Assembly: GCA_015064965.1 (NCBI GenBank)
Contig: SVRG01000006.1
Location: forward strand, 1-44,841
Direction: 5' to 3'
From: Oscillospiraceae bacterium
GTDB taxonomy: Bacteria; Bacillota; Clostridia; Oscillospirales; CAG-272
DNA: 44,841 nt
The stretch's first letter is position 1. Every line of letters starts with the position of its first letter. A program made the translations under genes and the position numbers. Shown here one piece after another: positions 1 to 44,841 of this stretch. The notes beneath the pieces are model-generated. The model saw nothing but the letters and a program-made list of their open reading frames with translations, did not search any database and was not told the origin of the DNA.

Positions 1-16
1 ATCTATAAAATCTCCA

Positions 17-1348
17 TTAAAATCTGTTTTTTCTTCTGTTTTTACCGGTAAAATCACTAATGGATACACCGCTTTTTTGTTTTGGCGCATCCGTCTTCAT
101 TACGGCAAAATAGCGAAGCGCATCAGGGAGATGCGTTATCTCATGCGGTTCTGTAGCGCAGTCACCGATGCGCTTTTTGTCTGAAAGAAGGGACGGCAGG
201 CAACGAATGAGATTTTCACAATCACGGCTGATTTTCAGCTTTGAGTCCTCGCCTCCGTCATTTACAAACACCTTGAGCCACTCTTTAAGCGCCATCCAAC
301 CGCCAATGCGATTGTTGTCAGCGGCGCAAAGCGGTACGCCGTGCTCCTCAAAAAGCATGGCTATGCTCTTGCCGCTGTCCTTTTGGCGTGACCAGAGATC
401 GGGCGGAGCAAGTGTGCGATAAATTTCAAGCCCTGCGCTCGCCTCCCTTATCGCCTCTGCCGCCGCAGAAACGATAAGGTCATGCGCGTAAACTTCCTTA
501 AAAACCGTGGCATATCCCGCTGCATCAACTTCGATAAACAAGCACGCCAGCGCATCAAGACCGTAGTCAATGGCACGGTAAATGCGTGCACCGCGCACAA
601 GCGGCTTTGGCGAAATGATATGCACGTCGCTGCGAAACTCTGAGAAAAACTGTCCTCCGCCAACTCCCCATTCTCCAAGACCGCAAACGCGGTAACGCTC
701 GGGATCGCGGATTTTCATTTCCTCAAATACGCGCAAATCTGCCGCATCGAGCCACTCGTTTACCTTGTAATTTACCGTCAATGTAAACACATCGGGCGAT
801 GAGCGATCAAAAAACCTCTTTTTCAGCCAATGGTTTTCGCTCCAAGGGTTAAATGTCAGCGTAATCTGCTTAAAAAGACCTTTTGGCACCTCGCCGCGGA
901 TGCTCTCATCAAGCGTATTAAAAGCATCTTCACTGTCCACCTCATACGCTTCCTCAATCCACATCCAGCAAAGAACTCCGCACGAAACCGTGAGCGAAGT
1001 AAGTTTCAGCGGATCGTCAAGCCCTGCAAAAAATATCCTCTGTCCGGTAGCCTTTACAATGATTTCAAGCGGGGCGCTCTTAAAATCAAAGTATTCTTCG
1101 GCAGAAAGCCGTTTTATAGCCCACCTAAGTTCGGAAAAGGCAGAGCGCTCAAGCGTGCGATATGTCCGGCGCACCACAACAAGGTTTGCCTGTGGGTGCT
1201 TTAAAAGATGATAGATGTACCAAAGTGCCGTAGTTTTGCTCTTTTTAGAAGCGCGGGAGCCCTTGACAACGCGGTAGCGCTTGCGTGTCCGCCAGAACTC
1301 TGCATAGCCGCCACCGACAATGTCGGGCAAAAACTGCTTTTTTGTCAC
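17..1348 (-). CDS. Phage terminase large subunit (PBSX-like)
   Basis: 443 aa ORF with VVKGSRASKKSKTTALWYIYHLL (Walker-A-like), WIEEAYEVDSEDAF (Walker-B-like), TFNPWSENHWLKKRFF and a C-terminal nuclease-like region with HLPDALRY. Confidence 0.9.
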   Translation of the reverse strand: MTKKQFLPDIVGGGYAEFWRTRKRYRVVKGSRASKKSKTTALWYIYHLLKHPQANLVVVRRTYRTLERSAFSELRWAIKRLSAEEYFDFKSAPLEIIVKATGQRIFFAGLDDPLKLTSLTVSCGVLCWMWIEEAYEVDSEDAFNTLDESIRGEVPKGLFKQITLTFNPWSENHWLKKRFFDRSSPDVFTLTVNYKVNEWLDAADLRVFEEMKIRDPERYRVCGLGEWGVGGGQFFSEFRSDVHIISPKPLVRGARIYRAIDYGLDALACLFIEVDAAGYATVFKEVYAHDLIVSAAAEAIREASAGLEIYRTLAPPDLWSRQKDSGKSIAMLFEEHGVPLCAADNNRIGGWMALKEWLKVFVNDGGEDSKLKISRDCENLIRCLPSLLSDKKRIGDCATEPHEITHLPDALRYFAVMKTDAPKQKSGVSISDFTGKNRRKNRF

Positions 1349-1653
1349 TTTAATTCATCCTCACCGCAGATAATAAGCGGAAGTGCAATGCTGCCCTCAA
1401 GCCGCTCGCCAAAAAGACCGTAGTGCTTTCCGATAAGCTCGGCTGCTTTCGTCACATCAGAAAGACGTGGGCGAAGTTTTACAACTTCGAGCCGCTCGCC
1501 GCGCTCCACAATAACACGCCCATCTTCTTCGGTGGTTTTTGTTTCCTCGCGCAGTTTTATAACGCTGTCCTCGGTCTCTTCCCGGCGGAGTATCTGAGTT
1601 AATCTTTCCAGCACTTCTTCTGCTGTAGCAACTGCTTTATTTTCGCTTTCCAT
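1345..1653 (-). CDS. Short terminase small-subunit-like protein (C-terminal type region only)
   Basis: Overlaps the large terminase start by 4 nt. Start chosen at MESENK (1653) behind a strong AAGGAGG RBS. The C-terminal DVTKAAELIGKHYGLF matches the terminase small-subunit tail pattern; no N-terminal HTH seen. Confidence 0.6.
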   Translation of the reverse strand: MESENKAVATAEEVLERLTQILRREETEDSVIKLREETKTTEEDGRVIVERGERLEVVKLRPRLSDVTKAAELIGKHYGLFGERLEGSIALPLIICGEDELK

Positions 1654-1693
1654 TTGTTGTTCCTCCTTTCGGCTAAAATGCGTTCTCACCGCA

Positions 1694-1719
1694 CGCGACA
1701 CAGATATTTCTGTATCGCG
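1694..1719. promoter_or_regulatory. Imperfect palindrome CGCGACACAGA-TATT-TCTGTATCGCG in the terminase leader, next to a minus-strand TATAAT-like box (~1727-1734)
   Basis: 11-bp arms with one non-Watson-Crick position, directly downstream of a -10-like element on the minus strand. Confidence 0.4.
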
Positions 1720-1836
1720 CATTATTATTATAACACACCAAATCCGGGAAAATTCGGAAAGTTTTAAAGAAATTTCTGTATGGACGGGATAAAAAAATAA
1801 CACCCCTCGGGGGTGTTACTGTATTGGTATATATTT

Positions 1837-2142
1837 TTATTCCTGCATGATTTCAATCGAAATGTCATTAATATATCTGTCATCGTTCCAATGGCGAAGA
1901 CGTTCAAGAATCTCAAACATTTTCGCACAACTCTCGGGGAAATTCTTTTGAAACCTGTCCATTCCCCAAATTTGTATATGGATGGGATCCCCAACAAGAC
2001 CTTTTGAACAATCCCAAAAAGCTGACCAGTTTTCGCCATAGTAGTCGGGAAAGTCAAACGCCTCTTTTATGATTTTGTGTACATCTCCATAGTATTTAAT
2101 ATTGCTAAAATCAAGTATATATGGGTTTCTGTATTCGTACAT
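1837..2142 (-). CDS. Barstar-like (barnase inhibitor family) protein
   Basis: 101 aa, with HKIIKEAFDFPDYYGENWSAFWDCSKGL typical of the barstar fold signature. Confidence 0.85.
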   Translation of the reverse strand: MYEYRNPYILDFSNIKYYGDVHKIIKEAFDFPDYYGENWSAFWDCSKGLVGDPIHIQIWGMDRFQKNFPESCAKMFEILERLRHWNDDRYINDISIEIMQE

Positions 2143-2220
2143 TGCCTTTCTCCTTTACCGTAATACTTTGTATTATATATTTTACGTATGATAATATAAA
2201 TATAAGTTTATCTCTCTATC

Positions 2221-2328
2221 TGTCATCCTGAACGCAGTGAAGGATCTGCGAGCCGTAGGCTCGTCTTTTGGAGAAAAACCTTGATTTCATCAAGGTTTTC
2301 AGATTCTTCGCATTCGCTCAGAATGACA
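2221..2328. repeat. Intergenic inverted-repeat element (MITE/REP-like; TGTCATYCTGA...AGAATCTG termini) with two internal hairpins
   Basis: Terminal arms TGTCATCCTGAACGCAGTGAAGGATCTG and CAGATTCTTCGCATTCGCTCAGAATGACA; internal CGAGCCgtaGGCTCG and AAAACCTTGATttcATCAAGGTTTT. Confidence 0.85.
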
Positions 2329-2359
2329 TGCGGGTGTACTTAGCATAGTAATGTAAACT

Positions 2360-2827
2360 TTAATTTACCTTTTCATAGACTGCGATGACGTAATCGCAGT
2401 CTGTTTCGGTATAAAACTCAAGTTTAGTTACATCAACTTCCATTGTAGCGGCGAGACCTTTGCCATGCCACTTTGCATAAGCTTCTTTCTTTGTCCAGAT
2501 TTCAAAAAAGCGCTCGCAATTATCACCGACATACTCGCATTCGCGCTCGGTAAAAAAGCGTTTTGCCACGCGCACCGACCTTGGATTTACCTTTTGAATA
2601 TCCGCACCGATTTCTCTATCGGACACGGCTAAAATCACTCTGCCGCCGCTATGGCTTGCACTGAATTTTATCGGCAGATCGGCAAAATACGGCTTGCCGC
2701 TCTCGCCCTTTAAAACAACGGGCGCATCAACTGCGCAAAGCTCTTTTGCGCAAAGACGTATCAATCGCTGTGATGCATCGTGGTCGCTTTCACCGTCTAA
2801 AATATCACTTTTATACAACTTCAGCAT
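2360..2827 (-). CDS. 4'-phosphopantetheinyl transferase (Sfp-type)
   Basis: Motifs IKFSASHSGGRVILAVS, EIGADIQKV and FFEIWTKKEAYAKWHGKGL. Confidence 0.92.
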   Translation of the reverse strand: MLKLYKSDILDGESDHDASQRLIRLCAKELCAVDAPVVLKGESGKPYFADLPIKFSASHSGGRVILAVSDREIGADIQKVNPRSVRVAKRFFTERECEYVGDNCERFFEIWTKKEAYAKWHGKGLAATMEVDVTKLEFYTETDCDYVIAVYEKVN

Positions 2828-2839
2828 TTTTACCTCGCA

Positions 2840-2868
2840 AAAAACGCCGCTTGACGGCGGCGTTTTTT
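2840..2868 (-). terminator. Intrinsic terminator after the fumarase alpha gene
   Basis: AAAAACGCCGC-ttgac-GGCGGCGTTTTTTT hairpin with T-run, immediately after the stop codon at 2868. Confidence 0.8.
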
Positions 2869-3740
2869 TAAATCTCTGTTTCTCTGTGCCTTATCACATG
2901 GCAGTTTATATTAACAGCAACAGGAAGCCCCGCAATATGTGTGGGAGCAGCTGCAATTTTTACCGCAAGCGCGGTTGTATCACCTGAAAATCCCTGCGGT
3001 CCGATATCGGTCTTATTGATTTCATCAAGTATACGTTTTTCAAGCGCTGCGTACTTTTCATTTTCATTTACATCGTCAAGTTTTCGGCAAAAGCACTCTT
3101 TGGCAAGGATTGCACATCCTTCAAAATCGCCGCCAATACCAACGCCAACGCATATCGGCGGACATGGATTTGAGCCTGCCTTTATAACGGTATCAAGTAC
3201 AAAATTTACAATATCATCTTCTGTCGCAGAGGGAGTGAACATTTTGAGCGCGCTCATGTTTTCACTGCCAAATCCTTTTGGCAGTGCAACAATGCGCACC
3301 TTGTTGCCACGCACCGCACGAATGTGAACAATGGCAGGTGTATTATCGTTTGTATTAACTCTGTCGTAAAGCGGGTCGCGCACTACCGAAAGGCGCAGAG
3401 CCTCTCCCACATATGCCTCTCTCACACCGTTATTTACGGCATCTGTGAGATTGCCGTTTATGTAAACCTCATCTCCGACATACACAAAAACAACCGCCAT
3501 GCCCGTGTCCTGACAGACGGGAACATCCATCTCTTTTGCCGCCTCAACATTGTCTATAAGCCTTGTAAGTACCTTTTTTGCAAGCGGATTTCTCTCATGC
3601 TCTTTTGCGCACTCAATACAGCTTGTAACATCGTTTGTCAGCGTATAATTAGCCTTTGTAAAAAGGTCACGCACGGCATTGCTTATTTCCCTTGGCTCAA
3701 CTATGCGTATCTCTTTTCCTTTGTATAAAACCTTTTCCAC
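2868..3740 (-). CDS. Class I fumarate hydratase, alpha subunit
   Basis: VPVCQDTGMAVVFVYVG, GSENMSALKMFTPSA and GSNPCPPICVGVGIGGDFEGCAILAKE motifs; 290 aa alpha-only form. Confidence 0.93.
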   Translation of the reverse strand: MEKVLYKGKEIRIVEPREISNAVRDLFTKANYTLTNDVTSCIECAKEHERNPLAKKVLTRLIDNVEAAKEMDVPVCQDTGMAVVFVYVGDEVYINGNLTDAVNNGVREAYVGEALRLSVVRDPLYDRVNTNDNTPAIVHIRAVRGNKVRIVALPKGFGSENMSALKMFTPSATEDDIVNFVLDTVIKAGSNPCPPICVGVGIGGDFEGCAILAKECFCRKLDDVNENEKYAALEKRILDEINKTDIGPQGFSGDTTALAVKIAAAPTHIAGLPVAVNINCHVIRHRETEI

Positions 3741-3742
3741 TT

Positions 3743-4027
3743 TTATTCCTCAACATTGATGGGATAGAACTGCTCGCCGGGAGTAATGTATCCGTATTCG
3801 TGAGCAATATCGCGCACATAATCCTCGTCCATCGGAGCATCAAGCAGCTCCTCTTTTCTGGCATTCTCCTCCGACTGCGAGGTAACTGCTGCCGCAAGAA
3901 GGTCATTTTGACGGCGCATTTCGTTGCCCTTCATCCACAGTGCGCCGATAATGATGATTCCAAGTGCGAGGAACACCACAAATGCAATACGCACGGATGC
4001 AGGAATATTATTTGATTTTTTCTCCAT
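3743..4027 (-). CDS. divIC: FtsB/DivIC-like septum formation initiator
   Basis: Single TM helix, short coiled coil and DEDYVRDIAHEYGYITPGEQFYPI. Start at MEKKSNN (4027). Genomic context with yabP/yabQ. Confidence 0.8.
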   Translation of the reverse strand: MEKKSNNIPASVRIAFVVFLALGIIIIGALWMKGNEMRRQNDLLAAAVTSQSEENARKEELLDAPMDEDYVRDIAHEYGYITPGEQFYPINVEE

Positions 4028-4604
4028 GCGTACCTCCGTTAAAAACGCAGCCGCCCTTTTTGATTTTTTTACTTCTGGCACGGTGCGCCGCATTTTTCTT
4101 ACATTTATTTATATAAGTATTATACCTCTTTACAAAGTTCATTACAATAGGAAAACTTAAAATTTGCAAAACTGTTTTTTTCACAAGTTCATACATATAC
4201 AAAAAAGGTGCCGCAAAAAGCGCAAGCACATATTTAACCGAGCGCTTAAAAAGCGACACAAGAAAAGCAGATACAGCGATAAAAAGCTTTCCCAGTGTGT
4301 AGTAATAAAGCAAGAATCCGAGAAATGCACCGATAAGTCCGTAAGAACGCATGCGCCCATCCCCGGTAAGAAAAAAGAATACGCACATACAAACAGTTAA
4401 AACAACAAAAAAGAAAAGGTCGCCAAGGCACACAAAAACATAACCAAAAATTCTTTTTTGCCCGCCTTTTTTAAACGGTGAACGCGCATCAATACCAAGG
4501 ACAAGCCTTGAAAAGCGAATCAGGTCATATATAACCCCCATCGCAATGCCCAAAACTACAGAAAGCGCCGCACTTATAGCGGCTTGTGTCATCGAAACTT
4601 CCAT
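4008..4604 (-). CDS. yabQ: Spore cortex biosynthesis protein YabQ
   Basis: Multi-TM protein with GIAMGVIYDLIRFSRLVLG start; located between yabP and divIC as in other spore formers. Confidence 0.85.
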   Translation of the reverse strand: MEVSMTQAAISAALSVVLGIAMGVIYDLIRFSRLVLGIDARSPFKKGGQKRIFGYVFVCLGDLFFFVVLTVCMCVFFFLTGDGRMRSYGLIGAFLGFLLYYYTLGKLFIAVSAFLVSLFKRSVKYVLALFAAPFLYMYELVKKTVLQILSFPIVMNFVKRYNTYINKCKKNAAHRARSKKIKKGGCVFNGGTHGEKIK

Positions 4605-4607
4605 AGT

Positions 4608-4850
4608 TTATTTTGCAAACAGTTTTTTCTTTGGCACCTTGGAGTAGAAAACACCGTCTATCCTGCCTGCCACAAGCATGTCTCCGCTCTCTGAGGACAT
4701 ATTCAGTATCCGCATACCTTCACCCTCAATTTCAAGTTTTCCAAGATCGCTCATAACACATATGTAGTCAGTGTCAAAGCTTATTACCTCGCGCACGTCG
4801 CTCAGGCTTAACGTTTCTCGGTCTTTTAAATGAATATTTCCGCCCACCAT
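4608..4850 (-). CDS. yabP: Sporulation protein YabP
   Basis: 80 aa, DRETLSLSDVREVISFDTDYICVMSDLGKLEIEGEGMRILNMSSESGDMLVAGRID; AAGGAGG RBS. Confidence 0.88.
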   Translation of the reverse strand: MVGGNIHLKDRETLSLSDVREVISFDTDYICVMSDLGKLEIEGEGMRILNMSSESGDMLVAGRIDGVFYSKVPKKKLFAK

Positions 4851-4928
4851 GCATACCTCCTTTTTTATAATGGTATGCTGAAAGAAAAAGAGAGAGAACT
4901 GATTTTTGCAAAAAAGTTCTCCCCTGTC

Positions 4929-5171
4929 TTAATCTATTACAGTGTACATATCTGCGGCATCTGCCTTTTTGGTGCTGTCCTTTACATCGGTAACCTTTAC
5001 CTTGAGCACTCTTTCTCCAAACGCAATTTCAATAACGTCACCAACCTTAACATCATACGATGCCTTGACGATTCTACCGTTAACGCTGATGTGTGCAGCA
5101 TCGCAGGCATCATTTGCAACAGTACGGCGTTTGATAAGACGCGATACCTTTAAAAATTTATCTATTCTCAT
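4929..5171 (-). CDS. rqcP: S4-domain RNA-binding protein (RqcP/YabO)
   Basis: MRIDKFLKVSRLIKRRTVANDACDAAHISVNGRIVKASYDVKVGD; located between yabP and hup. Confidence 0.92.
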   Translation of the reverse strand: MRIDKFLKVSRLIKRRTVANDACDAAHISVNGRIVKASYDVKVGDVIEIAFGERVLKVKVTDVKDSTKKADAADMYTVID

Positions 5172-5184
5172 ATTTCCTCTACCG

Positions 5185-5219
5185 TTTAAAAAGTCGGCTC
5201 AATGAGCCGACTTTTTAAA
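5185..5219 (-). terminator. Intrinsic terminator after hup
   Basis: TTTAAAAAGTCGGCTC-aat-GAGCCGACTTTTTAAA hairpin with T-run. Confidence 0.85.
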
Positions 5220-5228
5220 AAACTAAAA

Positions 5229-5501
5229 TTAGTTAACCTTGTCCTTGAATGCCTTACCAGCGGAAAATGCAGGATACTTGGAAGCTGCGATCTTGATGGT
5301 TTCGCCGGTCTTGGGGTTTCTGCCTTCGCGAGCTGCGCGGGTCTTGGTTTCAAAAGTACCAAAGCCAACGAGCTGAACCTTTTCGCCCTTTGCAAGTGCA
5401 GTTTCGATAGCGCAGATGGTAGCGCCGAGAGCTGCCTCAGCATCCTTCTTCTTAAGTCCGGTTTCCTTAACGATAGCTTCAATAAGTTCTGTCTTGTTCA
5501 T
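5229..5501 (-). CDS. hup: HU-family DNA-binding protein
   Basis: [25 protein letters not shown]...[30 protein letters not shown]. Confidence 0.97.
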
Positions 5502-5643
5502 GGTTTTATAATCCTTTCAAAATAAATATCCGCATTGGCAATTTCTGCCCTATGTTCGTATTCATTTTACCACTTATAACATGACTTTTCAAGTATTTTT
5601 TTCAAAAATAACGCAAAAATAACGCATTTTTTGGTTATTTTCA

Positions 5644-6444
5644 CTATTTTTCTTGCAATTTCGCCCTATCCCAATACTTATCGAGCTCTTCAAGCGAAAG
5701 TTCTTCCATCTGTTTGCCATCTGCAAGAACACCTTTTTCCACCTCGGCAAAGCGGGAAATGAACTTGTCAGTAGCTCTTGTCAGCGCAAGCTCTGCAGAA
5801 ATTCCGTACTTGCGCGCGGTATTTACCACTGCAAAAAGCAAGTCGCCAAGCTCCTCCTCGCGCATATCATCCGGCGCGTTTAAAAACTCCTCTGTTTCCT
5901 CGGTTATCTTTTTTGCGGCATCCTCGGCACACTCAAAATCAAATCCGACCTTTGCCGCCTTTTTACCAACCTTTTCGGCACGCATAAGCGCCGGCAACGG
6001 TTTTGGTACGCTTTCAAGAGTTGATGTAACGGTGTCGCGATGCTTTTCCTTTGCCTTGAGTTTTTCCCAGTTCACAAGCACCGCATCGGACGTTTCTGCT
6101 ACGGTATCTGCGAAAACGTGGGGATGGCGGTAAATAAGTTTTTTAACAACTCCGTCGGTGACATCGTCTATGTCAAAACCGCCCTCTTCTTTATCAATCT
6201 GTGCGTGGAATACGACCTGCATCATAACATCGCCGAGTTCCTCGCAAAGAAGCTCCTTATCCTGAGTATCAATACCCTCTATCGCCTCATAAGTTTCGTC
6301 GATAAAATTTTGTCTGATGCTCTCGTGAGTCTGCTCCCTGTCCCAGGGGCATCCGCCCGGCGCACGCAAGATCTCCATAACCGTACAGAGATCGTAAAAA
6401 TCGTAATGTTCCTTTTTTAATAATGCTTTTATTTTCTCGTTCAT
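5644..6444 (-). CDS. mazG: Nucleoside triphosphate pyrophosphohydrolase MazG
   Basis: LRAPGGCPWDREQTHESIRQNFIDETYEAIEGID and EELGDVMMQVVFHAQI; duplicated MazG domain. Confidence 0.96.
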   Translation of the reverse strand: MNEKIKALLKKEHYDFYDLCTVMEILRAPGGCPWDREQTHESIRQNFIDETYEAIEGIDTQDKELLCEELGDVMMQVVFHAQIDKEEGGFDIDDVTDGVVKKLIYRHPHVFADTVAETSDAVLVNWEKLKAKEKHRDTVTSTLESVPKPLPALMRAEKVGKKAAKVGFDFECAEDAAKKITEETEEFLNAPDDMREEELGDLLFAVVNTARKYGISAELALTRATDKFISRFAEVEKGVLADGKQMEELSLEELDKYWDRAKLQEK

Positions 6445-6494
6445 TGTTTTGTATGTCAGTACCTTTTTGTAAAATTTTTCAGTTATTCTTTGGT

Positions 6495-8216
6495 TTACTT
6501 TATCAAATGCAACTTATCCATAACCTTTAAGAGCTTTCCGCCCATGGGGATAAACTCAAAATCATCGCGGTCAAGCGCGCGAAGCAGTACTATCGCCGCA
6601 AAATATACAACCGCTGCCACTGCTATTGCCGCAATTGTATTGAGCCTTGACTCTCCGATAATACCGGTCAGCAAAGTATAGGAGCCTATCGCACCAGCGC
6701 CGCAAAATGCCGCCGAGATAAGAGGCTTTAAAAATACGCGGCGGATACTGGGGCGGAAGTTTGCATATTTTGCACAGAAATAGAAGTTGCACACAACAAC
6801 TATAATATAGCAGATATCGGTGGAAATCGGCGCTCCGTCAATACCAATTTCAGGATTGCCGATAAGCAAAAAGCTTGCCGCTATTTTTGCCGCCGCGCCG
6901 ACAAGCATGGAAATAAGCGGCAGATAGGGGCGTTTGTTAGCCTGCAGAATCGAGTTTGTTATCGCAAGCATGCACACAAGGAATGACGAAATTGCAAGCT
7001 TTGTAAGAAGCGGCCCTGCAAGGGAGGCAGATGTTGTGTCGGAGGTAATATACGACATAAACATCTTATCATTTAAAAGTTCGCTGCTCTCCGCTGTATA
7101 CTTTGCAAGCAGATTTCCCGAACCGTAAATCATTGTAAGAATCGGAGTTGCAAGCACGGCCATGCCGACAGTACATGGCATGGAAAGAATAGCCGCCGTT
7201 TTGAGCGACGATGTCATTACCTTGTCAGCCTGCTTATCCTCTTTTTTCACAAGAAGCGCGCTTATCATCGGCACAAGTGAATATCCTATCGGATAAACAA
7301 GTACAGGAATGAGATTAAACATCGGAACTGCGAGCGTTGTGTAGTTGCCGTAGAGTGCCGCCGCTCCCTTTGAGGTAAAGCCGATCGACTGAAGCTGGCG
7401 CGAAATAACGGTTAGGTCAATGAGGTTTGCAAGCGACATAACCGATGACGAAAGCGTTACGGGAATTGCAATAACAACAAGCTCCTTTAGCAGTGATTTT
7501 GCACTTTCGGTTGCCATTGTGTCGCTGTTTGGCAGAGCGTATTCCTCGTTGATTTTCTGCGTGTTATAAAGCAGCTTTGTTATCCAGATAAAGCCCATGC
7601 CGCATAGCACACCTATAGTAAGACCAAAGATAGTCCAAGCCGCGGTGATATGAAGCTCGTCACCTCTCGCTATCGACCAATTTGCAAGCAAAATACCGAT
7701 AAGCAGTTTGCCGAGCGACTCAAGAAGCTGGGAAACTGCGGTGGGCCACATTACCTGATGTCCCTGGAAGTATCCGCGGAATGCGCTTGTAAGACATACA
7801 AAGAAAAGCGTTGGCGCAATTGCCATGATGCAGTACTTTGACTCAGGAATCTTTGCAACATTTTCAGAGAAGAATCCTGCACCGAAGAAGAGCGCGCAGG
7901 TGCCGACCGTTCCTATGATAAAGAACACGGCAAAAGCAATGCGCATTATCTTTTTTACCTGATTAAAGTTACCTGCAGCGCGACTGCGCGACACCATATA
8001 CGATATCGCAACAGGAAGTCCTGCGGTTGATACCATAAAAAATGTGGTATAGATCGTATACGCCGCATTGAAATATCCCATGCCGTCATCGCCGAGGATA
8101 TCGTGAAGCGGTATTTTAAAAAGCAGTCCTATTGCCTTTACGATAAGATTTGATATCGTAAGGATAAGCACGCCGTTTACAAACATTTTTGTGCTTGTTT
8201 TCTGTTTAGAAGCCAA
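6495..8216 (-). CDS. spoVB: SpoVB/MurJ-type polysaccharide (lipid) flippase
   Basis: 573 aa multi-TM MOP-superfamily protein (GLLFKIPLHDILGDDGMGYFNAAYTIYTTFFMVSTAGLPVAISYMVS). Confidence 0.85.
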   Translation of the reverse strand: MASKQKTSTKMFVNGVLILTISNLIVKAIGLLFKIPLHDILGDDGMGYFNAAYTIYTTFFMVSTAGLPVAISYMVSRSRAAGNFNQVKKIMRIAFAVFFIIGTVGTCALFFGAGFFSENVAKIPESKYCIMAIAPTLFFVCLTSAFRGYFQGHQVMWPTAVSQLLESLGKLLIGILLANWSIARGDELHITAAWTIFGLTIGVLCGMGFIWITKLLYNTQKINEEYALPNSDTMATESAKSLLKELVVIAIPVTLSSSVMSLANLIDLTVISRQLQSIGFTSKGAAALYGNYTTLAVPMFNLIPVLVYPIGYSLVPMISALLVKKEDKQADKVMTSSLKTAAILSMPCTVGMAVLATPILTMIYGSGNLLAKYTAESSELLNDKMFMSYITSDTTSASLAGPLLTKLAISSFLVCMLAITNSILQANKRPYLPLISMLVGAAAKIAASFLLIGNPEIGIDGAPISTDICYIIVVVCNFYFCAKYANFRPSIRRVFLKPLISAAFCGAGAIGSYTLLTGIIGESRLNTIAAIAVAAVVYFAAIVLLRALDRDDFEFIPMGGKLLKVMDKLHLIK

Positions 8217-8222
8217 AAGTCT

Positions 8223-9134
8223 TTACTTCCTTTCTCCAATGAACTCTCTGAAAACAGACTCATCGGGAACGTGTCTTGAATCTATCACGGGTATGTTTTC
8301 AAGTTTTTTTATAATGTCATTTGCGGTCTTTTTATGCTCGCTTTCATTTGAAATTCCCAAAAGAAGCGGAAGCACAAACGGTTTTATAACTGATATTTCG
8401 TATCCCATAGTGGAATTTATCTTAAAATCCACGCCGTCAAGATTGGGATAGATATTCTTGTCTTCATTTGCAACCACACTCTGCCAAAGCGAGAATGTAA
8501 ACTCTGCACTTGCCCCTCTGGTGCGTGCATCGCGGACAAGTCGGCGCATAAAACGAAGTTCTCTCGGAGAAAAGACTGTTTCTTCGTAGCTTATTCCTTC
8601 CTCAACGGAGATAAAGAGGGATGTATAGTCATGTCCCTTGAGGTATTTAACAAGTTCGGGATACACTGCCTGAATTCCCTCAAACAGAAAAACGTGCTCA
8701 TCCCGCACATAGATTTCCTCCATGTGTGTTCGTCTGCCGTCTGTAAAATCAAACTTTGGCAAAAGCACCTTGCCGCCGCGCTCAATGTCCTCGATAACAT
8801 TGCCAAAAAGCTCAAGGTCTATTGTCGAGGGAGAATCATAGTCCAGTGGTAGCCCACTGCTCTTGCTGCGCGCCTCAAGCACTTTTCTGTCAAAATAAAA
8901 ATCATCAATTGAGATAGAATGCAGTTCCTTGCCCAGTTTTTTAAAATCATCGTCTAAAATCCGCGCAGTTGTGGTCTTGCCGGAGCAGCTCGGTCCGCAA
9001 AGGGTTATGATTCTGCCGCCGTTTAAAGAAATTTCGCATGCCTTTTTTACATCTTCAAGATAACGGTTTTCGCAACCGTTTACAAAACCGTACGCTTCTT
9101 GTTCGGATAAAAAATCAAGTTTGTCTATGTTCAC
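8223..9134 (-). CDS. Uridine kinase-like / phosphoribulokinase-family nucleoside kinase
   Basis: P-loop TLCGPSCSGKTTTARIL, SISIDDFYFDR, DYDSPSTIDLELF, FLFEGIQAVYPEL. Confidence 0.85.
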   Translation of the reverse strand: MNIDKLDFLSEQEAYGFVNGCENRYLEDVKKACEISLNGGRIITLCGPSCSGKTTTARILDDDFKKLGKELHSISIDDFYFDRKVLEARSKSSGLPLDYDSPSTIDLELFGNVIEDIERGGKVLLPKFDFTDGRRTHMEEIYVRDEHVFLFEGIQAVYPELVKYLKGHDYTSLFISVEEGISYEETVFSPRELRFMRRLVRDARTRGASAEFTFSLWQSVVANEDKNIYPNLDGVDFKINSTMGYEISVIKPFVLPLLLGISNESEHKKTANDIIKKLENIPVIDSRHVPDESVFREFIGERK

Positions 9135-9144
9135 TTTATCTCAT

Positions 9145-10641
9145 TCACCTTCCAAAAAACTCAAAGACTTTTTGCTTGTATGAGGGGTTTTCTTCGTTGC
9201 CCTTTACAATTTTATCAAAGTCCCTTAAATATTCGTATGGATATTTAGGCGCAAATATGCGCTTCATGCGGCGTTCACCGTTTTCGTCAAACTCCACAAG
9301 CTTGGTTACAGCGCCGGCTCCGGCACCGAAAATAGAGTGAAGCTCCTCCATCATGTAGATGTTGTACATACATTCGCTGCCGGCTTTGGCAAATCCGACA
9401 TTTTCAAGATTGCCCACCGCGTTTTTCTGACGGTACATATAGTATGGCTTATATGAAGCATTGGCAAGCATGAGCTGGGAATACTGTATGCACTTGGCAG
9501 CGGACGGAACATCGGGAACAAATGGCTCACCGTCACTCTTTGAAAGTGCCGCCGCGCGCTTAAAGCAAAATGTATGTACGGTTATGTTTGACGGTTCAAG
9601 AGCCATTATGCGTTCAAGCGAGCTTGAAAACTTTTTAAAATTGTCGCCGGGGAGACCTACAATAAGGTCTGTATTGATGTCGCGGATACCAGATCGCTTT
9701 GCAATTTCATATGCCTTGAAAAAGTCGTCAGCGGTGTGGCGTCTGCCGATGTTCTCAAGTACATTGTCTGCAAGAGTCTGCGGATTTACACTCACGCGCG
9801 TAACACCGTATTCCTTTGCAATGCGCATTTTTTCCTCGGTAATCGTATCCGGTCTGCCCGCCTCAAGCGTAAACTCATCAAGCAGTGCAACATCGGTACA
9901 AGACGCAACTGCGGAAAGCAGTTTTTTAAGCTGGCGAGCATTGAGCGTTGTCGGTGTACCGCCGCCTATGTAAACTGTGGCAACGCGCTTGCCGAGCGCC
10001 TTTACGGTTGCAAAAACATTTTTGATATCTTTTACAAGCAAAGTAAGATAATCGTCGAGCATCGAGAGCATCTTTTGCGATGCAGACACAAACGAGCAAT
10101 ATGCACATCTTGTAGGACAAAACGGAATCGAAATATACACGCTGCAATCGTTTTTGTCCATATTTTTAGTGAGCTTGAGTTCGGTTTGCGCAACCTGTGT
10201 AGCCAAAAAAGCCTTTTTGGGATTCAAAAAGTACTCAGTTGCAAGAAGCTTGCGGGTTTTCATCACACCGAAGCCGTCCTCAAGATACTGCGCGGCAACC
10301 TTTGCAGGGCGCACACCTGTGAGAAGCCCCCATGGAGAAATATACCCGAAAAATTCCTTTGCGGCAATGGTCATCGCGTGTCCGGAAGCCATCTTGCGCA
10401 CACGCTCTTTTGGGAAAATCTCCGAAAAAGGAACAAAGCACTCTGCCTCGCACTTTTTATCGCCAAGGCGAATTGCGGCATGGGAAAAAATGCCGTCCTC
10501 TTTATCGACAACGACAAAATCAACTACAGGTACGTTTTCGCTCTCAACCTCATCCTCGGCAAATTTGGCGCCGGGAAAGTATATAAGGCAAAGCGTTTGC
10601 GCGTAATATCTGTTTAAATTTCCCTCTATGTTTAAAATCAT
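9145..10641 (-). CDS. hemZ: Coproporphyrinogen dehydrogenase-like radical SAM protein HemZ
   Basis: CxxxCxYC motif IPFCPTRCAYCSFVS, TVYIGGGTPTTL; N-terminal extension typical of HemZ. Confidence 0.92.
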   Translation of the reverse strand: MILNIEGNLNRYYAQTLCLIYFPGAKFAEDEVESENVPVVDFVVVDKEDGIFSHAAIRLGDKKCEAECFVPFSEIFPKERVRKMASGHAMTIAAKEFFGYISPWGLLTGVRPAKVAAQYLEDGFGVMKTRKLLATEYFLNPKKAFLATQVAQTELKLTKNMDKNDCSVYISIPFCPTRCAYCSFVSASQKMLSMLDDYLTLLVKDIKNVFATVKALGKRVATVYIGGGTPTTLNARQLKKLLSAVASCTDVALLDEFTLEAGRPDTITEEKMRIAKEYGVTRVSVNPQTLADNVLENIGRRHTADDFFKAYEIAKRSGIRDINTDLIVGLPGDNFKKFSSSLERIMALEPSNITVHTFCFKRAAALSKSDGEPFVPDVPSAAKCIQYSQLMLANASYKPYYMYRQKNAVGNLENVGFAKAGSECMYNIYMMEELHSIFGAGAGAVTKLVEFDENGERRMKRIFAPKYPYEYLRDFDKIVKGNEENPSYKQKVFEFFGR

Positions 10642-10693
10642 GATTTTACTGTAAATTAAAGATTATGCACGGAGCAAAATGATTATCAAACCT

Positions 10694-10768
10694 GTAGGGG
10701 CGATTATCAATCGCCCGAAAAGACACAATCGGATGTTGTACAGGCGGGCGAATAATATTCGCCCCTAC
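10694..10768. repeat. Intergenic inverted repeat (GTAGGGGCGAN~8TCGCCCG...CGGGCGA...TCGCCCCTAC)
   Basis: 24-nt outer arms GTAGGGGCGATTATCAATCGCCCG / CGGGCGAATAATATTCGCCCCTAC. Confidence 0.85.
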
Positions 10769-10814
10769 GGATTTGTGATTTCCAATTTACCTACATAACC
10801 TTTAATTTATCTTT

Positions 10815-11267
10815 CTATTTATTCCAGATTTTTGAGTCCATCAAAATTGTTACAGGACCGTCTGCATGGAGCGATATCTGCATATCCGCACCGAAAACAC
10901 CTTTTTCCGTTGGAACGCCCTCTTTTTCTACACAGCTTGCAAAATACTCATAAAGAGGTTCTGCAACCGTAGGATGCGCCGCGGGAGTAAACGATGGACG
11001 GTTGCCGTGCGAAACATCGGCGCCGAGCGTAAAGTTTGAAACAACGAGCACACTGCCCGAAACATCCTTAACCGACAAGTTCATTTTATCGTTTTCATCT
11101 GTAAAAATGCGAAGCTTTGACACCTTTGCGGCGAGAATTTCTGCATCTTTTTCGGTGTCGCCGTCAACAACACCAAGGAGAACAAAAAGTCCCTTTTCGC
11201 ATTTGCCCGCCTGAACACCGTCAGCAATGACGGAGGCAGACGCGGCTCTTTGAATTACTGCTATCAT
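10815..11267 (-). CDS. dtd: D-aminoacyl-tRNA deacylase
   Basis: MIAVIQRAASASVIADG...GLFVLLGVVDGDTEKDA...SNFTLGADVSHGNRPSFTPAA. Confidence 0.96.
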   Translation of the reverse strand: MIAVIQRAASASVIADGVQAGKCEKGLFVLLGVVDGDTEKDAEILAAKVSKLRIFTDENDKMNLSVKDVSGSVLVVSNFTLGADVSHGNRPSFTPAAHPTVAEPLYEYFASCVEKEGVPTEKGVFGADMQISLHADGPVTILMDSKIWNK

Positions 11268-13474
11268 TTTCCAAATCCTCTTGTAACAGAAATAACACTC
11301 GGAACTCGCTTAAGTCTTGACACGATCGAGTTATAATGCGCGGTGTTTTTACAACCTACGGTGAGGTTGATAAGCATGTTGTCCTCACCCTTTTTCTGCG
11401 TGTTTATCTGAAGCAAAGAAACCTTCATATCCGCAAGCGCAGTTGTAACCTCGGCAAGCAGGGTGATCGAATTTTCAGCGTAGAGAATAACAAGTGCCTC
11501 GTAGATATCCGAGCCGGTTTCCTCTGCTGCGCCATATTCCCAGTGCGCGCTTATAAAACGGTCACGCGACTCCTCGTTCTGCTGACCGCGAAGCACGTTG
11601 GGACAGTCAATTTTATGAATGGACACACCATAGCCGCGTGTGATAAAGCCGATTATCTGGTCGCCGGGCAACGGATTACAACAATGCGCAAACTTTGTAA
11701 CGCAGCCGTCCTCACCGTCAACCACAACGCCGCCGGTAGCCTTGATTTTTTGCTTTGAAGCAAGCTTTACATCCTCTACCACAAGCGGAACCTCAGGCGT
11801 TGCATCCTTTACAAGGCGGTCAAGCTCATCGCGCAGTTTTGTCGCGATTTTGCTTATCGGCATACCGCCGTAGCCAAGCATGTTGTAAAGGTCATCGGCA
11901 GAACTCATTCCGACACGGGTTGCAACATTTGAAACGATTTCGTTGCGCTGCTCCGATGTAAAGGACTTACCCGACCTGCGGAGTTCCTTGTCAACGTCCG
12001 CCTTGCCAAGTGCAATATTCTCTTCGCGCTTTTCCTTTTTAAACCACTGGCGAATCTTTGCGCGTGCATCACCGGTCTTAACTATATTAAGCCAGTCACG
12101 CGAAGGACCTTTTGAAGATGACGAGGTAAGAATCTCTATAATATCGCCGGTTTCGGGCGCACGGTCGATAGGAACGATAGTTCCGTTAATCTTTGCGCCA
12201 ACCATTTTGTTTCCTACCGCCGAGTGAATTGCATATGCAAAGTCAATACAGGTGGAGCCCTGTGCAAGTACAATAACGTCGCCCTTGGGGGTAAACACAT
12301 ATGTTTCGTGGCGGAAAATGTCAATTTTAAACGCATCAAGGAACTCATCGGGGTCACGCGTATCGTCCTCAATGGCAAGCAACTGCGACACCCACTGAAG
12401 TTTTTCGTCGATGCTTTCGCTTGCATTCTCGCCCGACTTATATTTCCAATGCGCCGCCACACCGAACTCGGCAAGCTGATGCATCTCATGAGTACGTATC
12501 TGCACCTCAAAAGGAATGCCCGACGAGCTCATAACGCTTGTGTGAAGCGAGCGGTAGAGATTTGGCTTTGGAGTTGAAATATAGTCCTTGAAACGTCCGG
12601 GAATTGAGTGGAACATTTCATGAATAAGACCAAGCGCGGTATAGCACTCAAGCTCAGTATCAACAATTATGCGAAGCGCGTAAAAGTCATAGATATCGTC
12701 AAACGCTTTTTGCTGATTATACATCTTGTTGTAAAGCGAATATATTGACTTGACGCGGCCGTTAAGCTCAAATTTGATACCGTTTTCTGCAAGTTTTGCG
12801 GAAATCTCCTCTTTTGCTTCGCGAATGAGAGTACGCGAAAGCCCAAAGCGCTCCTCGACCTTGCTTCTAACCTCTTCGTAGCCGATGGGGTCAAGATACG
12901 AAAGGCTCAGTTCCTCAAGTTCATGCTTGATAAGACGGATACCGAGACGGTGCGCAAGGGGCGCGTAAATATACATAGTTTCAAGCGCAATTGCGCGCTG
13001 ACGGTCCTCTCTCTTTGCTGCAAGCGTGCGCATATTGTGCAAACGGTCGCAGAGTTTTATAAAGATAACGCGGATATCCTTGGACATTGCAAGCAACATC
13101 TTGCGGATATTTTCTATATTCTGCTCCTGCTTATCTTCAACATCAATAAGCACAAGCTTTGTAAGACCGTCAACAAGCATGGCAACATCGCTGCCAAAAC
13201 GCTCTTTGATAATATCAAGATTTGTCTTGTCTGCGCAGTCCTCCACCGTATCGTGAAGCAATGCCGCACAAACAGAGTCAGTATCAAGACCGAGTGTTAT
13301 TACATTTTCGGCAACAGCAACCGGATGCGAGATATAAGGCTCGCCGCTCTGCCTTCTTTGCCCTGCGTGAAGCTCATCAGCATAATTAAAGGCATCTGTA
13401 ATCTTTTCGCGGTTGTAGTTCTTGCCGCTCATATCGAGCGCTAAACAAAGTTGATTGTAAAGTTCAATTTCCAT
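11264..13474 (-). CDS. relA: Bifunctional (p)ppGpp synthetase/hydrolase (RelA/SpoT, RSH)
   Basis: HD domain (ALLHDTVEDC), synthetase domain (SIYSLYNKM...YDFYALRIIVDTELECYTALGLIHEMF), TGS and ACT domains. Confidence 0.97.
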   Translation of the reverse strand: MEIELYNQLCLALDMSGKNYNREKITDAFNYADELHAGQRRQSGEPYISHPVAVAENVITLGLDTDSVCAALLHDTVEDCADKTNLDIIKERFGSDVAMLVDGLTKLVLIDVEDKQEQNIENIRKMLLAMSKDIRVIFIKLCDRLHNMRTLAAKREDRQRAIALETMYIYAPLAHRLGIRLIKHELEELSLSYLDPIGYEEVRSKVEERFGLSRTLIREAKEEISAKLAENGIKFELNGRVKSIYSLYNKMYNQQKAFDDIYDFYALRIIVDTELECYTALGLIHEMFHSIPGRFKDYISTPKPNLYRSLHTSVMSSSGIPFEVQIRTHEMHQLAEFGVAAHWKYKSGENASESIDEKLQWVSQLLAIEDDTRDPDEFLDAFKIDIFRHETYVFTPKGDVIVLAQGSTCIDFAYAIHSAVGNKMVGAKINGTIVPIDRAPETGDIIEILTSSSSKGPSRDWLNIVKTGDARAKIRQWFKKEKREENIALGKADVDKELRRSGKSFTSEQRNEIVSNVATRVGMSSADDLYNMLGYGGMPISKIATKLRDELDRLVKDATPEVPLVVEDVKLASKQKIKATGGVVVDGEDGCVTKFAHCCNPLPGDQIIGFITRGYGVSIHKIDCPNVLRGQQNEESRDRFISAHWEYGAAEETGSDIYEALVILYAENSITLLAEVTTALADMKVSLLQINTQKKGEDNMLINLTVGCKNTAHYNSIVSRLKRVPSVISVTRGFGK

Positions 13475-13518
13475 AGGTTCTCCATTATTCAGGATGACGG
13501 AATAGTCACTGTGTACGG

Positions 13519-15660
13519 TTATGCTTTTCTCTGCTGTGTGCGCAGACGCTTGAGAAGTGCAGACTTCTCAAGGTCGGTATGTTTGTTCTGATAATGCAGC
13601 TTGAATGAAAATTTATCCTCGCCGATTTCCTCAACGCCGATAATGTTCATCTCAAGCATAACATTTATAATAAAGCGAAGCTTGATATAACCGATTGACG
13701 AAAGCGGCTCCTCGCGAAGCAACATTTCGCGCACGGTGAATACATCCTCGCCAAAACGCAAACGGCGGCGAATGAAATTATAAACAGTTGCAAAATCATC
13801 GCGTGCGGGAATAACATCTTCGTCAGCTGAAATGGCGCCGCCCTGCCAGATCTCGCCAAAACGCTCTTTGAGTTCTCTATATTTTTCAGCCTCGCTCTCG
13901 CAGATGCGGATATCGCGGACAATAAGCTGCGCTGTGCGCTGGCCGCCAAACTCATTTATATCCATAGTTGCAAAAACATCAACAGTATCGCCAATGTAAA
14001 CATCTGCATCCTTTGGCGCACGCGAGAAATACATTGCCGTAAGAGAAGGCATGCCACGTCTTTCAAGCAAAATCTTTGTGTGCTTGCCAAAGCTTATCGA
14101 CTGTACATCACTGACACGCATATTGCGGAGTACAAACGATGGAACGGGATTTGAAACGCCGTATGGCTCAAGAATACGAAGTTCATCCGCATTCTGAATA
14201 TTAACCTCCTCGCCGCCGATTTCAAAATCTGCGTCAAGTGTCGGCACAAGGTCATCATACGAGAAGTTCTCTCTTGCGTATGCATTTATTTTTTCGCGGA
14301 ATGCATCAATATTTTCGCGGCGCACGCTAAGACCTGCCGCAAGCTCATGGCCGCCGTATTTTTCAAGCAGGTCGCCGCAATGCACAAGCGCATCGACAAG
14401 GTTAAGCCCTTTGACGCTTCTGCCGCTTCCCTTGCCTATATCAATATTGCCGTCGCTCTGCGCTCCGTCAAACGAAATAAGAATTGAAGGGAGCCCGTAC
14501 TTTTCGGTAATGCGCGAAGCAACAATACCGATAACTCCGTGATGCCAGCTATCCGCCTCAAGCACGATAACCGGGTCCCTGTCAAAATTGTGGCTTGCCT
14601 CGATTTTAGCATAAGCCTCAAGCGCGATACGGTTTTCCTCGCTCTGACGCTCGCGGTTAATGTCACAAAGACGGGCTGCAAGTTCGTCCGCTTTTTCACG
14701 TGATGAGGTCAGGAATAACTCCACTGCAAGACTTGCAGAACTGATTCTGCCCGCAGCATTGATACGCGGTGCAAGCGTATAACCCACAAAGCTTGATGTG
14801 ATTTTAGGTGCGCGCGATGCCGCCTTGCCGTCGGGCTTGCGGGAAACCGCTTCGCAAAGTGCACAAAGTCCCATTCGTTCTGATTTTTCAATTTTGTTAA
14901 GACCGTATGCAACGATAAGTCTGTTTTCGTCCTTTATCGGCATAACATCCGCAATTGTACCAATCGCCACAAGGTCGGCATAGTTTTCGCAAATGCGGCG
15001 AACCGCCTCCTGCTCGCTGATGTTCTCATAGCTTGCCTCAAATGCGCAAAGCAGTTTAAATACAACACCTACGCCTGCAAGCTCCTTGAAAGGATACTCG
15101 CAATCGGCACGGCGCGGATTTACTACCGCAACCGCATTTGGCAAATCGCCGTGGCACTCATGGTGGTCGGTGACAACAACATCTGTTCCGCGCGATGCCG
15201 CATGGGCAACCTCTGCATTTGCAGTAATACCGGTATCAACGGTTACAATGAGGTTTGCTCCGTCATCAATGAGGTGGTCAAGTGAGCCCTCGCTCATGCC
15301 GTAGCCCTCTCCCATACGGTTGGGTATGTAATAGCCTACATCTGCACCTTTTTCTGCAAGAAAAAGATAGAGAATCGTTACAGAAGTAACACCGTCAACG
15401 TCATAGTCGCCATAAATAACGATGCGCTCGCCGCTTTCGATCGCCGCTTTTATACGCTCAACAGCCTTATCCATATCGCGCAGCAACATCGGTGAATGAA
15501 GGAGCTCCTCCTCCATGTGAATAAATCGCTCTGCCGCTTCTCTTGTGGTATACCCGCGGTTGCAAAGCAAGCCCGCAGCAAGCGTACCTATGCCAAGATC
15601 GCGTGCAAGCGCCTCGGTCGCGGCATTGCGCTCACCGAGAATGTTCCATTTCTTTTGCAT
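13519..15660 (-). CDS. recJ: Single-stranded-DNA-specific exonuclease RecJ
   Basis: VIYGDYDVDGVTSVTILY, VTDHHECHGDLPNA; start at MQKKWN (15660). Confidence 0.95.
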   Translation of the reverse strand: MQKKWNILGERNAATEALARDLGIGTLAAGLLCNRGYTTREAAERFIHMEEELLHSPMLLRDMDKAVERIKAAIESGERIVIYGDYDVDGVTSVTILYLFLAEKGADVGYYIPNRMGEGYGMSEGSLDHLIDDGANLIVTVDTGITANAEVAHAASRGTDVVVTDHHECHGDLPNAVAVVNPRRADCEYPFKELAGVGVVFKLLCAFEASYENISEQEAVRRICENYADLVAIGTIADVMPIKDENRLIVAYGLNKIEKSERMGLCALCEAVSRKPDGKAASRAPKITSSFVGYTLAPRINAAGRISSASLAVELFLTSSREKADELAARLCDINRERQSEENRIALEAYAKIEASHNFDRDPVIVLEADSWHHGVIGIVASRITEKYGLPSILISFDGAQSDGNIDIGKGSGRSVKGLNLVDALVHCGDLLEKYGGHELAAGLSVRRENIDAFREKINAYARENFSYDDLVPTLDADFEIGGEEVNIQNADELRILEPYGVSNPVPSFVLRNMRVSDVQSISFGKHTKILLERRGMPSLTAMYFSRAPKDADVYIGDTVDVFATMDINEFGGQRTAQLIVRDIRICESEAEKYRELKERFGEIWQGGAISADEDVIPARDDFATVYNFIRRRLRFGEDVFTVREMLLREEPLSSIGYIKLRFIINVMLEMNIIGVEEIGEDKFSFKLHYQNKHTDLEKSALLKRLRTQQRKA

Positions 15661-15760
15661 TTTAATATATCTCCAATTTTTAATAATAAACAAATTTAAG
15701 TGACACTTACGCAGTCACGAGAGCAATGATGATAATGTGTTAAAAGTTTTTAAGAGTTAT

Positions 15761-15788
15761 GGGAAACTTTTTCATAAAAAAGTTTCCC
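15761..15788. repeat. Perfect 12-bp hairpin GGGAAACTTTTT-cata-AAAAAGTTTCCC (terminator-like or dispersed palindrome)
   Basis: Exact inverted repeat, just past the stop codon of the FAD oxidoreductase (15797). Confidence 0.75.
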
Positions 15789-15796
15789 GCCTCTTT

Positions 15797-17383
15797 TCAT
15801 TCAAACGGTTTATACTTTCCTATAATCTCCTCGGCGATTTTTATTCCGTCAACCGCGGCAGATGTGATTCCGCCTGCGTAACCTGCCCCCTCGCCGCCGG
15901 GGTAAATATCGTCTTCACCAATCATGGTCAGATTATTTCCGCGCAAAATGCGCAAAGGTGCGCTGGTGCGCGTTTCAACTCCCGAAAGCATCGCATGGGG
16001 AGCGTCAAATCCTTTGATTTTTCTGCCAAAATCTATAAGTCCTGCAGAAAGTGTGGCGCAAAGTTCATCCGGCAACAATTCTTTCAGGTCAGCTTCTTTT
16101 ACCTTGCCGCCCATGTATGTCGGCACAACTCTGCCGCATTCGCCGCCACTACCCAAAAATCTTCCAACGCTCGACACCGGCGCACTGTAGTCACCGCCGC
16201 CTGCGGTAAATGCCGCGCGCTCTAAACTGCGCTGAAACTCAATAGCCTCTCTTGCACCGCCTCCGTAATCGGAGCGGAACACAGAAACGCATACCGCGCT
16301 GTTTGAATTTTTGCCGTCCCTTGCAAAACGGCTCATACCGTTTACGCAAAGCGCGCCGCGCTCCGACGCACCTGCAACAACTTCACCGCCCGGACACATA
16401 CAAAATGTGTAAACGCCGCGGCTTTTTGTATTATACGAAAGATTGTATTCGGCATACGGTAATTCTTTGTGCCCTGCAAAAGAGCCGTAAAGTGCCGCGT
16501 CAATATCCTCTTTCAGATGTTCTATTCTGAATCCTACCGAAAAATCCTTGGCTTCAATTTCTGTTCCTCTTGAAAGGAGCATTTCATAGGTGTCGCGCGC
16601 ACTGTGACCGATAGCAAGCACCGTAACGGATGCCGCCATGTCGCCGCGCGAGGTGTAAAGCTTTCTTACACCGCCCTTCACTTCTCCAAAACCGAGGAAG
16701 GATGTGTTATACATTATTTCTCCGCCAAGTGAAACTATGCGGGATGCCGCATTGTCAACCACTTTGCGCAAAATATCGGTGCCGATATGCGGTTTTGCAT
16801 TTGTAAGAATCTCTTTCGGCGCGCCTAGCTCGTGAAGTTTTGAAAGCACATATGCACAACGGCTGTCACTGATTCTTGTGACAAGCTTTCCGTCTGAAAA
16901 AGTTCCTGCACCGCCTGCGCCAAACTGAATGTTGCAGTTTTCATCAAGCATTCCGCTTGTGTAAAAGTTCTCTACAGCTTTAACGCGGCTCTCAACATCG
17001 CCGCCGCGCTCAAGCAGTACGGGGCGATATCCGTGTTCGGCAAGCAGCAGTGCCGCAAACAGCCCGCACGGTCCCATACCGACTACATGCGGACGCGCCG
17101 CAAGCACTTGGGCACCTTTTTTTATCTCAAGCTTATCCGATGCGGCAATACCGAGCCCAAGCTTTGTGCATATTTCTTTTTTCAGAGTGCCGCCTATAGA
17201 AAAACGCACCGCATACACAAGCTTTATGTCATTTTTATTTCGCGCATCAACGCTTCGGCGATAAATGGAGATGTGCTCTGCGCGCACTCCGGCACGGCGG
17301 AGTTTTTTTGCCGCCACAGCAACCGCTTCATCTGCCGGAGCATCAAGCGAAAGCGATATACCGCTTAAAATATACTCGGTCAT
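15797..17383 (-). CDS. NAD(P)/FAD-dependent oxidoreductase (uncharacterised FAD-dependent dehydrogenase family)
   Basis: HVVGMGPCGLFAALLLAEHGYRPVLLERG FAD-binding motif, CMCPGGEVVAGASE. Confidence 0.88.
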   Translation of the reverse strand: MTEYILSGISLSLDAPADEAVAVAAKKLRRAGVRAEHISIYRRSVDARNKNDIKLVYAVRFSIGGTLKKEICTKLGLGIAASDKLEIKKGAQVLAARPHVVGMGPCGLFAALLLAEHGYRPVLLERGGDVESRVKAVENFYTSGMLDENCNIQFGAGGAGTFSDGKLVTRISDSRCAYVLSKLHELGAPKEILTNAKPHIGTDILRKVVDNAASRIVSLGGEIMYNTSFLGFGEVKGGVRKLYTSRGDMAASVTVLAIGHSARDTYEMLLSRGTEIEAKDFSVGFRIEHLKEDIDAALYGSFAGHKELPYAEYNLSYNTKSRGVYTFCMCPGGEVVAGASERGALCVNGMSRFARDGKNSNSAVCVSVFRSDYGGGAREAIEFQRSLERAAFTAGGGDYSAPVSSVGRFLGSGGECGRVVPTYMGGKVKEADLKELLPDELCATLSAGLIDFGRKIKGFDAPHAMLSGVETRTSAPLRILRGNNLTMIGEDDIYPGGEGAGYAGGITSAAVDGIKIAEEIIGKYKPFE

Positions 17384-18672
17384 TTACCAGTTTCAACCTC
17401 TACAAAATACTCGCCGACCGCAACGATTCCGTCCCCGTATTTTTCGGGAATCTCAAGAGTAACCTTGATTTTGCCGTCTATAATATCTTCAGCCGAGCCA
17501 ACCAGACGGAAATTGCCAAAGGCATTATATGTATCCGACAGCACAATTGCTATCGGTTTCGGAACCCTGACATTTACTTCAAGGCTCTTTGTAAGCAAAC
17601 GGTAGTGCTTGCCGTGGGGATTGTCAATTTTGATATTTGAGCAATTGAAAGTCATTAGTGTCGAAACAGTGTCGCTGTTCTCACGGAAAGTCACAGTAGC
17701 GGTAACGGTTTCAAAGCCGTCCATGTTTTCATATTCCGGTCCCATAGCTACAGGGAGAACAAGCTCCTCACTCTTGTCCATTCCTGTAATATCCTGCTCG
17801 TTAAAGGTTGCCACTACAATACTCGTCACGCCTTCAAGCGTAACGTCGCGGACAATCTTTTTTCTCAGTGTCATTTTAGCAGGCGAAACAGTTATGCTCT
17901 TTATATCGCCCTTGAGTGCCGCGCTGTCAGTATCCACCTTTATGTCAACTTCTTTTTCGTCATAAATCGGAATCTCGACAGTAACCGAGCGCGGAACTAT
18001 GCCGATATATGGGCTTGTGATCTCAGTTCCGTCCTTGGTGCATGCCACAAGCTTTACCCCAACTGCGGTCGTGCTTGTGGTAAGCATACCGTCATAAGCC
18101 GGACGCGCTTCAACATGGTCGATAAGCTTAAGCTCGGAAGCGGGGCCGGAAACAGTAGCGCTTTCAACAAGCTGTCCGATAGAATTTGTGCAAATTGCAT
18201 CACCCTTGATATAGGACGTGCTGTACTGCGGCTTTGCCACAACCGAAACGGGCTTTTCTGTTACTTCCTGAACATTTACAGTAACGGTCTTCGGCGAATA
18301 ACTCTTGATGGTGGCACCGTCGGGGAGTTCAATGGTAATTGGCAGGCTGTGTTCGCCGGCATCGGTGATGCCTATAAAGTCAACCGTCGCCTTGATATCA
18401 TCGGAAGAAAATGTTGTAATATCACCGCGCGCGCCGTAAATCACAAGTTCAACAGTAGCTTTGAGATCGCCGTAAACCGTAAGGCTGCGGTCATCAAGCA
18501 CCATGGCATTAATGGGTGTTACCGATATACCCTCAAAACTCTTTTCATAATCGGGAGTGCTGTTGAACACAACATACATCCAGATCACAATAGCAAGCAG
18601 AACACAGATTATACGCGGCAGCAAGTCCACTATTAAGCCTTTTTCAATCGCCTGTTTTTTAGTTTCCGCCAT
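17380..18672 (-). CDS. cdaR: YbbR-domain protein CdaR, regulator of diadenylate cyclase
   Basis: One N-terminal TM helix followed by repeated YbbR-like units; overlaps cdaA. Confidence 0.87.
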   Translation of the reverse strand: MAETKKQAIEKGLIVDLLPRIICVLLAIVIWMYVVFNSTPDYEKSFEGISVTPINAMVLDDRSLTVYGDLKATVELVIYGARGDITTFSSDDIKATVDFIGITDAGEHSLPITIELPDGATIKSYSPKTVTVNVQEVTEKPVSVVAKPQYSTSYIKGDAICTNSIGQLVESATVSGPASELKLIDHVEARPAYDGMLTTSTTAVGVKLVACTKDGTEITSPYIGIVPRSVTVEIPIYDEKEVDIKVDTDSAALKGDIKSITVSPAKMTLRKKIVRDVTLEGVTSIVVATFNEQDITGMDKSEELVLPVAMGPEYENMDGFETVTATVTFRENSDTVSTLMTFNCSNIKIDNPHGKHYRLLTKSLEVNVRVPKPIAIVLSDTYNAFGNFRLVGSAEDIIDGKIKVTLEIPEKYGDGIVAVGEYFVEVETGK

Positions 18673-19540
18673 TCTCTGCGTCCTCCTTTCTGTTTCTTCT
18701 CAAAATACCCTTCTTTTTGCTTTGCAGATCACCGAGAAGCAGGTCGGTGAGCTGTTTGCGAAGAGTGGTATAGTTTTGTCCGCCGTAAAGGCAACCGTCC
18801 ATTGCAAGCGATATCTCTCCGGTTTCCTCTGAAACGATAACGACAACCGCATCGCTGACCTCGCTCATACCAACGCCTGCGCGGTGGCGCGTACCCTTAT
18901 CCTTGCTTATGCTCGCATTATGCGTTAGTGGCAAAAAGCAGCCTGCCGCTGCAATGCGGTAATCCGAAACGATAAGCGCGCCGTCATGGAGCGAAGCCTT
19001 GTTGAAGAATATATTTTTAATAAGGCTTTGCGAAACTACAGCATCAATGATAACACCGGTTTTCATAATATCGCCAAGTTTGGTAGAGCGCTCGATTACT
19101 ATCAGTGCACCTGTGCGGTCGCGCGACATATCTCCTGCAGCAATGCATATGTCATCTATAACCTCTGTGCGCACTTTGATTTCCTTTGACTCGGTCATGT
19201 TTTTGATAGAACGAAGCGGGTCGGCACCAACTTTTTCAAGCGCATCACGGAGTTCGGGCTGAAAAAGAATAACCAGAGCAAGCAATCCAACCTGAAAGAA
19301 ATTGCGGAGTAAAAATCCCAGCGCATGCATCTCAAGCAGCGATGCCGCCGCATAGACAGCAACCAGAATCACAAGACCTATCGCAAGTTTACCCGCACGT
19401 CTTTCGCGCACAAAACGGTAGACATAGAAAAGCAGCGTGGCAAGTATAATAATATCCGCGATATCAACCCAGCTTATGTTTATAAACTGGATTCCTATTT
19501 TTGTAAAAAATGTTTTCAAAAACTCTAAAACCGTATGCAC
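18659..19540 (-). CDS. cdaA: Diadenylate cyclase CdaA (c-di-AMP synthase, DAC domain)
   Basis: Three N-terminal TM helices; DAC motifs LHDGALIVSD and GTRHRAGVGMSEVSDAVVVIVSEETG. Confidence 0.97.
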   Translation of the reverse strand: MHTVLEFLKTFFTKIGIQFINISWVDIADIIILATLLFYVYRFVRERRAGKLAIGLVILVAVYAAASLLEMHALGFLLRNFFQVGLLALVILFQPELRDALEKVGADPLRSIKNMTESKEIKVRTEVIDDICIAAGDMSRDRTGALIVIERSTKLGDIMKTGVIIDAVVSQSLIKNIFFNKASLHDGALIVSDYRIAAAGCFLPLTHNASISKDKGTRHRAGVGMSEVSDAVVVIVSEETGEISLAMDGCLYGGQNYTTLRKQLTDLLLGDLQSKKKGILRRNRKEDAENGGN

Positions 19541-19715
19541 AAAAACTACCTCCGTTCACGCGCGCGTATACGTATGTATGCGTATAATATAGGTATTTTA
19601 TATTATAACATAATATAAAGCAGTATACAAGCGCAAAATATAGGAAATTCACACAATTTTTACAAAAACAGTAGCACAAAGCAAAAATACGTGATATAAT
19701 GTAAAATGAATTATT

Positions 19716-20510
19716 ATGTCACAAGGGAGATTTTGCGTTTTGACAGAGTTCTATGACAAAATCGCATATAGCAAATACGGAAACGGCGAAAAGCTGCTTT
19801 TGATTCTGCACGGCTGGGGCTGTAACAAAGAGCTTTTTTCATCCGTTGCGGAGCATCTTTCAAGCGCTTACACCGTTGTTGTTCCCGACCTGCCCGGCTT
19901 TGGCGAAAGCGCAGAGCCAAGTCAGCCGTACTCGGTTGAGGACTGCACTCGCCGCATCATAGATTTTATAAAATATTTAGGTTTTAAAAAAGTTTCGCTA
20001 ATGGGACATTCCTATGGCGGAAGAGTTATTATAAAGATGTTTTCCATCGGAGTGCTCCCCTTTGAAATCGAGCGTGTCTGCCTTGTTGACGCAGCGGGAA
20101 TCAAGCCGAAAAAATCGCTTGGTCAACATCTTTCACTCTTGTTTTATAAGGCTGGACGCAAGGTTTTGTCACTTCCGCCATTCAAAAAGCTGTTCCCCGA
20201 TGCAATCGACAACTGGCGCCGCAAACGCGGCTCTGCCGACTTTAATTCGGCAAGCGAGGTTATGAAAAAAACACTTGTGCTGGCAGTGAACGAAGACCTG
20301 ACAAAATGTTTAAAAAATATAACTGCGCCCACCCTGCTTTTCTGGGGTGACAAGGACGATGCAACACCCTTGTCAGATGCAAAAATCATGGAAAAGCATA
20401 TACCCGACGCAGGGCTTGTCGTGCTTGAAGGCGGCAGCCATTATTCCTTCCTCGAAAACACACCTTTCTTTCTGCGTGTAGCAGATTCATTCTTTTTAAC
20501 GGAGAACTGA
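19716..20510 (+). CDS. Alpha/beta-fold hydrolase
   Basis: LLILHGWGCNKELF, LMGHSYGGRV nucleophile elbow. TTG at 19740 behind an AAGGGAGA RBS is an alternative start. Confidence 0.9.
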   Translation: MSQGRFCVLTEFYDKIAYSKYGNGEKLLLILHGWGCNKELFSSVAEHLSSAYTVVVPDLPGFGESAEPSQPYSVEDCTRRIIDFIKYLGFKKVSLMGHSYGGRVIIKMFSIGVLPFEIERVCLVDAAGIKPKKSLGQHLSLLFYKAGRKVLSLPPFKKLFPDAIDNWRRKRGSADFNSASEVMKKTLVLAVNEDLTKCLKNITAPTLLFWGDKDDATPLSDAKIMEKHIPDAGLVVLEGGSHYSFLENTPFFLRVADSFFLTEN

Positions 20511-20511
20511 T

Positions 20512-22071
20512 ATGGAGATTTCCGCACAGATTTTAGCGTTTGTATCGCTTACATTTTTCGTTATACTTTCAACGCGGTACTTTACGCATATGTTCCAGCT
20601 CAATTCGTACACTGCCAAGGTTCAATTCACTTGGTATATAAACAATTTTTCAAGGCTTATCCCCTGCATTCTTCTGCTTTTTGCAGGCATTGCATGCTCG
20701 TTTTTTCCGTACCGCGAGTATTCATACGCGCACCTTTTATTTGCCATTTCTTCACTGATACTCGCGTTGTGCTACATGCCTAAAAAAGCAAAAAAACCGC
20801 TTGTTTACACCGCGCGCGTAAAGCGTTTGCTTTTCACATTTGCGCTGCTGACAATCGCGCTTTATACTCTTTCAGCCTTTATCGGCAAAGGCAACGGCAT
20901 AATCATCCTCGGCTTTGTTGCACTATTTATTCCTGTTTTAATCATTATTGCAAACGTCATAAACGCCCCGATAGAAGCAATGGTGCGGAACTACTATATC
21001 AATGATGCAAAAAAGATGCTCCGCTCACATTCGCGCCTTAAGATCATCGGCATTACCGGCTCTTTCGGCAAGACAAGTGTTAAATACTACCTGACCGCGC
21101 TCCTTAGCGCAAAATACAATGTGCTAATGACACCGGAAAGCTACAACACCCCCATGGGCGTTGTAAAAACCATACGCTCCTCCCTGCGCGGAACGCATGA
21201 AATATTTGTTTGCGAAATGGGTGCAAAATATGTAGGCGACATCAAAGAACTCTGCGACATCGTGCATCCCGAAAACGGTATTGTAACATCCATCGGCGAG
21301 CAACATCTTGAAAGCTTTGGCTCAATTCAAAATATCATAAACACAAAATACGAGCTTGCGTCGGGCATTCCCGAAGGCGGCAAGTTGTTTATAAACATCT
21401 CAAGCGAAACGGTTGACAAAAACCGTCCAAGCCGCGATGCTGTAACATACGGTCTCACTCCAAATGCAGACTACTACGCAACTGATATCGCCGTTTCCGG
21501 TGCAGGAACGACCTTTACCCTCTGCCACGGCGATGAAAGCGAAACATACCGAACGCGTCTCATCGGCGAAGCAAATGTTGTAAACATTGTCGGCGCGATT
21601 GCGGCTGCAAACGGCGCATACGGCATCGCTCTTTGCGACCTCAAAGGCGCAGTTGCAAACCTCAGATGCGTGCCGCACCGCATGGAACTCATTGACCGCG
21701 GCGGCATGATTATTATTGACGATGCATTCAACTCAAACCCAGCAGGTGCCGCGGCAGCCCTGCGCACCGTCGGACTTTTTGATGCAGTAAAAATCATCGT
21801 AACTCCCGGCATGATCGAGCTTGGCGAAAAAAGCGACGAGCTTAACGCCGCACTCGGCAAAAATGCGGCTGCAGTCTGCGACTACATCGTTGCAGTGGGC
21901 GAGCGCCAGGCAAAGCCCATAGTAAGCGGAGCAAAAGAAGCAGGCTTTGACGAAAACAAAATCTATGTCGCAAAAACATTCAATGATGCAATGGCATTTG
22001 TAAATTCCATAAATTCCGGCACAAAGAAAAAGGTTGTTTTGCTTGAAAACGACCTTCCCGATAACTTCTGA
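20512..22071 (+). CDS. murF: UDP-N-acetylmuramoyl-tripeptide--D-alanyl-D-alanine ligase (MurF)
   Basis: Mur-ligase ATP motif GITGSFGKTSVKYYL, EMGAKYVGDIKELC, IIDDAFNSNPAG; extra N-terminal TM segments. Confidence 0.88.
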   Translation: MEISAQILAFVSLTFFVILSTRYFTHMFQLNSYTAKVQFTWYINNFSRLIPCILLLFAGIACSFFPYREYSYAHLLFAISSLILALCYMPKKAKKPLVYTARVKRLLFTFALLTIALYTLSAFIGKGNGIIILGFVALFIPVLIIIANVINAPIEAMVRNYYINDAKKMLRSHSRLKIIGITGSFGKTSVKYYLTALLSAKYNVLMTPESYNTPMGVVKTIRSSLRGTHEIFVCEMGAKYVGDIKELCDIVHPENGIVTSIGEQHLESFGSIQNIINTKYELASGIPEGGKLFINISSETVDKNRPSRDAVTYGLTPNADYYATDIAVSGAGTTFTLCHGDESETYRTRLIGEANVVNIVGAIAAANGAYGIALCDLKGAVANLRCVPHRMELIDRGGMIIIDDAFNSNPAGAAAALRTVGLFDAVKIIVTPGMIELGEKSDELNAALGKNAAAVCDYIVAVGERQAKPIVSGAKEAGFDENKIYVAKTFNDAMAFVNSINSGTKKKVVLLENDLPDNF

Positions 22072-22084
22072 TAAGGAGAAACCT

Positions 22085-23266
22085 ATGAAAATTCAGCTTG
22101 GAGTTATGTTCGGCGGCAATTCCACCGAGCATGAGATCTCGATAATTTCTGCGGTGCAGGCAATGCTCTCGCTCAACCGTGAAAAGTATGACGTGATTCC
22201 CTTTTATATCACAAAAGACAGCCGTTTTTACACCGGCGATGCGCTTTTTGAAATCAAAAATTACAAAGACATCCCCGCACTTCTTAAAACTTGTACCGAA
22301 GTTACACTCATAAAAGAGAATGACGTTGCGGCAATCTACAAGCTACCGCTCTCCACATTCGGCAAAAAGCGTATCGGTACAGTAGAAGTTGCATTCCCCA
22401 TAGTTCACGGTACAAACACCGAGGACGGTGTGCTTGCCGGCTACATTGAGATGCTCGGACTTCCCTACGTTGGCTGCGACGTTGCATCAAGTGCACTCGG
22501 AATGGACAAATTTGCCATGAAAGCGATATTCAAAGAATACGGAATACCTGTCCTTGATTCAAAGATTTATACCACTCCCGACTATGAAAGCGGCGAAGAG
22601 CTTATCAAAAAAATCGAAGTTGCGTTCACCTACCCCGTAATTGTAAAACCTGTCAACCTCGGCTCGTCCATCGGTATTTCCGTAGCCGCCGACCGCGAAG
22701 CACTTGTAAAATCGCTTGACACCGCATTCTCATTTGCCGAAGTTGTTTTGGTTGAGCGCGCAATAACCAACCTCCGCGAGATAAACTGCTCCGTGCTCGG
22801 CGACCGCTTCTCTGCAGAAGCCTCCGAATGCGAGGAGCCTGTAAGCGGCGACGAGATCCTCTCTTTTGAGGACAAATACATCTCCGGCGCAAAGAGCGGC
22901 GGAGCAAAAGGAATGGCAAGCGTAAAGCGTAAAATCCCCGCCCCCATCTCTCCGGAAATGCGCGAGGAAATCCGTCAAATGGCAGTAAAAGCATTCAAAG
23001 CTCTCGGTTGTTCCGGCGTTTCGCGCATTGACTTTATGATCGACTGCGACGAAAACAAGGTGTACTTAAACGAAATCAACACAATACCGGGCTCACTTTC
23101 CTTCTACCTCTGGGAGCCGCTCGGTGTGAAATACTGCGACCTCCTTGACCGCATGATAGACCTCGCTATGAAGCGCCAGCGCGCAAGGGCAAACCTCACA
23201 TTCTCGTTTACAAGCAATGTGCTTTCGGGCATATCCCTCGGCGGCGCAAAAGGCAGCAAAATGTAA
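22085..23266 (+). CDS. ddl: D-alanine--D-alanine ligase
   Basis: GVMFGGNSTEHEISIISA, VKPVNLGSSIGIS, YLNEINTIPGSLSFYLWE; start at MKIQLG. Confidence 0.95.
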   Translation: MKIQLGVMFGGNSTEHEISIISAVQAMLSLNREKYDVIPFYITKDSRFYTGDALFEIKNYKDIPALLKTCTEVTLIKENDVAAIYKLPLSTFGKKRIGTVEVAFPIVHGTNTEDGVLAGYIEMLGLPYVGCDVASSALGMDKFAMKAIFKEYGIPVLDSKIYTTPDYESGEELIKKIEVAFTYPVIVKPVNLGSSIGISVAADREALVKSLDTAFSFAEVVLVERAITNLREINCSVLGDRFSAEASECEEPVSGDEILSFEDKYISGAKSGGAKGMASVKRKIPAPISPEMREEIRQMAVKAFKALGCSGVSRIDFMIDCDENKVYLNEINTIPGSLSFYLWEPLGVKYCDLLDRMIDLAMKRQRARANLTFSFTSNVLSGISLGGAKGSKM

Positions 23267-23270
23267 AAGC

Positions 23271-23300
23271 AAACGGCATCAAAAATGATGCCGTTTTTTA
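23271..23300 (+). terminator. Intrinsic terminator after ddl
   Basis: AAACGGCATC-aaaaat-GATGCCGTTTTTT. Confidence 0.8.
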
Positions 23301-23383
23301 TTTTGTAAATTTTTATATCTGCATAAAAAACATTTTCCATGGCAAAACTACCTTTGCAAAAACATTTGAAAGGATTTCTTACC

Positions 23384-24139
23384 ATGGAACAGAAAAACAA
23401 CGAGCAAAAAACCGCACAGATTTTATACATTACTATCATTATGGTTTTGCTTATCATGGCTCTGACGGTAGGGCTTGTCACCGCGGCAAACAGAGGTAAA
23501 ACTCCCGTAGTGACAACCGATGCAAGCGCAGAAAACACAACAAGAGTACCGGCGGTTACAACAAAACTGCCTGCAATTACCACTGCCATTACTACCAAAA
23601 AAGAGCCTGCAGTTACTACAGCACCAAAGCCAAGTACTCTGACTCCTCCCGCACTTACTACAGAGGCAAAACCAACAATTATAGAACCAGCCGAACCTTC
23701 GCTCCCCGAATTTATTATGCCCACTCTCGGCGCAGTATCAAAAAAATTCTCCATTGACACCCTCGTTTACTCAAACACAATGGAGGACTATCGTACCCAC
23801 AACGGGATTGACATTTCCTGCGGAAGCGGAAGTGCAGTCTGCGCCGCGGCAGACGGCATCATCACCGAAGTATACGAGCATCCGATGATGGGCTACACAG
23901 TAGTTATCTCGCACGATGCCGATGCAAAAACCGTATATCAGAATCTTGCGGAAGAAATTATCGTTTCTGTAGGTGACACAGTAAAGCGCGGCGAAGTCAT
24001 TGGCGCAGTGGGCGAAAGTGCACTCATAGAAATCGCAGAAGAACCGCATCTGCACTTTGAAATGTGCATCGCAGACGAGCGCGTAAACCCTGCCGACTAT
24101 ATCTCCAGCGCTACAGAAACATTTTTCTATGAAGAATAA
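23384..24139 (+). CDS. Membrane-anchored M23 (LytM) peptidase, SpoIIQ-like
   Basis: N-terminal TM helix, T/P-rich linker, M23 motifs RTHNGIDISCGSGSAVCAAADG and HLHFEM. Start at MEQKNN (23384) with AAAGGA RBS. Confidence 0.85.
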   Translation: MEQKNNEQKTAQILYITIIMVLLIMALTVGLVTAANRGKTPVVTTDASAENTTRVPAVTTKLPAITTAITTKKEPAVTTAPKPSTLTPPALTTEAKPTIIEPAEPSLPEFIMPTLGAVSKKFSIDTLVYSNTMEDYRTHNGIDISCGSGSAVCAAADGIITEVYEHPMMGYTVVISHDADAKTVYQNLAEEIIVSVGDTVKRGEVIGAVGESALIEIAEEPHLHFEMCIADERVNPADYISSATETFFYEE

Positions 24140-24179
24140 ATAAAAACCGCCCAAACGGCGGTTTTTATTTATTCTTCAT
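24129..24179. terminator. Bidirectional terminator, 23-bp perfect inverted repeat spanning both convergent stop codons
   Basis: ATGAAGAATAAATAAAAACCGCC-caaac-GGCGGTTTTTATTTATTCTTCAT. Confidence 0.9.
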
Positions 24180-25425
24180 CTTCCTCTTTTGGAAGTTCAT
24201 TAACAGTTACGCACACTTCTTCAACCAGAATGTCTTCCATTGAGGTTATTTCAACGTGCAGGTTCTTGTAGTCAAACGCCATTCCAACCTCAGGAGTCTG
24301 CTCAAGCACCTCGGCGCACCATCCGCCAACGGTGTTGCAATCCGACTCAAAGTCGCGGTCGTCAACATCAAGCTCATCAAACATATCATAAACATTCATC
24401 TCGCCGAGAACCTTGTATGTGCCGTCCCCATTTTCTTTGATACTTATGATAATTTCATCGCTTTCGTCCCAGATATCGCCAACGATCTGCTCAAGGATAT
24501 CTTCCATTGTAACGATACCCAGCGTTCCGCCGTACTCATCAAGCACGACAACTATCTGCACCTTGTCTTCACGCATGGTTTCAAGCGCTGTAGGAAGTTT
24601 AACAGTGCCGGGCATAAAAAGCGGCTCACGCATAACATCCTCTACGGTTGTTTCGTGATTTATCGCATACTGCTTGTAGTAGTGATTGATATTGAGCATA
24701 CCGACAATATTGTCAATATTCTCTTTATATACAGGGAGTCTGCTGTAACGCGAGGAATTGATAACCTTTAAATTCTCCGCAATACTGTCATCAACATCAA
24801 GCGCAACAACGTCCTTGCGGTGAGTGATTATCTCTGAAAGAGTGATGTCCGAAAACTCAATAGCGTTTTGCAAAAGGTCGCTCTTGTCTTCGTCAATGCC
24901 GCCATCTTCCTCGGCGGTTTCGATAATGGTAACAAGTTCGCTTTCTGTAACGGTGTCATCCGACTTACCCCAGATCAGCGAGAAAAGTTGAGTGATCTTA
25001 GCAACAACAAACGAAACCGGCGAAAACACTATGATGAAAATCATCAAAGGATATGCCATCCAAAGAGAAAACCTCTCAGTATTGCGTTTGAATATAACCT
25101 TTGGCAAAATCTCACCAAAGATAATTATAAGCACGGTAATTATCGTAGTGGAAACAGCAACAAACGATGCGTTTCCGCCAGCGAGATTATATGCTATAGT
25201 GGTTGCTATCGACGACATTGCAATATTTACAATATTATTGCCGATAAGCAAAGTGATAAGCGTTTTTTCAAACTTGTCGCAAATCTTTACGGCAAGTGCC
25301 GCCACGCGATTTCCGTCATCGGCAAACTGCTTTAAGCGTATGCGGTTAACCGCTGTATACGCAATTTCGCTGCCGGAGAAAAAGGCGGAAAAAAGAATAA
25401 GGATCACTATAAGTACATATTCCAT
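24169..25425 (-). CDS. CNNM/CorC-type membrane protein (DUF21-CBS-CorC_HlyC)
   Basis: N-terminal DUF21 TM domain, CBS pair (RYSRLPVYKENIDNIVGMLNI), VVLDEYGGTLGIVTMEDILEQIVGDIWDE. Confidence 0.93.
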   Translation of the reverse strand: MEYVLIVILILFSAFFSGSEIAYTAVNRIRLKQFADDGNRVAALAVKICDKFEKTLITLLIGNNIVNIAMSSIATTIAYNLAGGNASFVAVSTTIITVLIIIFGEILPKVIFKRNTERFSLWMAYPLMIFIIVFSPVSFVVAKITQLFSLIWGKSDDTVTESELVTIIETAEEDGGIDEDKSDLLQNAIEFSDITLSEIITHRKDVVALDVDDSIAENLKVINSSRYSRLPVYKENIDNIVGMLNINHYYKQYAINHETTVEDVMREPLFMPGTVKLPTALETMREDKVQIVVVLDEYGGTLGIVTMEDILEQIVGDIWDESDEIIISIKENGDGTYKVLGEMNVYDMFDELDVDDRDFESDCNTVGGWCAEVLEQTPEVGMAFDYKNLHVEITSMEDILVEEVCVTVNELPKEEDEE

Positions 25426-26717
25426 TATTCAATCTCCTCCTTTGCTTCTTCTTCGTTATCGCAAAGGCGAATCTTTACCGAGGCAAGAGTTGTTCCGTCT
25501 TCGATTTCTCCTGCCATAACAGCAAGATTGTCAAAAGTAAAGCCCCCGTCCTCTTCAAGCTCTGCTTCATTTTCGGCAAGCACACCGCGGAGCCATGCTT
25601 CAAGAGTCTTTTTCTGTATATCTGTCGGTATTTGTCCTTCGTATCCAATACGCGCAAGCGCGTCGCGCACCTTCATCTTTGGAGAAATACTGAAATAGTT
25701 GCCGCCGAGTTTGATAAAATCCTCATCATACTCGTCATATTCATCCCAGATCTCGCCAACAATTTCTTCAAGAAAGTCCTCAATAGTGGCAATACCGACA
25801 GTGGTGTCGCCATCACGCACAACAAGAAACTGCTGCTTACCCTTGCTCATTTCCTTAAAGAGGTCATCAATTGGCGCATCGGGCGAAGAAAATTTAGGTG
25901 CAATAAGTACGCGGCGGAGATTTACATGTCCGCGGCGAAGGTATGTGCGCAAGTATTCACGAACAGAAAGCACGCCGACAACATGGTCAACATCTCCGTC
26001 ATAAACAAGCAAGCGCGAAAAACCGGTGGTTTTTACTGTTTCAAGGATTTTTGCAGGATTTTCATGAAGTTCAATGCCGAAGATATCCTCGCGCATTGTC
26101 ATAACATCCTCTACAGGGGTCTTGGTAAACTCTACCGCGCCCTGCAAAAGGTCGGCCTGCTCTTCATCAAGCGAGCCGCTCTCCTCAACAGAATCTATGA
26201 TGGTTTCAAGTTCCTCTTCGGTCATTCGAGTATCTTCCACACCGCCGAAAAGTTTTGAGATCCAGTCGCTGAGTTTACTGAATATAAATGAAATCGGTGC
26301 CAAAAGCTTCATAAGCGCGCCAAGCGTGCCGGAATAAGCAAGCGCCGTGCTCTCGCTATTTGCATTAGCAAAACTTTTGGGTAACACTTCAGCAAAAAGA
26401 AGCACAACCACTGTTGTTACAAGCGTTGCAATAAACGGATTTGACTTGCCTAAAAAGTCAATTACAGCAAGAGTTGCAACAGACGAACAAACTGTATGAA
26501 CAACATTGTTACCGACAAGGATGGTAATAAGCGCATCGTCAAAATGATTGGCAATATACAAAGCCTTCTTTGCCTTTTTATTGCCGTCTTCCGATAAATT
26601 TTTAAGTCTGATTTTGTTAGCTCTGGCGTAAGCGCTCTCCGCGCTTGCAAAATATGCGCCGCAAGCAACAAGCAGCAGGCAGAAAAGTACTTTTATACTC
26701 CCGGCTCCCGCGTCCAT
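25425..26717 (-). CDS. Second CNNM/CorC-type membrane protein (tandem paralogue)
   Basis: Same architecture: FSRLLVYDGDVDHVVGVLSV, TTVGIATIEDFLEEIVGEIWDEYDE. Confidence 0.92.
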   Translation of the reverse strand: MDAGAGSIKVLFCLLLVACGAYFASAESAYARANKIRLKNLSEDGNKKAKKALYIANHFDDALITILVGNNVVHTVCSSVATLAVIDFLGKSNPFIATLVTTVVVLLFAEVLPKSFANANSESTALAYSGTLGALMKLLAPISFIFSKLSDWISKLFGGVEDTRMTEEELETIIDSVEESGSLDEEQADLLQGAVEFTKTPVEDVMTMREDIFGIELHENPAKILETVKTTGFSRLLVYDGDVDHVVGVLSVREYLRTYLRRGHVNLRRVLIAPKFSSPDAPIDDLFKEMSKGKQQFLVVRDGDTTVGIATIEDFLEEIVGEIWDEYDEYDEDFIKLGGNYFSISPKMKVRDALARIGYEGQIPTDIQKKTLEAWLRGVLAENEAELEEDGGFTFDNLAVMAGEIEDGTTLASVKIRLCDNEEEAKEEIE

Positions 26718-26737
26718 TTAAAATACCAACTCCTTAA

Positions 26738-26768
26738 ATCTAAATTTAGATATACTTTTAGTATATCT
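26738..26768. promoter_or_regulatory. Overlapping palindromes ATCTAAATTTAGAT and AGATATAC-tttta-GTATATCT upstream of the CorC tandem
   Basis: Exact dyad symmetries 21-51 nt upstream of the 26717 start codon. Confidence 0.45.
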
Positions 26769-26914
26769 CTTTCTGCCACCAGTGTCAAGGCAAGCAAAAG
26801 CGAGAAAAACAAAGAAAAACGGCGAAAATCAAAGATTTGCGCCGTTTTAAAAGTTTGAAAACTCGTTTTTTCGGAGATAACCGCCCAAATTTGCCCAAAA
26901 ACCGAAAGTTTCTA

Positions 26915-27874
26915 TTACTTATATAACATCACTATAACTCCGCTTGCATTATCGCCCGAAACTGTGCAGGATGCATCCTTTGGGATCTCGATTTTAACGC
27001 TGTCCGACACTCCGTCAAGCATTACATAAAAGCACTCATAATCAACACCGTCATACGAGAACGAAAGGTGCTTGTCGCCGTACATATGTCTTTGAAGCAG
27101 CCCTACATATTCATCAAGTGTAAGTCCGTTTTCGTCAATATAAGCAGAGTGCCCCTTTCCCACGTATCTGAAGTGGTCATTGTCGCTTCCCGGATAGCGC
27201 AAAATGTATCCGTATTTTGCGCAGTTTTCATAAATCCAATCGTATGGCGCTCCAGCCGCATCCAGTGCTGTCGGGGTACCGTCATAGATATTCATATCAA
27301 AAGCATATCCGGTAAGATGCTCGCTGACGCATTTTTCGCTTGGAGCATCAAAATGTGCCATGCGCAAGTGATAGTTGCCGTTTCCGGTCTCCTTGTAGAA
27401 AGCATTGAACATCTCTTCGGCGGCATCAAACGCCGCACGCTCAAGCTTTATAGAATTATCCACGATTTTGTAGCAGCGTGACTTTGCTCCAAGCAAGGTT
27501 ACAATGTCCGCGCCGGTAGCGCGGTATGCCCTGTCAGCGTCCTCGGTAACTATAATAAGCGAGCCACTATACATCTGATCTTTTTTTATCTCAAGGGCAA
27601 TCCGCTCTGCCCCCTCATAAAACGAGCCGCTTGCAACCGGAACTTCCTCGGTTACCGTCTGTGTCTCTGCCACTGTTGTAACAACGCTATCCGTTGTTTC
27701 AATCGGCGAATAGTCCTGCGAAAGTTTATATATTGCCCAACCTATAAGTGCCCAGACCGCAACTATGGTTAAGCATACAAATGCTATGATAAAAGTTTTA
27801 AATTTCTTGGTGCGTTTCATATACTGACGCTTTTTAGCAAGCAAATGCGCATCCGGTTCTTCGCGGTAATTCAT
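26915..27874 (-). CDS. M15 family D-alanyl-D-alanine carboxypeptidase (VanY-like)
   Basis: N-terminal TM helix; SEHLTGYAFDMNIYDG and NDHFRYVGKGHSAYI motifs. Confidence 0.88.
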   Translation of the reverse strand: MNYREEPDAHLLAKKRQYMKRTKKFKTFIIAFVCLTIVAVWALIGWAIYKLSQDYSPIETTDSVVTTVAETQTVTEEVPVASGSFYEGAERIALEIKKDQMYSGSLIIVTEDADRAYRATGADIVTLLGAKSRCYKIVDNSIKLERAAFDAAEEMFNAFYKETGNGNYHLRMAHFDAPSEKCVSEHLTGYAFDMNIYDGTPTALDAAGAPYDWIYENCAKYGYILRYPGSDNDHFRYVGKGHSAYIDENGLTLDEYVGLLQRHMYGDKHLSFSYDGVDYECFYVMLDGVSDSVKIEIPKDASCTVSGDNASGVIVMLYK

Positions 27875-27975
27875 CTGTTATCCCCCATACGTTATTCTTT
27901 TTTAATTTTACCATAATTCAAACTATGTGTAAATAGAAATAATCATGTATTTTCCCTGTTTTGCACAAAATCCAG

Positions 27976-28004
27976 TTGACATTTTGGAATTATTAGGTTA
28001 TACT
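27976..28004 (+). promoter_or_regulatory. Sigma-A-like promoter TTGACA-17 nt-TATACT for the pqqD/S26 pair
   Basis: Consensus -35, 17-nt spacer and near-consensus -10, ~40 nt upstream of the start codon. Confidence 0.7.
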
Positions 28005-28044
28005 GTGATATAGTATAAGGAAAAGTGTGCGCAAGGAGTATGTT

Positions 28045-28308
28045 ATGAAGATTAAAGAAGGATACATCGTTAGAAAAATCGGCAGCAAATTTTATGCAGT
28101 TTCCGCTGCACGTGCGGCAGAAGGCGCAGGAATGATAGCACTTAATGAGACCGGTGCTTTTATCTGGGATCTCCTCAAAGAGGAAAACACTGTTGAGGCA
28201 ATTGCAAAGGCTCTTACCGAAAGATACGAAGGTCTCGATATCGAAACCGCTACCAAAGACACCGAAGCATACATCGGTATGCTCAAGGAGGCAGGCGCAC
28301 TTGCGTGA
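28045..28308 (+). CDS. PqqD family (RRE-like) protein
   Basis: MKIKEGYIVRKIGSKFYAVSAARAAEGAGMIALNETGAFIWDLLKEENTVEAIAKALTERYEG matches the PqqD pattern; start at 28045. Confidence 0.88.
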   Translation: MKIKEGYIVRKIGSKFYAVSAARAAEGAGMIALNETGAFIWDLLKEENTVEAIAKALTERYEGLDIETATKDTEAYIGMLKEAGALA

Positions 28309-28765
28309 GCTTGTTGATTTGGACGAGCTCTACCCGCTTATAAAAGAAGTTATAGAAAGCGGCGGAGAGTTTCGTTTTTACCCTCGCGGTACAAGTATGG
28401 AACCTCTTTTGCACCAAGGCGACGATTCGGTTGTACTTGCAGCGCCAGACAGTATATCCGCAGGCGATGTGCTGTTTTACAAGCGTGAAAACGGCATGTT
28501 TGTACTCCATAGGCTAATAGAGATACGCCGTGGAACATACACCATGTGCGGCGATAATCAAAAAGAACTTGAACACGGCATAAAGCCGTCACAGGTCATT
28601 GCGAAAATGGTTGGCTATTACAAGGGCGAAACATACCACAGCGTTAACGAGGCGGATTATCTTGAGTACGCAAAAAAGAAGATTTCAAGATTTCCGTACC
28701 ACCAGCGCAATCCAAAAATTCTTGCAGTCCTGGTAAAAATAAAAAAATTGCTTAAAAAAAGCTGA
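28301..28765 (+). CDS. S24/S26-family peptidase (signal-peptidase-like, no apparent TM helix), probable TTG start
   Basis: FYPRGTSMEPLL (Ser motif), GDVLFYKRENGMFVLHRLIEI (His-type motif), YTMCGDNQ. AAGGAGG at 28285-28291 precedes TTG 28301; 8-nt overlap with pqqD. Confidence 0.82.
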   Translation: MRELVDLDELYPLIKEVIESGGEFRFYPRGTSMEPLLHQGDDSVVLAAPDSISAGDVLFYKRENGMFVLHRLIEIRRGTYTMCGDNQKELEHGIKPSQVIAKMVGYYKGETYHSVNEADYLEYAKKKISRFPYHQRNPKILAVLVKIKKLLKKS

Positions 28766-28790
28766 ACTTAATGTTCAGCTTTTCTTTTTT
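28757..28790. terminator. Convergent terminator between the S26-like gene and the spoVAF-like gene
   Basis: AAAAGCTGAAC-ttaat-GTTCAGCTTTTCTTTTTT. Confidence 0.85.
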
Positions 28791-30184
28791 ACCCTGAACA
28801 AAAGGCGGCAAAGTGCGCCCCCGTTAAAAGGTATGAGCGGATAGAGATATGAGCGGCGGCGGTTTACGTTTGCATTTGTGGCAATCAAAGCAAGTATCGC
28901 AACAAGTCCAAACACAAATCCAAACACTCCAAATATCGCTGTTGCCGCAAGCAACAGCATACGCATGAATTTGACCGCGTAACCCAGTTCATAGCTCGCC
29001 TGCGTAAAATTGGCAATGGCGACAAACGCCATATACAAAATAACCTCAGGTATAAGCCAGCCGATATCCACCGCAAAATCGCCAAGTATCAGACCGCCGA
29101 CAACGCTCAAAGAATTGGTCAGCATACTTGGTGTATTCATCGAAGCAAGCTTCAGCCCATCAATGACAAACTCCACCAAAAACAGTTGCGCAATAAGCGG
29201 CAGCGAGCCGTGGTCATCCGGAATGATAAACATAAGCCACCCCGGTACATACTGCTCATTCATAACAAGCAGATACCAAAGCGGAACCAAAAAAAGTGTA
29301 AGCCAGAAAATAGTATGGCGCACAATACGCAGATAAGTGCCGGTAAACGGAGGAAAATAGTAATCCCCGGTTTCCTGCAAAAAATCAAAAATCGAGGTCG
29401 GCAGAATCATCGCATCCGGGGACGCATCGCACAGAATAAGCACGCTTCCCTCCATGAGTTGCGCCGCCGCGGTGTCAGGCCGCTCGGTATAGCGTATTTT
29501 GGGAAACGGGTTGTACCATTTTTGCTTCACAAGGCACTCTGCAAGGCTTTCGTGCCCCATTGGCAGGCTGTCCGCCTTTATACCGTCAAGTTTTTCCTCG
29601 AGCCATTTTACATACTTTTCATCGGCAGTCCCCTCGAGATAAACCACAGCAATGTCGGTTTTTGATGAGTTGCCGATGTTTTTGTATACCACTCGCAACG
29701 ATGTATCACGTATGCGGCGGCGAATGAGCGCAGTATTAAAAATCAGCGTTTCCACAAATCCGTCACGCGCACCGCGCATAACTCTGTCACTTTCAGGTTC
29801 CTCCACTCCGCGTACCGGATAGGTGCGCGCATCTATGAGCACAGCACAAGAGCCAAAAGTTTCGCCAAGAACACAAACGCCGCCCGACATAACCTGCATC
29901 ACCGCGCGCGACGGGTCTTTTGCAGTTTCAACCTCGACATACGGCACATGGCTGTCAATAAATTTCTGCGCGGCGTCCTCCCCCTTAGGAAGCCCTTTGA
30001 CCGACAAAAAATACGTCATCAGTTTTTGCATACTCTCGTCTTTGACAAAGCCGTCTATATAATATAGAGTAATCTCTTCTGCCCCTATAACAAGCCGACG
30101 CTTGATAATATCAAACGATCTGTCAGGCATGAGCTTTTCATCGAGCAGTTTTATGTTTTCATAATAATCATTTGTAAAACTCAA
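28775..30184 (-). CDS. GerA-family spore germination protein, SpoVAF-like
   Basis: GerA A-subunit architecture: SLPMGHESLAECLVKQKWYNPFPKIRYTERPDTAAAQLMEGSVLILCDASPDAMILP, then TM helices. TTG start at 30184 behind GGGAGGTG preferred over GTG at 30199. Confidence 0.85.
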   Translation of the reverse strand: MSFTNDYYENIKLLDEKLMPDRSFDIIKRRLVIGAEEITLYYIDGFVKDESMQKLMTYFLSVKGLPKGEDAAQKFIDSHVPYVEVETAKDPSRAVMQVMSGGVCVLGETFGSCAVLIDARTYPVRGVEEPESDRVMRGARDGFVETLIFNTALIRRRIRDTSLRVVYKNIGNSSKTDIAVVYLEGTADEKYVKWLEEKLDGIKADSLPMGHESLAECLVKQKWYNPFPKIRYTERPDTAAAQLMEGSVLILCDASPDAMILPTSIFDFLQETGDYYFPPFTGTYLRIVRHTIFWLTLFLVPLWYLLVMNEQYVPGWLMFIIPDDHGSLPLIAQLFLVEFVIDGLKLASMNTPSMLTNSLSVVGGLILGDFAVDIGWLIPEVILYMAFVAIANFTQASYELGYAVKFMRMLLLAATAIFGVFGFVFGLVAILALIATNANVNRRRSYLYPLIPFNGGALCRLLFRVKKKS

Positions 30185-30261
30185 GCAAACACCTCCCACT
30201 TTTTAATAAGTGTTGACAAAGAGAGGCAAAGCTATGCAAAAATTGCTCTTCAAAAAGAAAG

Positions 30262-30311
30262 AAACAAGCGTTGCAGGAGAGGGAGATTGCTCTTAAATGC
30301 AACGCTTGTTT
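30262..30311. repeat. 14-bp perfect inverted repeat AAACAAGCGTTGCA...TGCAACGCTTGTTT
   Basis: Exact arms separated by 22 nt; U-rich on both strands downstream (terminator-like). Confidence 0.75.
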
Positions 30312-30344
30312 TTACAAGTGCTTATTCTGTCTATGTTTTCTCGG

Positions 30345-30426
30345 CAAAACAACGATACCGCTACTGGCACGACTCGTATCAATAGCGGTATCTAATATGG
30401 AATAAACTGCGTTATTCGATACGATG
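30345..30426 (-). repeat. Copy A of a structured intergenic element shared with 40468-40548
   Basis: Minus strand CATCGTATCGAATAACGCAGTTTATTCCATATTAGATACCGCTATTGATACGAGTCGTGCCAGTAGCGGTATCGTTGTTTT; 10-bp hairpin plus second conserved pairing. Confidence 0.85.
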
Positions 30427-30493
30427 AGGGCTAGTATTGGAGTTGCGCCGCATTTATTGTAATTTGAACGGTAAGACTTTTACAACGCAAAAA

Positions 30494-31297
30494 TTAATTT
30501 GAATTTTGTTTTTTATATGCTTTAGGACTTATGCCTCGCTTTTGCTTGAAAAGTCGTGAAAAATAGTGCGTATCATTATACCCAACCGATGCTGCAACTT
30601 CTTTAACCGACATGTCGGTTTGTCTCAGTATCTGGCATGCGAGAGTCATTTTTTGTTCCATTTGATAGTTGTACGGCGTCATACCGTATTCTTTTTTGAA
30701 GAGTTTTACGCAGTAGTCGGCAGAATGGAAAATATGTGCCGCAAGTTCTTCGTTACCGACTAGCCTCGAATAATTTGCATCCAGAAAATCTTTCATCGCC
30801 ACCGCTTCTTTTGAATGAGCGGCACGCATTTTTGTACGATGTAATTTCATAAGAAGCTCCATGTACATTGTTGTGACGATTTGCTGGCATTCCTCGTTTG
30901 AGACTTGAGAGGAGATAAGCGAAGATATTTTTTCAAACATCGGTTTAAGGTTTTCACCGTTATAAAGCCATGAATCCGCAAGCCCGTACTCTTTCAGAAG
31001 TATAAGCGGAAGGGTTCCTTTTAAATTTATAAAAATTTTCTTCCATGGATTCTTAGCACAGGAGTAGTAGTCATGCCGTATTCCGCTTTTTAAGATATAT
31101 ATTTGGTCTTTGGTTACAAGATGCTTTTCTCCGTTCATGCATACATAGCCTTCACCGTCTAAAATATATTCCACGACAGTGTGCGTAGAAAAGCCGCGCT
31201 TCATGTGATATGTGCCGTCGCAGTATGATATGCCTACAGATGTGGCATAGAGTGGCGAAGGATTATTGGTATATAAAAGTCTGAAATCTTCTTTCAC
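30494..31297 (-). CDS. AraC family transcriptional regulator
   Basis: N-terminal cupin-like domain; C-terminal HTH DMSVKEVAASVGYNDTHYFSRLFKQKRGISPKAYKKQ. Confidence 0.95.
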   Translation of the reverse strand: MKEDFRLLYTNNPSPLYATSVGISYCDGTYHMKRGFSTHTVVEYILDGEGYVCMNGEKHLVTKDQIYILKSGIRHDYYSCAKNPWKKIFINLKGTLPLILLKEYGLADSWLYNGENLKPMFEKISSLISSQVSNEECQQIVTTMYMELLMKLHRTKMRAAHSKEAVAMKDFLDANYSRLVGNEELAAHIFHSADYCVKLFKKEYGMTPYNYQMEQKMTLACQILRQTDMSVKEVAASVGYNDTHYFSRLFKQKRGISPKAYKKQNSN

Positions 31298-31321
31298 TTG
31301 TATTCTCCACCTTTTGTATTG

Positions 31322-31380
31322 TAATATGCATTTATTCGTGCCTTTTTAACCATTATAATACAAATTAGATAATATGCAAT
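31322..31380. promoter_or_regulatory. Direct repeats TAATATGCA (31322, 31370) around a TATAAT box (31354-31359) in the araC/DUF4965 divergent promoter
   Basis: Exact 9-mer direct repeat 48 nt apart in the intergenic region between the AraC gene and its likely target. Confidence 0.5.
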
Positions 31381-31397
31381 ACTTTGGAGGATAATTT

Positions 31398-33299
31398 ATG
31401 AAATTACGTGCACCTGCTATACCTTTATTTAATGTTGACCCATATTTTTCGGTATGGATGAACCGAGACTCTGTGAATACGGGCATACCGACACATTGGA
31501 CAGGTTCGCCGAACAACATCTGGGGAACTGTTGTTGTGGACGGAAAAGAATACCGTTTTCTCGGTAGGTCGCTCAGTGCGATAAACCATGACCAAGGTTC
31601 AATCATCAGACAGACAGGCATACAGATAGATGCTTGTTCTACTACGATTTATTTTGAAAATTCACTTATCCGGTTAAAAGCGGTTTTCACAAGCCCCTTG
31701 CTTGCGGATGACCTATATTATTCATCCCGCCCTGTAACCTATCTGCACCTTTCCTATGAGAGTGTTGACGGCAATGAGCATACTGTAAAAGCAAGGCTTG
31801 ATGTGAGCGAAGAATTTGTACTTGATAAAGCCGGCGACGCAAGGGTTTGGTCCGAATCGGTTGAACTGAATGAAGGAAACTGTGTCCGCATGGGTAACGG
31901 CAAGCAGGAGGTGCTTGCAAAATGCGGTGACGATATCCGCATTGACTGGGGATATGTCTATCTTGCAACCAAAGGTTACAGTAAAACGGGCAACTGCATA
32001 AAAGGCGACCTTTACAACATCTACTCCGAAACAGTTCTTGCGCCCGATGCACTTTTTGCGCTTGCGTACGACGATATAGACAGCATTATTTACTTTGAAA
32101 AACCGCTGAAGGCTTATTGGAAAAAAGACGGCAAGACGATTACTGAAGCGATTGATGAGGCGCTGGCTGAGTACGACACTCTCATGGCGCGTTGTCAAAA
32201 GTTTTCTTCGGAGATGCGCGATGCTGCCATTGAAAAAGGAAACGAAGGCTATGCAGACCTTTTGCAGCTTGCATACCGTCAGGTAATGGCAGGGCATAAG
32301 CTTGTCAGGGATGAGGACGGAAACAATCTGTATATTTCCAAAGAATGTTTTTCAAACGGTTGCGCCGCAACAGTGGATATTACATATCCGAGCGCACCGA
32401 TGTATCTGCTATATAATACCGAGCTGCTAAAAGGAATGATGCGTCCGGTGCTTTATTACGCACGCACGGATGCGTGGGAGTTTGACTTTGCTCCGCACGA
32501 TGTGGGGCGTTATCCTATCTTAAACGGTCAGGTTTACGGAAGAAACAGAGTTAAAAGTTACGAACACTATCAAATGCCGCTTGAAGAATGCGGAAATATG
32601 ATCATACTTTTTGCCGCAATAGGCGAGCGCGAAAACGATTTTTCTTTTGCAAAGGAAAATATGGACCTCTTGGAACTTTGGAGCAAATATCTTGTAAAAT
32701 ACGGTGAAGATCCGGATTATCAGCTTTGTACTGATGACTTTGCAGGCCATCTTAACCATAATTGTAATCTGTCGTTAAAGGCTATTATGGGTATCGCCGG
32801 TTATTCTAAAATATTGAAAGCACTTGGGCGCACAGAAGAAGCGGATGAAATGATGCAGACGGCAAAAAAGTTCGCCGACTCATTTCTTATCCGCGGAGCA
32901 AATGCTGACGGCAGCTACCGTCTTGCGTATGACCGCCCCGACACGTTCAGCCTGAAGTATAATGCAATATGGGATAAGGTGTGGGGAACAGAGCTTTTCC
33001 CAAAAAGCTTCTATGAAGGTGAAATGAACCGTTACAAAAAAGCGGCGGACACCTTTGGTATTCCGCTTGACAGCCGATGTGTATACACTAAATCTGACTG
33101 GTTGCATTGGGTATCGTGTTTTGGTGACAAAGAGGACTTCTGTTTTGTAAACGATATGATGGTAAAGGCATATAGTAAAATGCGAGGCACCTCAAGAGTT
33201 CCGCTGACCGATTGGTATAACGTAGACACAACTGTTATGTGCAACTTCAAGCACCGCACCGTACAAGGCGGACTTTTCATGAAACTTTTAATTGATTAA
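31398..33299 (+). CDS. DUF4965/DUF1793 'glutaminase A'-type protein (probable six-hairpin-fold enzyme)
   Basis: Start APAIPLFNVDPYFSVWMNRDSVNTGIPTHWTG; AGHKLVRDEDGNNLYISKECFSNGCAATVDITYPSAPMYLLYN; SLKYNAIWDKVWGTELFP; no signal peptide. Confidence 0.85.
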   Translation: MKLRAPAIPLFNVDPYFSVWMNRDSVNTGIPTHWTGSPNNIWGTVVVDGKEYRFLGRSLSAINHDQGSIIRQTGIQIDACSTTIYFENSLIRLKAVFTSPLLADDLYYSSRPVTYLHLSYESVDGNEHTVKARLDVSEEFVLDKAGDARVWSESVELNEGNCVRMGNGKQEVLAKCGDDIRIDWGYVYLATKGYSKTGNCIKGDLYNIYSETVLAPDALFALAYDDIDSIIYFEKPLKAYWKKDGKTITEAIDEALAEYDTLMARCQKFSSEMRDAAIEKGNEGYADLLQLAYRQVMAGHKLVRDEDGNNLYISKECFSNGCAATVDITYPSAPMYLLYNTELLKGMMRPVLYYARTDAWEFDFAPHDVGRYPILNGQVYGRNRVKSYEHYQMPLEECGNMIILFAAIGERENDFSFAKENMDLLELWSKYLVKYGEDPDYQLCTDDFAGHLNHNCNLSLKAIMGIAGYSKILKALGRTEEADEMMQTAKKFADSFLIRGANADGSYRLAYDRPDTFSLKYNAIWDKVWGTELFPKSFYEGEMNRYKKAADTFGIPLDSRCVYTKSDWLHWVSCFGDKEDFCFVNDMMVKAYSKMRGTSRVPLTDWYNVDTTVMCNFKHRTVQGGLFMKLLID

Positions 33300-33309
33300 G
33301 GAGCAGAAA

Positions 33310-36300
33310 ATGTTTAAACGTTTTTTATCATTGCTATTAAGTCTTACAATGCTTTTGAGCTGCTTTAATGGACTTAATTTAGTAAGCACTGCGGCAGAAG
33401 ACGTTGCTTCAAATGAGAAAACACCGGTAGCATACTATACGTTTGACAACGGCGACCTGTCAGATTCATCGGGCAACGGATATGACGGAAGTGCCGTAGG
33501 CGGCGGAAATCTTACATATGAGAGTAACGCAGGCAGAGGAAAAGTGCTTGAACTCAATAACAAGGGACTAAAGCGTGATACCGGTTCAAACGGCTTTGAT
33601 ATTCCTGTGGACGGACTGAAAAAGGCTGAAAGCTTTACTCTTGTTATGGATATGTATGTTGAAACCGACGGCGGCAATCAGGTATGGTTTGACCTTAGCC
33701 GCGGTAAGTCCCGTGTTGATGCATATCATTATATAGTAGGTCTTTTAGCATACAGCAGTTACGGTATCAATAGCGAACTTGGTACCGCAACGCTTGTTGC
33801 GGATACTACCACCAAAGTGCGCGCATACAACAAGGTCACATTTGACGGTGCCGGCAAGTGGGTACAGATGGCATATGTCAATGACGGCGGCAGCGCCAAG
33901 ATTTATCTTGACGGCGTAGAGGTTGCATCGGCAAATCAGGTATATTCGGTTGCGGATATGCTCACAGTAGAAGATACCACTCTTACCGTTGGTATGGCGG
34001 GTTACTTCAATGACTTGGCACTTGATGCAAAGCTTGATAATGTTGCTGTGTTTGACAGTGCTTTAACGCCTGATGAACTGCGCTCAAGAACATCCTTGCC
34101 GCTTGAAGCGTGGTATGACTTTGAAACGAATAACATAGACGACAGTACGCTTATTGATGCATCCGGTAACGGAAATAATGCAACTGTCCTAAACGGTGCA
34201 TCAGCCGTGAGTGATGTAACTGCCGGGGGCAGTGTTTTAAGACTTGACAATGCAGGTGTCAACGGCAGCAGTGCTAAAGGACTTGCCTTGCCTGCTTCAC
34301 TGTTTTCATCAATGGATGAGTTTACGGTTGTTATGGATGTAAAACTGAATGACAACAGCAAAAACTGGACAAGCCTTATGGTTGGCGGTACTGATAAGAG
34401 CAATTATATGGTCAATGCCAATCGCGGATATAGTGGCGGTGCCATAGGTATAACATCTTCTACAAAGATAAATGGCGGCAGCTCCGCACGTATCAGTGCT
34501 CCAAGCGATACGATGGCACCCGTAGGAGAGTGGACAAGAGCAGTATTTACGCAGGACTCGAGCGGAAATGCCGAAATATATCTTGGCGGCGAACTTGTTG
34601 CATCGGGTACGTTGAATACCACGCTGAAAGCCCTCGCATCTCTCGATGGCAGTGAAATCCGCATAGGCTCAAATCATATTTTTAACGACCCGGGACTTGA
34701 CGGACGCATAGATAATATACGCGTATACAGTGCCGTTTTATCAAGTGGGCAGATTGCCTCTATCCCATTTGGCTACAATGACGATGCGATTGATGATGTC
34801 TATTTCGAAGAACTCGGCGAAAACGGCCTTGTAGCAGATTACCATTTGTTTAATGCAGACGATATGGTATTCGGCGACTATAAGGTCACTTATGTCGAGT
34901 CCAATATTGCATCAAGCGATATGGAGCCGACAATCAAATCACGCACAGGCTTTACCGATTATGTTGGGGTTTGTTATAGCGGAAAAATCGCCGCTCCCGA
35001 AAGCGGATATTACACCTTCTATACCTATTCGGACAACGGTGTGCGTCTGACAATCGACAAAGAAGTGTTGCTTGAATGGTGGGTAAATAAATGGGACGTT
35101 GAGCAGACCTCAACAACCGTTTATCTTGAAAAGGGTGTGCCACACGACTTTAAATTTGAGTGGTTTGAGTGCTCCGGCGGCTCTCACGTAACACTTTATT
35201 GGGCAAATGACTGCTCGCTTGCAAAGCGTATTGTGCCGGCTTCTGCGTTTTACCTTCCTGCTGACTTTGACCTTCCGGTGATAAGCAGCATTGATACGCA
35301 GGGTGCCGAGCTTGAACAAGGCAAAGAGAATTTTGGCGGCATACTTACACTTTCAGGGGCAAATCTTAATAATGCCGAAACCTTTGAACTCATAAAGAGC
35401 AGCGGCGTATCTCTCGAAACTCCGGTATTCTTTGACGTTGTTTCTAAAAATGCCGATACGGCGGTGTTAACGGTTCCCACCGATATTACCGCCGGAAATT
35501 ATAAGATAAAAGCGGCATACGGAGAAAAATCAACCGTTTCTGAAAATATGTTCAACGTTACTATGGCCCTTGGTGAGTCCGACCGCACCGAACACCCCGA
35601 CCCAAACCGCGTGCGTGATAGCTGGGTGAGCCTTAACGGCTGGTGGGACTTTACCTTTGATGCGGACGAGGTTGGTATTGCAGAAGAGTGGTACGTCTTT
35701 GGTAACAAAGAATATGACCAAAAAATTAATGTTCCTTATCCTTGGGAATCCGCGCTCTCCGGAATTAACGATACTTCCTACCGCGGTGTTGCATGGTATC
35801 AAAGAGTCATCCCCGTTGATGAAAGCTGGATAGCTGCAGGCAAAACCACACATTTGCACTTTGGTGCTGTGGATGCGAAATGTATTGTTTATGTCAACGG
35901 AAAAGAGGTAGGCAGACACGACGGAGGATACACTCAGTTTGAGTTTGACATCACCGACTATGTAGTTGCAGGTGACAATGTAATTACACTTTGGGTAGAG
36001 GACAAGGCGGATTATGATGATGAAAGTTATGCCGCACTTGTTGGCAAGCAGGGACATAATGCTCCCTGCGGATATACACATTCATCGGGCATTTGGCAGA
36101 CAGTTTATCTTGAAAGCCGTGACAGCACGTACCTCGAATTCGCGCATGCAAATCCGAACGTCGCAATTGAGGATGGGGAAGATAATTCCGTGCAGTTTGA
36201 CCTTGGTATAATTTCCGAGTGCGAGCAGACTCTCACTGTAAAATACAGTTTTGAGAGCAGGTTGTGGGATGAGACTGCCAAGGCGGATATCCCCACAGGC

Positions 36301-39300
36301 TCTTCTTTTACCGAAACACATACGGTTTCGGTAACTGCAGGCGAGAATATTTTGCAAATGCCCGCTATCGTTATAGATAACGCAAAATGGTGGTCGGATA
36401 AAGAGGCAAATCTTTATTACGGAACAATTGAGATTTCTGACGCGAGCGGAAATGTTCTTGACAGCGTAGGCACTTATTTTGGTTTGCGCGAAGTATATAC
36501 GGCAAAGTATGCGCAAAATGAGTATGAGTATATTTACCTTAACGGAAAGCCGGTTTTTCTTGCCGGACTTTTAGACCAAGGATATTGGGCGGAGGGTATC
36601 TATACCGCACCCGATGAGGAAGCACTTAAATTTGATATTCTGCAGATGAAAAAGCTTGGCTTTAATATGATTCGCAAGCATCTCAAAATAGAAGATCCTC
36701 TTCAGTATTATTGGTGCGACAAGCTCGGTATGTTTGTATGGCAGGATATGCCGCACGCTACTGCGATGAATGCATCGGCACAAGGAGACGCTACTCCCGG
36801 CCGTGCCGTATACGAAACCGCACTTATGTCTGTGCTCGACCGTGACTATAACCGCCCGTCAGTGATAATGATGATTCTGTTTAACGAAACATGGGGTATC
36901 AGTCACACCGGTGCGAAATCGGGCGATGACGGCATGACTACGCATGAGTGGATGCAGTATCTTTACCACAAAGTTGCAGCGTATAACCCGGGGCTTCTTA
37001 TAGAGGATATGTCGGCTTGCCATGAGGACCATATTCAGCCTACAGATGTTAACACATTCCATATGTATCCAAACTCATATCAGGCGGCGTACAATATGGT
37101 CAAGGAGTTTGTTGACGGCGCGTATGCAGGCTCGGGCGATAACTTCTATAACGGATTTCCCCAAGAGGGCGAACCTCTCTTAAACTCGGAATTCGGAGGA
37201 GTAGGTGCGTACGAGGGCGACTTTGACGTATCGCTTTGCTTTAAGTACCAGACCGATATTATGCGTATGTATCAAAAGATGAACGGTTATGTCTATACAG
37301 AACCGTATGATATCGAGTATGAGCGTAACGGCATTATGACATATGACCGTAGAACAAAACTGTTCCCGTACAGTGAAATTGCTTACGGCGGCGATATGTC
37401 CATGGTAGATCTTAACCAGCCAAACTACGTCGGAATAGATGCAGAACCTGCAAGAGAACTTACCGCAGGTGCGGTATTTTCTGCCGATGCGGTTGCGCTC
37501 AACTGGTCGGGAGATATGTTTGAAAATGCGGTATTGAAATGGCGTTTTGACGCTACCGATGTGTACGGAAACAACATTACAACCGGTATTTGCGGCGAAA
37601 CCGGAATAACATATGCCGCATACACCTCGGAAAGATACAATATCACATTTAATGTTCCGAATCAGACTTGTGTCGGCACTCTCACCGTGTGGATTGAGGA
37701 GAACGGCGTAAAGGTAGCAAATAACTTTGTCAATGTTGTGGTTACCGCACCGGTTACTGCGGCAGTTGACTATATCGACGAGAATTCGGTTGCTCTTCGC
37801 AAAAAGGACGCGGAGCAGCAGTTCACAAACGATGGTAGTATTTCTGTAGAATATGATATTCCAAAAGGCTATGACCTTGGCAACCTTAACGCACTTCGTG
37901 TTATTGCTGAGATTTCTTCCGTGAAAGGTTCAAGCGTTACAAACGGTATCACAAACTCTGCATATGCACAGACTACTGTGGGAAGCGAGCGCCCATCGGA
38001 CATGACCGTTTACGTTAACGGCATCGAGATAGATACTGTTTATATCCCCGATAATCCCCGTGATATCCGTGGCACTCTCACACTTAGCAGCGCATATAAC
38101 AGCGGCTCGTCCGCAGGCGATTTCGGATATCTTTTGAACATCAACATTCCGTCCGACAAAATAGATGATGTTCGCTCGGCTATTGAAGCTGACGGAAAGA
38201 TAACCGTTACATATTCGGTCGAAAGAGATGCTGAAAACAAAAACGGTCTTCGCCTCTACGGCGATACCACGGGCAGATATGCAGTTGACCCCACAGTTAT
38301 TCTTAATCCTGTGGATATTTACGGTAATGCAACACCCGAAAACGGTAACTATACAGTTACGGCAATTCTTTCCGACGAAGAGGTAATATCCTTGCGCGGT
38401 GGTGCCATGGTGGCAAAACTATGCGGCAACACTCTTTCTCTCGGTACAAAAACCGCAAATGTGGGAGAGGGAACTCACACGGTAACTGTGCGTGTATTTG
38501 ACGAACACTATCAGGCGTATGTAGATGATGATCCCGTGCCTGTTATTGACCTGTACAACTATACGCCTTACATATCCACCGAAGTATCAACAACAGGTTC
38601 GGAACTTGTTATAGCACCTGAAACCTATGTAGTTGCGAAAGCAGATAAAATTGCACAAAGTGATGTACAGTTTGCCGACCACTATAATGATGACACATTT
38701 GATAGCCGTTATCAAATTTCAGGCGGAAGTTGGATACAGACAGACGGTAAACTCAGCGTGACTGCCGAGGAAAGTGCAAAGGCAACGGTAGCCAATGTTA
38801 TAAGTGAGGATATCATTGTTGAAACCGACATAACTCTCGATAGCGGCGAAGATATCGGTGTAGTTATACGCGATGGCTATTATATTACTGTAAGCAACGG
38901 AAACATCCGTATTGAATGTGACGGAAATATACTTTCAGAGAAGACGGTAACTGATATCACCTACAATAAAACAAACCGACTTAAAGTTGTTGCGGTAGGT
39001 TCACGTATCCGGGTTTATTTAAACAATGAACTTAAAGCACGCATGGATGTATATGACACCACCTACCCAAGCGGTGCTGTGGCACTTTATGCATGCAACG
39101 CAAGCGGTAGCTATGACAACACGGTTATTTCTACAGCTCCTCGCTATAAAACCGATTTCGCAAACGGCAAACTCTCAGAGTGGACGGTTTTGGGTGAATA
39201 TGAAATAACCGACAGCGCACTTGTCGGAAGCGGTGATATACTTGTAGGTAACGTTGGCTGGACAGACCTTGGTATGCGCACAGACGTCACTGTTTCTAAT

Positions 39301-40368
39301 GATGTTGTTGCAGGACTTATACTCCGAGGTGTGACACTTGGTGGCAAGTTGTACGGTTATTACGTAACACTTGATGCCGCAAATGACAAGATACAGATAA
39401 GAAAAGTGGTAGCGGGTATTGATACTATCATTGCCGAGACAGATATGGCAGTTGATAGCGGGACTTACAATATATGTGCTACAGCAGTAAATAACGGTAT
39501 CAGAGTTTATGTCAATAATTCTTCCGAGGCTGTGCTTGCCATAAACGATAATGATTATATGTCAGGCATGGCAGGTCTTGTTACCATTTCGGGCACGGCA
39601 TCGTTTGATAATGTGGATATTACCGATAAGTTTGTCTATATAGAAAACTTCAGCGATGGCACTTTGTCCGGATGGAGTAAAGCTGCTGATATTGTAAGTG
39701 TTGCAAATAATATCCTTACAATTAAGCAGGTTCCAAAGGGACCTAACGGAGATAAGGTTTGGGACGGTTATGCGACATGGGATAACTATGTTATGGAGAT
39801 GGACATGAAGATGACCATCCGTGCAAGTAAATCCAATGCAGGCTTTATGTTCCGCGGTACTGACTTCACCGCAGGCGTAGATAATTATCGCGGCTATGTT
39901 CTCGGTATCAATACTTACGAGGACCGTACCACTGCACTTAACGGCAACGGAATCGAGTTTGGCGATATTCATTACGGCTTCAGAAGCATAAAAACTCTGC
40001 CCGGCTCAACTTTCTCGCCGCTCGGCAATAAATGGTATCATCTTAAAGTTACTGTAAACGGTGATACTGTTACTGTAAATGTTGACGGTACAGATTATTT
40101 CACTGCTACTGACAGCGCATATTTATACGGTCAGTTCGGCATGCGAATCTATACCACTGCTGCTTCATTTAAGAATTTGACAGTAACACCTATCACTGCT
40201 GATATTTTGGGTGACGTTAATTCTGATGGGCAGATAACGATTATGGATGTGTTGATGCTTATTCGTGCGGTTTGCAATGACGAGTATATCGAAAACGGAG
40301 ATATAAGCGGTGACAAAAAAATAGATCTTATTGACGTTTTGCGTGCAATGAAACGGATTGCACAGTAA
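33310..40368 (+). CDS. Secreted multidomain GH2-family glycoside hydrolase (LamG x2, PA14, TIG-like, GH2, ConA-like modules, C-terminal dockerin)
   Basis: Signal peptide; LamG-type YYTFDNGDLSDSSGNGYDG; PA14-type SGYYTFYTYSDNGVRLTID; GH2 WYQRVIPVDESW, NGKPVFLAG, NRPSVIMMILFNETWG, NSEFGG; C-terminal GDVNSDGQITIMDVLMLIRAV...GDISGDKKIDLIDVLRAMKRIAQ. Confidence 0.9.
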   Translation: MFKRFLSLLLSLTMLLSCFNGLNLVSTAAEDVASNEKTPVAYYTFDNGDLSDSSGNGYDGSAVGGGNLTYESNAGRGKVLELNNKGLKRDTGSNGFDIPVDGLKKAESFTLVMDMYVETDGGNQVWFDLSRGKSRVDAYHYIVGLLAYSSYGINSELGTATLVADTTTKVRAYNKVTFDGAGKWVQMAYVNDGGSAKIYLDGVEVASANQVYSVADMLTVEDTTLTVGMAGYFNDLALDAKLDNVAVFDSALTPDELRSRTSLPLEAWYDFETNNIDDSTLIDASGNGNNATVLNGASAVSDVTAGGSVLRLDNAGVNGSSAKGLALPASLFSSMDEFTVVMDVKLNDNSKNWTSLMVGGTDKSNYMVNANRGYSGGAIGITSSTKINGGSSARISAPSDTMAPVGEWTRAVFTQDSSGNAEIYLGGELVASGTLNTTLKALASLDGSEIRIGSNHIFNDPGLDGRIDNIRVYSAVLSSGQIASIPFGYNDDAIDDVYFEELGENGLVADYHLFNADDMVFGDYKVTYVESNIASSDMEPTIKSRTGFTDYVGVCYSGKIAAPESGYYTFYTYSDNGVRLTIDKEVLLEWWVNKWDVEQTSTTVYLEKGVPHDFKFEWFECSGGSHVTLYWANDCSLAKRIVPASAFYLPADFDLPVISSIDTQGAELEQGKENFGGILTLSGANLNNAETFELIKSSGVSLETPVFFDVVSKNADTAVLTVPTDITAGNYKIKAAYGEKSTVSENMFNVTMALGESDRTEHPDPNRVRDSWVSLNGWWDFTFDADEVGIAEEWYVFGNKEYDQKINVPYPWESALSGINDTSYRGVAWYQRVIPVDESWIAAGKTTHLHFGAVDAKCIVYVNGKEVGRHDGGYTQFEFDITDYVVAGDNVITLWVEDKADYDDESYAALVGKQGHNAPCGYTHSSGIWQTVYLESRDSTYLEFAHANPNVAIEDGEDNSVQFDLGIISECEQTLTVKYSFESRLWDETAKADIPTGSSFTETHTVSVTAGENILQMPAIVIDNAKWWSDKEANLYYGTIEISDASGNVLDSVGTYFGLREVYTAKYAQNEYEYIYLNGKPVFLAGLLDQGYWAEGIYTAPDEEALKFDILQMKKLGFNMIRKHLKIEDPLQYYWCDKLGMFVWQDMPHATAMNASAQGDATPGRAVYETALMSVLDRDYNRPSVIMMILFNETWGISHTGAKSGDDGMTTHEWMQYLYHKVAAYNPGLLIEDMSACHEDHIQPTDVNTFHMYPNSYQAAYNMVKEFVDGAYAGSGDNFYNGFPQEGEPLLNSEFGGVGAYEGDFDVSLCFKYQTDIMRMYQKMNGYVYTEPYDIEYERNGIMTYDRRTKLFPYSEIAYGGDMSMVDLNQPNYVGIDAEPARELTAGAVFSADAVALNWSGDMFENAVLKWRFDATDVYGNNITTGICGETGITYAAYTSERYNITFNVPNQTCVGTLTVWIEENGVKVANNFVNVVVTAPVTAAVDYIDENSVALRKKDAEQQFTNDGSISVEYDIPKGYDLGNLNALRVIAEISSVKGSSVTNGITNSAYAQTTVGSERPSDMTVYVNGIEIDTVYIPDNPRDIRGTLTLSSAYNSGSSAGDFGYLLNINIPSDKIDDVRSAIEADGKITVTYSVERDAENKNGLRLYGDTTGRYAVDPTVILNPVDIYGNATPENGNYTVTAILSDEEVISLRGGAMVAKLCGNTLSLGTKTANVGEGTHTVTVRVFDEHYQAYVDDDPVPVIDLYNYTPYISTEVSTTGSELVIAPETYVVAKADKIAQSDVQFADHYNDDTFDSRYQISGGSWIQTDGKLSVTAEESAKATVANVISEDIIVETDITLDSGEDIGVVIRDGYYITVSNGNIRIECDGNILSEKTVTDITYNKTNRLKVVAVGSRIRVYLNNELKARMDVYDTTYPSGAVALYACNASGSYDNTVISTAPRYKTDFANGKLSEWTVLGEYEITDSALVGSGDILVGNVGWTDLGMRTDVTVSNDVVAGLILRGVTLGGKLYGYYVTLDAANDKIQIRKVVAGIDTIIAETDMAVDSGTYNICATAVNNGIRVYVNNSSEAVLAINDNDYMSGMAGLVTISGTASFDNVDITDKFVYIENFSDGTLSGWSKAADIVSVANNILTIKQVPKGPNGDKVWDGYATWDNYVMEMDMKMTIRASKSNAGFMFRGTDFTAGVDNYRGYVLGINTYEDRTTALNGNGIEFGDIHYGFRSIKTLPGSTFSPLGNKWYHLKVTVNGDTVTVNVDGTDYFTATDSAYLYGQFGMRIYTTAASFKNLTVTPITADILGDVNSDGQITIMDVLMLIRAVCNDEYIENGDISGDKKIDLIDVLRAMKRIAQ

Positions 40369-40423
40369 AACATCTCTTTTTCACGCTTTCGAATATGAGT
40401 TGAATACCGTGAAATGATAAAAA

Positions 40424-40461
40424 CTCCTATGGTAGAGTAGAAACTATCATAGGAGTTTTTT
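40424..40461 (+). terminator. Intrinsic terminator after the giant GH2 gene
   Basis: AAAAACTCCTATGGTAG...CTATCATAGGAGTTTTTT hairpin with T-run. Confidence 0.85.
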
Positions 40462-40467
40462 GTTCTA

Positions 40468-40548
40468 TAAAATAACGATACCGCAGTTGACGTAATTGTA
40501 TCAACTGCGGTATCAGATATGGAATAAACTACGATATTTGATACAATG
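40468..40548 (-). repeat. Copy B of the structured intergenic element shared with 30345-30426
   Basis: Minus strand CATTGTATCAAATATCGTAGTTTATTCCATATCTGATACCGCAGTTGATACAATTACGTCAACTGCGGTATCGTTATTTT; 14-bp perfect hairpin. Confidence 0.85.
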
Positions 40549-40575
40549 CAACGCTACGGAGAGGAGCGTTGCATT
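40545..40575. repeat. 11-bp hairpin AATGCAACGCT-acggagagg-AGCGTTGCATT adjoining copy B
   Basis: Exact inverted repeat; shares GCAACGCT and the GGAGAGG loop with the hairpin at 30262-30311. Confidence 0.75.
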
Positions 40576-40616
40576 TTGAATATCTTTTAAATACTTTTCA
40601 ATTATTCAATCGAAGA

Positions 40617-43583
40617 TTACTTTACCGATCTCCCTAAAACTCTCATCACGTCAATAAGTGTAATTTTACCATCAGCATCAACATCAGCAAGGTCTATATA
40701 ATTTTCATTTACCGCTGCGGTTAGTGTTAAAAGAACATCTGAGATGGTGACGAGTGTATCACCGTTTACATCGCCGTAAATGCCGCCACAGATTTCACAG
40801 ACCTCTTCAAGGGAAGTGTGACCGAAGTACTTCTGACAGTAATTGATGTAACTGTATCCGTTTACATCGGTACCTCTTGCAGCGATAGTAGCGTCAGCGG
40901 TAATGTTACCGCTTACATCGCCGCCGAGGAAAATGTAAGAATCTGAAATTGCAGTGTCAACTCTACGGTCTGTGAAAACATTAAGCTTTGTATTGGTAGT
41001 TGTGGCATTGGATTCAAGGTTTACAACACCAACTGTTTCACTTGCGGTTTCATTGATATCGCCTTTGAGAACAACATCTGTTTCAAACAGCATGCCTGTG
41101 TAGTTAGCATCTGTAACATTATTCAGATTTCCGTAGCAGAAGATGCGCATGTCTGCTTTTCCGTCAAAGATAACAGTTGTTTTTGATGCCTCGGTAAGCT
41201 GCTGAGGTCCTGTTGAGAAGGCAACAAGAGTATCTATATAGAGATAATCGTCTGCATTGGTTTTACCAATAGTAATCTTGCTTTCGCCACTGTTGGTGCA
41301 TGAAACGTTTGCGGCATTCCAGCCACCGACAAACCAAAAGTCTCCTGAACGGATAGTGAGGTCTGCATTTATCTCGCCGCTCTTTCCTTCATAGCCGCCG
41401 TAAACATATACTTTGGCACTATTGACACTCGGGAACCCGGTTGCTGTTGTTAATGTAGTATCGTTGCCCATAACAACGCCCTCGTCAAATACCATCTCGT
41501 TATTTTGTGCGAAGAACATTATTCTGTCGGTATCCGTATTTGAGCAGATTGTTATGTCTTTAAATGTTATTCCGCCGTTAGCAAAGAAGCGACGAGAAGC
41601 GGTATTGAATTCAAGCTTACCGCCGGTAATAGTAATCATACCGGTAAATTCAGGTGTTCTGTAACCGCCGGGAACCTCGGCGGTATCGAGTATGTGTACA
41701 GTTACATTGTTGTTTGCCACAACAGAAGCTGCTGCATATTTCATTGCGGTTTCAAAATCTGCAAAAGGCTTTTCCTCCGTAATGCCGATACCGCTCTCAA
41801 ATGCGGTGTTCAAATCTATAGTGATTCCGTCTGCCTTTACATAAACATCACCGCCTGCGGTGCTGTCTTCAAATATTACTTTGCCGCAGCACTCGTATGC
41901 GTATGTTATGCTTTGAGTTTCTGCAGTATAAACTATTTTTATGCTTTCGGAAGTATGTGCAGTCTCGTCGATGGGTAACTCAACGGTATTGACGGTTTCG
42001 CCGCAAGCATTGCAAACTACAATGGCAGAACCTTTCTGCGCACAGGTAGAAGCAGTTTGGGTGGTTTGAGTAGTTTCGTTGTGGAGGCAGCGCACTTCAC
42101 CTTGGCAGATGTCACATACGTTGTTTTCGTCTGCATCGGTATGTTCATGGAAGAACTCAAGTTCCGGACCAAACGCAGTAAGCAACCATACACCTTCGGT
42201 GTTGAGATCCGAATATTCTTCGGTATTGGCAAGGTCTGAAATATGTGTTGCAATTATATCGCCGTTATCTGTACCGCTATAGTAGTTGGCGGCGGAAGTA
42301 GATGAGCTGTTGCTTGCGTAACCGCCAAATGCATTGCCGATTGAGGTAGTGCCGGTAGCGGTTACGGTAGCATCGGTGTAATTGTAATTGAAAATATTGA
42401 AAGTGCCTGAAACGAAACCGGCGATACCTCCTATAAAGGTAGAGCCGCTGATATTGCCAGAATTATAGCAGTTTTTAACGGTTGCTCGTGCTACGCCTAA
42501 AATTCCGGCATTGTATAAGCCTGTGGCTTGTATAGTACCTGCGTTATAGCAGCCGTCAATAATCAGCATTTCAGAAGCTGAGCCGCCGTTTGCATATCCT
42601 ACGATACCTCCCGAGCGGTTGTCGGTGGTTATGGTTCCTTCGTTATAGCAGTTTTTAACTTCGATAGCACTGCCGTCTACGGTGGAAAGCTGTAATCCTG
42701 CAAAGCCGATGATACCGCCGCTATTGTTGTTTGCAGCAGTTTTAGCAGTGACTTCGATATTGCCGTAGTTCTTACAATTTGTTATTTTATTGGTACAGCC
42801 TGCAACAGCACCTGTATCCCAGTTGGCAACGATGCCTGCGACTACGCTATAGCCTTTGATATCGCCATAGTTTACGCAGTTTTCGAAATAAAAGTTGTTT
42901 GCACCTCTGCCGGCGGAAGCGGCAGAAATAGAACCTATAATGCCAGCGGCACGAGCCTCAGAGGTAAGGGAAGCAGAGAAGCTTGTCTTGTTGGTGCAAT
43001 TTTTAATAGTAACATTATAAGCAGCGGAATTAGCAACTGCAGAAATCGTAGCAAAATTGTTGTTGACAATACCGCCTACAATACCGCCTGCACGGCTGAT
43101 GGGGGTAAATGTTGTGAGGTCGGAGGTGATACCGTCAAGTTCTGTGTCGCCGCAGATGATTCCGATAAGGCCGCCTGCAAAATTTGCAGTTGAAGTAACA
43201 GAGCCTTTTATGGTAAGGTTTTTAATAACGGTAGTATCTCCGTTATCCGAAACAATACCAAAAAGACCGCCGCCGATAGCAGTTGACGAAATATCAATGC
43301 CGGAAATTGTGTGTCCGTCGCCGTCAAAATTACCGGTAAATGCCACAGTGGCATCACCGATGGATTTTTGGGCAAGTGCACCGTCTGCCTCGTAGTCATA
43401 CTCAGAGAGATCAATGTCGTCTGTGAGCTTGTAGCTACCGTTCCACATTGCACTATCGTTCATAAGCGCAAGCAGTTCATCGGGGGTGCCTATCATGCTG
43501 ACTTCTGCTGCACTGACAGTAAGTGCACAGAGCATAAGCAACAGGCATGTGATAATAAGAAATCGCGAGGTTTTCTTTTTCAT
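40617..43583 (-). CDS. Secreted GLUG-repeat surface protein with Cys-pair modules and C-terminal dockerin
   Basis: Signal peptide; repeats of the type SGGIVGYANGG...INGCYNAGTI; HTDADENNVCDICQ; C-terminal GDVNGDTLVTISDVLLTLTAAV...ADVDADGKITLIDVMRVLGRSVK. Confidence 0.85.
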   Translation of the reverse strand: MKKKTSRFLIITCLLLMLCALTVSAAEVSMIGTPDELLALMNDSAMWNGSYKLTDDIDLSEYDYEADGALAQKSIGDATVAFTGNFDGDGHTISGIDISSTAIGGGLFGIVSDNGDTTVIKNLTIKGSVTSTANFAGGLIGIICGDTELDGITSDLTTFTPISRAGGIVGGIVNNNFATISAVANSAAYNVTIKNCTNKTSFSASLTSEARAAGIIGSISAASAGRGANNFYFENCVNYGDIKGYSVVAGIVANWDTGAVAGCTNKITNCKNYGNIEVTAKTAANNNSGGIIGFAGLQLSTVDGSAIEVKNCYNEGTITTDNRSGGIVGYANGGSASEMLIIDGCYNAGTIQATGLYNAGILGVARATVKNCYNSGNISGSTFIGGIAGFVSGTFNIFNYNYTDATVTATGTTSIGNAFGGYASNSSSTSAANYYSGTDNGDIIATHISDLANTEEYSDLNTEGVWLLTAFGPELEFFHEHTDADENNVCDICQGEVRCLHNETTQTTQTASTCAQKGSAIVVCNACGETVNTVELPIDETAHTSESIKIVYTAETQSITYAYECCGKVIFEDSTAGGDVYVKADGITIDLNTAFESGIGITEEKPFADFETAMKYAAASVVANNNVTVHILDTAEVPGGYRTPEFTGMITITGGKLEFNTASRRFFANGGITFKDITICSNTDTDRIMFFAQNNEMVFDEGVVMGNDTTLTTATGFPSVNSAKVYVYGGYEGKSGEINADLTIRSGDFWFVGGWNAANVSCTNSGESKITIGKTNADDYLYIDTLVAFSTGPQQLTEASKTTVIFDGKADMRIFCYGNLNNVTDANYTGMLFETDVVLKGDINETASETVGVVNLESNATTTNTKLNVFTDRRVDTAISDSYIFLGGDVSGNITADATIAARGTDVNGYSYINYCQKYFGHTSLEEVCEICGGIYGDVNGDTLVTISDVLLTLTAAVNENYIDLADVDADGKITLIDVMRVLGRSVK

Positions 43584-43667
43584 AGTCTTTTCTCCTTGCT
43601 TTTTTAAATTTGCAATTAGTGTTTTACATTCTAAATATATATTTGCAACCGGGGTTTTGCAATGATA

Positions 43668-43794
43668 AATCGTTTAATGGATATACCAATCGTTCAAACA
43701 CAATGTAAAATCCGTTTTTTAAAATATTATTGAACGATTTGTAAATACATTGAACGCATTGTTATTGCCACAATGCATGTTTTTGAGGTATACT
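43668..43794 (+). promoter_or_regulatory. Divergent promoter with four related 10-mers (AATCGTTYAA / TTGAACGNATT) and TTGCCA-18-TATACT
   Basis: AATCGTTTAA 43668, AATCGTTCAA 43688, TTGAACGATT 43730, TTGAACGCATT 43750; TTGCCA 43765-43770, TATACT 43789-43794. Confidence 0.5.
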
Positions 43795-43824
43795 TAAGCA
43801 AATGAACCTTTACGGAGGAAGTTT

Positions 43825-44841
43825 ATGAAGAAAGTAATAAAATTCGCTTTAGCAATTATTCTGGTTCTTTCTATGGCAGTGTGCGGTGTTTCTGCTTCGG
43901 CGGCTGCAAATGGTATTGATGAAGCATCAGCGGCAGATGCGTTGCATGAGCTTGGTCTTTTGCAGGGCGTCGGAACAAATGCTGACGGAAGTGTGAATTT
44001 TGCACTCGATAACAGCCTTACGAGAGCCCAGTCTATAACTCAGGTCGTAAGATTTCTCGGTGCAGAAAAGGATGCAACTACTAAAACCAATTCTCATCCT
44101 TTTACCGACCTTGCACAGTGGGCAGTGCCATACATAAGCTATGCTTATGCAAACGGTATCACTCAAGGCGTGAGTGCCACAAAGTTTGACGGCGATAGCC
44201 CGATGAGCGACTATGCCTTTCTCACAGCTATTCTCCGTGTGCTCGGATACAAGGATTCCGAGGGTGATTTTGCGTGGAACAACCCTTATGAGCTTGCAAA
44301 TGAAGTGGGACTTATCCGCTCGGTTGCTCCAAACAAGAATTTCAAGCGCGGGGATGCATTTGTCATCTGCTACAATGCGCTCACCGCAACTCCTAAAAGC
44401 GGAGCTACGGTTGCCGAGGGACTTATCGCAAAGGGACTCTTTACCGCTGAAAAGTTTGATGCGGTAAAAAAGGCAAATGAAAAATACGATGCCCCTTCGG
44501 GATATGCAGGTCTTGAATATGCTTTTGATGCAAACGGAAATACCTTCTACAGCCATTACGGTACTTGGGAAAAGGTTTCCGAGGACGGAGAAGATTTCGG
44601 TGCACTTCATCTCACCGAGGGTAAGGGAATCCTGCTTGCTCACGATATTGATTATACAAATAATGTAACAATTTCCGCAAAAGTAAAGATTGCTGAAGGT
44701 GCAACTGCAGGCAATTTTGGATTTGCGACAAACGCCTGGTGGAATGAGTCCGGCGAATACGATAAAAACTGGATTTTCTATGAGGCTGAAAAATGCGGCT
44801 ATTTCTATGCATACTTAAGCGGTGCAAGAAGTGCGGGTATG
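43825..44841 (+). CDS. SLH-domain surface protein, truncated by the window end
   Basis: ATG behind GGAGG; signal peptide MKKVIKFALAIILVLSMAVCGVSASAAA; SLH-like HPFTDLAQWAVPYISYAYANGITQGVSATKFDGDSPMSDYAFLTAILRVLGY; ORF is open to 44841 and so is missing from the ORF track. Confidence 0.85.
   Translation, partial: MKKVIKFALAIILVLSMAVCGVSASAAANGIDEASAADALHELGLLQGVGTNADGSVNFALDNSLTRAQSITQVVRFLGAEKDATTKTNSHPFTDLAQWAVPYISYAYANGITQGVSATKFDGDSPMSDYAFLTAILRVLGYKDSEGDFAWNNPYELANEVGLIRSVAPNKNFKRGDAFVICYNALTATPKSGATVAEGLIAKGLFTAEKFDAVKKANEKYDAPSGYAGLEYAFDANGNTFYSHYGTWEKVSEDGEDFGALHLTEGKGILLAHDIDYTNNVTISAKVKIAEGATAGNFGFATNAWWNESGEYDKNWIFYEAEKCGYFYAYLSGARSAGM

Follow-up and report, generated by a model that had tools for sequence, protein, structure and literature searches.

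Duplicated structured elements in an Oscillospiraceae genome as probable attP-type sites of serine-recombinase elements targeting tRNA and tmRNA 3′ ends

A structured repeat present in two copies, A and B, in an Oscillospiraceae contig (the window, 44,841 nucleotides) most probably represents attP-type DNA attachment sites of integrative elements that rely on a large serine recombinase (LSR) for mobility and target the 3′ ends of tRNA and tmRNA genes. We give this reading a probability of roughly 85%, on the basis of the site geometry, the linkage to LSR genes and an attP rebuilt in a relative. As in LSR attP sites, each half-site of the family measures about 25 bp and bears a distal motif, and the two are inverted around a constant central dinucleotide. 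The proposed attP would be an inverted site of 51-52 bp, composed of the P′ 9-mer TTSTATCAA, about 16 bp, CA, about 15-16 bp and the P 9-mer TTGATASAA. On this reading, what had appeared as a puzzling “RNA element” becomes an attachment site that can be tested and whose motif, core and partner enzyme are specified.

A sequence-only reading had described copies A (30345-30426) and B (40468-40548), both on the minus strand, as a duplicated structured element, and this description holds: the copies are 79% identical across 82 nt (BLAST), and local alignment of their surroundings scores 102, where none of 300 shuffles exceeded 47. Both copies contain the reported invariant core AGTTTATTCCATAT, then GATACCGC...GCGGTATCGTTRTTTT, display the quoted paired changes, including ATCGTATC/GATACGA versus ATTGTATC/GATACAA, and lie about 68-69 nt from the stop codons of the AraC (30494) and dockerin-protein (40617) genes. 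They are also the only two full copies in the assembled genome (core with ≤3 mismatches). In A the main hairpin has 13 bp and a shuffle z-score of -4.7; in B it has 14-16 bp and a z-score of -6.6. The 988-aa protein next to B had been labelled GLUG-dockerin; since Pfam detects dockerin alone, only that half of the label is confirmed. The features are collected in Table 1. The mobile-element left end of L067, L064, L069 and L070 continues with a second hairpin, and H2 near A appears to be its counterpart; the hairpin that precedes the P′ half-site in B also stands upstream of P′ in L066 and, weaker, in L068.

Table 1. Features of copies A and B, the segment between them, and the LSR gene in L067
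Feature	Position	Strand	Basis
Copy A putative attachment site, attP architecture	30374..30424	-	sequence and family comparison
Copy A P′ 9-mer TCGTATCGA	30416-30424	-	
Copy A core CA	30398-30399	-	
Copy A P 9-mer TTGATACGA	30374-30382	-	
Copy A hairpin, 13 bp, loop 13, overlaps P half-site	30354..30392	-	folding; family covariation
GTTGTTTT run 3′ of copy A hairpin	30346-30353	-	
H2, second hairpin, AAACAAGCGTTGCA...TGCAACGCTTGTTT	30262..30311	-	83% over 134 bp to G000:C47
Copy B putative attachment site, attP architecture	40496..40546	-	sequence and family comparison
Copy B P′ 9-mer TTGTATCAA	40538-40546	-	
Copy B core CA	40520-40521	-	
Copy B P 9-mer TTGATACAA	40496-40504	-	
Copy B hairpin, 16 bp, loop 8, with TTATTTTATA tail; overlaps P half-site	40476..40515	-	folding; terminator scan
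Hairpin ATGCAACGCT...AGCGTTGCAT directly upstream of B's P′ half-site	40546..40574	-	
10.1-kb segment between the two junctions, candidate cargo	30400..40519	.	
AraC regulator	30494-31297	-	
Glutaminase A	31398-33299	+	
GH2/dockerin enzyme	33292-40368	+	
LSR gene in L067	10493-12037		

Relatives were collected by covariance-model search, mostly from fragmented assemblies in which many sites lie at contig ends. In these relatives the element resolves into two independent modules joined at CCA. The 3′ module is the hairpin, with a variable, covarying stem and the constant loop motif TTGATASAA; the 5′ module holds an inverted copy of that loop motif. Each occurs without the other: the hairpin follows tRNA genes without the 5′ half, and the 5′ half is found without the hairpin of A/B in L068/L015. 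The CA dinucleotide is in register at 31 of 32 hairpin sites, and a perfect inverted 9-mer stands at -42/-43 in seven of the 32 registered sites, all of them lacking a tRNA on the left. The combination of TTSTATCRA at -42/-43 with TTGATASRA at 0, 51-52 bp in total, is found in A, B, L066, L067, L166, L173 and L165u3. The half-site pattern TNSTATCRA-N15/16-CA alone is unspecific (28 occurrences, with chance accounting for about 9); the specificity of the site pattern lies in the second 9-mer and the register.

Across the family, 16 hairpin units directly follow the CCA of intact tRNA or tmRNA genes, namely Pro(cgg, ggg, tgg), Ser(cga, gct), Leu(gag, cag, caa), Met and tmRNA, and other units follow copied tRNA 3′ ends. 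The tRNA-Pro(cgg) gene is followed directly by a hairpin unit in G134 and G178, and by a plain terminator in G091 (97% identical). In G237, the order is tRNA-Arg, a copied tRNA-Arg 3′ end with P, 2518 bp, and P′ with a terminator; the attP rebuilt from the two ends of this element agrees at 50 of 52 positions with a natural junction of the A/B kind found in that array. Further P′-terminator ends are present in L068, L164 and L187, and the CA core recurs both in such ends and in the encoded CCA of the tRNAs.

The LSR carries Resolvase, Recombinase and Zn-ribbon domains. Its homologues (55-96% identical) face the site with their 3′ end at several tRNAs, in L064, L226, L227, L229 and L234, and also in L224/L225; the LSR genes in L067, L171 and L172 are likewise oriented. 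Beside a more distant LSR (L235), the motif is altered on both sides (TGGTATCAA/TTGATACCA), and no recognisable site was found near the homologues in L228 and L230-L233. The LSR gene lies within the same element in the family, not beside A and B themselves: none was found near either copy, and the own genome (assembly about 80% complete) has only broken pieces, on contig C60. One could ask whether the sites belong instead to a tyrosine-integrase element, with the serine recombinases as passengers, given that tRNA 3′ ends are classic targets of such enzymes, that a tyrosine-type gene in L171 directly precedes a tRNA-Met 3′ half with its unit, and that the TAATCGTT direct repeats in left ends are similar to arm sites. 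However, the L171 gene abuts a tRNA 3′ half that begins at the anticodon loop, with an LSR C-terminus across the CCA junction, the recurrent neighbours of the unit in the tested loci are LSRs, and a symmetric 51-52-bp site with a 2-bp shared core suits serine integrases; we therefore consider this explanation improbable.

The sequence-only reading had favoured a single undescribed 3′-UTR RNA element or sRNA, selected as RNA and folded into a pseudoknot by pairing of its loop with the 5′ segment. Its hairpin is strong and real, located at gene 3′ ends, and its compensatory changes are upheld in the larger set, where four pairs changed on both sides and 11 cells were seen versus 4.2 expected (0 of 500 shuffles); A additionally offers one paired C-G to T-A change. 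The pseudoknot did not survive the comparison with relatives. The loop-to-upstream pairing coincides with the inverted 9-mer pair centred on CA, the two halves are found apart, and most copies have a tRNA end as their left half. Moreover, in three of eight two-half sites (L066, L067, L173) the central S position is G-G or C-C, such that pairing is broken while both 9-mers remain intact, which is easier to reconcile with a symmetric DNA-binding site than with an RNA helix. No Rfam family reached the gathering score in the window, where weak matches were judged to be chance, and the related loci gave only tRNA. An RNA element of this kind is thus very unlikely, and the repeat largely resembles a mobile-element end, which the sequence-only reading had itself named as speaking against its proposal. 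If A and B are attachment sites, the apparent pseudoknot would be a pair of inverted recombinase-binding sites.

The idea of a structured terminator fared better in part, as copy B passes a simple intrinsic-terminator scan and copy A fails it, its loop being too long. The hairpin could be no more than a terminator that tRNA genes in this bacterial family commonly use, reused at A and B by chance and without mobility, in line with its T-run and its place after tRNAs and tmRNA. We find this hard to sustain: termination needs no loop conserved across genera, the same tRNA has an ordinary terminator in G091, and the inverted motif beyond CA, the tRNA 3′-end copies and the paired G237 ends would be left unexplained. 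Least credible is a dispersed non-autonomous repeat (a MITE, or the end of a DNA transposon) propagated by a transposase, since the repetition, the frequent contig-end location and a weak likeness between left and right ends stand against insertion at the same CA every time, adjacent LSR genes, G237 element ends that are P and P′, and neither target-site duplications nor matched terminal inverted repeats being seen.

Several other candidates were rejected. Integron attC sites do not fit, as GTTATTT/GTTGTTT mismatch GTTRRRY (of the RYYYAAC...GTTRRRY boxes) and there is an 18-nt one-sided bulge; IS200/IS605-type ends were dropped, no fitting enzyme being seen. The 5′ half of A/B is not a decayed tRNA 3′ end (ATCRAAT in T-loop register), the stretch being the inverted loop 9-mer, and B and L015 are not an empty/filled pair, since their right flanks belong to different loci and L015 represents a P′-terminator end. 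Exact-pattern matches in viral and genome collections, without a covariance-model match, were judged to be chance, as were most matches to the hairpin 3′-arm pattern.

Returning to the attachment-site reading, we propose from the sequences that an LSR catalyses the exchange, with CA as the crossover. The chromosomal attB would be a tRNA or tmRNA gene 3′ end, its core the CA of CCA, and integration would generate attL on the left (tRNA-CCA joined to P) and attR on the right (P′-CA joined to the native terminator). Because insertion parts the tRNA from its own terminator, the P side would supply a replacement, its hairpin presumably terminating transcription. The left stem would fall within the P half-site, with the right stem and the T-run immediately beyond it; since the hairpin straddles the half-site edge, the stem covaries and the loop, the recombinase motif, stays constant. 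An element inserting into the attL of another would create a P′-CA-P junction, and A and B may have originated as such junctions, on either side of a 10-kb block of glycoside-hydrolase and AraC cargo, with the left end truncated past the second hairpin at A and past the first at B. The block may not be one element delimited by B and A, because the P′ motif of A matches A's own P better than that of B. Bearing on the candidate cargo, the gene upstream of GerA in G178, G134 and G091 is a methyltransferase-like one instead.

Whether these sites define an undescribed class of cargo-carrying elements, in which the LSR uses a generic tRNA/tmRNA 3′-end attB and an attP half-site doubles as a terminator, we regard as an even bet. 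In such a class, the generic attB features would be the CA of CCA at a set distance from the T-loop, and since tRNA and tmRNA 3′ ends share them, one recombinase family could use nearly any tRNA gene. The cargo would often include anti-phage defence genes, P′-P junctions such as A and B would be the stacking points of arrays, and half-site and terminator would be under coupled selection at the DNA and RNA levels. A serine recombinase accepting many tRNA 3′ ends would have an unusual target breadth, and would help explain the arrays of defence and polysaccharide-degradation genes behind tRNA genes in these bacteria. The motif (TTSTATCAA, 16, CA, 15-16, TTGATASAA) provides a handle for element ends in fragmented genomes. 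It also carries a caution, namely that a palindromic recombination site overlapping a terminator, with covariation, can mimic a pseudoknotted RNA.

Our literature search, partial in its full-text coverage, found no description of an A/B-type site. Intrinsic (rho-independent) terminators share the hairpin and T-rich tail; unlike them, the sites described here have a constant loop motif and a set 15-16-nt spacing from the CA core, both attributable to attachment-site function. Of the known kinds, the Dehalococcoides ssrA islands and SCC come closest. SCC/SCCmec elements (CcrA/CcrB) likewise combine an LSR pair, a target at the 3′ end of a gene and composite arrays with repeated attachment sites. 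Their target is one protein gene, rlmH, and they differ from the present elements in targets, motif and bacterial group. The logic of the SCC recombinase pair is discussed in a study of the Dehalococcoides ssrA islands (PMC3146451). These islands (DsiB/DsiA) are, as here, arranged in tandem at the tmRNA 3′ end and bounded by copies of the gene 3′ end, with a CcrB-like serine recombinase and a smaller second one beside attL and variable cargo between repeats (PMC3146451). In contrast, their sole target is ssrA, with insertion in the T-loop, whereas here the junction is at CCA of many tRNAs and tmRNA; a terminator hairpin lies over the P half-site here, and the word “terminator” is absent from that paper (PMC3146451). 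The attP sites of A118/LI-family serine integrases, as described in part of the source (PMC3783163), are similarly pseudo-palindromic, with 25-bp half-sites, a shared crossover dinucleotide and a continuous 9-bp distal zinc-domain motif at positions 16-24. The LI motif TTTAGTATC is similar to TTSTATCAA, the sequences not being identical, and that part of the source describes no terminator hairpin within the site (PMC3783163). Relative to these known kinds, what is new is the combination of many tRNA targets with a terminator overlapping an attachment half-site.

The repeat that the sequence-only reading had proposed to be a pseudoknotted 3′-UTR RNA element or a dispersed repeat is indeed present twice: copies A and B resemble each other far above chance (79% over 82 nt), and their hairpin is strong whichever strand is folded. 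In the assembled genome (G000, 2.06 Mb, ~80% complete) A and B are the only places with the full core, which was absent, at 0–2 mismatches, from every other genome in a search of 196 family genomes; comparison of A and B with Rfam gave weak matches only, none at gathering score. Using a covariance model built from both copies (R1), we found strongly scoring copies confined to the same genus, and their alignment divides the element at a CCA. The hairpin side stands alone at three loci (L008, L009 and L012), abutting the CCA of tRNA-Pro(cgg) at the last two, whereas at L013 and L015 the left side is followed by different hairpins. Since the halves occur apart, pairing between them is not what maintains either.

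To locate such sites, 395 family genomes were searched by BLAST with both end types, and the same family was scanned with another model, R2, made from 13 sequences. The hairpin unit, a stem-loop with the loop motif TTGATAS, directly abuts the CCA of intact genes for tRNA-Pro(cgg, ggg), tRNA-Ser(cga, gct), tRNA-Leu(gag), tRNA-Met and tmRNA; with those added by the recombinase search below, intact genes carry it at 16 sites overall, and other units follow copies of tRNA 3′ ends or decayed pieces of such ends. The compensatory changes noticed between A and B extend to these relatives, with both sides altered in four stem pairs, pairing in 93.5% of cells and a stem covariation score exceeding 500/500 shuffles, while the loop TTGATAS is invariant. 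In G091, an ordinary terminator directly follows a tRNA-Pro(cgg) gene that shares 97% identity with its G134/G178 counterpart, indicating that the hairpin unit is an addition.

When 32 sites were aligned on the loop motif, the CA of CCA fell at a single fixed position in 31. Seven sites without a left tRNA, A and B among them, carry a perfect TTSTATCRA at −42/−43 (TCGTATCGA in A), the reverse complement of the loop motif, resulting in a symmetric 51–52-bp site with CA at its centre. The loop-to-upstream pairing once proposed thus reduces to inverted 9-mers, here named P (hairpin side) and P′: in L066, L067 and L173 the S position is unequal between sides, breaking the RNA pair with both motifs intact, and the halves are separable. 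At L235, whose neighbouring recombinase is more distant, the two motifs have changed jointly (TGGTATCAA/TTGATACCA). The layout, 25 + CA + 24 or 25, is identical to that of the serine integrase attP as described in PMC3783163, which has a pair of 25-bp half-sites whose uninterrupted 9-bp zinc-domain motifs span positions 16–24 counted from the crossover.

At L067, the protein encoded beside the unit combines Resolvase, Recombinase and zinc-ribbon domains. Used as a query over the 395 genomes, this protein revealed relatives with the 3′ end directed towards a unit that follows tRNA-Ser(gct) (L226), tRNA-Leu(cag) (L227), tRNA-Leu(caa) (L229), tRNA-Pro(tgg) (L234) and, with ~10 kb between, tRNA-Pro(cgg) (L064), as well as at L171 and L172 in two further genera. 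The recombinase genes are frequently two in tandem; the second, 37–44% identical, usually lies directly upstream (L224–L228, L230, L233–L235 and others). L168, in the genome of A and B, is a decayed element of ~1.9 kb, and at L171 two integrase classes are stacked on a single tRNA.

Both ends of an element can be followed at L165, where a tRNA-Arg with its own terminator is followed, ~190 nt on, by a tRNA 3′-end copy and a hairpin unit, and P′ (TTCTATCAATATCTACTACGCAACACA) abuts an ordinary terminator 2518 bp beyond that unit. Joining the P halves gives TTCTATCAATATCTACTACGCAACACA followed by AAAAGAAACGACTATTTTGATAGAA, which differs at 2/52 positions from the natural P′-P junction at the array's far end, and the outer flanks, once joined, form a tRNA 3′ end with a terminator behind it. 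Further ends with P′ against a terminator were found at L068, L164 and L187. The right edge of the L165 array adjoins a glutamine-synthetase-like gene, and a similar gene lies beside the dockerin P′–terminator end of G134 (L068). Right ends (L162, L164, L168, L187 and L067) have in common TTGCACCCC-like repeats upstream of P′ and just inside it, and left ends have in common TAATCGTT direct repeats, ~20 bp apart; both are possibly accessory-protein sites or cargo exchange points.

Based on these sites, we propose that the recombinase would join attP to the tRNA 3′ end at CA, leaving the tRNA sequence unchanged, with a new terminator supplied by the element. With the hairpin's left stem inside the P half-site and its right stem and T-run beyond it, the tRNA would gain a terminator, and this overlap of attachment site and terminator would account for the fixed loop, the covarying stem and the copies at gene 3′ ends. 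The hairpin is a putative terminator: B passes a simple terminator scan, and A fails it because of its 13-nt loop.

A and B are each a P′-CA-P junction. Along the minus strand, the dockerin gene comes first, followed by B, a block of 10.1 kb, A and GerA, the block holding a GH2/dockerin enzyme (+), glutaminase A (+) and AraC (−). Upstream of the GerA orthologues in G178, G134 and G091 lies a methyltransferase-like gene (named by sequence), and A is missing there, so A marks an island edge. Past A, the left end follows the mobile elements through a second hairpin and then stops, matching G000:C47 at 83% over 134 bp; past B, it stops after the first hairpin. We take A and B to be probable stacking junctions of partly decayed elements, and the 10-kb block may be a single element.

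Positions of the repeat copies, element loci and palindromes
Feature	Sequence	Positions	Strand	Content
A	window	30345-30426	−	repeat copy
B	window	40468-40548	−	repeat copy
Palindrome	window	24129-24179		51 bp, near-perfect, separating the genes for M23 peptidase and CNNM/CBS; probable bidirectional terminator
Palindrome	window	43659-43768		110 bp, imperfect, upstream of dockerin gene
Same palindrome	L068	6502-6611, 399-518		
L165	G237:C5	4659-11852		tRNA-Arg(acg) followed by an array in which a tRNA 3′-end copy plus hairpin occurs twice (340 bp, 88%), with small intervening cargo blocks
L168	G000:C60	300-2301		tRNA-Pro(tgg), hairpin unit, broken serine recombinase pieces, P′ half
L171	G371:C123	5610-7619		tyrosine-integrase-like gene, tRNA-Met 3′ half from anticodon loop, unit, serine recombinase C-terminus
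L067	G134:C58	3499-8972		defence-type cargo in or beside element (with L066: PDC-M11A candidate, HNH, RES/HEPN, Shedu SduA; AbiH, C5 DNA methylase)
L066	G134:C66	3576-7021		defence-type cargo in or beside element

In the relatives, genes for Shedu, AbiH, a C5 methylase, a PDC-M11A candidate and RES/HEPN are among the cargo. Among open-licence papers we found no description of this element family. The tandem serine recombinase genes resemble CcrA/CcrB pairs, and the nearest described system found is that of the Dehalococcoides ssrA islands, tandem islands behind tmRNA with a CcrB-like serine recombinase, which were themselves compared with SCC (PMC3146451). The present family differs from these islands in its broad range of tRNA targets, its CCA junction and its built-in terminator.
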